A stretch of DNA of 64,000 nt. Source: Rhodococcus coprophilus NBRC 100603 (GTDB taxonomy: Bacteria > Actinomycetota > Actinomycetes > Mycobacteriales > Mycobacteriaceae). Location of the stretch: positions 1 through 64,000 of the forward strand of contig NZ_BDAM01000011.1 of NCBI RefSeq assembly GCF_001895045.1, given 5' to 3'. Shown piece after piece: positions 1 to 64,000 of the stretch (its first letter is position 1; each line of letters opens with the position of its first letter). The notes beneath the pieces were generated by a model. The model was given only the letters and a program-made list of their open reading frames with translations, was not told the DNA's origin and did no database searches. The position numbers were made by a program, and so were the translations under genes.

Positions 1-29
1 TTGGCCTGAGAGATCTCTCCGTGATCGAC

Positions 30-60
30 GCGGGGTGTCCTTCCAGTCGGGGCACCCCGC
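30..60. terminator. Terminator-like inverted repeat before pta
   Basis: GCGGGGTGTCC and GGGCACCCCGC form an 11-bp stem (one G-U) with a 9-nt loop. No T-run follows. It probably ends an upstream gene whose stop may be the TGA at 6-8; that gene lies outside the window. Confidence 0.6.
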
Positions 61-62
61 AC

Positions 63-68
63 TAGGCT
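63..68 (+). promoter_or_regulatory. Extended -10 of a probable leaderless pta transcript
   Basis: TAGGCT fits the actinobacterial -10 consensus TANNNT and sits 7 nt before the ATG of pta. No Shine-Dalgarno is visible, so transcription probably starts at or next to the start codon. Confidence 0.5.
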
Positions 69-75
69 GGCACCC

Positions 76-2160
76 ATGAGTGCTGCTGCAGATCCCGTGT
101 CGAGCATCTACATCGCAGCTCCGGAAGGTGACACCGGGAAGTCGACGGTGGCCCTGGGGTTGCTTCAGACGTTGTGCGCTTCCACCGCCCGCGTCGGCGT
201 CTTCCGCCCGATCGCCCGATCCGACAGCGACACCGACCACATCCTGGAACTGCTGCTCGAACGCACCACCGCCGATCTCGGTTACGACGACTGCGTCGGC
301 GTGACGTACGACGAGGTACACGCCGATCCCGAGGCAGCGCTCAGCGACATCGTGACGAAGTACCACGCCGTCGCCGACCGGTGCGATGCCGTGGTGGTCG
401 TCGGCAGCGACTTCACCGAAATCGCCAACCCGAGCGAGCTCGCCTACAACGCGCGTATCGCCGCCAACCTCGACGCGCCCGTGCTCCTGGTGCTGCGTGG
501 TGCGCGCCGCACTCCCGAGGAGATCGCCCACCTCGCCGACCTGTGCGCCAGCGAACTGGCGTCCCACCACGCGCACCTGAGCGCCGTCGTCGTGAACCGG
601 TGTCCCCCGGAGTCACTCGAGGAGGTCGCTGCCGCACTGTCCGGCCGGAAGGAACCGGTGTGGACCCTGCCGGAAGTGCCGGTTCTCAACGCCCCGACCG
701 TCGCCGAACTGCAGGCCGCGATCGGTGGCAAGCTCTACAGCGGAGATCCCGACCTGCTGCAGCGAGAAGCACTGCGCATCATGGTCGGCGGCATGACCGC
801 CGAACGCATTCTCGAACGCATCACCGAGGGTGTCGTCGTCATCGTCCCGGCGGACCGGTCGGACGTCATCCTGATACTCCTCAATGCCAATGCGGCAGAA
901 GGCTTTCCGACACTGTCGGGCATCATCATGAACGGTGGGCTGCTTCCGCACCCGGCCATCGCCCAGCTCCTGTCCGGTCTCGGATCGAACCTGCCGATCC
1001 TCACCACCGATCTCGGCACGTTCGACACCGCCTCGGCCGCGGACCGCACACGCGGACGCATGGCACTCGGCGCGCATCGGAAGATCGATACCGCACTCGC
1101 CATCGTGGAACAGCACGTCGACACCGCCGCGCTGCTCGAGCGGTTGCGGCTGCCCCGCCTGTCGGTGACCACCCCGCAGATGTTCGAGTACCAGCTCATC
1201 GACCGGGCTCGCAGTTCGCCGCGGCACATCGTGCTGCCGGAAGGGGAGGACGACCGCGTCCTGCGGGCCGCGGGGCGGGTACTGCAACGGCACATCGCGG
1301 ACCTGACGATTCTCGGCGACGAGGCCGCGATCCGGCAACGCGCGTCGCAGCTGGGTGTCGATATCTCCCGCGCCCAGATCATCGACCCTCGGACGTCCGA
1401 ACTCGGTGATCGGTTCGCCGCGGAATATCAGCGGCTCCGCGAACACAAAGGCATGACGCTCGACCGCGCGACCGAGATCATGCGCGACGTATCGTATTTC
1501 GGCACGATGATGGTTCATCTCGGGCTCGCCGACGGAATGGTGTCGGGTGCTGCGCACACCACGGCACACACCATCCGTCCCTCCTTCGAGATCATCAAGA
1601 CCGAGCCCGGAGTGTCGACGGTGTCGAGCATCTTCCTGATGTGCCTGTCCGATCGGGTGCTCGCGTACGGAGACTGCGCGGTCGTGCCCGCACCCACCGC
1701 CGATCAACTCGCAGACATCGCCATCTCGTCTTCCGCGACCGCCGCGAAGTTCGGGATCGAACCGCGCATCGCGATGCTGTCGTATTCGACCGGGGAATCC
1801 GGTTCGGGTGCGGGCGTCGACAAGGTACGTGAAGCCACGGCACTCGTCCGGGAACGTCGTCCAGATCTCGCGGTGGAAGGACCGATCCAGTACGACGCGG
1901 CGATCGAACCGACGGTGGCGAGCGCCAAGCTTCCCGAGTCGGAGGTAGCCGGGCGCGCCACGGTGTTCATCTTCCCCGACCTCAACACGGGCAACAACAC
2001 GTACAAGGCAGTGCAACGCAGTGCCGGCGCCGTCGCGATCGGGCCGGTGCTGCAAGGGCTGAAGAAGCCGGTCAACGATCTATCGCGCGGGGCGTTGGTC
2101 CAGGACATCGTCAACACCATCGCGATCACGGCAATTCAGGCGCAGGGAGAAGAATCGTGA
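76..2160 (+). CDS. pta: Phosphate acetyltransferase, long form
   Basis: Interconverts acetyl-CoA and acetyl phosphate in the cytoplasm; with acetate kinase it forms the Pta-AckA acetate/ATP pathway. The 694-residue protein has the three-part layout of long Pta enzymes: an N-terminal P-loop BioD-like domain ([16 protein letters not shown] near residue 14), a middle DRTGG-type domain, and a C-terminal PTA_PTB catalytic domain from about residue 370 ([16 protein letters not shown], then [10 protein letters not shown] and [12 protein letters not shown]). The ATG has a TANNNT box 7 nt upstream and no ribosome binding site, which suggests a leaderless mRNA. Its stop overlaps the ackA start by 4 nt (GTGA), so the two are translationally coupled. 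M. tuberculosis has the same pta-ackA pair next to pknG. Confidence 0.97.
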
Positions 2161-3365
2161 GCACATCCACCTCGTCGACCGCGGGGGCCGTGTTGGTACT
2201 CAATTCGGGTTCGTCGTCGATCAAGTTCCAGCTCATACACCCCGAAACCGGGGAAGCTGTAGCGCACGGACTCATCGAGCGGATCGGTGAGCCGGAGGGG
2301 CGGATCATCTTCCATCACACCACCGGAACCGAGGAACGGGTGGGCGAGATCCCCGACCACCGGGCCGGTTTGCGCGCGGTGCTGGACATGCTCGAGACGC
2401 TGGGCCGGCCACTGCAGGAAGCCGGTGTCGCAGCCGTCGGGCACCGGGTTGTTCACGGCGGCACCGTGTTCCATGAACCGACTCTCGTCGACGACGACGT
2501 GGTGAAGACCGTCGCCGAGTTGTCCATCCTTGCGCCCCTGCATAATCCGGCGAACGCCATCGGGATGGAGGTCGCGCGCGAGGAACTGCCCGACATCCCG
2601 CACGTCGCGGTCTTCGATACCGCGTTCTTCTATTCGCTGCCGCCTGCGGCCGCAACATACGCACTCGAACGCACCATCGCGCGCGAGCACGACATCCGGC
2701 GGTACGGCTTCCACGGAACGTCGCACGAATTCGTCTCACAGCGCGCCGCGGCGTTCGCCGGCCGCGACCAGGCCGATCTGAACCAGGTCGTGCTGCACCT
2801 CGGCAACGGCGCATCCGCGTCGGCCATCGAGGGTGGCCGTCCCATCGACACGTCGATGGGACTTACACCCCTCGAGGGCCTGGTCATGGGCACGCGGACC
2901 GGCGACATCGACCCCGGCGTGGTCATGCACCTCAATCGCGTCGCGGGAATGAAGGTCGACGCGATCGACGACCTGCTCAACAGGAGGTCCGGTCTCCGGG
3001 GCCTCTCGGGCGTCAACGACTTCCGCGCCCTGCTGAGCCTCATCGAGGAAGGCGACGAAGACGCGAAGATCGCATACGACGTCTATGTGCACCGGTTGCG
3101 GAAGTACATCGGCGCGTACGTCTTCGAGTTGGGCGGAGTGGATCAGATCGTCTTCACTGCAGGAGTCGGAGAGAACAACGTCGACGTCCGGCGTGACGCG
3201 CTGGCAGGCTTGGAACGGCTCGGCATCGTTGTCGACCCCGAACGCAACGCAGCCCCGGGTAAGGGGGAGCGCCGGATCTCTGCGGACGATTCGGACGTCG
3301 AGGTTCTCGTGATCCCGACGAACGAGGAGCTCGCAATCGCCCGGGCCGCAGCGAAATTCGCGTAG
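2157..3365 (+). CDS. ackA: Acetate kinase
   Basis: Phosphorylates acetate with ATP, or makes ATP from acetyl phosphate. The 402 residues match the usual length. The ASKHA-fold signature [14 protein letters not shown] is at the N-terminus, followed by [28 protein letters not shown] and [11 protein letters not shown], and [10 protein letters not shown] near the C-terminus. Starts at GTG overlapping the pta stop. The gene ends 16 bp before the convergent LacI regulator gene, and the accessory catabolic block begins there. Confidence 0.97.
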
Positions 3366-3381
3366 CGTCCGGTACGGGACG

Positions 3382-4395
3382 CTACGCGGGCACCGTGGAC
3401 TGCCGCACGACGAGCCGCGGCGTCAGTGCGACCGACGACGCCGGTAGTCCGTGCGTGACCGCCAGCAGCATCTCGGCCGCGTGCACGCCGATCTCCCGGT
3501 GCGGGCTGTGTACCGTCGTGAGCGGAACCGTCAGTTCGCTGCAGATGGAAATGTCGTTGTAGCCCACGACCGCTATGTCCCGCCCGGGTTGCAGCGAGCG
3601 TTCGCGAAGGACTCCGAGCACGCCGATCGCGCTGAAGTCGTTGGCCGCGAAGATCGCGGTCGGCGGCTCGGGCAGCGACAGCAACGCTTCGGCCCCGCGT
3701 CTGCCGGCGGCGGGATCGAATCCCTCTTCGCGTACGTACGGGGCGGGCACGTCGATGCCGGCTTCGTCGAGCGCCGCGATGCAACCTTCGAGCCGGTCGA
3801 TGCCTGTGCTGGCCCACCGCGGCCCCGAGATGATCCCTACCCGTGTGTGCCCGAGCCGGGCGAGGTGCTCTCCGACGAGCCGCCCGCCGAGCCGGTCGTC
3901 GCAGGTCGCCGACAGTGCTCCGGGGTAGCGGCGGCTGACGAGTACGAACGCCACTCCGCGCCGGGCGAGTTCGTCGAGGTTGGCGCTGTCGAGCCGGGCA
4001 TCGCCGAAGATGAGGCCGTCGACGTTGCGTCCGAGGAGAAGATCGATCCGCCGGCGTTGCCGAGCGGCGTCGTCGTGGGTGTTCGCAACGAAGGTTTCGT
4101 ACCCCGCCCGGTTGGCGGTGTCCTCGATCGCGTCGTACATCGCGGAGAGGACGATGTCGGTGAGGTGGGGGACGAGGACACCGAACGCGGTCGACTTCTT
4201 CGTCGTCAGGCTTGCGGCATTGGGGTTCGGGACGTATCCCAGTTCCTGTGCGAGCCGGGACAACCGAAGGTCGCTCTCTGCGGCGGACCCGGGGTCTGCC
4301 GCCACGCGTCGCAACGCACGTGACACGGTCGAAATATGTACGCCCGCAGCTTCGGCGACCGTTTTCAACGTCACGTTTGCCGACGTCCTTTTCAC
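3382..4395 (-). CDS. LacI-family transcriptional regulator, probable repressor of the nicotinate block
   Basis: The 337-residue protein has an N-terminal LacI helix-turn-helix (TLKTVAEAAGVHISTVSRALR, residues about 10-29) and a periplasmic-binding-protein-like effector domain (FGVLVPHLTDIVLSAMYDAIE; AIFAANDFSAIGVLGVLRE; VVGYNDISICSELTVPLTTV). Starts at GTG with GGAGGG about 10 nt upstream. It is divergent from the formamidase-like gene, and the 111-bp gap holds tandem GCAA-N4-TTGC palindromes typical of LacI operators. It probably represses itself and the catabolic genes until an effector binds. The effector is unknown; a pyridine carboxylate or a pathway intermediate is my inference. LacI control is unusual here because characterised nic clusters use a MarR-type NicR. 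Confidence 0.9.
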   Translation of the reverse strand: MKRTSANVTLKTVAEAAGVHISTVSRALRRVAADPGSAAESDLRLSRLAQELGYVPNPNAASLTTKKSTAFGVLVPHLTDIVLSAMYDAIEDTANRAGYETFVANTHDDAARQRRRIDLLLGRNVDGLIFGDARLDSANLDELARRGVAFVLVSRRYPGALSATCDDRLGGRLVGEHLARLGHTRVGIISGPRWASTGIDRLEGCIAALDEAGIDVPAPYVREEGFDPAAGRRGAEALLSLPEPPTAIFAANDFSAIGVLGVLRERSLQPGRDIAVVGYNDISICSELTVPLTTVHSPHREIGVHAAEMLLAVTHGLPASSVALTPRLVVRQSTVPA

Positions 4396-4464
4396 CAGGG
4401 TCGTTCCCTCCGCCGATCGCCAGTGCTGCCGTGATCTTGCTCGGCCCCTAAGCTAGCACCGTGT

Positions 4465-4488
4465 GCAATCGATTGCGCAACACATTGC
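4465..4488. promoter_or_regulatory. Tandem LacI-type operators, divergent promoter region
   Basis: Two abutting 12-bp sites: GCAATCGATTGC (perfect palindrome) and GCAACACATTGC (GCAA-N4-TTGC). They lie between the LacI regulator gene and the formamidase-like gene. The same arrangement recurs at 5643-5666. Confidence 0.75.
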
Positions 4489-4506
4489 TACGGCAAAGGA
4501 GCACAA

Positions 4507-5541
4507 GTGACCGGTCTCGGAGGCCTCAATCCGTCCCCATCGTCCCTGACTTTGGGCCTCGTGCAGCAGCAGGTTCCGCTGGTCGAAACAACAGCGGACG
4601 TCGACGCGGCCACCGACCGGGTAGTCGCGGCGTTGCGTGCCGCGAAGGAGGGGTTCTCCGCTCTCGACCTCGTCGTGTTTCCCGAGTACTCGCTGCACGG
4701 ACTCCGGAAGTCCGGATGGGCGCGGGACGAACTCATGTGCGACCTGGACGGTCCGCAGGTCGAGCGGCTGCGTCTCGCCTGCCGGGAAGCCGGCGTGTGG
4801 GGGTGCTTCAGTGTGATGGAGCGCAATCCGAAGGGGGCGCCGTTCAATTCGGGGATCATCGTCGACAGCGCCGGCGAGATCGCACTCTATGTGCGCAAAC
4901 TTCATCCGTGGACCCCGAAGGAGCCGTGGGAGCCCGGCGACATCGGGGTGCCGGTATGCCGGGGACCGAAGGGTTCGGTGCTGTCGATGCTGATCTGTCA
5001 CGACGGAATGTTTCCCGAGGTCGCGCGCGAGGCGTGTTACCGGGGCGCCAATGTCTTGTTGCGGACCGCGGGATACAAGTTCCCTCTGAAGCAGTCCTGG
5101 CGGATCACCAACGAGGCCAATGCGTTCCAGAACCTCGCGTATACCGCGTCGGTGTGTCTGGCGGGACACGACGGTAACGGCATACCCTCGATGGGCGAAG
5201 CGATGGTCTGCGACTTCGAGGGAACCATCGTCGAGCGCGGAGATTCCACCCCCGACCGTGTCGTGACCGCGACGATCGAGCCCGCGCGGGCTGATGCCGC
5301 CCGGCGCGAGTGGGGCGTGGAGAACAACATCTACCAGCTCGGCCACCGCGGATACACCGCTCTCGCAGGTGGAGCGACGGATTGTCCCTACACCTACATG
5401 AGCGACCTCGTGTCCGGCCGTTACCGGGTGCCGTGGGAGGACGAGGTGCAGATCGTCGACGGGACCGGCGAAGGTTACGGGCCGCCTCGCGAGGCGGGAT
5501 CCAGCGTGGACACCGCCCGGGGCGGGCTCGAAGCCCGGTAA
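4507..5541 (+). CDS. AmiF-like formamidase or aliphatic amidase of the nitrilase superfamily
   Basis: The 344-residue carbon-nitrogen hydrolase has the Glu-Lys-Cys triad in FPEYSLHG (residues 57-64), VRKLHPWTPKEPW and ICHDGMFPE. The last two motifs and the C-terminal LGHRGYTAL...CPYTYMSDL segment match AmiF formamidases (from memory) rather than other nitrilases. AmiF hydrolyses formamide to formate and ammonia. In this cluster a plausible substrate is the N-formyl amide of N-formylmaleamate, the NicX product, but that is inference. GTG start with AAAGGAG 5 nt upstream. First gene after the tandem operators, so probably under LacI-type control. Confidence 0.85.
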   Translation: MTGLGGLNPSPSSLTLGLVQQQVPLVETTADVDAATDRVVAALRAAKEGFSALDLVVFPEYSLHGLRKSGWARDELMCDLDGPQVERLRLACREAGVWGCFSVMERNPKGAPFNSGIIVDSAGEIALYVRKLHPWTPKEPWEPGDIGVPVCRGPKGSVLSMLICHDGMFPEVAREACYRGANVLLRTAGYKFPLKQSWRITNEANAFQNLAYTASVCLAGHDGNGIPSMGEAMVCDFEGTIVERGDSTPDRVVTATIEPARADAARREWGVENNIYQLGHRGYTALAGGATDCPYTYMSDLVSGRYRVPWEDEVQIVDGTGEGYGPPREAGSSVDTARGGLEAR

Positions 5542-5642
5542 CGAGGCGGATTGTGACACGCATGTAACGGCAATGTGAAAGCTTTCGGGATACGCGACGA
5601 AAGCTCGACAATTAGTCCGAGCTGCATCTATCTTCTCCTTAC

Positions 5643-5666
5643 GCAATCGGTTGCACAACCATTTGC
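5643..5666. promoter_or_regulatory. Second tandem LacI-type operator
   Basis: GCAATCGGTTGC followed directly by ACAACCATTTGC, 19 of 24 bases identical to the site at 4465-4488. It lies 25 bp before the flavin-reductase-domain gene and predicts coordinated repression of the genes from 5692 onward. Confidence 0.7.
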
Positions 5667-5691
5667 GCATCTCGGAGGAGAGGCTTCCCGT

Positions 5692-6324
5692 ATGACTTCC
5701 CAGAGCGGTGACCGCGTATCGGTCGCGGACCGGACCCGCTACGACGTCGGTGCCATGACCGAAGGCGACGTGTACAAGTTGCTGTCGTGTGCGGTTCAAC
5801 CCCGGCCGATCGCGTGGGTCTCGACCGTCTCTGCCGCGGGGGTCCGGAATCTCGCACCGTTCAGCTTCTTCACCGTCGCCTCCCGGAGCCCCGCCACGTT
5901 GATGATCTCCATCGGCGAACGCATCGGGGCACCGGGCGAGCCGAAGGACACGCTGGTCAACATTCGCGAGACCGGCAATTTCGTCGTGAACATTCCTTCC
6001 GCCGACGCTGCCGATGCCGTCACCGCATCGTTCGCCACCGTCGAGCCGGACGTCGACGAGTTCGCCCTGTCCGGCGCGACACCGATCGCGTCGCACTCCG
6101 TGTCGGCGCCGTCGGTGCTGGAATCGCTCATCTCACTGGAGTGCGAACTGCTCCAGGAAGTGGAACTCGGCACCGACACCCTCGTACTCGGCACGGTCAC
6201 GACTGTCACGTCCCGGCCGGGTGTCCTGTCGGAGAACCTGCACGTCGACATCCTCGAACACCAGTTTCTCGGTCGCCTCGCCGGCCCGTTCTACACGACC
6301 GACATGAACAGGGTCGCGCAGTGA
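5692..6324 (+). CDS. Flavin-reductase-like (FMN-binding split barrel) protein
   Basis: A 210-residue protein of the flavin reductase-like domain family: CAVQPRPIAWVSTVSAAG, then NLAPFSFFTVASRSPATLMISIG, then KDTLVNIRETGNFVVNIPS. These proteins bind FMN and either reduce flavin with NAD(P)H or act as flavoprotein oxygenases. The reading frame extends upstream to 5575, but that part would run through the operator, so I chose the ATG at 5692 with GGAGGAG 11 nt upstream. Its stop overlaps the GTG of the next gene. Its step in the pathway is unclear because the monooxygenase at 8231 is of the self-sufficient single-component type. Confidence 0.85.
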   Translation: MTSQSGDRVSVADRTRYDVGAMTEGDVYKLLSCAVQPRPIAWVSTVSAAGVRNLAPFSFFTVASRSPATLMISIGERIGAPGEPKDTLVNIRETGNFVVNIPSADAADAVTASFATVEPDVDEFALSGATPIASHSVSAPSVLESLISLECELLQEVELGTDTLVLGTVTTVTSRPGVLSENLHVDILEHQFLGRLAGPFYTTDMNRVAQ

Positions 6325-7196
6325 CCGCCGCGGGCGAACTGGACGCGCGCGAAGCACCCTCCGGCGTGCACGCCATCAATATCGCAGTGGTGCAGACGGA
6401 GTCGCGCCCCGGACAGTGGCAGCGCAACATCGACGATGTCGCAGCGACTGTTCGCCGGCTCGCAGCCGAGGGCTCGGACATCATCGTTCTGCCCGAGTTC
6501 TTCGCCAGCGGATACGACCTCGAGGGTGACATCCCGTCCGTCGCGGAAACGGTGCCCGGCAGAACCTCCGACGCACTGGCCGGCCTGGCCACCGAGACAG
6601 GCACCGTCCTCGTCACCGCACTTCCGCACCGCACCCCCGAGGGAACGGTCACGGACAGTTCCCTGGTGGTCGGTCCGGATGGACTACTCGCACTCGGGCA
6701 CAAGCGATTCCTGTGGGGACAGGAGAATTCCGTGTTCGCCCCCGGCGGGCAGAGCGGTCTCCTCGTGCCCACGCCGTTCGGAACCATCGGCGTGGTCATC
6801 TGCTACGAGGCGGGATTCCCGGAAACCGTGCGGGACCTGGCACGACGGGGAGCCGACATCATCGCGATTCCCTCGGCATTCGGTCATCCGCGACTCCACG
6901 TGTGGAAGCTGCTGACGCGTTCGCGAGCGCTGGAGAACGGCGTCGTCGTCGCCGCGGCCGGCCTCACCGGCCGCACGGGCGGTGGCCCGCGGTTCGCCGG
7001 ACACAGCGTCATCGTCGACCCACGCGGCCGCACCGTCGCCGAGCTGGACGAGAGCGTCGGTGCCGTTGCGGCAGTCGTCGCCCGTAATTCGATTTCCGAA
7101 GCCCGCCGGGAAGTCCCGTACCTGAAGGACCTGCTACGTCTCGGCGGAATAGCCGAGCACACGAGCACCACCGAGAAGACACTGGAGAGGAACTGA
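6321..7196 (+). CDS. Nitrilase-superfamily amidohydrolase (candidate maleamate amidase)
   Basis: A 291-residue hydrolase with the triad in IVLPEFFASGYD (Glu), GHKRFLWGQE (Lys) and VICYEAGFPE (Cys), followed by FAGHSVIVDPRG. The frame stays open upstream; the GTG at 6321 overlaps the preceding stop (GTGA) and gives a normal-length protein. It is a different subgroup from the AmiF-like enzyme at 4507. It lies directly before nicX, so maleamate or N-formylmaleamate hydrolysis is a reasonable guess, replacing the isochorismatase-like NicF or alpha/beta-hydrolase NicD that I do not find. Specificity cannot be read from the sequence. Confidence 0.8.
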   Translation: MTAAGELDAREAPSGVHAINIAVVQTESRPGQWQRNIDDVAATVRRLAAEGSDIIVLPEFFASGYDLEGDIPSVAETVPGRTSDALAGLATETGTVLVTALPHRTPEGTVTDSSLVVGPDGLLALGHKRFLWGQENSVFAPGGQSGLLVPTPFGTIGVVICYEAGFPETVRDLARRGADIIAIPSAFGHPRLHVWKLLTRSRALENGVVVAAAGLTGRTGGGPRFAGHSVIVDPRGRTVAELDESVGAVAAVVARNSISEARREVPYLKDLLRLGGIAEHTSTTEKTLERN

Positions 7197-7197
7197 G

Positions 7198-8229
7198 ATG
7201 TTCGACCTGAGATCAGCCGATCTGCTGCGCGCGTTCACGCGCCAGCTCGAACTGTGCAAGGTCCAGCCCGGGGAACAAGTGGTGATCCTGGCGGAACCGG
7301 CCAGTCGCGGCGACTACGTTGCCGCTGCGTTCGGTGCTGCCCAGAGTCTCGGCGCTCAGGTGCTGTCGGCGACCGTCCCGGGAGGTAGCGCAGCGCCGAT
7401 GCCCAGCACCCACACCGGTGCCGGCCCCGGACTGGTCTCCGTGATGAACAGTGTGGCGACGCAGAACCTGCTCAAGGCAGCCGATCTCGTCGTCGACCTC
7501 ACCAGCGAGGGCTTCATCCACGCACCCATCCAGCAGGAGATCCTTGCCTCCGGCACCCGTATCATCTTCGTCTGCGACGCACCGGACGTGCTGATCCGCA
7601 ATATGCCCCAGGAAGGCGACAAGGAGCGCGTACAAGCGGGCGTCGATCTGGTCCGGCAGGGATCGATCATGCGCATCACCAACGATGCCGGCACCGATCT
7701 CACAGTGGAACTGCGCAATTCGCAGCCCGAGTTCCAGGTCGGCTTCGCGGACGACAAGGGACGATGGGACCACTGGCCCAGCACCATGGTGTTGTGCTGG
7801 CCCGAAATCTCCAACGGCCGAATCGTCCTGTCCGAGGGCGACATCCTGTTGCCCTTCAAGGAATACGTCCGTGAGCCCACGACCCTGACCGTGACGAACG
7901 GCCACATCGACGAGGTCACCGGCGGAGCCGAAGCAGCATTGCTGAACATGTTCTTCGCCGATTCGAACGACAAGTGGGCCCGGTACCTCTCGCACATGGG
8001 CTGGGGCCTGATGAAGTCGGGCGACTGGTTCGCCGCAGCGATGTACGGCAAGGACGACATCATGGGCATGGATGCCCGGGCGTTTGCCGGAAGCTTCCTC
8101 TGGTCGACCGGACCCCACCCCGTTCTCGGGCGTGACTCCTACGCGCATCTCGACATCGGAATGCGCTCGTGCACCGTGTCCATCGACGGCATCGATGTCG
8201 TCACCGAAGGCCGATTGGTGGAGAACTGA
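7198..8229 (+). CDS. nicX: 2,5-dihydroxypyridine 5,6-dioxygenase
   Basis: Extradiol-type, Fe(II)-dependent ring cleavage of 2,5-dihydroxypyridine to N-formylmaleamate. The 343-residue protein belongs to the M29-like family of NicX. The iron ligands reported for Pseudomonas putida NicX (His265, His318, Asp320, from memory) line up with His266 (YLSHMGWG), His317 and Asp319 (YAHLDIGM). This is the strongest single clue to the pathway. ATG lies one base after the preceding stop, with GAGAGGAAC as ribosome binding site. The FAD monooxygenase expected to make its substrate follows one base after its stop. Confidence 0.85.
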   Translation: MFDLRSADLLRAFTRQLELCKVQPGEQVVILAEPASRGDYVAAAFGAAQSLGAQVLSATVPGGSAAPMPSTHTGAGPGLVSVMNSVATQNLLKAADLVVDLTSEGFIHAPIQQEILASGTRIIFVCDAPDVLIRNMPQEGDKERVQAGVDLVRQGSIMRITNDAGTDLTVELRNSQPEFQVGFADDKGRWDHWPSTMVLCWPEISNGRIVLSEGDILLPFKEYVREPTTLTVTNGHIDEVTGGAEAALLNMFFADSNDKWARYLSHMGWGLMKSGDWFAAAMYGKDDIMGMDARAFAGSFLWSTGPHPVLGRDSYAHLDIGMRSCTVSIDGIDVVTEGRLVEN

Positions 8230-8230
8230 C

Positions 8231-9490
8231 ATGGCACCCATCCAAGTAGTGATCGCGGGCGGAGGGCTCGGCGGACTCACGGCGGCACTCGCACTACGTC
8301 ATCGCGGCCTGCAGGTCACCGTCCTGGAGGCGGCGGCCGAACTGGGCGAAGTCGGCGCGGGCATCCAGACCGCGCCGAATGCGAGCCGGATTCTGATCGG
8401 TCTCGGAATGCGGCGCCAACTCGAGGCGATCAAGACCGAGCCCATGGATCAGGTGCGACGCCGATGGGAGAACGGCAAGGTCGTCGCGCTCACCTCGCTC
8501 GGTGAGTACTGCAAGGAGAAATTCAACGCGCCGTACTGGCACTACCATCGCGCGGATCTGCATTCGGCGATCCACGTCAAGTGCCTCGACCCCGAGGGCC
8601 CCGGGCCCATCGTGGAGTTCGTGACCGACGCCCAGGTGGTCGACGTCGACCGCACGAATCCCTCACGCCCGGTGGCGGTCACGTCGAACGGCGGGCGGTA
8701 CGAGGCCGACGTGGTCATCGGGGCAGACGGCATCCGGTCGACCGTGCGCGACGTCATCGGCCTTCCGGACACGCTGGTCTTCTCGGGCGAAATGGCGTTC
8801 CGCGCGCTGGTTCCCGGAGACCGCATCGTCAAGGACCCCGCGACTCGCTGGCTCGTGGACCGCTACCAGAGCACGATCTGGTACGGCCCCGATCGCCACC
8901 TCGTCCACTACATGATCCGGGACGGGGAGTGCCTCAATATCGTCGCGCTCGTCCCGTGCACCGACGAGGTGCGCGACGGAGGACCCAGGCTGGTGGGGCC
9001 CGAAGAGCTGATGGCAGCCTTCCCCGGCTGGGACGACCGCGCGCTCGCCATGATGGCCAAGGCCGACGAGAACGTGCTGTGCCAGGCCCTGTACTACCGC
9101 AGGCCCGATCCGAGATGGGTCGAAGGCCGGGTCGCCCTGCTCGGCGACGCGTGCCATGCCATGCTGCCCTACCAGGCCCAGGGCGCCTCGCAAGCCATGG
9201 AGGACGCCGCAGTCCTCGCGGAAGAACTCGGCCGGGTAACCGTCGCCGGAATCGACGAAGCGTTGGCGCGCTACGTATCCCGTCGTGCGCGGCACGCTCG
9301 CATGGTGCAGGATGCAAGCCTGCAGAACAAGACTTTCTATCACCTACCCGACGGACCCGAGCAACAGCTGCGGGATGCGACACTGGCGTCGTTCTCTGGG
9401 GAATCCGATATCTCGTACGACTGGCTCTGGCGCGGCACCCCGCTCGACGACAGCGACGACGAGAAATTCCACTACGCGTTCGTCCGATAG
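8231..9490 (+). CDS. FAD-dependent aromatic monooxygenase, probable 6-hydroxynicotinate 3-monooxygenase
   Basis: A 419-residue single-component flavoprotein hydroxylase. It has the Rossmann motif VVIAGGGLGGLTAALALR, the DG motif VVIGADGIRSTVRD and the second FAD motif ALLGDACHAMLPYQAQGASQAMEDA. Relatives include salicylate hydroxylase and NicC, which decarboxylates and hydroxylates 6-hydroxynicotinate to 2,5-dihydroxypyridine. Next to nicX and a molybdenum hydroxylase the NicC role fits best. Sequence alone cannot exclude a salicylate- or hydroxybenzoate-type substrate. ATG at 8231 lies one base after the nicX stop. Confidence 0.8.
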   Translation: MAPIQVVIAGGGLGGLTAALALRHRGLQVTVLEAAAELGEVGAGIQTAPNASRILIGLGMRRQLEAIKTEPMDQVRRRWENGKVVALTSLGEYCKEKFNAPYWHYHRADLHSAIHVKCLDPEGPGPIVEFVTDAQVVDVDRTNPSRPVAVTSNGGRYEADVVIGADGIRSTVRDVIGLPDTLVFSGEMAFRALVPGDRIVKDPATRWLVDRYQSTIWYGPDRHLVHYMIRDGECLNIVALVPCTDEVRDGGPRLVGPEELMAAFPGWDDRALAMMAKADENVLCQALYYRRPDPRWVEGRVALLGDACHAMLPYQAQGASQAMEDAAVLAEELGRVTVAGIDEALARYVSRRARHARMVQDASLQNKTFYHLPDGPEQQLRDATLASFSGESDISYDWLWRGTPLDDSDDEKFHYAFVR

Positions 9491-9534
9491 CGAAATCGGA
9501 TGCAGCGCTCACATATCCGCGCCGGAGGGTTGCG

Positions 9535-10944
9535 ATGAAAACTGGTGACCAAGTAGTACAGGAGCTCCCCTGGAAGTGGGGGGTGCAAGGAAAGATCTTC
9601 ATCATCGGCGGCCTCGGTTACATGTTCGATGCCTGGGACGTCGCGCTCAACGGGTTCTTGACGCCGCTGCTCGGCACCTACTGGGATCTGACCACCGCCG
9701 AGCGGGGCCTGGTCGCCACCGGAAACCTCGTGGGCATGGCGGTCGGTGCCGTGGTGTGGGGCACCCTCGCCGACAGGATGGGCCGCAAGCGCGCCTTCTC
9801 CCTGACACTGCTGATCTTCGCGCTGTTCTCGGTGCTCGGCGCTTTCTCGCCGAACTTCGAGGTCTTCATCCTGCTCCGCTTCCTCGCGGGCTTCGGCCTC
9901 GGCGGGTGTATCCCCGTCGATTACGCTCTGGTGAGCGAGTTCTCGCCACGCAAGATCCGCGGCAAGGTCCTCTCCGCGATGGATGTCTGGTGGCCGATCG
10001 GTGCCACCGTGTGCGGCGTGGTCGCCACGCTTCTCGTGCCGATCGACGGCGACGTTCGCTGGCGCTACATGCTGCTGTTCATGGTTCTGCCCGCACTGCT
10101 GCTCTTCTGGGTACGACGAGGCATTCCGGAGTCGCCGATATATCTCGCCAAGGTCGGCCGAGAGGCAGAGGCTCGTGCGGTCATCGACGACATGGTCGAG
10201 CGCACCGGGGCACCTGTGGTCGAGTACGTCATCGTCCCGGAAACCGAGTCGCGCGGTCCCGGCGGTCTGAGGGCCGGCTGGACGCAGCTCAAGTCCGTCT
10301 GGACCTACAGTCCCGGCATCACGGCCACCGCGTGGATGCTGTTCGTCTCGATCATGCTGCTCTACTACGCCGCGCTCAGCTGGATGCCCTCGATCCTGCG
10401 GGCCGAGGGTTACGGGGAATTCGCGGCCTTCGCCGGCACCACCCTGATGACCGGCGTCGGAATCGTCGGCGTGCTCACCTCTGCGCTGCTGGTCGAGGTG
10501 TTCGGACGTAAATGGGTCATCGGGTTGTCCGGGCCTGTCGCCGGTGTCGCGCTGGTGCTGTTCGCCATGATGCTGGACGTGCAGTCCGTCGCCCTGATCT
10601 GGCTCGGCATCTTCGGCTTCGTCATCCAGCTCACGATTCCGGTGCTGTACTGCTACGTCTCCGAGCTGTACCCGACGACGATCCGCGCATCCGGCTTCGG
10701 TTACGCCTCGTCCGTCAGCCGTATCGCGACAGGTTTCGCACCGTTGCTGTTCGGTTCGGTGATGTGGCCGATCCTCGGCTTGCCTCTCACCTTCGGCATC
10801 GTCACCGCATTCGTCGTGTTCGCTGTGCTCTGGATGTCGTACTTCGCACCCGAGACCAAGAACCGTGAACTCGACACGCTCGTAGACGATTCCGCTGCCG
10901 GCGGCGGAACCCCCGACACCGTCGGTGGAGAGGTCCGGGTCTGA
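9535..10944 (+). CDS. MFS transporter, probable aromatic or pyridine carboxylate uptake
   Basis: A 469-residue major facilitator with about 12 hydrophobic segments. The MFS loop signature GTLADRMGRKRAFS follows helix 2. The N-terminal GYMFDAWDVALNG, RFLAGFGLGGCIPVDYALVSE and the late SELYPTTIRASGFGYASSVSR motif place it with proton symporters for aromatic acids and metabolites. The frame is open upstream to 8581; I chose ATG 9535, which has GGAGGG 5 nt upstream and yields a normal transporter. Nicotinate import is inferred from context. Its TGA overlaps the next ATG. Confidence 0.88.
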   Translation: MKTGDQVVQELPWKWGVQGKIFIIGGLGYMFDAWDVALNGFLTPLLGTYWDLTTAERGLVATGNLVGMAVGAVVWGTLADRMGRKRAFSLTLLIFALFSVLGAFSPNFEVFILLRFLAGFGLGGCIPVDYALVSEFSPRKIRGKVLSAMDVWWPIGATVCGVVATLLVPIDGDVRWRYMLLFMVLPALLLFWVRRGIPESPIYLAKVGREAEARAVIDDMVERTGAPVVEYVIVPETESRGPGGLRAGWTQLKSVWTYSPGITATAWMLFVSIMLLYYAALSWMPSILRAEGYGEFAAFAGTTLMTGVGIVGVLTSALLVEVFGRKWVIGLSGPVAGVALVLFAMMLDVQSVALIWLGIFGFVIQLTIPVLYCYVSELYPTTIRASGFGYASSVSRIATGFAPLLFGSVMWPILGLPLTFGIVTAFVVFAVLWMSYFAPETKNRELDTLVDDSAAGGGTPDTVGGEVRV

Positions 10945-11795
10945 TGAAGCCCGCACGATTCGACTATCACCGCGCACGCGACGTACAGGGCGCACTCCGG
11001 TTGCTTTCCGACCTGGGTGAGGACGCGAAGATCATCGCGGGCGGTCAGTCACTGGTCGCCATGATGAACTTTCGTCTCGCCCGCCCGGCCCACCTCGTCG
11101 ACGTCGGTGCACTCGACGCGCTGCGTTACGTTCGCAGGGACGACGAGGGGCTCCACATCGGAGCGCTCACCACGCATCTCGAAGTGGAGTCGCGGGGCCT
11201 CGATGCAGACTTCGCTGTGCTCAGCGAAGCGATGCGGTGGGTCGGTCACTACCCGATCCGGACGCGGGGCACGGTGGGCGGGAGTATCGCGCACGCCGAC
11301 GCGACGGCGGAATGGTGCCTTCTCGCAGTACTTCTCGACGCAGTGATCGTCGTCGAGAGCGTGCGCGGACGGAGGTCGATCGATGCGGGCTCGTTTTTCT
11401 TCGGTTTCTATTCCACCGAATTGGCATTCGACGAGATGATCGTCGAGGTCGTCTTCCCGCACCCGGCTCCTCACGCCGCGATAACGGAGTTCGCGGAACG
11501 GCAGGGCGACTTCGCGATCGTCGCAGCAGCCGTTTCGCTGGACCTCCGCGGTGACGAGGTGGTGGGCGGAAGGGTCGCACTGGGTGGTGTCGGGGCCACG
11601 CCGGTGCGATCACCCGAGGCCGAACAGGTACTCGCCGCCGGCGGCACGTTCGACGATTGCGCCGAGGCCGCCGCCGACGCGCTCGAACTCGAGGACGACG
11701 GCGCGTACACCGCCGATTATCGCCGCACCCTCGTCCGCACGCTGGTGGCCCGAGCGTGCAAAGACGCACTGGTCTCCCAAGGAGTTTCGTCATGA
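10944..11795 (+). CDS. Molybdenum hydroxylase, FAD-binding medium subunit
   Basis: A 283-residue CoxM/xanthine-dehydrogenase FAD subunit. It has the FAD-binding signature AKIIAGGQSLVAMMNFR (residues about 29-45) and HYPIRTRGTVGGSIAHADATAEW (FAD-binding T-x-GG-x4-A). It passes electrons from the iron-sulfur subunit to FAD and an acceptor. TGATG junction with the transporter; its stop overlaps the large-subunit start. Order medium-large-small is as in several hydroxylase operons. Confidence 0.92.
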   Translation: MKPARFDYHRARDVQGALRLLSDLGEDAKIIAGGQSLVAMMNFRLARPAHLVDVGALDALRYVRRDDEGLHIGALTTHLEVESRGLDADFAVLSEAMRWVGHYPIRTRGTVGGSIAHADATAEWCLLAVLLDAVIVVESVRGRRSIDAGSFFFGFYSTELAFDEMIVEVVFPHPAPHAAITEFAERQGDFAIVAAAVSLDLRGDEVVGGRVALGGVGATPVRSPEAEQVLAAGGTFDDCAEAAADALELEDDGAYTADYRRTLVRTLVARACKDALVSQGVSS

Positions 11796-14173
11796 CGACC
11801 GTTGCACCCAGCCATGGGGAGGGCACCCCGGGCAAGTTCGTAGGCAGATCCGTTGCACGTCGGGAAGACCCGCGGTTGCTCACCGGCCGCGGCCGGTTCG
11901 TGGACGACATCTCCATGCCCGGCCTGCTGCACGCCCAGTTCGTCCGCAGCACGGTGGCTGCGGGTTCGGTGACCGCGCTCGACGTGTCGGATGTCCTCGG
12001 CGTCGACGGTGTGCGTGCGGTGTTCACCGCCTCCGATCTCGCACTGAAACCGATCCGGGCCGAGCTGAGCAGACCGCTCGAGGAGTTCGTTCCGACGGAC
12101 ATGCCGATTCTGAGCAGTGATCGGGTCCGGTACGTCGGTGAACCGCTGGCTCTCGTCGTCGCCGACGATGCCTACACCGTCGAGGACGGACTCGAAGCCG
12201 CCCGTGTGGCTTACGAAACCGTTGCCGCGGTGACCTCTGCGGATCAGGCCCTCACACCGGGCGTGCCGCTGGTGCACGACGAGGCGGCGAACAACACGGT
12301 GGTGGACGTACAGATGTTCGCGACCGAGGGGATCGACGAAATTTTCGCCTCGGCCCACACGGTCGTATCGGTGCAGTCGCGCACCGGCCGGCAGAACGCG
12401 CTTCCACTCGAGACCCGGGGATGCATCGCATACTGGGACGACCGCGACGAGCAGTTGATCATCCATATCTGCACGCAGATTCCCCACCAGGTACGTACCG
12501 TGACTGCCCACTGCCTCGGACTCGACGAGCGTCAGGTCCGGGTGATCGTCCCCGACATGGGTGGCGGATTCGGGCAGAAATGTGTGGTCGGGCGCGAGGA
12601 GATCGCAGTCGCTGCCGCCGCATTGAAACTGCGGCGACCGGTGAAATGGATCGAGGACCGCAAGGACGCGCTGACTGCGTCGTTCCTGGCGCGTGAACAG
12701 CAGTACGACGTGCGGGCCGCGTTCGACGCCGACGGCCACATTCTCGGGCTCGACGCCGACGTGATCTGCGATATGGGTGCGTACTCCTGCTATCCGTTCA
12801 CCGCCGGCATCGAACCGCTCATGGCCTCGGCGGAAATGCCCGGTGTGTACAAGGTGCCGGCCTACCGCGTCCGCGGACGTTCGGTCTTCAGCAACAAGAC
12901 CCCCACCGCCCCGTACCGCGGAGTGAGCCGGCCCCAGTACGTGATGGTCATGGAGCGGTTGTTCGAGAGAGCCGCTCGCGAGTTGGGCCTCGACCCGGTG
13001 GAGATCAGACGGCGCAACGTCATCACTGCGTTCCCGTACACGGGGATCAACAACGTCACATACGACCCAGGCTCGTACCTCGAGGCGCTCGACGAATGTG
13101 AGCGGGTTCTGCGTGACGAGGGCTGGTACGCGTTCAAGGAACGCGCCGAGGCGGAGGGCCGGCACATCGGGATCGGCTACTCGTGCTTCAGCGAACGTAC
13201 CGGGTACGGAAGCACCGCGTTCGCGGCGCGAAAGATGAAGGTGGTACCCGGGTTCGACATCTCCGAGGTGCGGATGGATGTGTCGGGGACCGTCTCGGCG
13301 ACCACCGGCACCATGAACCACGGGCAGAGCCACGAGACGACCATGGCGCAGATCGTCGCGGACCGACTGCGGCTCGGAGTGGAACAGGTCAAGATCGTCC
13401 AGGGCGATACGGACCGGATCGCCTACGGATTCGGCTCGTTCGCGTCCCGTTCCATCACCATCGGCGGAAGCGCCGTTTCGGTGGCGGCCGACAAACTCGG
13501 TGACAAGCTCTGCGAGATCGCGGCCCACCTGCTGGAGACGCGCCGCGACAACGTCGAACTCGCACCCGGTCGTGTCCGGCAGATCGACGACCATTCGAAG
13601 TTCGTCACCCACCGGGACATCGCGGACGTCGCCTACCTCCGTGCCCAGTTGCTGCCCAAAGGGGTCGACCCCGGGTTGTCCGCGACGGCGAGCTTCGACG
13701 TGTTCAACGACGGAACGTTCTCCAACGCGACCCACGGTGTCGTGGTCGAACTGCACGAGGGCACCGGAAAAGTCGAGATCCTCAGGTACTTCTGTGTGGA
13801 GGATTGCGGAGTCGCCATCAACCCGAAGGTCGTCGAAGGACAGTGCCGTGGCGGTATCGCCCAGGGCATCGCGGGAGCACTGTTCGAGCAGGTCTCCTAC
13901 GACGACAACGGCAACCCGTTGTGCGCGAGCTTCATCGACTACAAGGTGCCGACGGCCTGTGAGATACCGGAGATCGGGATCCACCACCTCGAAACCCCCT
14001 GTCTGTTCACAGAATCCGGCGCCAAGGGTGCCGGTGAGGGTGGCACGATCGGCGCACCCGCCGCAGTGCTCAATGCCGTCAACGACGGACTGCGGGCAAC
14101 GGGTGTCGAACTGGACAACACGCCGATCACGCCGGTAGCCGTGCAACGCGCCCTGCGGAAGGAGATCGCATGA
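11792..14173 (+). CDS. Molybdenum hydroxylase, large Moco-binding subunit (probable nicotinate 6-hydroxylase)
   Basis: A 793-residue xanthine-dehydrogenase-family catalytic subunit that would hydroxylate the ring with oxygen from water. The fusion-free form starts at MTTVAPSHG, ATG 11792, overlapping the previous stop by 4 nt. Visible motifs: VGRSVARREDPRLLTGRGRFVDD, the Moco-pterin loop VPDMGGGFGQKC, TAPYRGVSRPQ, and the active-site glutamate in SGAKGAGEGGTIGAP. With NicX and a NicC-like enzyme downstream in the pathway, nicotinate to 6-hydroxynicotinate is the likely reaction. Unlike Pseudomonas NicAB, which uses a cytochrome c-bearing subunit, this is a three-subunit FAD enzyme. Confidence 0.88.
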   Translation: MTTVAPSHGEGTPGKFVGRSVARREDPRLLTGRGRFVDDISMPGLLHAQFVRSTVAAGSVTALDVSDVLGVDGVRAVFTASDLALKPIRAELSRPLEEFVPTDMPILSSDRVRYVGEPLALVVADDAYTVEDGLEAARVAYETVAAVTSADQALTPGVPLVHDEAANNTVVDVQMFATEGIDEIFASAHTVVSVQSRTGRQNALPLETRGCIAYWDDRDEQLIIHICTQIPHQVRTVTAHCLGLDERQVRVIVPDMGGGFGQKCVVGREEIAVAAAALKLRRPVKWIEDRKDALTASFLAREQQYDVRAAFDADGHILGLDADVICDMGAYSCYPFTAGIEPLMASAEMPGVYKVPAYRVRGRSVFSNKTPTAPYRGVSRPQYVMVMERLFERAARELGLDPVEIRRRNVITAFPYTGINNVTYDPGSYLEALDECERVLRDEGWYAFKERAEAEGRHIGIGYSCFSERTGYGSTAFAARKMKVVPGFDISEVRMDVSGTVSATTGTMNHGQSHETTMAQIVADRLRLGVEQVKIVQGDTDRIAYGFGSFASRSITIGGSAVSVAADKLGDKLCEIAAHLLETRRDNVELAPGRVRQIDDHSKFVTHRDIADVAYLRAQLLPKGVDPGLSATASFDVFNDGTFSNATHGVVVELHEGTGKVEILRYFCVEDCGVAINPKVVEGQCRGGIAQGIAGALFEQVSYDDNGNPLCASFIDYKVPTACEIPEIGIHHLETPCLFTESGAKGAGEGGTIGAPAAVLNAVNDGLRATGVELDNTPITPVAVQRALRKEIA

Positions 14174-14664
14174 GCAACAAACAACTGATCGAACTGACCG
14201 TCAACGGTGTCGATCACGAGGTGATCACCGAACCACGTCGCACTCTCGTGGACGTACTGCGGCACGACCTGCGGCTGACGGGTACGCATGTGGGCTGCGA
14301 ACATGGAGTGTGCGGGGCCTGCACCGTTCTGATCGACGGCAAGCCCGCCCGCGCATGCCTCACATTCGCGGCGCAGGTCGAGAACACGGAGATCCGCACC
14401 GTCGAGTCGCTGAGTACCGACGACACGTTGAGCGACATGCAGCAGGCGTTCGCCGATCATCACGGTCTGCAATGCGGTTTCTGTACCCCGGGATTCCTGA
14501 TGCTCGCCGAGGGTTACCTCGCCGAGAACCCGGACGCGACCAAGGAAGAGATCCGCGAGGTCGTCGCCTCGAACTACTGCCGCTGCACCGGTTATCAGAC
14601 CATCGTGGAGGCAATCGACTCGTGCGCCGAGCAACGTCGGTGCGCCGCCTGCCCGAAGTCCTGA
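14170..14664 (+). CDS. Molybdenum hydroxylase, small 2x[2Fe-2S] subunit
   Basis: A 164-residue CoxS-type electron-transfer subunit. The plant-type ferredoxin cluster ligands are in GCEHGVCGACTVLIDGKPARAC and the second cluster ligands in QCGFCTPGF and NYCRCTGYQTI, all eight cysteines present. ATG overlaps the large-subunit stop by 4 nt, so medium, large and small subunits are translationally coupled. Confidence 0.94.
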   Translation: MSNKQLIELTVNGVDHEVITEPRRTLVDVLRHDLRLTGTHVGCEHGVCGACTVLIDGKPARACLTFAAQVENTEIRTVESLSTDDTLSDMQQAFADHHGLQCGFCTPGFLMLAEGYLAENPDATKEEIREVVASNYCRCTGYQTIVEAIDSCAEQRRCAACPKS

Positions 14665-14691
14665 GGACTGTCCCCGAAACGGAGAATTGCT

Positions 14692-15357
14692 GTGTTACTG
14701 ACCAATACGCTCGACATCGACGCGTCCGCCGACGACGTGTTCCGGTTGATCAACGACGACGTCGAACGAGTCGCGACCTGTGTGCCGGGCGCTGCGATCA
14801 CCGGCAAGGACGGTGAGACCTTTCTCGGAGGAGTGAAAGTCAAGGTCGGGCCGATCAGCGCGTCGTACTCCGGCACGATCCGCTTTCTCGAAATCGATCC
14901 CGACGCGAAAACGCTGAGGCTGGCCGCGAAGGGTGCCGACTCGCACGGCAACGGCGACGCCGAGGCGGAAGTGGCGATCACCATCGAGCCGAGAGGCGCA
15001 GGTTCGCGCCTGACTCTCCGGACCGACCTGGTGATCAGCGGCAAGATCGTCTCCTTCGGTAAGGGCGCGATCGTGGCCGTGTCGAACAAGGTGCTGCAGC
15101 AGTTCGCCGTCAACCTCGGTGCGATGCTGGCGGGCAGCCCGCAGGCGACGCCCGTCGCGGCGGGAACCGCACCCACCCCCCGGACTCCCGCCGGTCTGCA
15201 GACCGCTCCGGCGGCCGCTGCTCCCCTCGCAGCCGGCGAGTTCGACGCGATGGCGCTGCTCCCCGCGCCTGCACGCAAATACGGTCTCGTCACCGCAGTA
15301 TTTCTCGCCGGCATGGTGGAGGGCTGGCTGGTCACACGTGCCTTCGGTCGTCGATAG
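14692..15357 (+). CDS. CoxG-like SRPBCC protein, hydroxylase maturation or membrane anchoring
   Basis: A 221-residue protein with a CoxG domain (residues 1-150: DVFRLINDDVERVATCVPGA, GGVKVKVGPISASYSGTIRF). An Ala/Pro-rich linker and a C-terminal hydrophobic stretch (YGLVTAVFLAGMVEGWLV) follow. CoxG proteins help mature molybdenum hydroxylases or tether them to the membrane. GTG start with GGAG about 10 nt upstream. Last gene of the block; it ends 18 bp from the convergent pknG, so no clear terminator separates them. Confidence 0.85.
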   Translation: MLLTNTLDIDASADDVFRLINDDVERVATCVPGAAITGKDGETFLGGVKVKVGPISASYSGTIRFLEIDPDAKTLRLAAKGADSHGNGDAEAEVAITIEPRGAGSRLTLRTDLVISGKIVSFGKGAIVAVSNKVLQQFAVNLGAMLAGSPQATPVAAGTAPTPRTPAGLQTAPAAAAPLAAGEFDAMALLPAPARKYGLVTAVFLAGMVEGWLVTRAFGRR

Positions 15358-15375
15358 GGAGAACGCGTCGGCCCC

Positions 15376-18634
<3,259 letters not shown>

Positions 18635-18638
<4 letters not shown>

Positions 18639-19987
18639 TGGTACTCCTTGATCCGTCGCCACAGGCCGAAACCCGTGCCCACGAGCGCGACGACCACCAG
18701 GATCACCGCCGCCGGCACGAGGCCCGACAACGTGCGCGAAGCACGGGACTCGTTGTCCCGGAGTTCGGTACGGGATTCCTCGATCGCGGTCGAGAGGGCA
18801 TCGTCGAGCGCGGTGAACTGTGCCGCGGATTCGTCCGGTCCCGGCCCGATCACGAGGACGACCGCCGCCGCGTAGTCGCCACGCTCGAGAGCGTCCGTCG
18901 TGCGAGCGTGCGAGTTGATCCACGCATCGCGCGCCGCCTGGGCGCGGTCCACCGCCGCGGCCCCTGCTGCGCTCGTGCCGGGCCCGCCGTACCGCTCGAG
19001 AAGATCGCCGAGGCGGGTGATCCTCTCTTCGTATGCTCCGTCGTACGCGCTGGTGGTGTTGCGCTGGGCGAGCAACAGCGTTTCGGCGGTGCGCGACTGC
19101 TGGGCGAGGATCCGGCTCTCCGTGAGAACGGCGAGGGGCTGGGCGCCCTGTTCGAGCGCGCGCTGCGTCGCGTCGGAGGACACCAAGCCGGCGACCAGCA
19201 ACCATGCGAGCAGCGACCCGGCGGCAGCGATGGCGACGAGCAGTCCAGGATTGAACGTGCGGCGCGTCCTACGGCTGACGAGGACGTGGACCGCGACGAG
19301 TGCGGCGACGGTGACGAGCAGCAGCCCGATCGCCACCCAGGGCGGCCGCACCGCCGCACGCTGGGTGGCCTCGACTGCGGCGACGCCTTCGGTCTGGAGT
19401 TCCTGCGCCGCGGGAAGCAGCACCGATTGCATCATGTACGACGCCTCGGCGAGATACGCGGAGCCGACCGGATTCCCGATGCGGGAGTTCGTGCGCGCCG
19501 TCTCGATCAGTCCGGTGTACACCGGCAACATGCGCCCGATCTCGGTGAGGTTGCGGGTGCTGTCGGCGTCGTTCGCGGTGAGACCGGTCGCTGCGATCAC
19601 CAGATGATCGGAGGCTTCGGAGAGCGCCGCGAGGTAGCGCTCGCGGACGTCGGCGGGCTCGATGCCGCCGGAGATGAAGCCCGTCACCGCTGCGGCGTCC
19701 GCGACGGACAGCGCGCTGTAGAGGTTCTGGGAGGCGTTCGCGAGAGGTTCGATGGTCGCCAGCAACCGGCCGTGGGTGTCCTGGCGCGCACCCACCAGTT
19801 GCACCGTCACCACACAGGACGCGACGAGCAGCACGGCGAGCACGCCCGCGAGGACCACGAACAGGACGGGAGTCGACCGCAGCAGCCCCCGCCACCGGGC
19901 CGCGCGCTCGACCGGATTCTTCATATCCTCGGTACGCTTGGCATTGCTCTCGACCGGCAGGATAGTAGGGGTCAGGCGAATATCCAC
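18635..19987 (-). CDS. glnX: Membrane signal transducer GlnX
   Basis: A 450-residue membrane protein that relays GlnH ligand binding to PknG. It has a TM segment near residue 40 (VLFVVLAGVLAVLLVASCVV), an extracytoplasmic helical domain, a central pair of TM segments (AIGLLLVTVAALVAVHVLV and LLVAIAAAGSLLAWLLVAG), another helical domain and a final TM segment (VPAAVILVVVALVGTGFGLW). I chose GTG 19987 because GAAGGAGGG lies 7 nt upstream; an internal ATG at 19924 would give 429 residues. Confidence 0.87.
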
Positions 19988-20122
19988 CGCATAACCCTCC
20001 TTCTCAGGTTGCCGGTTTGTGGAGCATATAAGCAGCACGGGACAGAATGTTGCCGACCACGGACACGGGATCTCGGCGCCCGGATCACCTCCGTGACGGC
20101 CGGGAGCAGGGAGACGGACACG

Positions 20123-20980
20123 ATGCGCGGTGACGGGGACGGCTGGGCCGTCGGGCCGGACGGTGACAAGCGGTGGGGAAGGCACGGTGCCGCCGGGTTG
20201 TTGCTGCGCGCGCCGCTACCCGACGGGACTCCCGCGGTTCTTCTCCAGCACCGCGCCGCATGGAGTCATCAGGGCGGGACGTGGGCGCTGCCCGGCGGTG
20301 CCCGCGACTCGCACGAGAGCACGGTCGACGCCGCGGTCCGTGAAGCCCACGAGGAAACCGGTATCGAGGTGGCCGCAGTCGCGGTCCGGGCCGTGCGCAT
20401 CACCTCCGGGACGGCCGACGGCTGGACCTACACCACGGTCGTCGCGGACGCCGCCGTTCCGCTCGCCACCACCCTCAACGGGGAGAGCACCGAACTCAGG
20501 TGGGTGCCCGAGGACCAGGTCGAGGAGATGCCGTTGCATGCGGGTTTCGCCGAAGCCTGGCCGAACCTGCGCACCCGGCCTGTCCGAATGCTCCTCGACA
20601 CCGCGAACGTCCTCGGCTCGACCGGGCCGACGGGCTGGTGGCGGGACCGGCCGGGTGCGACCACCACTCTGCTCGAGAATCTCGCCGCCGTCCTCCCGCG
20701 CACCGTCGAGCTTCCGGACGGCGTGTTCGGGTGGGTGCCGCGCGTCGAGGTGGTCCTCGAAGGAGCTGCGCGCGCAGCGATGACAGACGACGCCCGGATC
20801 CCCGTGCACACGGCGGACGGCAGCGGGGACGACGAACTGGCCCGGCTCGCGGCAAGTACCGCGACCGCCGTCGATCCGTCGGTGACGGTCGTGGTGACGG
20901 CGGACCGTGGGTTGCGCGACCGGCTTCCGGACGACACGGTGGCGCTGCCCCCGTCGGTCGTGCTCGCCTGGCTCCGGTAA
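20123..20980 (+). CDS. Nudix hydrolase fused to a NYN/PIN-like domain
   Basis: Residues 20-150 form a Nudix domain with an intact box (G59-x5-E65, REAHEETG 73-80); M. tuberculosis has MutT3 at the same place. Residues 154-285 are extra: LLDTANVLGSTGPTGWWRDR followed by DGSGDDELARL and VVTADRGLRDRL. That arrangement of acidic residues (D159, N162, D175, D236/D237, D261) is what I expect of a NYN/YacP-like metal-dependent nuclease. The two parts are in one frame with no gap. Function is unknown; nucleotide or capped-RNA processing is speculation. Convergent with thiE, divergent from glnX. Confidence 0.85.
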   Translation: MRGDGDGWAVGPDGDKRWGRHGAAGLLLRAPLPDGTPAVLLQHRAAWSHQGGTWALPGGARDSHESTVDAAVREAHEETGIEVAAVAVRAVRITSGTADGWTYTTVVADAAVPLATTLNGESTELRWVPEDQVEEMPLHAGFAEAWPNLRTRPVRMLLDTANVLGSTGPTGWWRDRPGATTTLLENLAAVLPRTVELPDGVFGWVPRVEVVLEGAARAAMTDDARIPVHTADGSGDDELARLAASTATAVDPSVTVVVTADRGLRDRLPDDTVALPPSVVLAWLR

Positions 20981-20990
20981 GGCTTGTTCG

Positions 20991-21680
20991 CTACTCGGGC
21001 AATGCGGCCTTCAGCGCCGCGGCGGCGGCACGCGGATCGGCGGCTTCGGTGATGGCCCGCACGACAGCGATCCGGGTGGCGCCCGCCTCGAGCACCTGCG
21101 GCAGACGTTCGAGGTCGATTCCACCGATCGCGAACCACGGCCTCCGGGGATGCGAGTTGTGGACCTCGCGCAGCACATTCAGGCCGGCGGCCGGGCGTCC
21201 CGGTTTGGTCGGGGTGTCCCACACCGGACCCGACGCGAAGTAGTCGACGCCCTCTTCGATGTCGGCGAGCGACGCCTGCCCCCGGCTTCCGGTGGAGCGG
21301 CCGATCACGATGTCGTCGCCGAGGATCTTCCGTGCGTGCTCGACCGGCAGGTCGCCCTGGCCGAGATGCAGAATGTCGGCGCCCGCAGCGAGGGCGATGT
21401 CCGCGCGATCGTTGACCGCGAGCAACGCACCGTGCCGCGCGCAGGCGGCGGCCAGAATCGACAGCGCGGCGAGTTCGTCGCGCGCCTCGAGCCGCCCGAA
21501 CTTCTTCTCGCCCGCCGAACCCTTGTCGCGCAACTGGACGATGTCGACCCCACCGGTCAGCGCCTCGTCGATGAATCGGGCGAGGTCGCCGGTGTCGCGG
21601 CGCGCGTCGGTGCACAGATACAGCCGGGCAGTCGCGAGACGGCCGCGAGGATCGGGATGGTTGCCGCGGTAGGTGGTCAC
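20991..21680 (-). CDS. thiE: Thiamine phosphate synthase
   Basis: Joins HMP-pyrophosphate and the thiazole phosphate to thiamine monophosphate. A 229-residue TIM barrel with [72 protein letters not shown] and [18 protein letters not shown] at 21686 is an alternative start, but GTG 21680 has TACCGT 7 nt upstream and no Shine-Dalgarno, consistent with a leaderless mRNA. Divergent from thiOSG; its own leader is too short for a riboswitch. Confidence 0.94.
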
Positions 21681-21687
21681 GGTCAAG

Positions 21688-21693
21688 ACGGTA
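21688..21693 (-). promoter_or_regulatory. -10 box of leaderless thiE
   Basis: On the minus strand TACCGT fits TANNNT and lies 7 nt before the GTG at 21680. Confidence 0.4.
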
Positions 21694-21716
21694 GCCTCTC
21701 GGGTAGACGAGATACG

Positions 21717-21807
21717 ACACGGGAGTCCCGAGGTACACGGGGCTGAGAGGGGGCCTGCCGGCCCCGACCGTTATGACCTGAACCGGATCATGCCGGCGCA
21801 GGGAGTG
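21717..21807 (+). promoter_or_regulatory. TPP riboswitch (THI box) upstream of thiOSG
   Basis: Contains the conserved core GGCTGAGAGG, a GC-rich variable hairpin (GGGGCC-TGCC-GGCCCC), then ACCTGAACCGGATCATGCC and GGCGCAGGGAG. The 3' strand GCAGGGAG merges with the GGGAGTGAGG that serves as the thiO ribosome binding site, and no terminator hairpin fits before the ATG at 21818. Control by hiding the ribosome binding site when TPP is bound is therefore likely. Confidence 0.93.
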
Positions 21808-21817
21808 AGGTGGACCG

Positions 21818-22878
21818 ATGACAACAGTGGCAGTCGTGGGTGGCGGCGTGATCGGCCTGTCGATCGCGTGGCGAGCGGCCCGCTCGGGGTACAGCGTCAC
21901 CGTCCACGACCCCGATCCGGGTGCGGGTGCGTCGTGGGTGGCAGGCGGCATGCTCGCTCCGCTGTCGGAAGGGTGGCCCGGCGAAGGGCACGTCCTCGAA
22001 CTCGGCGCCGCGTCCTTGCATCGCTGGCCCGGTTTCGCCGCCCTGCTCCGCGCCGAGACCGGCGCCGACCTGGTGACCTCTACGGCGTCGATGACCGTCG
22101 CACTCGACGCGGCGGACGCCGCGGACCTGCGCACGATCGCCGAATGGGTGCAGGCGCAGGGGCACGAGATGCGGGTGCTCTCCCGCGCCGAGGTCCGGGA
22201 ACTCGAGCCTTCGCTGGGTCCGCGCATCCGGCTCGGCCTGCTGGCGTCGGCGGAACTGTCGGTGGACAACCGGGCACTCGTCGTCGCCCTTCGTGGTGCC
22301 GCCGCCGGCGCCGGGGTCAGGTTCTCCGCAGCGCCGGTCACCGATCTCGCCGAACTCGCAGCCGATCGCGTGGTTCTCGCCGCCGGCTCCGCCTCGTCGC
22401 GGCTGTGGCCGGGACTGCCGGTGCGGCCCGTCAAGGGCGAGATCCTGCGGCTGAGGATGCGGCCCGGTGCAACTCCGCTGCCGCAACGCACGATTCGCGG
22501 CAGCGTTCACGGCAGGCCCGCCTACCTCGTGCCGCGCCGCGACGGTCTCGTCGTCGGCGCCACCCAGTACGAGGCCGCGGACACCCAGGTGACGGTCGCG
22601 GGAGTACGAGACCTGATCGCCGACGCCGAGGCGCTTCTGCCCGCGATCGGTGAGTACGAACTGCACGAGGCGAGTGCGGGCCTGCGTCCCATGACACCGG
22701 ACAACCTGCCGCTCGTCGGGCGGTTGTCGGAACGGGTGATCGCGGCGACCGGACACGGCCGCAACGGTGTGCTGCTCACGCCGCTCACCGTCGACGCGGT
22801 ACTCGCAGAGTTGTCCGAAGACCCCTTGATCGAGGCGGAGCCTGCTTCCCCTCGACGATTCACGGAAGTGAGTGCGCA

Positions 22879-22882
<4 letters not shown>
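21818..22882 (+). CDS. thiO: Glycine oxidase ThiO
   Basis: An FAD enzyme that oxidises glycine to iminoglycine for thiazole synthesis. 354 residues: VAVVGGGVIGLSIAWRAARSG (Rossmann), GAGASWVAGGMLAPLSE, PVKGEILRLR, PAYLVPRRDGLVVGATQYE and ATGHGRNGVLLTPLT. First gene after the TPP riboswitch. Its stop overlaps the thiS start by 4 nt. Confidence 0.94.
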
Positions 22883-23887
<1,005 letters not shown>

Positions 23888-23935
23888 CGCGGGGCGACGG
23901 CTGCGCACCTGATCGTCATCGGGCAGAGTGGGGCC

Positions 23936-24865
23936 ATGATCGAAGTGACCGGACTGACCAAGACCTTCGGGTCCACTACCGCGGTCGACGATGTGACGTT
24001 CACGGTCCGCCCGGGAATCGTCACCGGGTTCCTCGGCCCCAACGGCGCCGGGAAATCCACGACGATGCGCATGATCCTCGGGCTCGACCGGCCGACGTCG
24101 GGCAGCGCGCTCATCGGAGGCAAGCCGTATCGGAGCCTGACGCGGCCGTTGCAGACGGTGGGAGCGCTTCTCGACGCGAAGTGGGTCCACCCCAACCGCT
24201 CTGCGCGCGCGCATCTGAAATGGATGGCGGCGTCCAACGGACTGCCCACCTCGCGCGTCGACGAGGTGTTGCGCCAGGTCGGTCTCACGGAGGTCGCCGG
24301 GAAACGCGCCGGGGGTTTTTCCCTCGGCATGTCGCAGCGGCTCGGTCTCGCCGCGGCGTTGCTGGGTGATCCGCAGGTTCTGCTCTTCGACGAACCCGTG
24401 AACGGGCTCGACCCCGAGGGCATCATGTGGATCCGGCGTTTCATGCACGCGCTGGCCGCGGAGGGCCGGACGGTGCTGGTGTCGAGCCACCTGTTGTCGG
24501 AGATGGCGCAGACCGCCGACCATCTGATCGTCATCGGGCGGGGGCGCCTGATCGCCGACACGTCGGTGAAGGACTTCGTCGACCGTGCCTCCGAGTCGGT
24601 CGTCGTGGTGCGCAGCCCGTCGGCCGACGAGTTGCGCGCTGCACTCACCGAGCGCGGGTACACCGTCCGCGAGGAGGGCGGTGCGCTCCTGGTCGCGGGT
24701 GTGGGCATCGCGGAGGTCGGTGAGCTGGCCGCCTCGCGATCGCTTGTGCTGCACGAACTGTCCGGCCGCAACGCGTCGCTCGAGGACGCATTCCTGAAAC
24801 TGACCGGTGGAGACGTGGAGTTCCACGGCAGCGGAGTCGACGACGTCATGAAAGGCGGGCTGTGA
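23936..24865 (+). CDS. ABC transporter ATP-binding protein
   Basis: A 309-residue ATPase of the ABC-2 exporter class: Walker A GPNGAGKST (residues 37-45), signature FSLGMSQRLGLAAALLG, Walker B VLLFDEPVNGLDPEG and H-loop VLVSSHLLSEM. A C-terminal extension of about 90 residues follows, as in drug/lantibiotic exporters. GTGATG junction with the permease. Substrate unknown. I do not recall this pair in the corresponding M. tuberculosis stretch. Confidence 0.93.
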   Translation: MIEVTGLTKTFGSTTAVDDVTFTVRPGIVTGFLGPNGAGKSTTMRMILGLDRPTSGSALIGGKPYRSLTRPLQTVGALLDAKWVHPNRSARAHLKWMAASNGLPTSRVDEVLRQVGLTEVAGKRAGGFSLGMSQRLGLAAALLGDPQVLLFDEPVNGLDPEGIMWIRRFMHALAAEGRTVLVSSHLLSEMAQTADHLIVIGRGRLIADTSVKDFVDRASESVVVVRSPSADELRAALTERGYTVREEGGALLVAGVGIAEVGELAASRSLVLHELSGRNASLEDAFLKLTGGDVEFHGSGVDDVMKGGL

Positions 24866-25647
24866 TGGCCGGGACCGTGCTGGACACATTGCGGGCGGAG
24901 CGGATCAAGCTCACTACGGTGCAGTCGCCCTTGTGGTGCACGGTGGTGATCGTCGCGCTCGGTCTGGGACTGGCGGCGATCCTCGGTTCGGTCGCCCGCA
25001 GTTCGCTGACCATGCAGGAGGAAGTGGGGCAGTTCTATCCCACCGTCGATGTCGCCGTCAGCGGCATCACCGGGTTCGGCGTGATGGTGCTGATGATCCT
25101 GGCCGCGTTGTCGGTCACCAGCGAGTACCGCTTCGGGGTCATCCGCACGACCTTCCAGGCCACTCCCAACCGCACGATGCTTCTGATCGTCAAAGCGGTG
25201 CTCATCGGTGTTCTCGGCGCGATTCTCACGGGCGTGCTGGGTATCGCATCGTTCTTCCTCGCGAAGGCGCTTGCGGGACCGGATGCGGGACGCGACCTCG
25301 TCCTCAGTGGTGAACCGGCGTTGCGGGCGCTCTACGGCATCCCCCTCTACGCGTTCTTCTGTGTCGTACTCGCGGTCGGTGTGGGCACCTTGCTGCGTCA
25401 GTCTGCCGGGACGATCGCCTTGCTGCTCCTGTGGCCGCTGCTCATCGAATCGTTGTTCGGTCTGTTCGGTTCGGTCGGGCGAGAGATCCAGCCGTTCCTG
25501 CCGTTCTCCAACGCCAATCACTTCCTCGGGACGGCACAGGGCGTCGACTTCCATTGGGGCCCATGGGGTTCGATGGTGTACTTCGCCCTCTTCACCGTGG
25601 TGGTGTTCGCGGTGTCGCTGGTGGTGGTGAACAGGCGCGACGCCTGA
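24862..25647 (+). CDS. ABC-2 type permease
   Basis: A 261-residue integral membrane partner of the ATPase with about six TM segments (WCTVVIVALGLGLAAIL; GFGVMVLMILAALSVTSEYRFGVIRTTF; LIVKAVLIGVLGAILTGVLG; FFCVVLAVGVGTLLRQ; AGTIALLLLWPLLIES; YFALFTVVVFAVSLVVV). The SEYRFGVIRTTFQATPNRT loop after helix 2 is typical of ABC-2 exporters. Start is GTG 24862 or ATG 24865. Export substrate unknown. Confidence 0.9.
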   Translation: MMAGTVLDTLRAERIKLTTVQSPLWCTVVIVALGLGLAAILGSVARSSLTMQEEVGQFYPTVDVAVSGITGFGVMVLMILAALSVTSEYRFGVIRTTFQATPNRTMLLIVKAVLIGVLGAILTGVLGIASFFLAKALAGPDAGRDLVLSGEPALRALYGIPLYAFFCVVLAVGVGTLLRQSAGTIALLLLWPLLIESLFGLFGSVGREIQPFLPFSNANHFLGTAQGVDFHWGPWGSMVYFALFTVVVFAVSLVVVNRRDA

Positions 25648-25675
25648 CCGACCCGCGCCGGCGCCTCCGGAGGAT

Positions 25676-25681
25676 TACGCT
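25676..25681 (+). promoter_or_regulatory. -10 box of leaderless lipoprotein peptidase gene
   Basis: TACGCT fits TANNNT and stands 6 nt before ATG 25688. A GGAGG occurs further up (25669-25673), too far for a usual Shine-Dalgarno. Confidence 0.4.
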
Positions 25682-25687
25682 CTGGCC

Positions 25688-27181
25688 ATGGCACGCGGAC
25701 TGTGGGGGCAGGCGGGGCCGACCATCGCGGTCGTGCTGCTGCTGGTGGCGGGATGTGCGAGCGACGACGCCGCAAGCGTCGGTGTCGACGACGGGTCGAG
25801 GGAGTCCTCCCTCGACCCGTACACGTTCGCCGACACGGTTCGAATCGACGCGGTCACGGCGCACCTGACCGAGCTCGAACGGATCGCCGCCGAGCACGAC
25901 GGCAATCGCGCACTCGCTACCTCCGGCTACGATGCGAGCGTCGACTACGTCGCAGGTTCGCTACGCGACGCCGGATTCGAGGTGCAGACACCGGAATTCG
26001 ACGTCAGTACTTTCGAGGTGGAGACCGAGACTCTGGACGCCGGTGGGCGTTCGCTCGACGTGCGCGCACTGGGTTTCTCGCCGTCGACCGGGCCGGACGG
26101 ACTGACCGCGCGGCCCGTGCGGATCCCTGCCGACGAGACACCCGGCTGCGAACCGGCCGACTACGACGGTATCGAGGGGGTCGCCGGATCGGTGGTACTC
26201 GTCGACCGTGGTTCGTGCACTTTCGCTGTGAAGGAACAGGTCGCCGCAGACCGGGGCGCGGCGGCACTGCTGGTCGTCAACAGCGAGGACGCGCCGCTCT
26301 CCGACGCCGGACTGGCAGAAGACACAGACCCGCGAATCCCGGTGGGCGGGCTCGCCGCCGGGGAAGCCGACGCAGTGGCGGCGGCGCAGACGCTCACACT
26401 CGTCCTCGACACCACCACCGAGCGACGGAGTTCGCGCAACGTGATCGCCGAGACCACCACCGGATCACCCGACGACGTGGTGGTCGTCGGCGCGCACCTC
26501 GACAGCGTGCCGGAGGGGCCGGGGATCAACGACAACGGCACCGGGGTCGCCTCCGTCCTCGAAACCGCCCTGCAACTCGGTGCGGAACCGGTCGTCGCCA
26601 ACAAGGTTCGCTTCGCGTTCTGGGGCGCAGAAGAGGTCGGGCTGGTCGGGTCCACGCGGTACGTCCAGGGTTTGTCCGACGACGAGCGTGACGACATCGC
26701 GCTGTACCTCAACTTCGACATGCTCGGCTCCCCGAATCCCGGCTACCTCGTCTTCGACGGCGACGACTCCGACCGTGAGGGGGAGGGGCCGGGACCGGAC
26801 GGTTCGGCCGGGATCGAGCGGACCTTCGCGCGATTCCTCGGCGAACGCGGCATCACCGTGTCGGGCACCGACTTCGACGGCAGGTCCGACTACGGACCGT
26901 TCGTCGCCGCCGGAATCCCCGCCGGCGGTGTGTTCAGCGGGGCCGACGACGTCAAGAGCGATGAGCAGGCCGCACTGTGGGGTGGTACAGCCGGTGAGAC
27001 CTTCGACCCCAACTACCACACCGCGCAGGACGACACCACGAACGTGGATCGGGCCGCGCTTGCCGCGGCCGCCGCGTCGGTGGGGTACGGCACGGCGTTC
27101 TACGCGCAGTCGGTGGAAGGGCCGGACGGAGTGCCCGTCGGCGACGCGCGAGTGCAGGCCCGCGAGACGTTCACCGAGTGA
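25688..27181 (+). CDS. lpqL: LpqL-like M28 aminopeptidase lipoprotein
   Basis: A 497-residue secreted zinc aminopeptidase. Signal peptide with lipobox (LLLVAGCAS, Cys near residue 23); a PA domain (RPVRIPADETPGCEPADYDG and VVLVDRGSCTFAVKEQVA); then the M28 domain with metal ligands in VVVGAHLDSVPEGPGINDNGTG, FWGAEEVGLVG, YLNFDMLGSPN and the late NYHTAQDDTTNVD. M. tuberculosis LpqL sits at the same position after thiG. It should be anchored on the outer face of the membrane and trim peptides. Confidence 0.9.
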   Translation: MARGLWGQAGPTIAVVLLLVAGCASDDAASVGVDDGSRESSLDPYTFADTVRIDAVTAHLTELERIAAEHDGNRALATSGYDASVDYVAGSLRDAGFEVQTPEFDVSTFEVETETLDAGGRSLDVRALGFSPSTGPDGLTARPVRIPADETPGCEPADYDGIEGVAGSVVLVDRGSCTFAVKEQVAADRGAAALLVVNSEDAPLSDAGLAEDTDPRIPVGGLAAGEADAVAAAQTLTLVLDTTTERRSSRNVIAETTTGSPDDVVVVGAHLDSVPEGPGINDNGTGVASVLETALQLGAEPVVANKVRFAFWGAEEVGLVGSTRYVQGLSDDERDDIALYLNFDMLGSPNPGYLVFDGDDSDREGEGPGPDGSAGIERTFARFLGERGITVSGTDFDGRSDYGPFVAAGIPAGGVFSGADDVKSDEQAALWGGTAGETFDPNYHTAQDDTTNVDRAALAAAAASVGYGTAFYAQSVEGPDGVPVGDARVQARETFTE

Positions 27182-27205
27182 CGAACGGCCCGCGTCCGGC
27201 GGCGA

Positions 27206-28051
27206 TCACTTCTCGTGAAGCCGCCACAGCGGATTGACCGGTCCGTGACCGTGGCCAAGGTTGTAGGACCATTCGAGGCACTTGGTGATCCACTCCTTCG
27301 CGAACGCCACCGCCTCGGGCACCGACCGGCCGTGCGCGAGAGCGGAGGCGATCGCGGCGGCGAGGGTGTCGCCGCCGCCGTGATCGTTGCCCGTGTCGAT
27401 ACGCGGCGTGCTGAATTCGAGAAAGCGGTCACCGTCGAACAACAGATCGGTGCTCGACGAGGACGTGCGCAAATGCCCGCCCTTGACGATGGACCATTGC
27501 GCGCCGAGCGCGTGGAGGGCTTCGGCCGCGCGGCGCGCCGACGGGTCGTCCACCACCTCGATACCGGTGATGAGGCGGATCTCGTCCAGGTTCGGGGTGA
27601 CGACGGTGGCCCGCGGGATCAGCACGGACCGGATCGCGTCGAGGGCGTCGGCGTGGACCAGCGGGTCGCCGTGCATCGAGGCGCACACCGGGTCGACGAC
27701 GAGGGGCACCGCCAGGCCCCGGCCGATACCCGTTTCGGTGCATACCTCGGCGACGGCCTCGATGATTGCGGTGGAGGCGAGCATTCCGGTCTTGGCGGCC
27801 GAGACTCCGATGTCGCCGACCACGCAGCGGACCTGTGCGGCGACCGTCTCCGGCGGGATCTCGTGAAAGCCTTCGACCCCCACCGAGTTCTGGACCGTCA
27901 CCGCGGCGACGGCGACGCAGGCGTGCACGCCGCACATCGCCATGGTGCGGGTGTCGGCCTGGATTCCGGCACCGCCACCGGAGTCGGTACCTGCGATGGT
28001 GAGCGCGCGAACCGGAGTTTCACCGGCGCGTGACAAGGGCAGAAGTTCCAC
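27206..28051 (-). CDS. thiD: Hydroxymethylpyrimidine/phosphomethylpyrimidine kinase
   Basis: Phosphorylates HMP and HMP-phosphate for thiamine synthesis. A 281-residue ribokinase-fold enzyme: RALTIAGTDSGGGAGIQADTRTM, AVTVQNSVGV, GMLASTAIIEAVAE, VVDPVCASMHGDPL, PNLDEIRLITG, WSIVKGGHL and the anion-hole/catalytic region HGGGDTLAAAIAS (the usual GTGC is GGGD here). I use GTG 28051, which has TAGGGT 7 nt upstream; GTG 28060 is an alternative. thiC, next to thiD in M. tuberculosis, is not here. Confidence 0.92.
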   Translation of the reverse strand: MELLPLSRAGETPVRALTIAGTDSGGGAGIQADTRTMAMCGVHACVAVAAVTVQNSVGVEGFHEIPPETVAAQVRCVVGDIGVSAAKTGMLASTAIIEAVAEVCTETGIGRGLAVPLVVDPVCASMHGDPLVHADALDAIRSVLIPRATVVTPNLDEIRLITGIEVVDDPSARRAAEALHALGAQWSIVKGGHLRTSSSSTDLLFDGDRFLEFSTPRIDTGNDHGGGDTLAAAIASALAHGRSVPEAVAFAKEWITKCLEWSYNLGHGHGPVNPLWRLHEK

Positions 28052-28058
28052 GGCGCTC

Positions 28059-28064
28059 ACCCTA
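28059..28064 (-). promoter_or_regulatory. -10 box of leaderless thiD
   Basis: Minus-strand TAGGGT lies 7 nt upstream of GTG 28051. Confidence 0.4.
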
Positions 28065-28156
28065 CCGAGGCTGTGGATACTCACCCCCGGCAGCGGCTCC
28101 TCAGCGGGCCTGTCACGAAAAAACGGGGAGCCTGGTTGATCCGGAAGGCCGTGTCC

Positions 28157-28162
28157 TATAGT
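28157..28162 (+). promoter_or_regulatory. Putative -10 of the small acetyltransferase gene
   Basis: TATAGT is close to the sigma-70/SigA -10 consensus; TTGATC lies 15 nt upstream as a short-spaced -35. A GGGAG ribosome binding site follows before ATG 28203. Confidence 0.45.
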
Positions 28163-28202
28163 GGTGTAGGTCACAGTTCGATCAAGAAGAAGTCGCTGGG
28201 AG

Positions 28203-28580
28203 ATGCTCTTGGACACCAGTACGTCGAGCGCCGATGTGTCCGACAACGCCGACCAGAACCGCTTCGAATTGCGGCTCAACGGAGATCTCGTCGGCATCCT
28301 CGGGTACTACGACACCAACTGTCCCTCCGGGGTGCCCGGGCCGTGCGATCCCGTCGTGGACTTCATGCACACGGTGATCGTCGAGGACTTCGGTCACCGC
28401 GGACTCGCTGCCGTACTCGTCGGCGGGTCCCTCGATATCGCGCGGCAGCGCGGCTGGCGGGTCCGGCCGGTCTGCACCTACGTACAGCGCTTTCTCGACG
28501 GGCACGCCGGCTACGAGAACGTCGTGGTACCGATCCGCCCGGCCGCGCGCAAAGCAGTCGCGCGCAAAGCACAAGCCTGA
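28203..28580 (+). CDS. Small GNAT-family N-acetyltransferase (YjdJ type)
   Basis: A 125-residue single-domain GNAT-like protein: FELRLNGDLVGILGYYD, MHTVIVEDFGHRGLAAVLVGGSLDIARQRGWRV (acetyl-CoA loop and helix), PVCTYVQRFLDGHAGYENVV. These short Gcn5-like proteins acetylate unknown small molecules or proteins. GGGAG ribosome binding site 4 nt before ATG. The Ala/Lys-rich tail is not part of the domain. Convergent with xthA. Confidence 0.82.
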   Translation: MLLDTSTSSADVSDNADQNRFELRLNGDLVGILGYYDTNCPSGVPGPCDPVVDFMHTVIVEDFGHRGLAAVLVGGSLDIARQRGWRVRPVCTYVQRFLDGHAGYENVVVPIRPAARKAVARKAQA

Positions 28581-28598
28581 CACCGCCGCCGGCTCCGG

Positions 28599-29411
28599 CT
28601 ACCAGCCCTCGTCCGCGAGATCGACGATGACGGGCGCGTGGTCGCTCGCGCCCTTGCCCTTGCGCTCGTTGCGATCGATCTCGGCACCTGTCACCCGTGC
28701 GGCCAACGCCGGGGAACCGAGCACGAAGTCGATGCGCATGCCCTGCTTCTTGGGGAACCGCAACTGCGTGTAGTCCCAATAGGTGTACACACCGGGGCCG
28801 GGCGCGTGCGGGCGCACCACGTCGGTGAAGCCGGCTTCGGCGAACGAGTGGAAAGCGTCGCGCTCGGCCTGCGAAGTGTGGGTCTTTCCCTCGAAGAACG
28901 CGGGATCCCAGACGTCGTCGTCGGTGGGCGCGACATTCCAGTCGCCCACCAGGGCGATCTGCTGATCAGGGTTCGCGGAGAGCCAGGTCTGCGCGTCGGC
29001 CCGAAGTTTCGCGAGCCAATCCAGCTTGTAGGCGTAGTGAGGATCGTCGAGCGCACGACCGTTGGGGACGTACAGGCTCCACACGCGCACGCCCCCGCAC
29101 GTCGCGCCGATCGCACGTGCCTCGAGGGCGGGACTGATCTCGGGATCCTTCGAGAATCCCGGCTGGTCCTCGAAGCCGATCTGCACGTCGTCGAGTCCGA
29201 CCCGGGACACGATCGCGACGCCGTTCCACTGACTCAGCCCGACGTGCGCCACCTGATATCCGAGTTCTCCGAACCGTTCGTGCGGGAACTGTTCGTCCTT
29301 GCACTTCGTCTCCTGCATCGCGAGCACGTCGGTGCCCGTTCGCTGCATCCAGTCGACGATCCGGTCGGTTCGGGCCCGGACCGAGTTCACATTCCACGTT
29401 GCCAATCGCAC
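28599..29411 (-). CDS. xthA: Exodeoxyribonuclease III / AP endonuclease
   Basis: Cuts abasic sites and 3'-blocked ends in base excision repair. A 270-residue EEP-fold nuclease: MRLATWNVNSVRAR, LAMQETKCKDEQFP (catalytic Glu), SLYVPNG, LVGDWNVAPTDDDVWD, GMRIDFVLGS and the catalytic pair KGASDHAPVIVDL. Frame stays open far upstream; GTG 29411 matches the family start and has TAGAGT 7 nt upstream. Syntenic with M. tuberculosis xthA. Confidence 0.95.
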   Translation of the reverse strand: MRLATWNVNSVRARTDRIVDWMQRTGTDVLAMQETKCKDEQFPHERFGELGYQVAHVGLSQWNGVAIVSRVGLDDVQIGFEDQPGFSKDPEISPALEARAIGATCGGVRVWSLYVPNGRALDDPHYAYKLDWLAKLRADAQTWLSANPDQQIALVGDWNVAPTDDDVWDPAFFEGKTHTSQAERDAFHSFAEAGFTDVVRPHAPGPGVYTYWDYTQLRFPKKQGMRIDFVLGSPALAARVTGAEIDRNERKGKGASDHAPVIVDLADEGW

Positions 29412-29418
29412 GCCCACA

Positions 29419-29424
29419 ACTCTA
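29419..29424 (-). promoter_or_regulatory. -10 box of leaderless xthA
   Basis: Minus-strand TAGAGT, 7 nt before GTG 29411. Confidence 0.4.
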
Positions 29425-29446
29425 GGCGAGAGGTCCGACGGGACGC

Positions 29447-30436
29447 CTACACCCGAACGGTGCCCGGCGAACCCGTCGGCTCGGTCGCGTACGTGTAGCG
29501 GTGGTGGTCGACGAACCCGAGTTCGCGGTACATCGCGCGAGCAGCCGCGTTGTCCTCGTGGACCTGCAGATATGCGTGGGTCGCACCCGCGCCGCGCGCC
29601 CAGCCCAGCAGCGCGCCGCACAACAACGTGCCGAGACCGTTGCGACGGTGCTCGGGTGTGACTTCCACCGCGGACAACCCGACCCAGCGCCGTCCGTCCG
29701 GCGCGTGGGTCACCGCGGCCCGTCCGATGGCGAGAGGCGGTTGCCCGGGCATGCCGATCCGGCCGAAGCCGAGAGTGCCCGCGGCGACTGCTCCGACCAC
29801 CGCCCGTGCGACCGGCGGCACCGTCCCGCCCCGGTACAGCGACAGCCAGTCGTCGTCCGGTTCCGCGGCGACGGCGACGGGTGCCGGGCCCTCCGGCAAC
29901 GGCACGTTGTCGAGGTCGGCGCCCATCACCACGACCCGGTCGCCGGTCGGCCAGCCCTCCGGAATCCGGGCCAGTCGCTCGGGGACGAGAAGACGCAGCG
30001 GCAGGCCACGTGAGGCGAACCAGTCGCGCATCCGGGCGCGTACGTGGGGATCGGCCGGGTCGGCGACCGTGCCGGGCTCCCCGAGCGGTGCCGCCGAATT
30101 CGCTCGTCCGGTGAACCCGCCTCCCGCTCGCAGGAACCACCCGTCGATCCATTGCTGTTCCAGCCCCGGCCATCCCGCAGCCGCAGCATGTTCGAGCGAA
30201 CGGATCTCCGAGGTGCGGATCGGGCGAGTGCCGATCGGTTTCAGGGCCACGACGGCGCTCGGCGAGACCTGCACGAGTCGCTCGTCGGCGGTGCGCACCG
30301 CGACCACCGGGTCGACGGAGACGAGTTCGCCGAGGACGTCGGTCATGGGATGGCTGTAACCCGCCGGCAAGCGGTACCGCAGCACCACCCGGCTGCCGAG
30401 CGGTACCCCGGCTGCGGCGGGTCCGTCAGTCGTCAT
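29447..30436 (-). CDS. GNAT acetyltransferase, Rv0428c-like
   Basis: A 329-residue protein with an N-terminal SH3-like beta domain ([26 protein letters not shown]) and a C-terminal GNAT domain ([31 protein letters not shown], then [27 protein letters not shown]). Substrate unknown. It lies between def and xthA as in M. tuberculosis and overlaps def by 11 nt, so it is probably cotranscribed with it. Confidence 0.88.
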
Positions 30437-31022
30437 CGTCGTGCCCGAACGGGTCCTCGACCGTTCCGGGCAGCCACGTCAGGCCGGGGACTCCCCAGCC
30501 GGCGCGCTTGATGGTCTTCTTGGCGGCACGCGCGTTGCGGCCGATCAGCATGTCGACGTAGAGGAAGCCGTCGAGGTGTCCGACCTCGTGCTGCAGCATC
30601 CGGGCGAAGAAGCCGTGGCCCTCGATCTCGACGGGGTTGCCGTCGGCGTCGGTGCCGGTGACCTTGGCCCATTCGGCGCGGCCCGTCGGAAAGTTCTCGC
30701 CGGGCACCGACAGGCAACCCTCGAGATCGTCCTCCGGGTCGGGCATGGTCTCGGGGATCTCCGAGGTTTCGAGCACGGGGTTGACGACCACTCCGCGGCG
30801 GCGGGCCACCTGGCCGGACGCGTCCCGATCGGGGCAGTCGTAGACGAAGAGACGCTTGGCGACTCCCACCTGATTGGCCGCGAGCCCGACGCCGTTCGCG
30901 GCATCCATCGTCTCGTACATGTCGGCGATCAACTCGGCGAGCTCGGCGGGTGATTCGGTCACCGGTTCGGTCGGGTTGTGCAGAACGGGGTCGCCGACGA
31001 TGACGATCGGAAGAATGGCCAT
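30426..31022 (-). CDS. def: Peptide deformylase
   Basis: Removes the N-formyl group from nascent proteins. A 198-residue enzyme with all three motifs: [19 protein letters not shown] (metal Cys) and QHEVGHLDG (HExxH). ATG 31022 fits the family N-terminus ([15 protein letters not shown]). TATCCT stands 8 nt upstream on the minus strand, so translation may be leaderless. Confidence 0.97.
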
Positions 31023-31030
31023 GGTGGAAC

Positions 31031-31036
31031 AGGATA
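31031..31036 (-). promoter_or_regulatory. -10 box upstream of def
   Basis: Minus-strand TATCCT, 8 nt before ATG 31022; no ribosome binding site is visible in between. Confidence 0.35.
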
Positions 31037-31152
31037 GTGCGCGACCGGGGCGCTCGTCGGGCCGGTATGTGTCCGACCCGCGTGGTTCAATGACGGTCGG
31101 AAACACACGGGTGCAACTGTCACCGGGGTGATTCGAGGCTTCGAGGAGTGAC

Positions 31153-31512
31153 ATGGACGGCGCAGCAGCGCACGATGGGGGCCGGTCCGATGCAGAGCCC
31201 CAGCGCACCGACGGCGAAACCGTCGGCGAGGCGAATCCGAACGCAGTCGGCGACGACGGCCTGAGCCGCCGCGAGCACGACGTTCTGGCCTTCGAGCGGC
31301 AATGGTGGAAGTACGCCGGCGCCAAGGAAGAGGCCATCAAGGAGCTGTTCGGCCTTTCCGCGACCCGCTACTACCAGGTGCTCAACGCGCTCATCGACCG
31401 GCCGGAGGCGCTCGCCGCCGACCCGATGCTGGTCAAGCGTCTCCGGCGATTGCGCGCCAGTCGGCAGAAGGCGCGTGCCGCACGCCGCCTCGGATTCGAA
31501 ACGACGCGCTAG
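31153..31512 (+). CDS. DUF3263 helix-turn-helix-like protein (Rv0430-like)
   Basis: A 119-residue protein whose residues 40-115 form the actinobacterial DUF3263 domain: [38 protein letters not shown]. The [18 protein letters not shown] part resembles a DNA-binding helix-turn-helix. N-terminal 35 residues are polar and low in complexity. It immediately precedes virR, as in M. tuberculosis. Function unknown. Confidence 0.85.
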
Positions 31513-31543
31513 CCGAGCGTCAGCGGCCGAACCGTCGGCCAAC

Positions 31544-31549
31544 TATGGT
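31544..31549 (+). promoter_or_regulatory. -10 box of leaderless virR
   Basis: TATGGT fits TANNNT and ends 7 nt before GTG 31557. It overlaps an ATG at 31545 that would be the other possible start. Confidence 0.4.
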
Positions 31550-31556
31550 CGAACGC

Positions 31557-32150
31557 GTGAGCAGAACCGCCGAGAAACCGAACCGAGCACCCGCAACCTC
31601 GGGACCACCACTCCGGGCGTTGGCAATGCTGCTGATCTCCCTCGCGATTCTGTTCGCCGGGATCGGGATGGCATCGCTCGGCGGCTCCGACGAGGACGCG
31701 GCCACCACCGCGACGAGCAGCGAACCCGCCGAAGCGGCCGCGGACCCGGGATCGGGCGCGAGCATGCTCGGCAGCGGCGCGCCGTCGGCTGCGCCGAACG
31801 TCGCGCCGGCACCTGCAGCCGGAACGCCGGGGACCGCCGCAACCTCGGGTTCCACGACGACGGCCGCACCCGCGACTCCCGCGCCCGTCCGCGTGCTCAA
31901 CAACAGCAACGTCGCCGGCCTCGCCGCCCAGACCGCGAGTCTGCTCGAGGACGAAGGCTTCACGATCGAGGACACGGGCAACTACAGTGACGGCACCGTC
32001 GGCATGACCACCGTGTATTACGGCACGACGCCCGGCGAGGAGGAAACCGCGCTCGAGGTCGCCGACGCGCTCGGCGTCTCCGCGCAACCTCGCCTTCCGG
32101 GACTCGCCGACGAGGCCCCGGGCGTCATCGTCATCGTCGCCGCGTCGTAG
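31557..32150 (+). CDS. virR: VirR-like membrane protein with LytR_C domain
   Basis: A 197-residue protein with one N-terminal TM segment (ALAMLLISLAILFAGIGMASL), an Ala/Pro/Thr-rich linker and a C-terminal LytR_C domain (VRVLNNSNVAGLAAQTASLLEDEGF, TTVYYGTTPGEEETALEVADAL, GVIVIVAAS). M. tuberculosis VirR (Rv0431), in the same place, affects vesicle release and wall architecture. Start GTG 31557 is preferred because of the TATGGT box; ATG 31545 would add four residues. Confidence 0.87.
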   Translation: MSRTAEKPNRAPATSGPPLRALAMLLISLAILFAGIGMASLGGSDEDAATTATSSEPAEAAADPGSGASMLGSGAPSAAPNVAPAPAAGTPGTAATSGSTTTAAPATPAPVRVLNNSNVAGLAAQTASLLEDEGFTIEDTGNYSDGTVGMTTVYYGTTPGEEETALEVADALGVSAQPRLPGLADEAPGVIVIVAAS

Positions 32151-32265
32151 ACGGACGGGACTCTCCCGGACGCCACCCAGGAGGATCCCGGCAACAGGGC
32201 AGGAGCAGCGTGCGGGGTCCCGGCTATGATCGGTTTACTTTTCGGCACTTCGAAGGAGCGGTTTG

Positions 32266-32925
32266 ATGGTCTCCAGTTCCACCCGTCGCATGTCTTGGCG
32301 TGCTCTGGCCCCGATTGTCGCGATCGCTGCCGTCGGCCTGACCGCGTGCTCGAACAACGAGGAGCCGACCGACGTGCCGGGCACGACGCCGCCGGTGTGG
32401 ACCGGATCCCCGTCGCCCGAGAGCGCCGACCACGGTGAGTCCCACGGCAGCGAGTCCGAGACGGGCAACGCACAGACAGGTGCCGCGCAGGGCGGCTCCT
32501 CCGCAGGTGCGTCCACCCTCACGGCGGACCTGACGACGGTGGACGGTGCTCGCGCCGGCACCGTGTCCTTCGCCGAGCAGGACGGCAATGTCGAGGTCAC
32601 GATCGACGTCGAAGGCCTCGAGCCCGGCTACCACGGTGTCCACGTCCACGCGGTCGGCAAGTGCGAACCGAACTCGGCCGCTCCCACCGGTGGCGCGCCG
32701 GGCGCGTTCCTGTCCGCAGGTCCCCACCTGCAGGTCGCGGGCAGCACCTCGGTCCCGGAGAGCGGCGACCTGGTTTCCGTCGTCGTCCACGAAGACGGCA
32801 CGGCGACCACCACGGTCACGACGAACGCGTTCACCCTCGACGATCTCCAGGGCCGGGAAGGCACCTCGGTCGTCGTGCACCAGGACAACCTCGGCGAGCG
32901 TCTCGCCTGTGGCGTGATCGAGTGA
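32266..32925 (+). CDS. sodC: Cu-only superoxide dismutase lipoprotein
   Basis: Dismutates superoxide at the cell envelope. 219 residues: signal peptide with lipobox VGLTACSNN, a Ser/Gly-rich linker, then the SodC beta barrel. The copper ligands are present: HGVHVHAVGKC (two His), SAGPHLQV (third) and VVVHQDN (fourth). The zinc loop is degenerate: where classic enzymes have AGGHxxP...H...HAGD, this one has AGPHLQVAG...PESGD, so two zinc histidines are missing. The late electrostatic loop is also very short before GERLACGVIE. M. tuberculosis SodC likewise lacks zinc. ATG 32266 has AAGGAG 7 nt upstream. Confidence 0.9.
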   Translation: MVSSSTRRMSWRALAPIVAIAAVGLTACSNNEEPTDVPGTTPPVWTGSPSPESADHGESHGSESETGNAQTGAAQGGSSAGASTLTADLTTVDGARAGTVSFAEQDGNVEVTIDVEGLEPGYHGVHVHAVGKCEPNSAAPTGGAPGAFLSAGPHLQVAGSTSVPESGDLVSVVVHEDGTATTTVTTNAFTLDDLQGREGTSVVVHQDNLGERLACGVIE

Positions 32926-33016
32926 CACGTCCCCGGACACCGGTAGGGCGGTAATCCCACTCACAGGGCCTCGCGAGCATGATTCGTTCGCGGGGCCCTT
33001 GTGGTTGGATCGAACG

Positions 33017-34138
33017 GTGGCAGTCGAGTTTCCGGGTTCTCCCCGTCCGACAGTAGGCGTCGAGTGGGAGATCGCCCTGGTGGACAAGACCACCCGCGAC
33101 CTGTCGAACAGCGCATCGGTCGTCTTCGACTCCGTCGGACAGCTCGCGGGTGAGACCCCGCGTCTGACGAAGGAGTTCCTCCGGAACACCGTCGAACTCG
33201 TCACCGACGTCCACGACACGGTCGCCGAGGCAGTCGACGACCTGTCCGAGTCGCTGTCGCTGTTGCGCCGCGCCGCAGACCCGCACGGGGTCGATCTGAT
33301 GTGCGCGGGTACGCATCCGTTCGCGCAGTGGACCGACCAGATCGTCACCAGCGCCCCGCACTACGACGAGATGATCGATCGCACCCGATGGTGGGGCCGG
33401 CAGATGCTGATCTGGGGTGTCCACGTCCACGTCGGGGTGTCGTCACCGCACAAGGTCATCCCGATCCTCAACGCGCTGCTCGTGAAGTACCCCCACATGC
33501 TGGCGTTGTCGGCGTCGTCGCCGATCTGGGCGGGATACGACACCGGTTACGCCAGCAATCGCGCACTGATGTTCCAGCAGTTGCCCACCGCCGGTCTGCC
33601 CTATCACTTCTCCGACTGGGCACAGTACGAACGCTTCATCGAGGATCAGCTCAAATCCGGGGTCATCAGCACGCCCGGCGGGATGCACTGGGACATCCGG
33701 CCCGCGCCCAAGTGGGGCACGATCGAGGTGCGAGTCTTCGACGGCATCACCAATCGGGCCGAACTCGCCGCGCTCGTCGCCTTCGTCCACTCGCTCGTCG
33801 TCTACTTCGACGAGTGCCTGGAGCGGGGGGAGGAGCTACCCATCCTTCAGCCGTGGCACGTCAAGGAGAACAAGTGGCGCGCGGCCCGCTACGGGCTGGA
33901 GGCGGAGGTCATCCTCGACCCCGACTGTCGCGAACGTCTGGTCACCGACGATCTGCACGATCTGCTCGAACAGGTCGCGCCCACCGCAGCCCGGCTCGGT
34001 TGCGCCGACGAACTGTCGAAGGTCGCGGACATCCCGGTGCGCGGGGCCTCGTACCAACGGCAGCGGCGTATAGCGGAGGCCACCGGAGGCGACCTCGTCG
34101 CGGTGGTCGACTCGCTGGTCGGCGAACTGCGGGACTGA
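33017..34138 (+). CDS. Carboxylate-amine ligase, YbdK/GshA-like
   Basis: A 373-residue member of the glutamate-cysteine ligase 2 family (M. tuberculosis Rv0433): PTVGVEWEIALVDKTTRDL, GTHPFAQW, MLIWGVHVHVGVSSPHKVIPI, GGMHWDIRPAPKWGTIEVRVFD and RAARYGLEAEVI. Such proteins have weak glutamate-cysteine ligase activity; actinobacteria of this group use mycothiol, so the native substrate is uncertain. GTG 33017 starts the family-like N-terminus; TTG 32999 is an alternative. Confidence 0.88.
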   Translation: MAVEFPGSPRPTVGVEWEIALVDKTTRDLSNSASVVFDSVGQLAGETPRLTKEFLRNTVELVTDVHDTVAEAVDDLSESLSLLRRAADPHGVDLMCAGTHPFAQWTDQIVTSAPHYDEMIDRTRWWGRQMLIWGVHVHVGVSSPHKVIPILNALLVKYPHMLALSASSPIWAGYDTGYASNRALMFQQLPTAGLPYHFSDWAQYERFIEDQLKSGVISTPGGMHWDIRPAPKWGTIEVRVFDGITNRAELAALVAFVHSLVVYFDECLERGEELPILQPWHVKENKWRAARYGLEAEVILDPDCRERLVTDDLHDLLEQVAPTAARLGCADELSKVADIPVRGASYQRQRRIAEATGGDLVAVVDSLVGELRD

Positions 34139-34148
34139 GCGCGCCCCG

Positions 34149-34481
34149 TCAGTTGCCCTCGCCCGGGAACTCCTCCTGGAGCAGGCCGTCCCGGCCGAGT
34201 TGCTCGCGGTATGCGATGCGTCCCACCCGATGGGCGATCACAGGTGCGGTGAGCACCATGAACATCCCGGCGAGCGCCATCATCCAGATGTCCACCGATC
34301 CGCGCAGGATGAGCATCGCGCCGCCGAGCACGAAGAGAAGTCCGATCACCTGGGGTTTCGTCGCCGGGTGCATGCGCGAGAGGGTGTCGCGGAAACGGAC
34401 GACGCCGATCGCCGCGGTGACCGAGACGACCGCACCGATGAGGATGAGAATGTGACCGATGAGGTCGAAGACAGTGCTCAT
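34149..34481 (-). CDS. mnhG: Mrp antiporter subunit G
   Basis: A 110-residue MnhG/PhaG subunit with three TM segments: IGHILILIGAVVSVTAAIGVVRFRDTLSRMHPATK (family signature), VIGLLFVLGGAMLILRG and DIWMMALAGMFMVLTAPVIAHRVGRIAY. Part of the multi-subunit Na+(K+)/H+ antiporter complex. Last gene of the operon; overlaps mnhF by 4 nt. Confidence 0.93.
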   Translation of the reverse strand: MSTVFDLIGHILILIGAVVSVTAAIGVVRFRDTLSRMHPATKPQVIGLLFVLGGAMLILRGSVDIWMMALAGMFMVLTAPVIAHRVGRIAYREQLGRDGLLQEEFPGEGN

Positions 34482-34738
34482 TGTTCGTCACGCACCCGGA
34501 AACGTGCGACGGACACCGAGCCGATGAAGCCGACGAGAGCCAGCGCGACGATCGCGGGAACCACGGTGGTGTCGCGGCTGTAGACCGCCCACACGGCGAG
34601 CCCGCAGATCCCGATGGCCAGCAGCGCGTCGACGCCGACGAGCCGATCGAGGGAATTCGGGCCACCGAACACCCGGTAGCAGATCAGCACTGCCGAGATG
34701 AACAGCAGTACGCCGGAAACAACCAGCATCACGGTCAT
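34478..34738 (-). CDS. mnhF: Mrp antiporter subunit F
   Basis: An 86-residue subunit with three TM segments: MLVVSGVLLFISAVLICYRVFGGPNSLDRLVGVDAL, LLAIGICGLAVWAVYS and VVPAIVALALVGFIGSVSVARF. ATG 34738 overlaps the mnhE stop by 4 nt; the long open frame upstream is not part of the gene. Confidence 0.92.
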   Translation of the reverse strand: MTVMLVVSGVLLFISAVLICYRVFGGPNSLDRLVGVDALLAIGICGLAVWAVYSRDTTVVPAIVALALVGFIGSVSVARFRVRDEQ

Positions 34739-35286
34739 GAGAGTTCCTCCGTTCCGCTTCGCCAGGGGCTCGGCTGCCATTCGGAATCGCGTTCGAACGT
34801 CCTGATGAGGAGGCGTTCGATCAGGCGTGCCGAACGGTAGAAGTCCGCCACCGCGCGGTCGGTGCTCACGTCGAGGACGTGCACGTACACGATCCTGCGC
34901 ACCTGGTCGATTTCGAGCACCATCGTGCCCGGGATGTTGTTCATGATGTCCGTCCACAGTGTGAGCACCAGGTCGGACTTGATGGTGAGGCGGCAGCGCA
35001 GGACACCGGTGACCGGCGGTGGTGACGGACGGACCGCCAGCCAGCCGACGGAGATCGTCGAGCGTATCGATTCGATGAAGATGTATGCACCCAGTCGCAC
35101 GGCCGAAAGCAGATGCACGCGGCCTTCGACGGGGACGCGTGGGAGCGGCAGCAGCGCCATGATGATGATCGAGACGGCCAATCCGCCGAGAATGTTGGCG
35201 ATGCTGAACGTGCCCCACAGCAGCACCCAGACTAAAGTCGTCCAGCCCAGCACGAACAGCCGGACGACATTGGCGCGTTTCATCAC
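34735..35286 (-). CDS. mnhE: Mrp antiporter subunit E
   Basis: A 183-residue subunit: N-terminal TM pair (LFVLGWTTLVWVLLWG; ILGGLAVSIIIMALLPLPRV), then AYIFIESIRSTISVGWLAV and a soluble C-terminal part (SDLVLTLWTDIMNNIPGTMVLEIDQ, IVYVHVLDVS) typical of MnhE. Overlaps its neighbours by 4 nt on both sides. Confidence 0.92.
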   Translation of the reverse strand: MMKRANVVRLFVLGWTTLVWVLLWGTFSIANILGGLAVSIIIMALLPLPRVPVEGRVHLLSAVRLGAYIFIESIRSTISVGWLAVRPSPPPVTGVLRCRLTIKSDLVLTLWTDIMNNIPGTMVLEIDQVRRIVYVHVLDVSTDRAVADFYRSARLIERLLIRTFERDSEWQPSPWRSGTEELS

Positions 35287-36872
35287 TGTCCGTCACCTCC
35301 CAGCACGGCCTCGATGTACACCGAACGGTCGAGCAGGTTCTCGGCGGCGCGGTGGCTGATGTCGAGAAGCGGGCCCGCGAACACTGTCAAGGACACGCCG
35401 ATCGCCACGAGCCAGATCGTGGGCACGAGCATGGCGGGGGGCATCTTGCCGACGTCCTCCCGCTCCTCGAGAAGGATGTCCGTTTCGGACTCGTCGATGA
35501 GCGCGGAGGGTCCGATGTCGGCGAGTTCACCCTCGGGAGCGTCGGCACGCGCACGCCAGAACGCCTTCGTCCAGATGCGCGCGACGACGTACAGGGTCAG
35601 AAGGCTGGTCAGCACACTGCCACCGACGAGCAGCCAAGCGAGGACCGAGCCGCTCTCGGCACCGGCCTGCAACAGTGCGACCTTGCCGATGAACCCGGAG
35701 AACGGGGGGATTCCGCCGAGGTTGAGCGCCGGAATCAGGAACAGCACCGCGAGCAGAGGACTGGCGAGCGCGAGTCCGCCCAGCCGGCGCAGGGATGCCG
35801 AGCCGGCCTGCCGCTCGATGAGCCCGACGACGAGGAACAGGGTCGTCTGGACGAGGATGTGGTGGCCCACGTAGAACACTGCGCCGGCCAGACCCGCCTC
35901 GGACGACAGCGCGATGCCGAACACCATGTAGCCGATGTGGCTGACCAGGGTGAACGACAGCAGACGCTTGATGTCGTTCTGCGCGATCGCACCGAGAATG
36001 CCGACGACCATCGTGAGCAGGCCCGCGACCATCAGCACGCCGTCGAGTTCGCCACCGGGGAACAGCAGTGTGTGCGCCCGGATGATCGCGTACACGCCGA
36101 CTTTGGTGAGGAGCCCGGCGAACACCGCGGTCACCGGAGCGGGAGCGGTGGGATACGAGTCGGGGAGCCACGAGGACAGCGGGAATACAGCCGCCTTGAT
36201 GCCGAAGGCGACCAGCAGGACACCGAAGATCGCGGCACGCGTACCGGGCGGCACGTCGTCCATCCGGACCGCCATCTGGGCGAGGTTCAGGGTGCCCGTC
36301 GCGGCGTAGGCGAAGCCCATACCCACGAGGAACACCATCGACGACACCATGGACACCATCACGTACGACACACCCGCGCGGACGCGATCGGCGCTCGCCC
36401 CGATGGTCAACAGCACGAACGATGCCGCGAGCAGAACCTCGAATCCGACGAACAGGTTGAACAGGTCGCCCGCGAGGAATGCGATGTTGACGCCCGCGGT
36501 GAGCGCGAGATAGGTCGGCAGGAAGATCGAGACCGGTTGCTGTTCGTCGCCGTCGTGGATGCCCTGCCCGACGGCGAACAGCATCACCGACAGCAACACG
36601 ATCGCCGAGACGACCAGCATCAAGGCAGCGAGACGGTCGACCACCAGCGAGATGCCGATCGGTGCTTCCCACCCGCCGACCTGCATAACGTCGATGCCGT
36701 CGCGGTCGGCGAAGTACAGCAGCGCCACCGCGACCGCGAGCGTCGCGACCAGAGCGAAGACGGTGATGAATCGCTGCGCCCGGGGCCGCCGGCCGAGAAT
36801 CAGGGTGACGGCGGCTGCGAGCAGCGGGATGAGTACTGGCAGCGGGATGAGGGCGGCCGAAGTCAGTGTCAT
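35283..36872 (-). CDS. mnhD: Mrp antiporter subunit D
   Basis: A 529-residue NuoM/N-like proton-pumping subunit with about 14 TM segments. Key charged residues sit in membrane segments, including FNLFVGFEVLLAASFVLL (conserved Glu), AFGIKAAVFPLSSWLPDSYPTAPAPVTAVFAGLLTKVGVYA (conserved Lys residues) and AQNDIKRLLSFTLVSHIGYM. A cytoplasmic acidic stretch near residue 480 is unusual but not disruptive. Confidence 0.94.
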   Translation of the reverse strand: MTLTSAALIPLPVLIPLLAAAVTLILGRRPRAQRFITVFALVATLAVAVALLYFADRDGIDVMQVGGWEAPIGISLVVDRLAALMLVVSAIVLLSVMLFAVGQGIHDGDEQQPVSIFLPTYLALTAGVNIAFLAGDLFNLFVGFEVLLAASFVLLTIGASADRVRAGVSYVMVSMVSSMVFLVGMGFAYAATGTLNLAQMAVRMDDVPPGTRAAIFGVLLVAFGIKAAVFPLSSWLPDSYPTAPAPVTAVFAGLLTKVGVYAIIRAHTLLFPGGELDGVLMVAGLLTMVVGILGAIAQNDIKRLLSFTLVSHIGYMVFGIALSSEAGLAGAVFYVGHHILVQTTLFLVVGLIERQAGSASLRRLGGLALASPLLAVLFLIPALNLGGIPPFSGFIGKVALLQAGAESGSVLAWLLVGGSVLTSLLTLYVVARIWTKAFWRARADAPEGELADIGPSALIDESETDILLEEREDVGKMPPAMLVPTIWLVAIGVSLTVFAGPLLDISHRAAENLLDRSVYIEAVLGGDGQ

Positions 36873-37516
36873 CGGCGATCCCCTTCTCCCTGTGTGTCGT
36901 CGTGCCGGTCGGTGTCCTCGCCGGGTTCGTCGTGATGCGATTCCGCACCCGTGTGGACCGGGTCGTAGGCCGAGTCGGTCGGGTCGTCGAAGTCACCGTC
37001 GTGCAGGTCTTCGTACACCTCGAGGTCTTCGATGTTGGTGAGCGCCTCGAGGGGGATCGGGTTGCCTTCCGCGTCGAAGGCGTCACCGCTCTTGCTGGGC
37101 TCGCCGGTGAGCGGGTCGTCGGAACGGTCGCGCGCCGGGGCTTCGGCCGGGCTGCGCCGCCGCGACACCAAGGTGTCCTCGGGGTCGTTCTCGACCTCGT
37201 CGCGGGCACGGAACGTGTACGACCGGTACGTCAGGGCCAGCACGAATGCCGCGATACCCATCGTGATCACGATGGACGTCAAGATCATCGCCTGTCCCAG
37301 CGGGTCGGCCATGTCCTCGTGCAACGCACTTTCGGTGCCGACGATCGGAGCTTTGCCGGACGGACCGGCGAGCGTGAGGATCAGCAGGTTGACGCCGTTG
37401 CCGATGAGCAGCAACCCCAGCAGCATCTTGATGATGCTGCGTTCGAGGAGCAGGTAGACACCACACGCGACGAGCACCCCGACGATGCCCATGAGGGTCA
37501 GGTTCGCGGCCATCAT
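36869..37516 (-). CDS. mnhC: Mrp antiporter subunit C
   Basis: A 215-residue NuoK-like subunit. Residues 1-110 hold three TM segments (LTLMGIVGVLVACGVYLLLERSIIKMLLGLLLIGNGVNLLILTLAG and PLGQAMILTSIVITMGIAAFVLALTYR). A further ~100 residues of charged, Asp/Glu/His-rich tail follow; many MnhC proteins lack such a tail. The tail may be a regulatory or cation-contacting region. Overlaps mnhA and mnhD by 4 nt. Confidence 0.92.
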   Translation of the reverse strand: MMAANLTLMGIVGVLVACGVYLLLERSIIKMLLGLLLIGNGVNLLILTLAGPSGKAPIVGTESALHEDMADPLGQAMILTSIVITMGIAAFVLALTYRSYTFRARDEVENDPEDTLVSRRRSPAEAPARDRSDDPLTGEPSKSGDAFDAEGNPIPLEALTNIEDLEVYEDLHDGDFDDPTDSAYDPVHTGAESHHDEPGEDTDRHDDTQGEGDRR

Positions 37517-40350
37517 CGCTTCGCCCCCACGACCTCGGCGTCGAGTCGCGCGCCGAGGCTGCGCAACACGTCCAGGATCAGGCCGACGACGATCAGGTAG
37601 ACACCGAGATCGAAGAACAGGGCCGTCACGAGCTTGATTTCACCGAGTACCGGCAGCGTGAACTGCAGGGTCGCCGACGACAGCGCGGGCGCCCCGAGCA
37701 GCAAGGACACCAGGGCCGTCCCGGCAGCGAGGGTCAGACCGAGTCCGAGGATCTTGCCGGCGTCGATGGGAACCGCCTCTCCGAGCTCGTAGCGTCCTCC
37801 GGCCAGATAACGCAGTACGAGCGCCAAGCCTGCGACGAGCCCGCCGGCGAAACCGCCGCCGGGGGCGTTGTGCCCGGAGAAGTAGAAGTAGATGGACAGC
37901 ACCATCATGGTGGGGAACACCAGACGGGTCGTGACCTCGAGGACCAGCGACCGGTACCGCGGATCGATGAGGTCGCCTCCCAGCAACCACGTCGTCTCGT
38001 TGCTCGCGGACGCCGCATCGAGCTGGGCGGCGGGAGCGTCCGAGACACGGGGGGCGGTGCCGAAGCGCCGGGTCCGGAACACCAGGCTGGCAACGCCCGT
38101 GGCGGCGACCAGCAGCACCGAGATCTCCCCGAGGGTGTCCCAGGCGCGGATGTCGACGAGGAGCACGTTGACGACGTTCTTGCCGTTGCCGATGTCGTAC
38201 GCGGCGTCGGGAAGCAGCAACGAGATGGGGTCGACGCTGCGCGCGGCGACGGCGTACACCCCGATGCCGGTGACGACCAGCCCGACCGCGATGCCCAGCA
38301 GGGCGCGCGGCAGCCGGCTCTGGGCGTCGGTGGCCGGGTCGGACTCCGGAGGCAGCTTGCGCAGCACCAGCACGAACATGACGAGGGTGACCGTCTCGAC
38401 GAGGAACTGCGTCAACGCGAGGTCGGGCGCTCCGTGCATCGCGAAGAGCAGACCGAGGCCGTAGCCGGTGACCCCGACCACCAGAAGCGCGCCGAGCCGG
38501 TTCCGGAGGACGGTTGCGGTGATCGCGGCACCGGCGATGATCACGCCGACCGCGAGCTCCCACGGGGTGTCCCAGAGGCGCGTTTCCGGCATCGTGCTCA
38601 GCCCGAACACGAACATGATCGTGGTCGGGAGCACGGCGAGAGTGACGAGGATGGTCGCCTGCGTGAGCGGCAGCGAACCTCGCTGGAGAAAAGCGGTGAG
38701 GCGCAACGACAGCAGGTCCATGCCGCGCAGCGTCGCGTCGTACATCCGGTCGGCGTTGCCGAGTGGCGGATGCTCGAACTTCATTCGCGCGATGGTGCGG
38801 TGTGCGAGGTACAGCGCGGTACCACCCGCGATCACCACCGCGGTCAGGCCCAGCGGCAAGGTCAGCCCGTGCCACAGCGCGAGGTGGTAGGGACTCGAGA
38901 GACCCGACGGCAACGTGTCGGCGTAGGGGGCGACCAGGTGATCGATCCACGACGAACCGAACCCGGCGGCGAGTCCGGCGACGGCGAGCGCGGTGGGCGC
39001 CGACATCAGCAGCCACCCGGGGGCATGCACGTTCTGAACCGCCGGACTCGGGCGCTTGAGTTGCTTGCGCCCGAACGCGCCCCAGACGAACCGGATGCTG
39101 TAGGCGAGCGTGAGGATCGAACCGACCACGATGCCCGCGGTGGTGGCCGTCCTCGCCCAGTCGGGCAGGACGTCGGCGACGAGCGCGCCCTCCAGGGCGG
39201 CTTCCTTCGCGACGAACCCGATGAGGGGTGGCAGACCCGCCATGCTGGCGGCGGCAAGCACCGCGACGCCCGCGAGCACCGGAGTGGCTTTCCCGAGGTG
39301 AGCGAGTTTCCGGATGTCGCGGGTGCCGGTGGAGTGGTCGATGATGCCGACGACCATGAACAGACATGCTTTGAACATCGCGTGCGCGATGACCATGGTC
39401 AGTCCGGCGAGCGCTGCCTCACGACTACCGATACCGACAAGTGCAGTGAGGAATCCCAGCTGGCTGACCGTGCCGAAGGCGAGGATGAGTTTGAGGTCGA
39501 ATGCGCGGAACGCCCGCCAGCCGGCGAGGATCATCGACGCGAGGCCGAGCCCGATCACGATGGGACGCCATGCCGCGCTGTCGGCGAATCCGGGTGCCAG
39601 CCGGGCGACGAGGTAAATGCCTGCCTTGACCATCGCCGCGGCATGCAGGTAACCGGACACCGGTGTGGGTGCTGCCATCGCGCCCGGCAGCCAGAAGTGC
39701 AGAGGTACGACGGCCGATTTGGACAGTGCCCCGATGAGGACCAGCACGACGGCGACGCCCGCGAGCCACCCGTGCGGGGCGGCGGCCACGACCGCCGACA
39801 GGTTGTAGCTGCCCACCATCTGGCCGAGGATGATGATGCCGACGAGCATCGCCAGCCCGCCCGCGGTGGTGACCAGCAGGGCCTGCGTCGCGGCGCGGCG
39901 GCTCGACGCTCGTTCGGCGTAGTGCCCCACCAGCAGGAACGACAACACCGTCGTCAACTCCCAGAAGATGTAGAGCAGAAGCATGTTGTCGCTGACGACC
40001 AAGCCGAACATCACGCCGGCGAAGGCGACCATCTCGGCGGCGAACAATCCGAGCCGCGGCTCGTCGTCCTCGAAGTACCGGGAGCAGTAGAGCAGGATCA
40101 GCGATCCGATGCCGAGCACCAACAGGCACATGATCGCGGCGAGCGCATCGAACCGGAGGTCGAAATCCATCGACAATGTCGTCGCCCACGGAATCTGTAC
40201 CCGCTGCTCGGTACCCCAGTTCGCGATGACCCAGACCAGGCTGCCCAGCGGCACGAGCGCCAACGGCAGGAAGGCATTTCTCCCCATGACTCTGACCAGA
40301 GACGGTGCCAGTAGTGCGGCTACCGCGTGAGCGAAGAGTATGGCGAGCAA
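37513..40350 (-). CDS. mnhA: Mrp antiporter subunit A (A-B fused type)
   Basis: A 945-residue NuoL-like subunit with about 20 or more TM segments. The N-terminal two thirds is the antiporter domain (LLYIFWELTTVLSFLLVGHY, LSKSAVVPLHFWLPGAMAAPTPVSGYLHAAAMVKAGIYL, FGTVSQLGFLTALVG). The C-terminus carries the MnhA tail and MnhB domain (RLVFPTMMVLSIYFYFSGHNAPGGGFAGGLVAGLAL). TTG start with GGAG 6 nt upstream. First gene of A-C-D-E-F-G; all junctions overlap by 4 nt. A minus-strand TTGACA at 40412-40417 may be its -35, but I see no good -10. The 277 bp upstream hold no other gene. Confidence 0.94.
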   Translation of the reverse strand: MLAILFAHAVAALLAPSLVRVMGRNAFLPLALVPLGSLVWVIANWGTEQRVQIPWATTLSMDFDLRFDALAAIMCLLVLGIGSLILLYCSRYFEDDEPRLGLFAAEMVAFAGVMFGLVVSDNMLLLYIFWELTTVLSFLLVGHYAERASSRRAATQALLVTTAGGLAMLVGIIILGQMVGSYNLSAVVAAAPHGWLAGVAVVLVLIGALSKSAVVPLHFWLPGAMAAPTPVSGYLHAAAMVKAGIYLVARLAPGFADSAAWRPIVIGLGLASMILAGWRAFRAFDLKLILAFGTVSQLGFLTALVGIGSREAALAGLTMVIAHAMFKACLFMVVGIIDHSTGTRDIRKLAHLGKATPVLAGVAVLAAASMAGLPPLIGFVAKEAALEGALVADVLPDWARTATTAGIVVGSILTLAYSIRFVWGAFGRKQLKRPSPAVQNVHAPGWLLMSAPTALAVAGLAAGFGSSWIDHLVAPYADTLPSGLSSPYHLALWHGLTLPLGLTAVVIAGGTALYLAHRTIARMKFEHPPLGNADRMYDATLRGMDLLSLRLTAFLQRGSLPLTQATILVTLAVLPTTIMFVFGLSTMPETRLWDTPWELAVGVIIAGAAITATVLRNRLGALLVVGVTGYGLGLLFAMHGAPDLALTQFLVETVTLVMFVLVLRKLPPESDPATDAQSRLPRALLGIAVGLVVTGIGVYAVAARSVDPISLLLPDAAYDIGNGKNVVNVLLVDIRAWDTLGEISVLLVAATGVASLVFRTRRFGTAPRVSDAPAAQLDAASASNETTWLLGGDLIDPRYRSLVLEVTTRLVFPTMMVLSIYFYFSGHNAPGGGFAGGLVAGLALVLRYLAGGRYELGEAVPIDAGKILGLGLTLAAGTALVSLLLGAPALSSATLQFTLPVLGEIKLVTALFFDLGVYLIVVGLILDVLRSLGARLDAEVVGAKR

Positions 40351-40627
40351 AAGGCACTCCGTCGGGGTCGAGCCAGGCGGCGGTGTTCGACTGATTTCGG
40401 CGTTGCAGGTTTGTCAAGAAACACGGCACAATGCCGAAACGCGGGACGCCCCGACATGCGTTCGTTCTGCCCTCGGCGGGCTAAACGGAATGGCTCCATC
40501 TTAGCGGCCGGCTTTGCACGCTTGCGAATCGGGTGCGAGCCGCCTTCGCAATACGTGCCGGTCCAGCGCCTCCCATTGGTAGTGACGGCCACCGAATCGG
40601 ACGTAACTGCCTTGCCTCGGTGTGGGC

Positions 40628-41809
40628 CTAACGCACCTGCCACGCACACGCGCCGACGGTCGCGGCGAGGGCGAGCACGATCCACCGTGGATCGGCCGGC
40701 AACACCCAGACCGCACCGATCACCGCCGCTGCCGGCACCGGTACCGACAGCCCCAGTGCCGCGATCGAGACCGATCCCGGTAGCGACGCTGCGAGTGCCA
40801 TCCCTGTCCCTGCGGCGACAAGCGCGGCACGCACCCACAGCGGAATCCCGTCGCCGGTCTCGTCCGGAAACCAGACCGTGGCGACGGACACGACCACGGC
40901 GACGAGCAAGCCCGCGAGGGCGTAGGGGAAGTACCGAGCGAGACGAACACCCACGAGCACGGCACCTACCGTGACGAGCAGAACCCACCACGGTGCGCCC
41001 GCCCACAGTTCGACGACGAGCGGATAGCCCGCAGCGACCGCCCCGGTCGCGGCGAGTACGAACCGGGCATCTCCCGGCGGGACGAGTCGTGAGACCAGTT
41101 CGGCTCCGATCACGATCGCGACGAGTGCCACCGCGGTGACGAGCCACATCCGTACCGCACCCGCCACGGCCTGCGACGTCACGAGCTCACCGAGAAGCCG
41201 GTAACCGAGCGTGAGGACCCCGGCGGCCACGACCGCGACGACCGACAACCGGGGGTCCGGCCGTTGCACCCGCATCCCGGGCCGGACTGTGATCGCGGCC
41301 GCGACGAGTGCGACGAGTGCCACGACCAGCAGCCATTGCGGCACCGTCCACCGCATCGCGGCGAGCGGAACCTGCGCGCCGACGGCGGCCGCTGTCAGAA
41401 ACGCCGCCCAGGCACCGATGATCAGCGCCCCCTGGTTGCTCACAGCACCCCAGGCGCCCGCGACCGCCGCACCGAGCAGCACCCCGCTCGATGCGGCCGC
41501 GACGAATCCCACCACGGTGAGCGTCTCGGAGGACGCGTCCACCGGCACGATGTACCGCACCGAGCCGAGCACCAGAACGGCGCCTGCCCCGATCGCCCAG
41601 GCTGTCCGCCGCGACCCGGACCGCTGCAACCCGATGGCCGCAAGGACCGCGAGCATCGCGGTCACCAGGGGTGCGTAGTCGTTGCGGGTGCCCGCGGGCA
41701 GGACGGAGTCGCCGACTGCGAGGACCATCACGGCGGCTGCCGCCGCAGCGACGCCCGCGAGTGTGGAAGCGGGGTCGGACAGTCGGACGGCGGTCGAGGC
41801 GGGCGACAC
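40628..41809 (-). CDS. Polytopic membrane protein, function unknown
   Basis: A 393-residue, Ala/Val-rich protein with roughly 12 hydrophobic segments and no soluble domain. Charged residues are few and mostly in short loops (LQRSGSRRTAW, VRPGMRVQRPDPRLS, WFPDETGDGIPLWVRA). I do not recognise the family. It starts (GTG) one base after the AAA ATPase stop, so the two are one transcription unit and may act together. Confidence 0.8.
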   Translation of the reverse strand: MSPASTAVRLSDPASTLAGVAAAAAAVMVLAVGDSVLPAGTRNDYAPLVTAMLAVLAAIGLQRSGSRRTAWAIGAGAVLVLGSVRYIVPVDASSETLTVVGFVAAASSGVLLGAAVAGAWGAVSNQGALIIGAWAAFLTAAAVGAQVPLAAMRWTVPQWLLVVALVALVAAAITVRPGMRVQRPDPRLSVVAVVAAGVLTLGYRLLGELVTSQAVAGAVRMWLVTAVALVAIVIGAELVSRLVPPGDARFVLAATGAVAAGYPLVVELWAGAPWWVLLVTVGAVLVGVRLARYFPYALAGLLVAVVVSVATVWFPDETGDGIPLWVRAALVAAGTGMALAASLPGSVSIAALGLSVPVPAAAVIGAVWVLPADPRWIVLALAATVGACAWQVR

Positions 41810-41810
41810 G

Positions 41811-43997
41811 TCAGCGACCCTCGGCGTAGGTGCGCAGGTGTTCGACCTGCACCGGGTCGAGCGACGGCCGCACGTTCTCGCGGGCCACTGCCATATCGGC
41901 GGAGGTCACCACGGCGGCGTCGACGTTGCGGCGCATCGCCGCCAGTGCCGCCTCGCGCAGCAGTGCGGAACAATCCGCCGCGGAGTATCCGTCGAGTTGT
42001 TCCGCTAGATCGTCGAGGTCTACGTCGTCGGCCAGGGGGACCGATCGGGCTGCGGTGGCGAGGATGGCAGCGCGGGCGTCGGCGTCGGGCGGTGGCACGA
42101 ACACCAGGCGCTCGAGCCTGCCGGGACGCAACAGCGCCGGATCGATCAGATCGGGACGGTTGGTAGCCGCCACCACGACGACATCGCGGAGCGGTTCCAC
42201 ACCGTCGAGTTCGGTCAGCAGTGCCGCCACCACCCGATCGGCCACACCCGAATCGGAACTCTGCCCCCGGCGGGGAGCGAGCGCGTCGACCTCGTCGAGG
42301 AACACCAGTGCCGGCGCCGAGTTCCGCGCCCGCTGGAAGAGGTCACGCACGGCCTTCTCCGATGCGCCGACCCACTTGTCCATCAACTCGGCGCCCTTGA
42401 CGGCATGCACGCTCAGCTGGCCGCTGCCGGCGAGCGCCCGGACCAGGAAGGTCTTGCCGCAGCCGGGAGGCCCGTAGAGGAGTACCCCCCGTGGCGGGTC
42501 CACCCCGAGCCGGGCGAACGAGTCGGGATGCTGCAGCGGCCAGAGGACCGCCTCGGTCAGCGCCTGCTTGGTCTCCACCATGTCCCCGACGTCGTCGAGG
42601 CTGACGCTGCCGATCGCGAGTTCTTCCGTTCCCGACCGCGACAACGGGCGGATGACGTCGAGCGCGCCCAACAGGTCGTCCTGCGTGAGTTTCGGTTCGT
42701 CCGCCTCACGGCTTGCGCGCGAGGCAGCCCGCAGGGCGGCCTCGCGGCACAGCGCGGCGAGGTCTGCGGCGACGAACCCGGGGGTGCGACCCGCGACGGC
42801 CGACAGGTCGAGTTGTGCCGCGGGCACCGTACGCAGCAGCACGTCGAGCAGCGCGCGTCGTGTGGCGCCGTCGGGGAGGGGCAGCGACAGTTCACGGTCG
42901 CAGATCTCGGGGGCCCGGACGCGCGCGTCGAGATCGTCGGGGTGCGCCGTGGTGACGACGAGCGCGACGCCGGACGTGTCCACCGCGCGTCGCAGTTCGT
43001 CGAGGATCAAAGTGGCGACGGGTTCGGCGTCGGAAGGTAGAAGCGCATCGGCATCGGTCACCACCAGGACCCCGCCGGAGCGGACGTCATGGACAGCGGT
43101 GGACACCCGGCGCAGACGCTCATCGGCTGCGAGCGCGCCGATGCCGGGTCCGTCGAGCGCGACGACGCGCCTGTCCGCGAGTACCGAACGCACGAAGGTC
43201 GCCTTGCCGACGCCTGCGGGACCCGTCACCAGGACGCCGAGGTGTGGAGAGGCACCGAGTGTGCGGAGGAGTTCCGGTTCGTCGAGTGAGAGCGTGAGCC
43301 ATTCGGTGAGCTTGGCCGCCTGGCTCTGGACGCCGACCAGGTCCTCGACCGGGGGCGGCGGCGGTGCGGTAGGGGTCTCTGTGGGCGTCTGCACGGTGGC
43401 CGCGCCGGGTTGTGCGACGGCGGGCAAGCCGCCGCCGCCGTTGCCCCGCCACGTGACCGCGCTGTTGGGCTGCACGCTCACCGGGCCGGCCGGATCGACG
43501 GTGGCGACGGTGAGCAGTTCGGAGGTCCACGCGACCCCGAACGTGCGCGACAACGTCCGAGTGGTGTCGGCAGTGCTCGTCCCCGGCCCCAGATCGCGGG
43601 GGAGTAGCGACACCGCGTCACCGACGGTGAGGACTTTGCCCAGCAGGGCCTGCCGGAGAGTCGACTCGGAGATCGACTGTCGCGCGAGTACGGACCCGGT
43701 GACCGTCACGGTGCGTGCGCCGTACACCGTGACGGGTTCGACGACCAGCGAGGCGTCCTCACGCAGTCCGGTATTGGACAGCGTCACGTCGTCGAGCAGG
43801 ATCGTGCCGGTGGGCGTGCCGGGGGGTGCGAGCCCCGCGACCGCGGCGGTGCGCCGCGCTCCCACCAGCGCGATCGCGTCCCACTCTCGCAACCCCAGCG
43901 CGGCGAGAGCCTCCGCGTGAAGGCGGACGACGCCGCGGCGCGCGTCGGCCGCGGAGGTGTTGAGTCGGACGGTCAGCGCGAGTTGGGGAGAAGTCAC
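41811..43997 (-). CDS. CDC48-like double AAA ATPase (Rv0435c-like)
   Basis: 728 residues: N-terminal CDC48 double-psi-barrel-like region (residues 1-190; RLHAEALAALGLREWDAIALVG), then two AAA modules. D1 has a weak Walker A (GPAGVGKATF, no Ser/Thr after Lys) and a degenerate Walker B (VLVVTDADALLP). D2 is complete: GPPGCGKTFLVRALA, LVFLDEVDALAPRRG, ATNRPDLIDPALLRPGRLERLVF. Probably a protein unfoldase whose D2 ring does the work. GTG 43997 has TAGGCT 6 nt upstream. Next to pssA-psd as in M. tuberculosis. Confidence 0.92.
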   Translation of the reverse strand: MTSPQLALTVRLNTSAADARRGVVRLHAEALAALGLREWDAIALVGARRTAAVAGLAPPGTPTGTILLDDVTLSNTGLREDASLVVEPVTVYGARTVTVTGSVLARQSISESTLRQALLGKVLTVGDAVSLLPRDLGPGTSTADTTRTLSRTFGVAWTSELLTVATVDPAGPVSVQPNSAVTWRGNGGGGLPAVAQPGAATVQTPTETPTAPPPPPVEDLVGVQSQAAKLTEWLTLSLDEPELLRTLGASPHLGVLVTGPAGVGKATFVRSVLADRRVVALDGPGIGALAADERLRRVSTAVHDVRSGGVLVVTDADALLPSDAEPVATLILDELRRAVDTSGVALVVTTAHPDDLDARVRAPEICDRELSLPLPDGATRRALLDVLLRTVPAAQLDLSAVAGRTPGFVAADLAALCREAALRAASRASREADEPKLTQDDLLGALDVIRPLSRSGTEELAIGSVSLDDVGDMVETKQALTEAVLWPLQHPDSFARLGVDPPRGVLLYGPPGCGKTFLVRALAGSGQLSVHAVKGAELMDKWVGASEKAVRDLFQRARNSAPALVFLDEVDALAPRRGQSSDSGVADRVVAALLTELDGVEPLRDVVVVAATNRPDLIDPALLRPGRLERLVFVPPPDADARAAILATAARSVPLADDVDLDDLAEQLDGYSAADCSALLREAALAAMRRNVDAAVVTSADMAVARENVRPSLDPVQVEHLRTYAEGR

Positions 43998-44003
43998 GCG
44001 CCG

Positions 44004-44009
44004 AGCCTA
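44004..44009 (-). promoter_or_regulatory. -10 box of leaderless AAA ATPase gene
   Basis: Minus-strand TAGGCT lies 6 nt before GTG 43997. Confidence 0.4.
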
Positions 44010-44017
44010 GAACGTGC

Positions 44018-44935
44018 TCAGTCTCCGCGGGGTCGACGCAGGCCCAGGCGAGTCGCCGACCGCGCGGTCGTGGTCACCCGGCGGGCACCTGCGCGGTAGG
44101 GGCGTGCCGCCCGGCTGCGGGCCCGGATGGCACGTCGCTCCGACGGTTTGATGTCCCACGTCTCCGGCCGCGCCGCGACCCACCGCTTGGAGCGGATCGC
44201 GAACGGAATGTGCAGGAGGTAGCAGCCCACGAGCACCAACATCAGCACGAACGGGTACGTGACGAGTGCGGCGGCCGCCACGGCGATGAGGGCGAGGAGT
44301 ACCACCGCGAGGCGTGCGGGGACCGACGCCGACTTCATCGCGAGCGTGGGCACCCGGCTGACGATCAGTGCCGCCGATATCAGGGTCCACACGGCGACGA
44401 GCGGCATCGACGACCACCAGCCGTCACCCCACTGGATGTACGCGGCGACCGGAGCGAGCGCGACCAGCGCTCCCGCGGGAGAGGGCACACCCACGAAGTA
44501 CTCGCGCGCGTATGCGGGCACGCTGTCGTCTTCGAGCAGTGTGTTGAACCGCGCCAGCCGCAGCACGATGCTCACCGCGTACAGCAGTGCGACGATCCAG
44601 CCGAAGGCACTGCCGTCGAGCAACGTCACGTACAGCACCAGGGCGGGCGCGACACCGAAGGCGATGGCGTCGGACAGCGAATCGAGTTCGGCGCCGATCT
44701 TGCTGGTCGCGTCTAGCATGCGCGCGATGCGGCCGTCCAGCGAATCGAGTACGGCGGCAGCACCGATGAGACCGATCGCGATGCCCAGCTGCCCGTCGAG
44801 CGCGAACTTCACCGCCGACAGGCCGGCCGACAACGCGAGGATGGTGATGCCGCTGGGGAGGAGGCGAACCACCTGCGGCCGGTTACGGGTTTTCCGAACG
44901 GCGGCCGGGCGAGTCGCTGAATTGGGAGGGTTCAC
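44018..44935 (-). CDS. pssA: CDP-diacylglycerol-serine O-phosphatidyltransferase
   Basis: Makes phosphatidylserine from CDP-diacylglycerol and serine. A 305-residue CDP-alcohol phosphotransferase with the DG-x2-AR-x8-G-x3-D-x3-D motif in [29 protein letters not shown] and about seven TM segments. The Arg-rich tail is typical of actinobacterial forms. GTG start overlaps the psd stop by 4 nt. Confidence 0.94.
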
Positions 44936-45660
44936 GACACCGGGGAAGTCGGCAACTGCGCAATCACCGTCTCGGCGCCGATCGTGCGCTGGCCCCGCTC
45001 GACGAGCAGCGTGGTCCCGGGCGGGAAGTAGGTGTCGACGCGCGAGCCGAACCGGATGAGGCCGTACGTGTCGCCGATCGGGAGGGTGTCGCCGATCTGC
45101 GCGTCGCACACGATTCGCCGCGCGAGCAGGCCGGCGATCTGCACCACTGCCACCTCGCATCCGTCACGCGTTTCCAGCAGCATGCTGTTGCGTTCGTTCA
45201 CTTCGCTCGCGTCGGCAAGGTCGGCGGAGAGGAAGCGGCCGGCCGTGTGCACGATCTTCCGCACGGTGCCGCCGACGGGACTGCGCTGCACGTGCACGTC
45301 GAGCACCGACAAGAAGATGCTCACCCGGGGGCGTGGCTCCGGGCCGAGGCCGAGCTCTGCGGGAGGCGGCGCGGTATCGACGAGCGCGACCTCGCCGTCG
45401 GCGGGTGCCACCACGACTCCGACCCGGTTCGGGGGTACTCGATGCGGGTGACGGAAGAACGTCGCGGTGGCGGCTGCGGACGCCAGTCCGGCGCGGCGGA
45501 CCCACTTGCGGCGACGGCCGAGCGCTGCCACCGCCAAGGGCGCCGCGACGAAGGGGACGCCTCCGGGGTGGAGCGGCGGGATCACGTGCCGAACCAGATC
45601 GACTAGGTGGGCTACACCGCTGGTGGGGGGTGTTCCGGCGGGGGTCGGCTTACGTGCCAC
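44932..45660 (-). CDS. psd: Phosphatidylserine decarboxylase proenzyme
   Basis: Decarboxylates phosphatidylserine to phosphatidylethanolamine. 242 residues, short bacterial type: [42 protein letters not shown] and the self-cleavage site in RFGSRVD, where the Ser becomes the pyruvoyl group. GTG 45660 follows GAGGAG with a very short 2-nt spacer; the frame stays open to 45744. Confidence 0.94.
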
Positions 45661-45784
45661 GGCTCCTCTTATGTGTCGCGTTCGTTGTGTCGCCCGGACC
45701 GCGAGGCCCCGAGCTGCCCCGGCCGCTGGGCCGAGGGCTACCACAGAGTACGTGAGCGAGATCCCGGATGCGCGAGTCGAAGCG

Positions 45785-46249
45785 TCAGACGGAGGTTCCG
45801 GCTTCGACCTCGTTCTTGATGCGCGCGAGGGTGGCGTTCATCCCTTGCACCATGTCGTCGTCGAACGGCTCCTGGCCTCCCAGAACGTATTTGACGAGTG
45901 TCTGCGAAACCTTGCTGGTGCCCCCCGGGGCCTCGCGACGCTGCACGATCCGGGTGCCGGTGGCGGTCGGTTCGAGGACGAACGACCAGATCGACCGGTT
46001 CTCGTTGATCCGGAACTGTAGTTCGCGTCCCGGTTCGAACGTGATGACCTCGGACGTGGTGGGCCACACGAGCAGGCCCTTCTTGTTGATATTGATCGTT
46101 TTGGTGCCGCGCGCCACGTTTCCTCCCCGGATGATCATCTTCCGGCACTGCGGGCTCCACTCGCCCATGCGCTTCAGGTCCGAGATGACGGTCCAGACAC
46201 GCTCCGGAGGTGCGGCGATCTCTACGGTGGCTTCGAGGGTTTTGGACAC
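45785..46249 (-). CDS. SRPBCC (polyketide cyclase/START-like) protein
   Basis: A 154-residue single SRPBCC domain: [73 protein letters not shown]. These bind hydrophobic ligands. GTG start preceded by AGGAG. The 279-bp gap to the next gene holds promoters at most. Ligand unknown. Confidence 0.85.
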
Positions 46250-46528
46250 TTGCGGCTCCTACTCGTCGGGTTCCATCCGGGTGTACCCCAGGAATCGATA
46301 CCTGATACCTCCGGTTACAGATCGGCCGATCGTAACGGACATTGTGTTGCGGGTCACCGCCCCAGCCGACGCGTGCCGGGCGTGCTGCGTGCCGCCCGGG
46401 GGCGAGTCCGAACTGCCGCGGCGGTCCCCTCGCCGGTGACTCGATCTCCGACGAAGCGTTGTGCCGCGAGCACCCTCGATGAGAGCATCTATCTCAAAAT
46501 CAAGAATATGATTCTCGGGAGGTATGCG

Positions 46529-47014
46529 GTGACGTCAGGTGAAATGGTCCGGCAGCAGCGACGGGGTCGCGCGATCGCCATGACTCCGGAAGAGGTCGAC
46601 GCTTTCCTCGCGGAGGAGCGGACGTGCCGAGCGGCCACCGTCGGGAAGGACGGCAGCCCGCACGTGGCACCACTGTGGTTCGTGTGGGACGGAACTTTCG
46701 TATGGCTCAACTCGGTGGTGCGCAGTCAGCGATGGACCGATCTCGAGCGTGATCCTCGTATCGCCGTCGTGGTGGACGGAGGGGAGGAGTTCGGAGATCT
46801 CCGCGGGGTGGAGATCCGGGGCACCGTCAGGGTGGTCGGTGACGTGCCTCGCGGCACGGATCCGGACGGCGCGCTCCACGGCGTCGAGTTGGCGTTCGCC
46901 CGAAAGTACACGGGCAAAGACGAATTCGTTGCGGACGGCCGGCACGCCTGGCTCCGGGTCACTCCCGAGTCGATTGCAAGCTGGGATTTCCGTAAGTTCC
47001 GGAGGGGGAACTGA
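46529..47014 (+). CDS. PNPOx-like / F420-dependent split-barrel protein
   Basis: A 161-residue FMN/F420-binding split barrel: MTPEEVDAFLAEERTCRAATVGKDGSPHVAPLWFVWDGTFVWLN, RWTDLERDPRIAVVVDGGEEFGDLRGVEIRGTVRVV. Such actinobacterial proteins reduce unsaturated substrates or bind flavin/F420. GTG 46529 follows GGGAGG at a 6-nt spacing; an ATG at 46508 is a less likely start. Confidence 0.84.
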   Translation: MTSGEMVRQQRRGRAIAMTPEEVDAFLAEERTCRAATVGKDGSPHVAPLWFVWDGTFVWLNSVVRSQRWTDLERDPRIAVVVDGGEEFGDLRGVEIRGTVRVVGDVPRGTDPDGALHGVELAFARKYTGKDEFVADGRHAWLRVTPESIASWDFRKFRRGN

Positions 47015-47036
47015 GGGCGCGCACATGACGAAGGGC

Positions 47037-47320
47037 GATCGCGTGCGGTGAGCTGTCGATGCCGAGCAGTGTGCGGCCGAGGAGTACGAGACCCCACGGT
47101 CCGATCACACCAGAGCGGCCACGGGTAGATCATCGATGTGGTCGCGAGGGAGATGATCCCCCAGATCAGGATGTCGATCGCACCCACTCCCAGCCACACC
47201 GACCACTCGATTCGCTGGTTCGGTGTGAGGTGGGGCCGTGTGTCGTCGAATTCGGAGTGGCGTACGAACGTGCCGTACTCAGCTGGCTCGACGGCATGGA
47301 CGCACGGCTCGATGCGGCGG
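47037..47320 (-). pseudogene. Frameshifted remnant of a 2TM-domain membrane protein
   Basis: Minus-strand translation reads LTPNQRIEWSVWLGVGAID, then ILIWGIISLATTSMIYPWPLW, and after a one-base shift near 47108-47112 continues VIGPWGLVLLGRTLLG. Joined, this matches the 2TM region that follows DUF1707 domains in actinobacterial proteins. No start codon is in frame upstream, and the frame runs on into the neighbouring gene without a proper end. So it looks like a decayed gene lying directly after the oxidase stop. Confidence 0.5.
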
Positions 47321-48562
47321 TCACCGAAGCGGATCCAGACACTTCAGCAACGGATCAGGCTGTCCCGTAATCGCATTCGCCAGCATCCGGCCCGTCGTCG
47401 GTCCCAGCGCGATTCCCCACATGCCGTGCCCGCCCGCAACGAACACCCGCTTCGACCGGGTTGCGCCTACCAACGGAAGCCCGTCCACCGAGCAGGGCCG
47501 CGACCCCACCCACTCCTCGCGCCGCGCTTCCCAATCGACACCCCGCAGCAGCGGCCGCGTCGCATCGACGATCGCGCGGACCCGCCGCGGATCGAGGGGC
47601 GTGTCGGGATTGCGGAACTCCATCATTCCCGCGACGCGAAAGCGATCGTGCAACGGTGTGCATGCCACGCGCTGCGCCGGAAAGTAGATCGGGTTCTTCG
47701 GCAGGGTCACGGGCAGGACGCTGAAACTGTACCCGCGACCGGCCTGGACCGGCGTACGCACCCCGAACGGGCGGGCGAGCGCGTTCAATCGTGCGCCCGT
47801 CGCGAGTACCACTGCGTCGGCGGCTCTTTCATCTCCATCGGCGGCACGCGCCACCACCCCGCCGCCGGTATCGCGCACTTCCACCGCGTCGAAACCCGTG
47901 ACGATCTCGCCACCGCGCTCCCGGACCGATGTGGCCAGGGCGTCGGCGAAGCGCGGTGGATCGATGTACCGCTGGCCCCGGATCCTGACCCCGGCGCCGA
48001 TCGCCTCCCCGAGCAGCGGCTCGAGCGAGCGCGTCGTCGTGCCGTCGAGGAGGTCGTACTCGATATCGCTTCCCGCCGCACGTGCCTGCTCGAGCTCCGC
48101 CACCAGATGGTCTCGGTCCGAGTCGGACGTGAACGCGGCGAGGAACGGATCGGCGGTCCGCGTCGTCTCGGCCACCCGGCCTCCGTGCGCGAGATCGTCG
48201 TACGCATCCAGCGCACGACGATTGAGTTGCGCGAACACAGCCATCGTCGACTGCCATTGCCGCGCGGTGCAGTGGCGCGCGAAACCCAAGAGGAAACGCG
48301 CAAGTCGCAGGTCGGTCGTCGGGGGAACATAGACCGGTGACGACGGAGTGAACATGGACCGCATCCCGTACCGGAGGACCTCGGGGGATGGCAACGGCAG
48401 TGTCAGAGCCGGAGCGAGCCAGCCCGCATTGCCCCACGACGCATCCGCTGCCACCCCGGCCCGGTCCAGCACGCTGACCTCGACGTCGTGCTCCTGGAGA
48501 AACCATGCGGCCGACAACCCCACCGCGCCGGCACCCACGACGACCACTCGGCGAACTGCCAT
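47321..48562 (-). CDS. FAD-dependent D-amino acid dehydrogenase / amine oxidase
   Basis: A 413-residue DAO-family enzyme (DadA-like): VVVVGAGAVGLSAAWFLQEHDVEVSVLDR, ADASWGNAGWLAP, ADAVVLATGARLNALA, QAGRGYSFSVLP, MMEFRNPDTPLDPRRV, and the C-terminal DGLPLVGATRSKRVFVAGGHGMWGIALGPTTGRMLA. Oxidises a D-amino acid or secondary amine; substrate undetermined. It stands alone with degraded sequence on both sides. Confidence 0.88.
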   Translation of the reverse strand: MAVRRVVVVGAGAVGLSAAWFLQEHDVEVSVLDRAGVAADASWGNAGWLAPALTLPLPSPEVLRYGMRSMFTPSSPVYVPPTTDLRLARFLLGFARHCTARQWQSTMAVFAQLNRRALDAYDDLAHGGRVAETTRTADPFLAAFTSDSDRDHLVAELEQARAAGSDIEYDLLDGTTTRSLEPLLGEAIGAGVRIRGQRYIDPPRFADALATSVRERGGEIVTGFDAVEVRDTGGGVVARAADGDERAADAVVLATGARLNALARPFGVRTPVQAGRGYSFSVLPVTLPKNPIYFPAQRVACTPLHDRFRVAGMMEFRNPDTPLDPRRVRAIVDATRPLLRGVDWEARREEWVGSRPCSVDGLPLVGATRSKRVFVAGGHGMWGIALGPTTGRMLANAITGQPDPLLKCLDPLR

Positions 48563-48640
48563 GGCACACTCCCGTCGTCCGAGATACCCGTGTCCTCCAT
48601 CATGGACCGGTACGGACGCGTACGCCGTGCCCGCCGCCCG

Positions 48641-48755
48641 TCAGGGCTGCGACCCCGACCGGATCGCGAACACCATGAGCTGGCGCGGTCGTGCGCACAC
48701 CGAGCTTCGGCATCGCCCGCGAGACGTGGGTGCGAACCTTCCCGGTACCGACCCC
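48641..48755 (-). pseudogene. Remnant of a LuxR-type DNA-binding domain
   Basis: In the 312-bp gap between the oxidase and the P450 gene, the minus strand reads KVRTHVSRAMPKLGVRT and, after one extra base near 48688, QLMVFAIRSG followed by a stop. This is the recognition helix and end of a NarL/LuxR effector domain. The upstream part of the domain and the receiver are missing. Nothing else is seen in the gap. Confidence 0.5.
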
Positions 48756-48874
48756 CGCGCCGGTACCCGATGCCATCGAACCCGGCATCGCACGTGCCAC
48801 TTTCGGTGGAAAACAGATGGGGTTTGTCCGGGCCAGGTCTGGTGCGCATCCCGCTGCAGGATCACACTTGAATC

Positions 48875-50245
48875 ATGGCCAGGACACGCGCACAGGCCCA
48901 GAATTTTCCCCTCGCGCCCGCCGTGCCGATGCCGTGGATCAGCCGCATCCGAGCACTCCGCGAACTCGATACCGGTCCCGAAAAGTTCCGTGATGCCGGC
49001 GGACCGGTCACCCTTGTCCATCTTGGTCCCCCGCGATGGACACCGACAATCGCAATCGTTACCTCCCCGCAGGGAGCCCACGACGTGCTCGGCGGCTCCG
49101 ACGGCACCTTCGACAAGGAGATGAGCGTCCACGTACAGGCGAGGATATGGGCCGGAGACAACCTGTTCAATCTCACCTACGAACCGTGGATGCCCCGCCG
49201 TCGAGTGCTGCAACCGCTGTTCACCAAACAGCACGTGGCGCTCTACGCCGATCGCATGGCAGAGGTCGCCGAAGCGGCGGCGACCGAATGGCTCGAAACA
49301 GATCGCATCGATCTCGACTGGGCTACCCGGCGACTTACCCTGCGGGTCCTCGGACGATCCCTGTTCGGAGTCGACCTCAGTGATCGCTCCGAGGCCCTCG
49401 GGCCGCATCTCACCCGGGTGGTGCAGTTCATCGCGCGTCGCGGCCTGCAACCGCTGCAGGCCCCCGCCTGGATGCCGACCCCTGCCCGGCACCGATACCG
49501 CACCTCGATGGCCGTCGTTGCCGACGCACTCGAAGACGCGATGGCGGCCGCACGCACAGGATCCGAGAACAGTGCTGAACTGATTCGGCGATTCTTCGAG
49601 CTCACCGATCCGGCGACCGGAGCAGCCTTCACCGGCCAGGCCATCCGCCAAGAACTGTTTGCGTTCCTGTTCGCCGGCCACGACACCACCGCCACCACGC
49701 TGACCTACGGCTTGTGGCAGCTGGGCCGCCATCAGAAGATGCAAGATCGGGTGGCAGAGGAGGCCGCAGCGGTGGGAGAGATGCCTCTCCAGGCCGCCGA
49801 TGTAGCCAAGCTGCCGTACACCGTTCAGGTGATCCACGAGGCGTTGCGGATGTGCCCGCCGGCGGCGACCGTCGCGAGGATGGCGATGCGAGATGTCGGA
49901 GTCGACGGTTATCGGGTTCCCGCAGGCACGAACGTGGTAGTGGGGGTCTACGCGCTCCATCATGATCGTGCACTCTGGGACAATCCGGAACGGTTCGATC
50001 CGGACCGGTTCGACCGGAACCGACTCCAGTTGCGCTCGCGCTGGCAGTACCTACCGTTCGGTGGTGGGCCGCGTACCTGCATCGGTGACCACTTCGCCAT
50101 GCTCGAAGCCACCTTGGCTCTGGCCGGAATCCTCCGAAGAGTGCGTGTGGAGTCGGTCATCGATGACTTCCCGGTGAAGACCCCGTTCACTTTGGTTGCC
50201 GAGGGTCCGGTGCCAGCACGCATACACACCAGAACCGCGGCATGA
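48875..50245 (+). CDS. Cytochrome P450
   Basis: A 456-residue P450: oxygen-binding I-helix FLFAGHDTTATTL, K-helix HEALRMCPPAA (ExxR), PERFDPDRFD and the heme loop YLPFGGGPRTCIGDHFAMLEA with the axial Cys. The AGHDTT and FGGGPRxCIG forms are like class CYP4/CYP110/CYP132 relatives that oxidise fatty or hydrophobic substrates. No ferredoxin or reductase gene is nearby, so electrons come from elsewhere. GC is slightly lower than in the neighbours. Confidence 0.93.
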   Translation: MARTRAQAQNFPLAPAVPMPWISRIRALRELDTGPEKFRDAGGPVTLVHLGPPRWTPTIAIVTSPQGAHDVLGGSDGTFDKEMSVHVQARIWAGDNLFNLTYEPWMPRRRVLQPLFTKQHVALYADRMAEVAEAAATEWLETDRIDLDWATRRLTLRVLGRSLFGVDLSDRSEALGPHLTRVVQFIARRGLQPLQAPAWMPTPARHRYRTSMAVVADALEDAMAAARTGSENSAELIRRFFELTDPATGAAFTGQAIRQELFAFLFAGHDTTATTLTYGLWQLGRHQKMQDRVAEEAAAVGEMPLQAADVAKLPYTVQVIHEALRMCPPAATVARMAMRDVGVDGYRVPAGTNVVVGVYALHHDRALWDNPERFDPDRFDRNRLQLRSRWQYLPFGGGPRTCIGDHFAMLEATLALAGILRRVRVESVIDDFPVKTPFTLVAEGPVPARIHTRTAA

Positions 50246-50433
50246 AGAACGCTGCCCCAGCGACGCAAGGTCTGGTCCGGCGCCAGCACGTAACTTGACC
50301 GCAGTGTTTCTGCCTCGTAACGACTTCCGGCGACACCCGACCTTGCGGACGTTCGTCGGCTACGGTCGGGAACGGTTGCTGGGCAAGAGGTTGCCGCAGC
50401 GCGAGGTCAATGCTGCCCGAAGGGTCGATGCCG

Positions 50434-50724
50434 ATGCCGCTATACGAATACCGGTGCGCCGAATGCGGCCCGTTCGACCTTTTCGTCCCGATGAGCGAGG
50501 TTCGGCCGGATGCAGCGTGTCCCTCGTGTGCCGGCGTATCGCGGCGAGCGGTCACCGCACCCCGGCTCGGGCACGGGCGGACGACGGCAATGCGACTGCT
50601 CGACTCGACGGCGCGGACCGCGTCCGAACCCGCGGTGGTGTCGGGCTCGATACCGGGCCGCCCGCGGACTCCGCCGCGCCCGGTCAGCACCGACCCCCGC
50701 CACCGGATGCTGCCGCGTCGCTGA
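50434..50724 (+). CDS. fmdB: FmdB-type zinc-ribbon protein
   Basis: A 96-residue protein starting MPLYEYRCAECGPFDLF, with CAEC and CPSC as the four zinc-ribbon cysteines; the rest is low in complexity. FmdB proteins accompany formamidase genes and may regulate them. ATG 50434 is preferred with AAGGG 9 nt upstream; ATG 50428 is an alternative. It lies 38 bp before fmdA. The 188 bp before it hold no gene. Confidence 0.85.
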   Translation: MPLYEYRCAECGPFDLFVPMSEVRPDAACPSCAGVSRRAVTAPRLGHGRTTAMRLLDSTARTASEPAVVSGSIPGRPRTPPRPVSTDPRHRMLPRR

Positions 50725-50762
50725 AGAAACGTATCCCGGCCGCACACTCCCTGGAGGTTCCC

Positions 50763-52016
50763 TTGCCCGACGTCATCTTCCCGCTCGACTCCACTCGCAA
50801 ATTCACCGAGCAGGAGAAGATCGGTCACAACCGCTGGCATCCCGATATTCCTCCGGTCGCGACGGTCAAGCCGGGCGACTCGTTCCGCGTGCACTGCCGC
50901 GAGTGGTTCGACGGGGAGATCCACAACGACGACTCCGCCGACGACATCCGCAATGCACCGCTGCACACCGTGCATGCGCTGTCCGGGCCGTTCGCGGTGG
51001 AGGGCGCAAAACCCGGTGATCTGCTGATCGTCGATATTCTCGACCTGGGCCCGATCCCGCAGGAGGACTCCGGGCCGCTGGCCGGCCAGGGGTGGGGGTA
51101 CACCGGCATCTTCGCCAAGCCGAACGGCGGCGGGTTCCTTACCGACCAGTTCCCCGACGCGTACAAGGCGGTCTGGGATTTCTCCGGTCAGACGGCAACG
51201 AGCCGGCACATTCCGCACGTGTCTTTCACGGGCATCGTGCATCCGGGACTGATGGGAACCTCCCCGTCGCACGACCTGCTCTCGACGTGGAACACCCGTG
51301 AGGCCGCGCTGATCGCGACGGACCCGGATCGTGTTCCGCCGCTTGCACTTCCGCCGGAGCCGAACGGAGCGATCCTCGGTGCTCTGGCAGGTCCGGAGTT
51401 CGACCGGGTCGCAGGGGAGGGTGCTCGTACCGCACCGCCGCGCGAGAACGGCGGCAACCAGGACATCAAGAACCTCACCAAGGGCAGCCGCATCTTCTAC
51501 CCCGTTTTCGTCGACGGGGCGAATCTGTCGGTCGGCGACCTGCACTTCTCGCAGGGCGACGGTGAGATCACGTTCTGCGGCGCCATCGAGATGGGCGGGT
51601 TCATCGATCTGCGTGTCGACATCATTGCGGGCGGGATGACGACCTACGGCGTCAGCGAGAACGCAATCTTCATGCCGGGCAACACCGATCCGCGGTTCTC
51701 GGAGTGGCTGGCCTTCTCCGGAACGTCGGTGACGCTCGACGGTGAACAGCGCTATCTGGACTCCCAACTGGCATACCAGCGCGCGTGTCTGCACGCGATC
51801 GACTACCTCACCAAGTTCGGGTACACCCCGGAGCAGGCATACCTGTTGCTCGGTGCGGCACCCATCGAAGGCAGGTTCTCGGGGGTCGTCGACATCCCGA
51901 ACTCGTGCGCGACGGTCTACATCCCGACCTCGATCTTCGACTTCCCGGTCGCGCCGAGTGCCGACGGTCCGTTCCGGATCGATCCCGGCGCGGGGGCGCC
52001 CCGCTCCCCGGCATGA
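50763..52016 (+). CDS. fmdA: Formamidase/acetamidase
   Basis: Hydrolyses formamide or acetamide to ammonia and formate or acetate. A 417-residue FmdA/AmdA-family protein: NRWHPDIPPVATVKPGD, GPFAVEGAKPGDLLIVDILDLGP, GWGYTGIFAKPNGGGFLTDQFP, HVSFTGIVHPGLMGTSPSH, DGANLSVGDLHFSQGDGEI. The TTG start at 50763 has GGAGG 5 nt upstream and gives the family N-terminus LPDVIFPLDSTRKF. This fold is unrelated to the AmiF-like enzyme at 4507. Confidence 0.93.
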   Translation: MPDVIFPLDSTRKFTEQEKIGHNRWHPDIPPVATVKPGDSFRVHCREWFDGEIHNDDSADDIRNAPLHTVHALSGPFAVEGAKPGDLLIVDILDLGPIPQEDSGPLAGQGWGYTGIFAKPNGGGFLTDQFPDAYKAVWDFSGQTATSRHIPHVSFTGIVHPGLMGTSPSHDLLSTWNTREAALIATDPDRVPPLALPPEPNGAILGALAGPEFDRVAGEGARTAPPRENGGNQDIKNLTKGSRIFYPVFVDGANLSVGDLHFSQGDGEITFCGAIEMGGFIDLRVDIIAGGMTTYGVSENAIFMPGNTDPRFSEWLAFSGTSVTLDGEQRYLDSQLAYQRACLHAIDYLTKFGYTPEQAYLLLGAAPIEGRFSGVVDIPNSCATVYIPTSIFDFPVAPSADGPFRIDPGAGAPRSPA

Positions 52017-52070
52017 TCGATCGCGTCCTAAGATCCCCGTTCGAAAGTTCTGCTGCCGAAGGGGACAAGA

Positions 52071-53996
52071 ATGAGCACACACGTCGAACAGCGTGAGTTC
52101 CAGGCCGAGACGCGCCAACTGCTCGATCTGATGATCCACTCGATCTACTCGAACAAGGACACCTTCCTTCGCGAGTTGATCTCCAATTCGTCCGACGCCT
52201 TGGACAAGCTTCGTCTCGAGTCCTTCCGGGACAAGGATCTGCAGGTGGACACGTCCGACCTGCATATCGAACTCGAGGTCGACAAGGACGCCCGCACCCT
52301 CACGGTCCGGGACAACGGCATCGGCATGACCCGCGACGAAGTCGTCGATCTGATCGGTACGCTCGCGCGCTCGGGCACCGGCGAACTGCGGCAGAAGTTG
52401 CGGGAAGCCAAGGACGCCGCGGCGTCGCAGGAACTGATCGGCCAGTTCGGCATCGGTTTCTACGCCTCGTTCATGGTGGCCGACAAGGTCACGCTGGTGA
52501 CCCGCAAGGCGGGCGAGGACACCGGAACGAGGTGGGAGTCGAGCGGAGAATCCACCTACACCATCGAAACGCTCGACGATGCGCCGCAGGGCACATCGGT
52601 CGTCCTCCATCTCAAGCCGGAGGACGCCGACGACAACCTCTTCGACTACACCTCGCAGTGGAAACTCGAGGAGATCGTCAAGAAGTACTCCGACTTCATC
52701 GCCTGGCCCATCCGCATGGAGGTCACGCGCACCACGAAGGGGGAGGACGGTACCGACGAGGTCAGCGTCGAGACCAAGACGCTCAACTCCCAGAAAGCAC
52801 TGTGGGCACGGTCGAAGGACGAGGTGTCCGACGAGGAGTACACAGAGTTCTACAAGCACGTCGCGCATGCGTGGGACGAACCCCTCGAAGTCATCCCCCT
52901 GCGCGCCGAGGGCACCTTCGAGTACCAGGCATTGCTGTTCGTTCCGACGCACGCACCGTTCGACCTGTTCGCTCGCGAACGGACGACGGGCATCCAGCTC
53001 TACGTCAAGCGCGTGTTCATCATGGACGACTGCGAGGACCTCGTCCCCGAGTACCTGCGGTTCGTCAAGGGTGTGGTCGACGCTCAGGATCTGTCGCTGA
53101 ACGTCTCACGCGAGATCCTGCAGCAGGACCGGCAGATCCGCGCCATCCGCCGCCGGCTCACCAAGAAGGTCCTGTCCACGGTCAAGGACATGGCGAAACA
53201 GGACGTCGACAAGTACCGGATCTTCTGGAAGGAATTCGGCCGCGTCCTGAAGGAAGGCCTGATCTCCGACACGGACAACCGCGAGACCTTGCTCGAGATC
53301 GCGTCCTTCGATTCCACGGCGAGCGAGGACCAGCAGACGACGCTGGCAGGCTATGTCGAGCGCATGAAGGACGGCCAGGAAGAGATCTACTACATCACCG
53401 GCGAGTCCCGGCAGCTGCTCGAGAGTTCTCCGCACATGGAGGCGTTCGAAGCGAAGGGAATCGAGGTGCTGCTGCTGACCGACCCGGTCGACGAGATGTG
53501 GGTGACATCGGTTCCCGAGTACGACGGCAAGCCCTTCCGCTCGGTGGCCAAGGGGGAAGTGGATCTCGGCACCGACGACGAGAAGAAGGCGGCGGAAGCC
53601 GAACGCGAAGAGCAGGAGAAGGAGTTCGGCGAGCTGCTCACCTGGCTGAAGGAATCGCTCGACGAGCACGTCAAGGAGGTGCGGCTCTCGTCGCGCCTGA
53701 CGACATCGCCGGCCTGCATCGTCGGCGACACCTTCAGCATGTCGCCGGCCCTGGAGCGTATGTACCGGGCCTCCGGCCAGCCGATGCCCCGGACCAAACG
53801 CATCCTCGAGCTGAATCCCGCGCATCCCCTCGTCACGGGACTTCGCACGGCGCACGGGGAACGCAACGACGATCCTGCGCTGGCCGAGACTGCGGAACTG
53901 CTCTACGGGATGGCACTCATCGCGGAAGGCGGTGAAGTGGAGGACCCGGCGCGTTTCACCCGGCTCCTCGCCGATCGCCTCGCCCGCACGGTGTGA
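52071..53996 (+). CDS. htpG: Chaperone HtpG (Hsp90)
   Basis: A 641-residue Hsp90: REFQAETRQLLDLMIHSIYSNKDTFLRELISN, ATP-lid motifs DNGIGMTRDEVVDLIGTLARSGT and GQFGIGFYASFMVA, middle domain VKRVFIMDDCEDLVPEYLRFVKGVVD and a C-terminal dimerisation domain. No C-terminal MEEVD, as in bacteria. Followed after 85 bp by the HAD gene. Confidence 0.96.
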   Translation: MSTHVEQREFQAETRQLLDLMIHSIYSNKDTFLRELISNSSDALDKLRLESFRDKDLQVDTSDLHIELEVDKDARTLTVRDNGIGMTRDEVVDLIGTLARSGTGELRQKLREAKDAAASQELIGQFGIGFYASFMVADKVTLVTRKAGEDTGTRWESSGESTYTIETLDDAPQGTSVVLHLKPEDADDNLFDYTSQWKLEEIVKKYSDFIAWPIRMEVTRTTKGEDGTDEVSVETKTLNSQKALWARSKDEVSDEEYTEFYKHVAHAWDEPLEVIPLRAEGTFEYQALLFVPTHAPFDLFARERTTGIQLYVKRVFIMDDCEDLVPEYLRFVKGVVDAQDLSLNVSREILQQDRQIRAIRRRLTKKVLSTVKDMAKQDVDKYRIFWKEFGRVLKEGLISDTDNRETLLEIASFDSTASEDQQTTLAGYVERMKDGQEEIYYITGESRQLLESSPHMEAFEAKGIEVLLLTDPVDEMWVTSVPEYDGKPFRSVAKGEVDLGTDDEKKAAEAEREEQEKEFGELLTWLKESLDEHVKEVRLSSRLTTSPACIVGDTFSMSPALERMYRASGQPMPRTKRILELNPAHPLVTGLRTAHGERNDDPALAETAELLYGMALIAEGGEVEDPARFTRLLADRLARTV

Positions 53997-54069
53997 GCGA
54001 CCGGGGCCGGAACGGCGCGAAGGATCCGTTCCGGCCCCGGGCGGCTGGCTCCTGTCCGAACTTCCCCGA

Positions 54070-54075
54070 TAGGGT
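54070..54075 (+). promoter_or_regulatory. -10 box of leaderless HAD phosphatase gene
   Basis: TAGGGT, 6 nt before ATG 54082. Confidence 0.4.
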
Positions 54076-54081
54076 CAGATC

Positions 54082-54858
54082 ATGAGTGCCGTGGGTGGAG
54101 TTCTGTTCGACATCGAGGGCGTGCTCGTCACCTCGTGGAAACCGGTTCCCGGGGCCGCTGATGTGCTGGCCCGGTTGCGCGAGGACGGCGTGACCCGTGC
54201 GTTCCTCACCAACACCACCTCGCGCACGTGCGCCGCTATCGCGCGAAGCCTCACCGACCTGGGAATGCCCGTCGACCCCGGCGAAATAGTCACTGCAGCG
54301 TGGCTCACGGCGGAATACGTGCGGCAGACCTACCCGGGACGGCGTTGCTGGATTCTCAACGACGGTGACATCGCGGACGACCTCGAGGGGATCGTGCAGG
54401 ACGACGCGGATCCCGAGGTCGTCGTCCTCGGGGGTGCGGGACCTCGATACGATCACCGGACGCTCAGCCGGGTGGCGGAACTGATGCTCGACGGAGTACC
54501 GGTCGTCGCAATGCACCGGGCCATGTCCTGGCAGACGGACGACGGGCTGCGCCTCGACACCGGCGCGTATCTTGCCGGCCTCGAAGAATTGACCGGCCGG
54601 ACCGCCGTCACGGTGGGTAAGCCCTCGATGAGAGGGTTCCTCGTCGCAGCTGACCTGATGGGCGTCGAGCCGGACTCGGTGGTCGTGGTGGGTGACGACC
54701 TCGCGGGTGAAGTCGTTCCGGGCCAGCGCCTCGGTATGACCGGAGTTCTGGTGCGTACCGGGAAGTTTCGCCAATCTGTTCTCGAGCTGTCGATCGACCT
54801 GCCCGACCATGTGATCGATTCGGTGGCCGATCTGCCGACGCTCCTCGACACGCTCTGA
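54082..54858 (+). CDS. HAD-IIA family phosphatase
   Basis: A 258-residue HAD hydrolase of the HDHD2/LHPP/NagD group: motif I GVLFDIEGVLV, motif II FLTNTTSRT, motif III VGKPSMRGFLVA, motif IV VVVVGDDLAGEVVPGQRLGMTGVLV. In motif I the acid/base Asp (DxD) is Glu, an unusual change for a phosphatase. Substrate unknown. Confidence 0.85.
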   Translation: MSAVGGVLFDIEGVLVTSWKPVPGAADVLARLREDGVTRAFLTNTTSRTCAAIARSLTDLGMPVDPGEIVTAAWLTAEYVRQTYPGRRCWILNDGDIADDLEGIVQDDADPEVVVLGGAGPRYDHRTLSRVAELMLDGVPVVAMHRAMSWQTDDGLRLDTGAYLAGLEELTGRTAVTVGKPSMRGFLVAADLMGVEPDSVVVVGDDLAGEVVPGQRLGMTGVLVRTGKFRQSVLELSIDLPDHVIDSVADLPTLLDTL

Positions 54859-54978
54859 CGACCGTCCGCGCCGTGTGACACGGACCCTCGCGCCCGGCCG
54901 ATGTGATCGGTACCCTTCCGCCGGGGGATCTGCCCTCACCGTCTCCTGTAGAGGCAATCCAGCGCAGAGGAGTGCTCT

Positions 54979-55506
54979 TTGTCCATTCGTTCGTTCCGAT
55001 CCGTTCTCACCGGTCGCCGTGTCGCGCGCGCCGGCGTGCTCGTCGCAATCGGCGTTGCGTCGGCCGCCTTCATGGGCACCGGGACTGCGGCGGCCGCCCC
55101 GGTGACGTGCCTGTCTCCGCCGTCCGACAATCAGATCCTCGTTTCCGAGACGGCGAGTTGCGGCGCGACGGCTGCTCCGGGTGCGTCGGCCCGCGCGTCC
55201 GCTGCAGACAGCGGCACTGCGGTGTCTGTCGCGCAGCAAGGTGGCGCTGCGGAGTCGCACGCGACCGGATTCGGTACCGCTCTGAGCGGAGCGGCCGACG
55301 GGGGTCGCTCGTATGCACTCGCACTCGGCGGCGGATTGAGTCACTCGTGGGCACAGGGCCCCGCGATGACGGTGTCGGTGTCGGGTTGGGGATCGGGCGC
55401 GACCGCCGATACGACCGGCGTCACCTGCGTCGGCGCGCAATCCTTCGCAATGAATACGGGAACCGGCCAGTGGTGCGCGGTGGGGGTCGGTTCCACGCCT
55501 CGATAA
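54979..55506 (+). CDS. Small secreted protein of unknown function
   Basis: A 175-residue protein with a Sec signal peptide (AGVLVAIGVASAAFMGTGTAAAAP) and a mature domain rich in Gly, Ala and Ser with four cysteines (CLSP, SCGAT, TCVGA, WCAVG) that could form two disulfides. I recognise it only as an actinobacterial secreted family. TTG start with GAGGAG upstream. It ends 52 bp before the CIRCE region of groEL. Confidence 0.75.
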   Translation: MSIRSFRSVLTGRRVARAGVLVAIGVASAAFMGTGTAAAAPVTCLSPPSDNQILVSETASCGATAAPGASARASAADSGTAVSVAQQGGAAESHATGFGTALSGAADGGRSYALALGGGLSHSWAQGPAMTVSVSGWGSGATADTTGVTCVGAQSFAMNTGTGQWCAVGVGSTPR

Positions 55507-55558
55507 AGATTTCCCGTTTTTCCGCTGCACTGTGACGGGGGTGGTGAGTGCCTGTAAT

Positions 55559-55585
55559 CTTGCACTCACCACCCCCGAGTGCTAA
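55559..55585. promoter_or_regulatory. CIRCE element 1 (HrcA operator)
   Basis: CTTGCACTC-N9-GAGTGCTAA against the consensus TTAGCACTC-N9-GAGTGCTAA; the right arm is perfect. The left arm also pairs with an upstream GGTGAGTGC (55543-55551), which could serve as a terminator for the secreted-protein gene. Confidence 0.85.
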
Positions 55586-55593
55586 GAATGCAC

Positions 55594-55620
55594 TTAGCAC
55601 TCGCAACACGTGAGTGCCAG
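55594..55620. promoter_or_regulatory. CIRCE element 2 (HrcA operator)
   Basis: TTAGCACTC-N9-GAGTGCCAG, left arm perfect and right arm 7 of 9. It lies 8 bp after element 1, so HrcA dimers could bind side by side. Confidence 0.85.
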
Positions 55621-55678
55621 GTCGGGACGGTGAGACCGGGAATAACGACACTCCCTGGTCGTCCGTCGCGGGCACTGA

Positions 55679-57352
<1,674 letters not shown>

Positions 57353-57383
57353 TCCAGCCCCCGGCATCTGCCAGGTAGTCCTC

Positions 57384-57423
57384 CGCGAGGCCCGATCCCA
57401 CTCCGGTGGGGTCGGGCCTCGCG
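57384..57423 (+). terminator. Terminator of groEL
   Basis: CGCGAGGCCCGA and TCGGGCCTCGCG form a 12-bp perfect stem with a 16-nt inner part that pairs further (CCCAC/GTGGG). No T-run follows. Confidence 0.8.
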
Positions 57424-57670
57424 GCATATCCGGGGAATCGTCTTCACAATTCGACGCGGTAGACCATTTTCGGGCGTGGATCTCCGGCGCGAATTCCTGA
57501 TGCGTTCGCCAGGAACGCATTGCGGGAGTACCGGGACTGGAATATGTAGCTCCCGCAAGGTTCCGGCGTCTTCCTGTACCTGGAAAATGGAGGCCCGTAC
57601 GCCGGGCCCGATGCCTTGCTTACGGCTGCGACCAGTGCGGTTGCGACTCGATATCCCACACGTAGCCCTG
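57424..57670. other. Structured intergenic stretch with two inverted repeats
   Basis: No gene recognised in the 247 bp between the groEL terminator and the first mycolyltransferase promoter element. TGCGTTC-N5-GAACGCA (about 57501-57519) and TTGCGGGAG-N21-CTCCCGCAA (57520-57558) stand side by side and would fold as two hairpins in RNA. Could be a leader RNA, a small RNA or a second terminator. Confidence 0.4.
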
Positions 57671-57715
57671 ATGTCCGATTCGTTCCCATCGGGACGTCTA
57701 TGGTGTATCAATTGA
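57671..57715 (+). promoter_or_regulatory. Conserved promoter-like element, mycolyltransferase 1
   Basis: ATGTCCGATTC, 19 variable bases, then TGGTGTATCAATTGA. The same two blocks with identical spacing precede the second mycolyltransferase (59173-59217) although the 19 bases between differ. Probably a promoter or activator site. Confidence 0.6.
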
Positions 57716-57718
57716 CAG

Positions 57719-57738
57719 CGCTCCGGTTATTCGGGGCG
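57719..57738 (+). promoter_or_regulatory. Leader hairpin, mycolyltransferase 1
   Basis: CGCTCCGG pairs with TCGGGGCG around a 4-nt loop (8 pairs, two G-U). The matching hairpin at 59220-59240 differs by compensatory changes, which argues for an RNA structure. Confidence 0.5.
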
Positions 57739-57789
57739 GTAACTGAGCGTCGCCGCTTGGCTGACGAATGCATACGGGAGGTCGGTCGA

Positions 57790-58791
57790 GTGATCTCGGC
57801 GTTGTTCCGGCGAGTGATCGCCACTGTGGGGATAGGGGTGCTGGTTCTCCTCGGAGCACCGGGTATTTCGTCCGCCGAGCCCGTTTCGCATCTCTCCGAC
57901 ATCGAGGTCAAGAGCGATCGCGTCGTGGTGGCTCATGTGTACTCCGCGGCGATGGATCGTGTCGTGCCGCTGCGCGTGTACAAGCCGGCGGACACGAGCG
58001 AGCCGAGTCCGACGCTCTATCTGCTGAACGGTGCCAGTGGCGGACAGGGGGTGGCCACCTGGGATGCGCGGACGGACATGGAGGAGTTCTTCGCCGACAA
58101 GAACGTCAACGTCGTCACTCCGCTGGACGGCTCGTTCACCTACTACACCGATTGGCTTCAGGACGACCCGGTTCTGGGCCGGAACAAGTGGACGACCTTC
58201 CTCACTCGCGAACTGCCGCCGATCATCGATGCCGAATTCGGCACGACCGGTGTGAATGCGATCGCCGGGCTGTCGATGTCGGGGACCTCGGTTCTCAGTC
58301 TCGCGATCGCGGAGCCGACGTTGTACAAGGCGGTGGGTGCCTACAGTGGCTGTGCCGAAACAAGTTCCGAGCTCGGGCAACTCTATGTCCGGACGGTGGT
58401 GGAGAGTCGCGGAGAAGGAAACGCGGAGAACATGTGGGGTCCGTACGGCGGCCCCGGGTGGGTCGAGAACGATCCGTATGTCAACGCCGAGAAGTTGCGT
58501 GGCATCGATCTCTACATCTCCTCGGCTACCGGGCTGCCGGGTGAGCATGATCATCTCGGCGGTGCCGGGGTCGGCGACGATCCGGTCGTGCTGGCGAACC
58601 AGGTGGTTGTCGGAGGCGTGATCGAGGCTGCGATCGATGACTGCACCCGCAGGTTGGCCGAGCGCCTGGAGGAGTTGGAGATTCCCGCTGAATTCGAGTT
58701 CCGGCCCGCGGGCACGCACTCGTGGGGTTACTGGGAGGACGACCTGCACCAGTCGTGGCCCATGCTTGCGGAGGCTCTCGAGGTTCGCTGA
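57790..58791 (+). CDS. Antigen-85-type mycolyltransferase, copy 1
   Basis: A 333-residue secreted alpha/beta hydrolase of the trehalose/protein mycolyltransferase family. Signal peptide to ISSA (residue 29); LYLLNGASGGQGVATWD; PLDGSFTYYTDW; KWTTFLTRELPPIIDAEF; nucleophile elbow GLSMSG with Ser162; catalytic His in GTHSWGYWEDDL. Transfers mycoloyl groups to trehalose, arabinogalactan or proteins. GTG 57790 has GGGAGG 8 nt upstream. Near-duplicate of the next gene. Its neighbours (groEL, tiny membrane peptides) suggest an envelope locus and possibly protein O-mycoloylation. Confidence 0.9.
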   Translation: MISALFRRVIATVGIGVLVLLGAPGISSAEPVSHLSDIEVKSDRVVVAHVYSAAMDRVVPLRVYKPADTSEPSPTLYLLNGASGGQGVATWDARTDMEEFFADKNVNVVTPLDGSFTYYTDWLQDDPVLGRNKWTTFLTRELPPIIDAEFGTTGVNAIAGLSMSGTSVLSLAIAEPTLYKAVGAYSGCAETSSELGQLYVRTVVESRGEGNAENMWGPYGGPGWVENDPYVNAEKLRGIDLYISSATGLPGEHDHLGGAGVGDDPVVLANQVVVGGVIEAAIDDCTRRLAERLEELEIPAEFEFRPAGTHSWGYWEDDLHQSWPMLAEALEVR

Positions 58792-58935
58792 GGCATCCAC
58801 CGGCCGGGCACGGCCGACCGGATGGCGACGACCTTGTCGCGGTTTCGCGGAGTCGGAATTAGGTATTCCGAAGCCTACGGGTCGACGCGGATCGCACCGG
58901 ACAGGATGTTGATTCCACATAAGGTGTCTCCGATC

Positions 58936-58995
58936 AAACGGCGGGCGGCACCGACCCCGGTCTTCACGCACCCGGGTCGGTGCCGCCCGCCGTTT
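58936..58995 (+). terminator. Strong terminator of mycolyltransferase 1
   Basis: A stem of more than 20 bp: GGCGGGCGGCACCGACCC pairs with GGGTCGGTGCCGCCCGCC around a short loop, flanked by AAAC and GTTT. Ends copy 1 and separates it from copy 2. The rest of 58792-59172 holds no gene; GGAAT-N5-ATTCC at about 58854-58868 is the only other repeat seen. Confidence 0.9.
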
Positions 58996-59172
58996 CCCGT
59001 CTTACTGATGTCTTCTGGACGCCTGCCGGAGACTGGCATGTTGGAATCCACCCCGGACTGGGCACATTCGTGAGGGCGGCCGGGGAACGACCACTGCGGT
59101 CAGTCGCGGAATGGCCCACGATGTGGTTGTGGCCAGGTATAGACCTCCGGAACTGGGCCCGTTCCCATCAAA

Positions 59173-59217
59173 ATGTCCGATTCACACCATTCCGTTTCTT
59201 CGTGGTGTATCAATTGA
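59173..59217 (+). promoter_or_regulatory. Conserved promoter-like element, mycolyltransferase 2
   Basis: ATGTCCGATTC, 19 variable bases, TGGTGTATCAATTGA: identical blocks and spacing to 57671-57715. Confidence 0.6.
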
Positions 59218-59219
59218 TG

Positions 59220-59240
59220 CACTCCGGACTATCCGGAGTG
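59220..59240 (+). promoter_or_regulatory. Leader hairpin, mycolyltransferase 2
   Basis: CACTCCGGA-CTA-TCCGGAGTG, nine perfect pairs. A short GGTAAC then CGTCGC block follows in both copies. Confidence 0.5.
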
Positions 59241-59289
59241 GGTAACCGGCGTCGCTGTGAACGGCGACGAAGCATCGGGGAGGGGCGGA

Positions 59290-60291
59290 GTGGTCTCGGC
59301 GTTGTTCCAGCGGATAGTCGTGGCAATGGCGACAGGTGCCACGATTCTCATCGGGATTCCGAACATTGCTGCTGCCGAGCCTGTTTCGCATCTCTCTCGC
59401 ATCGAGGTCGAGAGCGATCGGGTCGTTGTGGCCTATGTGTACTCCGCGGCGATGAAGCGTGTCGTGCCGCTGCGTGTCCGTACACCGGCCGACGCGAGCG
59501 AGCCGAGGTCCACCCTGTATCTGCTCAACGGTGCCAGCGGTGGGCAGGGTGTCGCGACGTGGGATGTGCAGACGAACATCGACGAGTTCTTCGCCGAGAA
59601 GAACGTCAACGTCGTTACTCCGCTGGAGGGGTCGTTCAGTTACTACACCGATTGGATTCGGGACGACCCGACTCTGGGCCGGAACAAGTGGACGACGTTC
59701 CTCACTCGTGAACTGCCGCCGATCATCGATGCCGAATTCGGTACAACCGGTGTGAACGCGATTGCGGGGTTGTCGATGTCGGGGACGTCGGTTCTGAGTC
59801 TCGCGATTGCGGAGCCGACGCTGTACAAGGCGGTGGGTGCCTACAGCGGTTGTGCCGAAACGAGTTCCGAACTGGGACAGTTCTATGTCCGGACCGTGGT
59901 CGAAAGTCGCGGAGAAGCGGATGCGGAGAACATGTGGGGCCCGTTCGACGGTCCGGGTTGGGTCGAGAACGATCCGTATGTCAACGCGGAGAAGTTGCGT
60001 GGCATCGACCTGTACATCTCGTCGGCTTCCGGGCTGCCGGGCAGGCACGAGCATCTCGCCGCCCGCTCCGTGGGCAACGACCCGGCTCTGTTGCTGAACC
60101 AGGTAGTGGTGGGTGGCGTGATCGAGGCCGCGGTCGACGACTGCACCCGTCGTCTCGCTGCGCGACTCGAAGAGTTGGGTATTCCCGCTGTGTTCGAATT
60201 CCGCCCGACGGGAACGCACTCTTGGGGCTATTGGGAGGACGACCTGCATCAGTCGTGGCCCATGCTTGCGGAGGCTCTCGGGGTGCGCTGA
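59290..60291 (+). CDS. Antigen-85-type mycolyltransferase, copy 2
   Basis: 333 residues, aligned with copy 1 without gaps; most of the mature protein is identical, while the signal peptide (ATGATILIGIPNIAAAEP) has diverged. Same GLSMSG nucleophile elbow (Ser162) and HSWGYWEDDL His motif. Differences cluster on loops (for example EHLAARSVGNDPALLLN against DHLGGAGVGDDPVVLAN). GTG 59290 with GGGAGGGG upstream. A tandem duplication kept with its own promoter implies either dosage or a split of acceptor specificity. Confidence 0.9.
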   Translation: MVSALFQRIVVAMATGATILIGIPNIAAAEPVSHLSRIEVESDRVVVAYVYSAAMKRVVPLRVRTPADASEPRSTLYLLNGASGGQGVATWDVQTNIDEFFAEKNVNVVTPLEGSFSYYTDWIRDDPTLGRNKWTTFLTRELPPIIDAEFGTTGVNAIAGLSMSGTSVLSLAIAEPTLYKAVGAYSGCAETSSELGQFYVRTVVESRGEADAENMWGPFDGPGWVENDPYVNAEKLRGIDLYISSASGLPGRHEHLAARSVGNDPALLLNQVVVGGVIEAAVDDCTRRLAARLEELGIPAVFEFRPTGTHSWGYWEDDLHQSWPMLAEALGVR

Positions 60292-60305
60292 GGTATTCGC
60301 CGACC

Positions 60306-60333
60306 TGGGCGCTCGCCGTAGCGAGCCGCCCGG
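60306..60333 (+). terminator. Terminator of mycolyltransferase 2
   Basis: GGGCGCTCGC pairs with GCGAGCCGCCC (one bulged G) around CGTA. A smaller GTTGTGCGACAAC palindrome followed by GTTTTT at 60350-60367 could be a second terminator or an operator. Confidence 0.65.
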
Positions 60334-60406
60334 GGTGATCTCGTGTGTTGTTGTGCGACAACGTTTTTGGGATGCAGTTTCCGTCAAGAATTGTACTGCC
60401 GAGATG

Positions 60407-60435
60407 TTGACGCTTCGACTACCGCACACTAGTGT
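60407..60435 (+). promoter_or_regulatory. SigA-type promoter of the small-peptide operon
   Basis: TTGACG (-35) and TAGTGT (-10) with a 17-nt spacer, 69 nt upstream of the first peptide start. A TTGTGTCACAA palindrome at 60461-60471 lies in the transcribed leader, a possible operator. Confidence 0.6.
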
Positions 60436-60503
60436 TACCTGCGACACAGCCCGAAAGAGTTTGTGTCACAACAATTTCCGTTCAATGATCATCAGGAGGA
60501 CGC

Positions 60504-60581
60504 ATGGGTAGCACGACCATAACCGAGATCATCAACTTCTTCTTCTCCCTGCTCTTGCAGAGCGCGCAGTTCTTCAGCTGA
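60504..60581 (+). CDS. Tiny hydrophobic peptide 1, candidate mycomembrane porin subunit (PorA/PorH-like)
   Basis: A 25-residue frame from ATG to TGA with AGGAGGA 3-4 nt upstream, too short for gene finders. The peptide begins MGSTTITEIINFFF and ends QSAQFFS: mostly hydrophobic, one acidic residue, no basic residue, four Ser and three Thr, no signal peptide. It shares its MGS start and its strong ribosome binding site with the peptide 90 bp downstream, and lies on one unit bounded by promoter and terminator. In Corynebacterium, signal-less porins PorH and PorA are encoded downstream of groEL2 and O-mycoloylated on Ser. The location beside groEL and two mycolyltransferases fits that model. A hydrophobic toxin peptide is the alternative. 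Confidence 0.6.
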   Translation: MGSTTITEIINFFFSLLLQSAQFFS

Positions 60582-60670
60582 TCCCAGCTGTACCCGATCG
60601 TTGCTGTGCCTGACGCCGCTGTATTCGACACCCGGGGACACGAGGTCTCCGGAAGTAATCTGGAGGAAAA

Positions 60671-60763
60671 ATGGGTAGCATCTCCAACGGTTTGGAAGTC
60701 ATCAGCCAGCTCGTCGAACTGATTCTGGTGATCACGCCGGCGATCCTGACCGGGTCGCTCTAG
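60671..60763 (+). CDS. Tiny amphipathic peptide 2, candidate mycomembrane porin subunit (PorA/PorH-like)
   Basis: A 30-residue frame from ATG to TAG with GGAGG 4 nt upstream. Starts MGSISNGLEVISQLVELILV and ends ILTGSL. Glu9, Gln13 and Glu16 fall on one face of a helix whose other face is Leu/Ile/Val, so residues 7-22 can form an amphipathic helix. There is no basic residue, no cysteine and no signal peptide; net charge is negative. Corynebacterial PorH/PorA are likewise short, acidic and signal-less, and work as a pair. A terminator follows 18 bp after the stop. Confidence 0.6.
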   Translation: MGSISNGLEVISQLVELILVITPAILTGSL

Positions 60764-60781
60764 GCCGCGAAACGTCCGAAC

Positions 60782-60817
60782 AGGCCGTGGGTTCCCGAAG
60801 TCGGGTACCCACGGCCT
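60782..60817. terminator. Terminator of the small-peptide operon
   Basis: AGGCCGTGGGTTCCCGA and TCGGGTACCCACGGCCT pair over 17 positions with one mismatch and a 2-nt loop, followed by CTCTCCGTTCTT. It can also serve the convergent transporter gene. Confidence 0.85.
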
Positions 60818-60845
60818 CTCCGTTCTTCGGCTCGTGCCGAGTGGA

Positions 60846-61835
60846 TCACTCGCTGAACGCCGGTTCGGGCGCCTGTTTCGCGAGCCGGGCCGCGATGGCT
60901 GCGCACACAAGCAGTTGAATCTGATGAAAAAGCATGAGGGGCAGGACGATCAATCCGATGGGCTCTCCGGGAAACAGCACCGTCGCCATCGGAAGTCCGG
61001 TCGCAAGCGACTTGGTGGAACCGCAGAACAGGATCGCCGCGCGGTCCTCGTACGAGAATCCGAGCTTGGGTGGTGCGAACCAGGTGAGTGCCAGCACGAT
61101 CGCCAGCAGGAGTATGCACACGCCCACGAGTGCGAGGAGGCGGAGCACGGACAACTGAGTCCAGATCCCCTCGTTCATGCCGCGGCTGAAGGCCACGTAG
61201 ACGACGAGCAGAATCGAACCGCGGTCGACGAGCTTGAGGGGCTTGCCGTGTGCGGTGACCCAGCCACCGATCCAGCGGCGCAGGACCTGGCCCGCGACGA
61301 ACGGGACGAGCAGCATGAGGACGATGTCCAGCACTGCCGCGGAACTGAAGGTGACTCCTTGCGTACTCATGGTCACGGCCACGAGGGCCGGGGTGAAGAG
61401 GATGCCGAGCAGGCTCGACGCGGAGGCCGAGACGACCGCTCCGGGAATATTGCCGCGCGCAACGGAAACCAACGCGATCGAGGACTGCACCGTCGAGGGC
61501 AACAGGCACAGGTACAGCACACCGAGATAGAGCGGATCGCTGAGGAGCCACGGGACGAAGACCTTTGCCGCAAGCCCGAGGAGCGGGAAGATCACAAATG
61601 TGGTCGCGAGGATGGTCGCGTGCAGCCGCCAGTGCTTCAGGCCCGCGACTGCTTCCGCGGTGGACAGGCGCGCGCCGTACAGGAAGAAGAGCAGGCCGAT
61701 CGCAATCTTCGATGCCCATGTAAAGACGTCGAGTCCGATGCCGTGTGCGGGCAGGGCCGCGGCGACGGCAACTGTCAGCACGATCCCGATGAGGAAAGGG
61801 TCGAGTCGGTTGAGAAACGGGATCTTCGCCAGCAT
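60846..61835 (-). CDS. SBF-like bile acid:sodium symporter family transporter
   Basis: A 329-residue membrane protein of the SBF-like (YfeH/PF13593-type) family with about 10 TM segments: IAIGLLFFLYGARLSTAEAVAGLKHWRLH, LLPSTVQSSIALVSVARGNIPGAVVSASASSLLGILFTPAL, AAILFCGSTKSLATGLPMATVLF. The last motif (GSTKSL) is the conserved crossing region. Substrate unknown, probably an organic anion. Divergent from the LysR gene, which likely controls it. Confidence 0.9.
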   Translation of the reverse strand: MLAKIPFLNRLDPFLIGIVLTVAVAAALPAHGIGLDVFTWASKIAIGLLFFLYGARLSTAEAVAGLKHWRLHATILATTFVIFPLLGLAAKVFVPWLLSDPLYLGVLYLCLLPSTVQSSIALVSVARGNIPGAVVSASASSLLGILFTPALVAVTMSTQGVTFSSAAVLDIVLMLLVPFVAGQVLRRWIGGWVTAHGKPLKLVDRGSILLVVYVAFSRGMNEGIWTQLSVLRLLALVGVCILLLAIVLALTWFAPPKLGFSYEDRAAILFCGSTKSLATGLPMATVLFPGEPIGLIVLPLMLFHQIQLLVCAAIAARLAKQAPEPAFSE

Positions 61836-61883
61836 GGTTCGACGCTAGGCCATCGCAGGTTGATTCGAGAAGCCGATTACCGC

Positions 61884-61896
61884 GATCACTGTGATC
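61884..61896. promoter_or_regulatory. Palindrome between the SBF transporter and LysR genes
   Basis: GATCAC-T-GTGATC in the divergent intergenic region, with a further TTGTGAT copy of one arm 6 nt away. A plausible LysR-type binding site. Confidence 0.5.
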
Positions 61897-61919
61897 ACGG
61901 ATTGTGATTGAATACCGGA

Positions 61920-62828
61920 GTGTTCGATCCCGTCCATCTACGAAGTTTCCTGGCCGTCGAAAGGGAACGAAGTTTCACCGCGGCCGCGCGCCGCCTCGGT
62001 CTGCGCCAATCGACGGTGAGTCAGCACGTCGCCAAACTCGAGGCGACCGCGGGCCGCCGGTTGTTCGTGCGCGACACCCACACCGTCGAGCCGACGGCCG
62101 ACGGAAGCGCGATGCTCGGTTTCGCACGCGAGATTCTCGACCGCCACGACGCGGCCCAGCGCTACTTCACCGAATCCACCGTGAGCGGTCGCGTGCGATT
62201 CGGTGCATCCGACGACCTGGTACTGCACGAGTTGCCGGCGATCCTGGCCGAATTCCGGCGGGGGCACCCACGGGTGGATTTCGAGCTGACTGTCGGACTC
62301 AGCGAAAACCTGCATCGAAGCCTCGACAACGGCGAACTCGACCTCATGTTCGGCAAGCGCCGACCGGGTGAGCGGCACGGAGAGCTGATCTTCCGCGACA
62401 AGCTCGAGTTCCTCGGCGCCCCGGATTTCGTGCTCGACCCGGACGGTCCGATTCCGCTCGTCACCTACCCACACCCGTCGCTCACGCGGGAGATCGCACT
62501 CGACGTACTCCAGCGCTGCGGATACGGGGCCCGGGTGACCTGCGTCGCAGACAGTCTCATCGGTTTGAGTGCGGCCGCCTTGGCGGGCCTGGGCGTCGTC
62601 CTGCATGCCAGCAGGCTCCCGCCGGCGGGTCTCGTCCCGGTTCGGTCCGGGGCCCGCCGGTTACCCGACGCCGGCCACCTCGACTTCGTTCTCGTCGCGC
62701 GCCGTAGCGTGCTCAGTGAGCCGGAGAGCGCGCTGAGGGCGGCAATTCTTGCCAATGCGGACCGGCTGGTGCGCGAGGCCCGTGACAGCGAGGCTCATTC
62801 GGGGAGCAGCATCCACAGTGCGAGATAG
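61920..62828 (+). CDS. LysR-family transcriptional regulator
   Basis: A 302-residue LysR protein: helix-turn-helix LRSFLAVERERSFTAAARRLGLRQSTVSQHVAKLEATAGRRLFVR, then an effector domain (GRVRFGASDDLVLHELPAILAEFRRGHPRVDFEL; DNGELDLMFGKRR). GTG 61920 gives a typical N-terminus; TTG 61908 is an alternative. Divergent from the SBF transporter, so likely its local regulator. The inducer is unknown. Its 3' end overlaps the convergent PspC gene by 34 bp. Confidence 0.92.
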   Translation: MFDPVHLRSFLAVERERSFTAAARRLGLRQSTVSQHVAKLEATAGRRLFVRDTHTVEPTADGSAMLGFAREILDRHDAAQRYFTESTVSGRVRFGASDDLVLHELPAILAEFRRGHPRVDFELTVGLSENLHRSLDNGELDLMFGKRRPGERHGELIFRDKLEFLGAPDFVLDPDGPIPLVTYPHPSLTREIALDVLQRCGYGARVTCVADSLIGLSAAALAGLGVVLHASRLPPAGLVPVRSGARRLPDAGHLDFVLVARRSVLSEPESALRAAILANADRLVREARDSEAHSGSSIHSAR

Positions 62829-62995
62829 ACCAGTATCGCTGTACCGCCGGTGACGAAGGCCGCGAGAACTGCGATCGCGCGGACGAGATTGACGTCCACT
62901 CCGAAGTACTCGGCGAGGCCGCCGCAGACACCACCGAGCATGCGCTGCGAGGAGGAACGGACGAAGGGGCGGGGTGTGTTGTTCTCGAATGTCAT
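62795..62995 (-). CDS. PspC-domain membrane protein
   Basis: A 66-residue single PspC domain: RPFVRSSSQRMLGGVCGGLAEYFGVDVNLVRAIAVLAAFVTGGTAILVYLALWMLLPE, that is the R-x-GGVCGG-A-Y motif followed by one TM segment. Such proteins take part in envelope stress responses. ATG 62995 is chosen; the frame reaches 63028. Confidence 0.92.
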   Translation of the reverse strand: MTFENNTPRPFVRSSSQRMLGGVCGGLAEYFGVDVNLVRAIAVLAAFVTGGTAILVYLALWMLLPE

Positions 62996-63063
62996 GAGTC
63001 GATCGTGCCGGTCGCGGACCCGTCGCACATCAGGGCCGAACCCCGATTTCCACCCTGATCTTT

Positions 63064-63599
63064 TTCTCGGTAGCCAGGTCGACTCTGCGCTGTGGAACGA
63101 CGTTCTCGCAGTACAGCTCGCCCACAGGTCGATCCGGAAGTTCCTGCCCGAGAACGTGTCCGAAGATCACCTGCGGGCGATCGCCGGGACGGCCTCGTCG
63201 GCTCCGAGCTCGAGCAACTTGCAATTGTGGAGTGTGATCACCGTGACCGATCGCGATCGGCTCGGCCGCACCGCCGAACTGGGCGCCGAACCGGCCTTGC
63301 CCGACCACAGTTTCGCCGTGGTCGGGCTGGTCATCGGCCATCCCGATCCGGCAGAGTCGCCGGAGGTCAAACCCCGGCTCGGACAGGATGTCGTGCTGCA
63401 TCACGAGCAGTACGACGCTGCAGGGACAGGATGCGGGAGTGCGCGCCTACGAGGGCGAGATCGCGGAGTTCTATCGGCACCAGGGGCTCGCGGACAGCTG
63501 GATCGAACGTGTCCTGGGCCGGTCCGCTTCTCCCGGCGCTCTGGGAGCGGAGAATTGCTTCGAAAAAAGTTGCTACAGAAAGGATTCGGTCTGGATTGA
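63064..63599 (+). pseudogene. Decayed NfsA-like nitroreductase
   Basis: Frame 1 starts like a nitroreductase (AHRSIRKFLPENVSEDHLRAI, SSAPSSSNLQLWSVITVTD) but jumps directly to the LPDHSFAVVGLVIGHPDP segment, so roughly the central 90 residues are missing. A frameshift near 63420 moves to a second frame (RAYEGEIAEFYRHQGLADSWIERVLGR), and another near 63540 returns to the first (LLRKKLLQKGFGLD, stop). No good start codon is in frame. A dead gene with a large in-frame deletion and two frameshifts. Confidence 0.75.
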
Positions 63600-63616
63600 C
63601 GACTGCTCCGGTCGGG

Positions 63617-63937
63617 CTATCGGCACACGATGGTGAGTCCGATTCCTCGCCACACCTCGGTCTCGATCCGCTTGAACACCTTGTCCCCGTGGTCGTACTC
63701 GTAATCGACCTCGGTCCGATTGCCCTTGTCGCGCTGTTCGGTGACGACGCATCGACCCGACAGGTTGCCCGACCGGTTCGTGATCGTGAAGGGGATGTTC
63801 CGCTCGGTAAGGAGCTCGACTGCGGACTGCTGGTTCATGCCCACGACAACAGGTGCGGTTTGTGCTGCGGCAGTGCCGGTTCCGAGGGCGACGGCGGCGG
63901 TTGCGACGAAGAGGGCCCCGATGAGCTTGGTACGCAT
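63617..63937 (-). CDS. Small secreted PASTA-like protein
   Basis: A 106-residue protein with a Sec signal peptide (LIGALFVATAAVALGTGTAAAQ) and a mature domain APVVVGMNQQSAVELLTERNIPFTITNRSGN that follows the PASTA pattern (V-V-G-M, A, L-L, I). Two cysteines (GRCVVTEQ, TIVC) may form a disulfide. GGGAGA ribosome binding site before ATG 63937; the frame continues upstream to the window edge. Function unknown. Confidence 0.75.
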   Translation of the reverse strand: MRTKLIGALFVATAAVALGTGTAAAQTAPVVVGMNQQSAVELLTERNIPFTITNRSGNLSGRCVVTEQRDKGNRTEVDYEYDHGDKVFKRIETEVWRGIGLTIVCR

Positions 63938-64000
63938 GAATTCTCCCGATGACGAGTGGTCTACGAAAACGATCATGTCGATCGTGCACCGGGTATGCAC

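Follow-up and report, generated by a model that had tools for sequence, protein, structure and literature searches.

The stretch of Rhodococcus coprophilus DNA analysed here (64,000 nucleotides; hereafter the window) contains two small genes, an observation that the present analysis confirmed. Their products, peptides A and B, form a conserved pair that reaches roughly half to two thirds of PorH/PorA in size and are encoded beside members of the enzyme class that mycoloylates proteins. We consider the chances evenly balanced that A and B are a signal-less, amphipathic pair of the mycomembrane, probably O-mycoloylated and most likely assembled into a helical hetero-oligomeric pore. This reading draws on features of the sequence, namely coding, conservation, pairing, amphipathicity, Cmt1-type neighbours and the position after GroEL, from which we infer co-transcription, lipidation, location, export and the pore.

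If it holds, peptide porins and protein mycoloylation would extend to another lineage, well outside Corynebacterium, A and B would be minimal Cmt1 substrates, and the pair would offer a simple system for asking how signal-less proteins reach the mycomembrane. To our knowledge, the two peptides would also be smaller than any known natural pore subunit. No earlier description of such peptides was found in the open-access literature, to which the search was largely confined.

The two small genes and their signals

The features of the region, in window coordinates, are as follows.

55694-57352, plus strand: GroEL, C-terminus GGMGGMDF (start of the listed open reading frame; translation may in fact begin further inside)
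57793-58791, plus strand: mycoloyltransferase 1, Cmt1-type, PF00756 by Pfam (start approximate)
59293-60291, plus strand: mycoloyltransferase 2, Cmt1-type, PF00756 by Pfam (start approximate), candidate modifying enzyme
60407-60435, plus strand: promoter-like element TTGACG-N17-TAGTGT, read from the sequence; TTGAC and TA..GT invariant in 8/8 alignment rows
60494-60499, plus strand: Shine-Dalgarno AGGAGG of peptide A, read from the sequence; invariant in 8/8 alignment rows
60504-60581, plus strand: frame of peptide A from the ORF listing, 25 aa, MGSTTITE...FFS, net charge -1, amphipathic
60662-60667, plus strand: Shine-Dalgarno GGAGGA of peptide B, read from the sequence; present in 8/8 genomes
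60671-60763, plus strand: frame of peptide B from the ORF listing, 30 aa, MGSISNG...TGSL, net charge -2, penultimate Ser
60782-60817, no strand: inverted repeat (self-match on the opposite strand), terminator-like stem-loop

A first-pass annotation had described frames of 25 and 30 residues with strong ribosome binding sites, MGS starts, no basic residues, a hydrophobic or amphipathic character and no signal peptide, and all of this is borne out. Both peptides start with MGS and contain no K, R or H, neither has a signal peptide as judged by eye, and mean Eisenberg hydrophobicity is 0.44 for A and 0.51 for B. Compared with shuffled sequences, the helical moment gives p values of 0.009 (window A) and 0.003 (window B); p falls below 0.05 for 17 of 20 A peptides and for all 14 B peptides.

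The flanking signals are less clear-cut. The proposed promoter is present, as TTGACG (60407-60412) and TAGTGT (60430-60435) at a spacing of 17 nucleotides, and is conserved in 8/8 rows, but a scan with the sigma-70 consensus returned 0 promoter sites on the two strands and left it uncalled. What had been called a 17-bp terminator is indeed a stem-loop, the stretch 60770-60830 folding at -34.4 kcal/mol (z -5.66). However, with 11 + 4 pairs around one mismatch the given length is slightly generous; the repeat lacks a strong T run and went uncalled in the terminator scan. Similar palindromes occupy this position in several alignment rows, as judged by eye, and the repeat could serve both convergent units.

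That A and B look protein-coding follows from a comparison of eight genus genomes, that of R. coprophilus included, in which a DNA search of 18 genus genomes detected the region. The first-pass annotation had named equal variation at synonymous and nonsynonymous sites as a ground for abandoning the genes; the opposite was found, with pN/pS values of 0.18 for A and 0.37 for B. Third positions vary in 15 of the 24 codons of A (permutation p 0.0024) and in 24 of the 29 codons of B (p 0.00025), values to be taken as guides only since related sequences are not independent. In the shifted frames stops appear and the coding signal is lost, and the spacer between A and B varies from 58 to 114 bases. 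The third-position pattern, these stops and the variable spacer make it very improbable that the frames are untranslated and conserved as an RNA or a regulatory element, a reading to which the strong stem-loop at the end of the unit would lend itself. A non-coding RNA, named at the outset beside a toxin-antitoxin pair as a ground for refutation, was rejected on the coding signature of both frames and on the absence of any Rfam match in 60250-60900.

A stringent filter (ATG start codon, Shine-Dalgarno, length of 20-45 aa, no K, R, H or C, at least 40% hydrophobic residues), set after the peptides had been seen, returns A and B as the only matches in the 64 kb window. It gave zero matches in 95 kb around the genome's other mycoloyltransferases. 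The 25 control loci, 76 kb in all and taken from weak profile matches rather than drawn at random, likewise gave none. Applied to 50 GroEL-downstream or related stretches (L152-L201, partly overlapping), it found peptides in 10 and none in 40. The coding test, with its pN/pS and third-position counts, is independent of this post hoc filter.

Distribution, pairing and neighbourhood

An A profile of 16 rows, applied to 401 family genomes with a cut-off of E up to 0.05, identified A in 19 genomes belonging to 6 of 31 genera; none of the 19 lies in g3, the genus where PorA was found. B or a B-like frame follows 3' of A on the same strand in 19/19 of these genomes, although in G283 the contig ends within B, which was identified by eye. 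With E allowed up to 1, the B profile listed 108 of the 251 genomes scanned, 13 of them at E below 1e-5, and loose profile matches in long frames, or partial ones, were excluded from A/B membership. A plasmid collection contained no match for either peptide.

Among named genomes, an A-type DNA pattern matched 13 stretches, a list that is incomplete because the pattern covers just one form of A. Eleven are labelled Rhodococcus and include R. phenolicus, R. jostii NBRC 16295, R. marinonascens, R. spelaei and one MAG. The others are one Jongsikchunia kroppenstedtii and one flavobacterial MAG, in which the pattern (L118 3252-3285) would reflect chance or a mis-binned contig. In Jongsikchunia G029 the only B form is a B-like frame extended at its N-terminus, and G042 has one such extended frame besides a nearer MGS frame, its A starting with MPTT instead of MGS. 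The extensions, partly basic and preceding the GS core (L050 ~1613-1486 on the minus strand and L059 ~1560-1640), could be processed leaders; a similar-looking extended frame occurs in G036 (L160, downstream of GroEL).

Several genomes carry more than one copy: A/B-like pairs number three in R. marinonascens G144 and two in G122, and G065 has B twice. The tandem, diverged pairs of G144 (L078 9627-11340) and G122 (L079 8756-9455) suggest local duplication and diversification. Diversified tandem copies of two adjoining short, hydrophobic, amphipathic and leaderless peptides would also fit a secreted two-peptide bacteriocin or modulin-like surface-active peptides. Such a role is nevertheless improbable: in the window both A and B lack basic residues and carry a negative net charge, the 10 annotated neighbours from 5 loci include one amino-acid permease and one mycoloyltransferase but no exporter or immunity gene, and the neighbours that do recur at A/B loci are instead mycoloyltransferase and GroEL.

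In the window both had been claimed by the first-pass annotation, and both are found. The best PDB match of mycoloyltransferase 2, which lies 216 bases from the start of A, is Cmt1 (8qhf/4h18, 276 bits, with PS1 at 170 bits), and the same holds for mycoloyltransferase 1 (268 bits, with PS1 at 163 bits). The two enzymes separate A from GroEL, whose end lies 3.1 kb upstream. Over the 19 A-bearing loci, a homologue of the window mycoloyltransferases lies at most 1.5 kb from A in 16, the match in G144 being partial (33-37% over ~150 residues), and GroEL lies at most 3.2 kb from A in 12. The distance from GroEL shrinks to 0.3-1.1 kb in G065, G081, G122, G144 and G355. G003, G007 and G063 have a mycoloyltransferase near A and no GroEL in the stretch fetched, which in G003 ends ~2 kb upstream, its GroEL sitting on another contig. 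Neither gene was found around A in the Jongsikchunia genomes G029 and G042 (stretches of 19.5 and 16 kb), and in G283 neither a mycoloyltransferase nor GroEL was found within 1.5 kb upstream and 0.17 kb downstream of A.

Seen from the enzymes, the association is one-sided, because the other eight mycoloyltransferase loci of the R. coprophilus genome (10 matches in total) carry no A/B-like peptides by the filters used. Four of these eight were compared with the PDB, three being Cmt1-type (263, 257 and 230 bits) and one closer to PS1; the comparison with Cmt1 thus covers six enzymes of this genome, including the two in the window. Similarly, mycoloyltransferases lie near GroEL in G016, G017 and at the GroEL locus of G042, where the peptides were not found.

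The window adds a BASS-like transporter adjoining A/B. Since size and hydrophobicity also match those of small membrane toxins or transporter regulators, A and B might be small membrane proteins, either type I toxin-like or regulatory, that form no envelope structure. This is quite improbable given that two peptides are co-conserved, that no Rfam match (60250-60900), no PADLOC match and no promoter on either strand was called, and that a BASS match recurs at 1 of 14 other A/B loci, some of whose stretches end early. A toxin-antitoxin or defence system was rejected, there being no PADLOC match and no recurrent antitoxin-like neighbour among the 10 annotated proteins.

A candidate mycomembrane pair and related frames

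By analogy with Corynebacterium, A and B would be expressed together, made in the cytosol and carried across the inner membrane without a signal, by a route common to corynebacterial PorH, PorA and ProtX. The adjacent Cmt1-type enzymes would then probably O-mycoloylate the terminal serines, the last Ser of A and the penultimate Ser of B. In the mycomembrane the two would assemble, most likely into a small hetero-oligomeric pore with its narrow polar face inward, the pore being the least certain part of the proposal.

The terminal residues are well kept. A ends in Ser in 19 of 20 peptides (the exception is G355), and the Ser of the TGSL end of B is retained in 18/18 aligned rows and is strictly penultimate in 15. 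In the excerpt of PMC5310785, PorH is mycoloylated at S56, within its C-terminal NFSS, and ProtX at its penultimate residue, Ser37; the sites are Ser or Thr near small residues with no strict consensus, and Rhodococcus is said to have close Cmt1 relatives (excerpt of PMC11066868). According to the excerpt of PMC12632848, corynebacterial porins are O-mycoloylated by Cmt1, which their assembly requires; in C. glutamicum, PorH levels drop without Cmt1, and PorH assembles at the surface only if PorA is present and one or both of the two are mycoloylated. The same excerpt gives the export route of PorH/PorA as unknown and reports a predicted helical ring of 5+5 subunits.

We counted in favour of the mycomembrane pair the coding conservation, the 19/19 pairing, the proximity of the enzyme at 16/19 loci, Cmt1 as best solved match of both window enzymes, the terminal serines and the amphipathicity, as well as the three enzyme-near loci where no GroEL was found (G003, G007, G063), the GroEL, PorH-like frame, PorA order at 6/6 loci and the other tiny acidic frames of genomes that lack A/B. 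Counted against it were the lack of homology to PorH/PorA, a length of 25-30 residues compared with 37 aa for PorACur, and MspA-family matches in 18/18 genus genomes. The same side holds the enzyme-less G029, G042 and G283, the partial match of G144, the three Cmt1-type loci without peptides, and G016, G017 and the GroEL locus of G042, with enzymes near GroEL and no peptides found.

The main rival, which we regard as rather unlikely, keeps A and B as mycoloylated components of the mycomembrane with an anchoring or organising role and no pore, after the manner of ProtX. This small mycoloylated protein, modified at its penultimate Ser37, is of unknown function in the excerpt of PMC5310785, and it is reported as linked to the cell wall in that of PMC12632848. 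The mycoloyltransferase neighbourhood and the terminal serines fit such a role equally well, and class C peptides (see below) occur in five genomes without a pair, an enzyme or GroEL within 1.5 kb. With MspA-family matches in 18/18 genus genomes there is no gap needing a new porin, and A and B may instead act as a scaffold, as has been suggested for ProtX. However, the 19/19 pairing and the amphipathicity of both members better suit a two-part pore.

A/B is absent from 10 of the 18 genus genomes, and in 8 of these 10 a different kind of tiny acidic frame, preceded by a ribosome site, lies near GroEL or a mycoloyltransferase. Adding the 8 genomes with A/B, 16/18 have some such frame, or 13/18 once classes E and F, which are candidates seen in two genomes each with partly weaker ribosome sites, are left out. 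Class D (35-36 aa) is found in five genus genomes lacking A/B, adjoining an enzyme match in 5/5 (in two partial pieces in G005); of three further weak matches (G015, G038, G079), that of G015 lies beside the enzyme. Class D frames (L153 5216-5326; L193 2308; L194 2358; L195 5298; L221 1498-1608; L226 1498-1626, 42 aa; L224 1504-1611; L225 1438-1545) mostly lie 3' of mycoloyltransferase genes, and MGS-starting D-like forms occur in two g22 genomes with no enzyme match nearby. Class E was found in G001 and G006, class F in G014 and in G003, where A/B lies elsewhere; these frames follow GroEL (L155 5952-6523; L197 818-1012; L199 6576-6752; L200 806-999). G016 and G017 have no tiny acidic frames in the ~7 kb after GroEL.

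Class C comprises MGS peptides of 21-28 aa in 11 of 251 family genomes at E up to 0.01 (L075 10101; L080 7982; L077 8068; L152 846; L211-L215 1501 or 1569). It lies beside a mycoloyltransferase or GroEL in five of the 11 and has neither within 1.5 kb in six; in five g24 genomes of 6.1-7.5 Mb, again with no enzyme or GroEL match within that distance, it is identical. The idea that such peptides always accompany a mycoloyltransferase is therefore wrong: besides these six, it is contradicted by A/B without the enzyme in G029 and G042 and by class E, around which no mycoloyltransferase match was found in 7.7 kb stretches. The helical moment reaches p<0.05 in 1 of 4 C peptides, in E2, in E3 and in all four PorH/PorA sequences tested; class D and E1 peptides are not significant.

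The first-pass annotation had proposed searching the intervals downstream of groEL in related genera. A/B proved conserved in several Rhodococcus species and relatives, but most of the stretches sampled in other genera, including members of g23 and g29, held nothing convincing (that of G032 ended after 311 bases). Longer acidic frames of ~47-63 aa follow GroEL in G020 (g4; L178 6327-6485 and nearby) and G184 (g3; L181 5361-5546 and 6350-6541). Tentatively, and at slightly less than even confidence, we suggest that Rhodococcus and its relatives possess, beside MspA, a second outer-membrane channel or scaffold system made of fast-diversifying signal-less peptides of 21-42 residues (A/B, C, D, perhaps E and F), mostly encoded beside GroEL or Cmt1-type mycoloyltransferases.

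Comparison with known mycomembrane proteins

A small channel protein of R. erythropolis is reportedly described in older work. The Rhodococcus cell-wall channels with known genes are, in the excerpt of PMC9233653, of the MspA type (PorARr, PorBRr and PorARc). They differ from A and B in carrying signal peptides and in size, mature PorARr and PorBRr having 234 and 180 aa. The R. coprophilus genome has two MspA-family matches, at other loci, and neither A nor B matched PF09203 (MspA) up to E 1. Pfam and NCBIfam offered no family for A, B or C, PADLOC none for A/B, and the PDB no solved homologue of B. The A and B profiles share only their MGS start; B shows a weak similarity to class C (probability 39%).

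PorACur (37 aa) and PorACj (40 aa) are likewise very small channel peptides of the groEL2 region (excerpts of PMC5944148 and PMC3792995), PorACur being called the smallest by its authors (PMC5944148, same excerpt). Unlike the proposed pair, they are single-polypeptide channels, and they are larger than A or B. ProtX resembles A and B in being small and signal-less, and it is mycoloylated on a penultimate Ser (Ser37), the position occupied by Ser in 15/18 B rows, but the excerpts of PMC5310785 and PMC12632848 describe no partner peptide for it, whereas A and B are paired.

PorH and PorA come closest. The claim that A and B are their shorter counterparts is supported as regards the coding two-peptide unit, the Rhodococcus setting, the mycoloyltransferase neighbours and the groEL2-downstream position of porH-porA in Corynebacterium; sequence homology does not support it, nor does size, given the 45-57 residues of the corynebacterial proteins. 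Membership by sequence was rejected on hhalign comparisons, which gave probabilities of 4.8% for A against PorH and 0.5% for B against PorA. However, PorA itself is detectable by sequence in just 6 of 81 genomes of its own genus, so that the missing homology weighs little against a common origin. PorH and PorA are longer (~57 and 45 aa, compared with 25 for A and 30 for B), and the six 3 kb Corynebacterium loci contain no mycoloyltransferase match. In all six loci found with PorA in g3, which is taken as Corynebacterium on the ground that PorA is found there, the order is GroEL, PorH-like frame, PorA, as expected from porH-porA lying downstream of groEL2 (excerpts of PMC3792995 and PMC5944148). 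These proteins are mycoloylated by Cmt1, PorH near its C-terminus at S56 in the excerpts cited above, and, like A and B, they are two tiny, signal-less, mostly acidic and amphipathic peptides encoded in tandem, in the case of PorH and PorA after groEL2.
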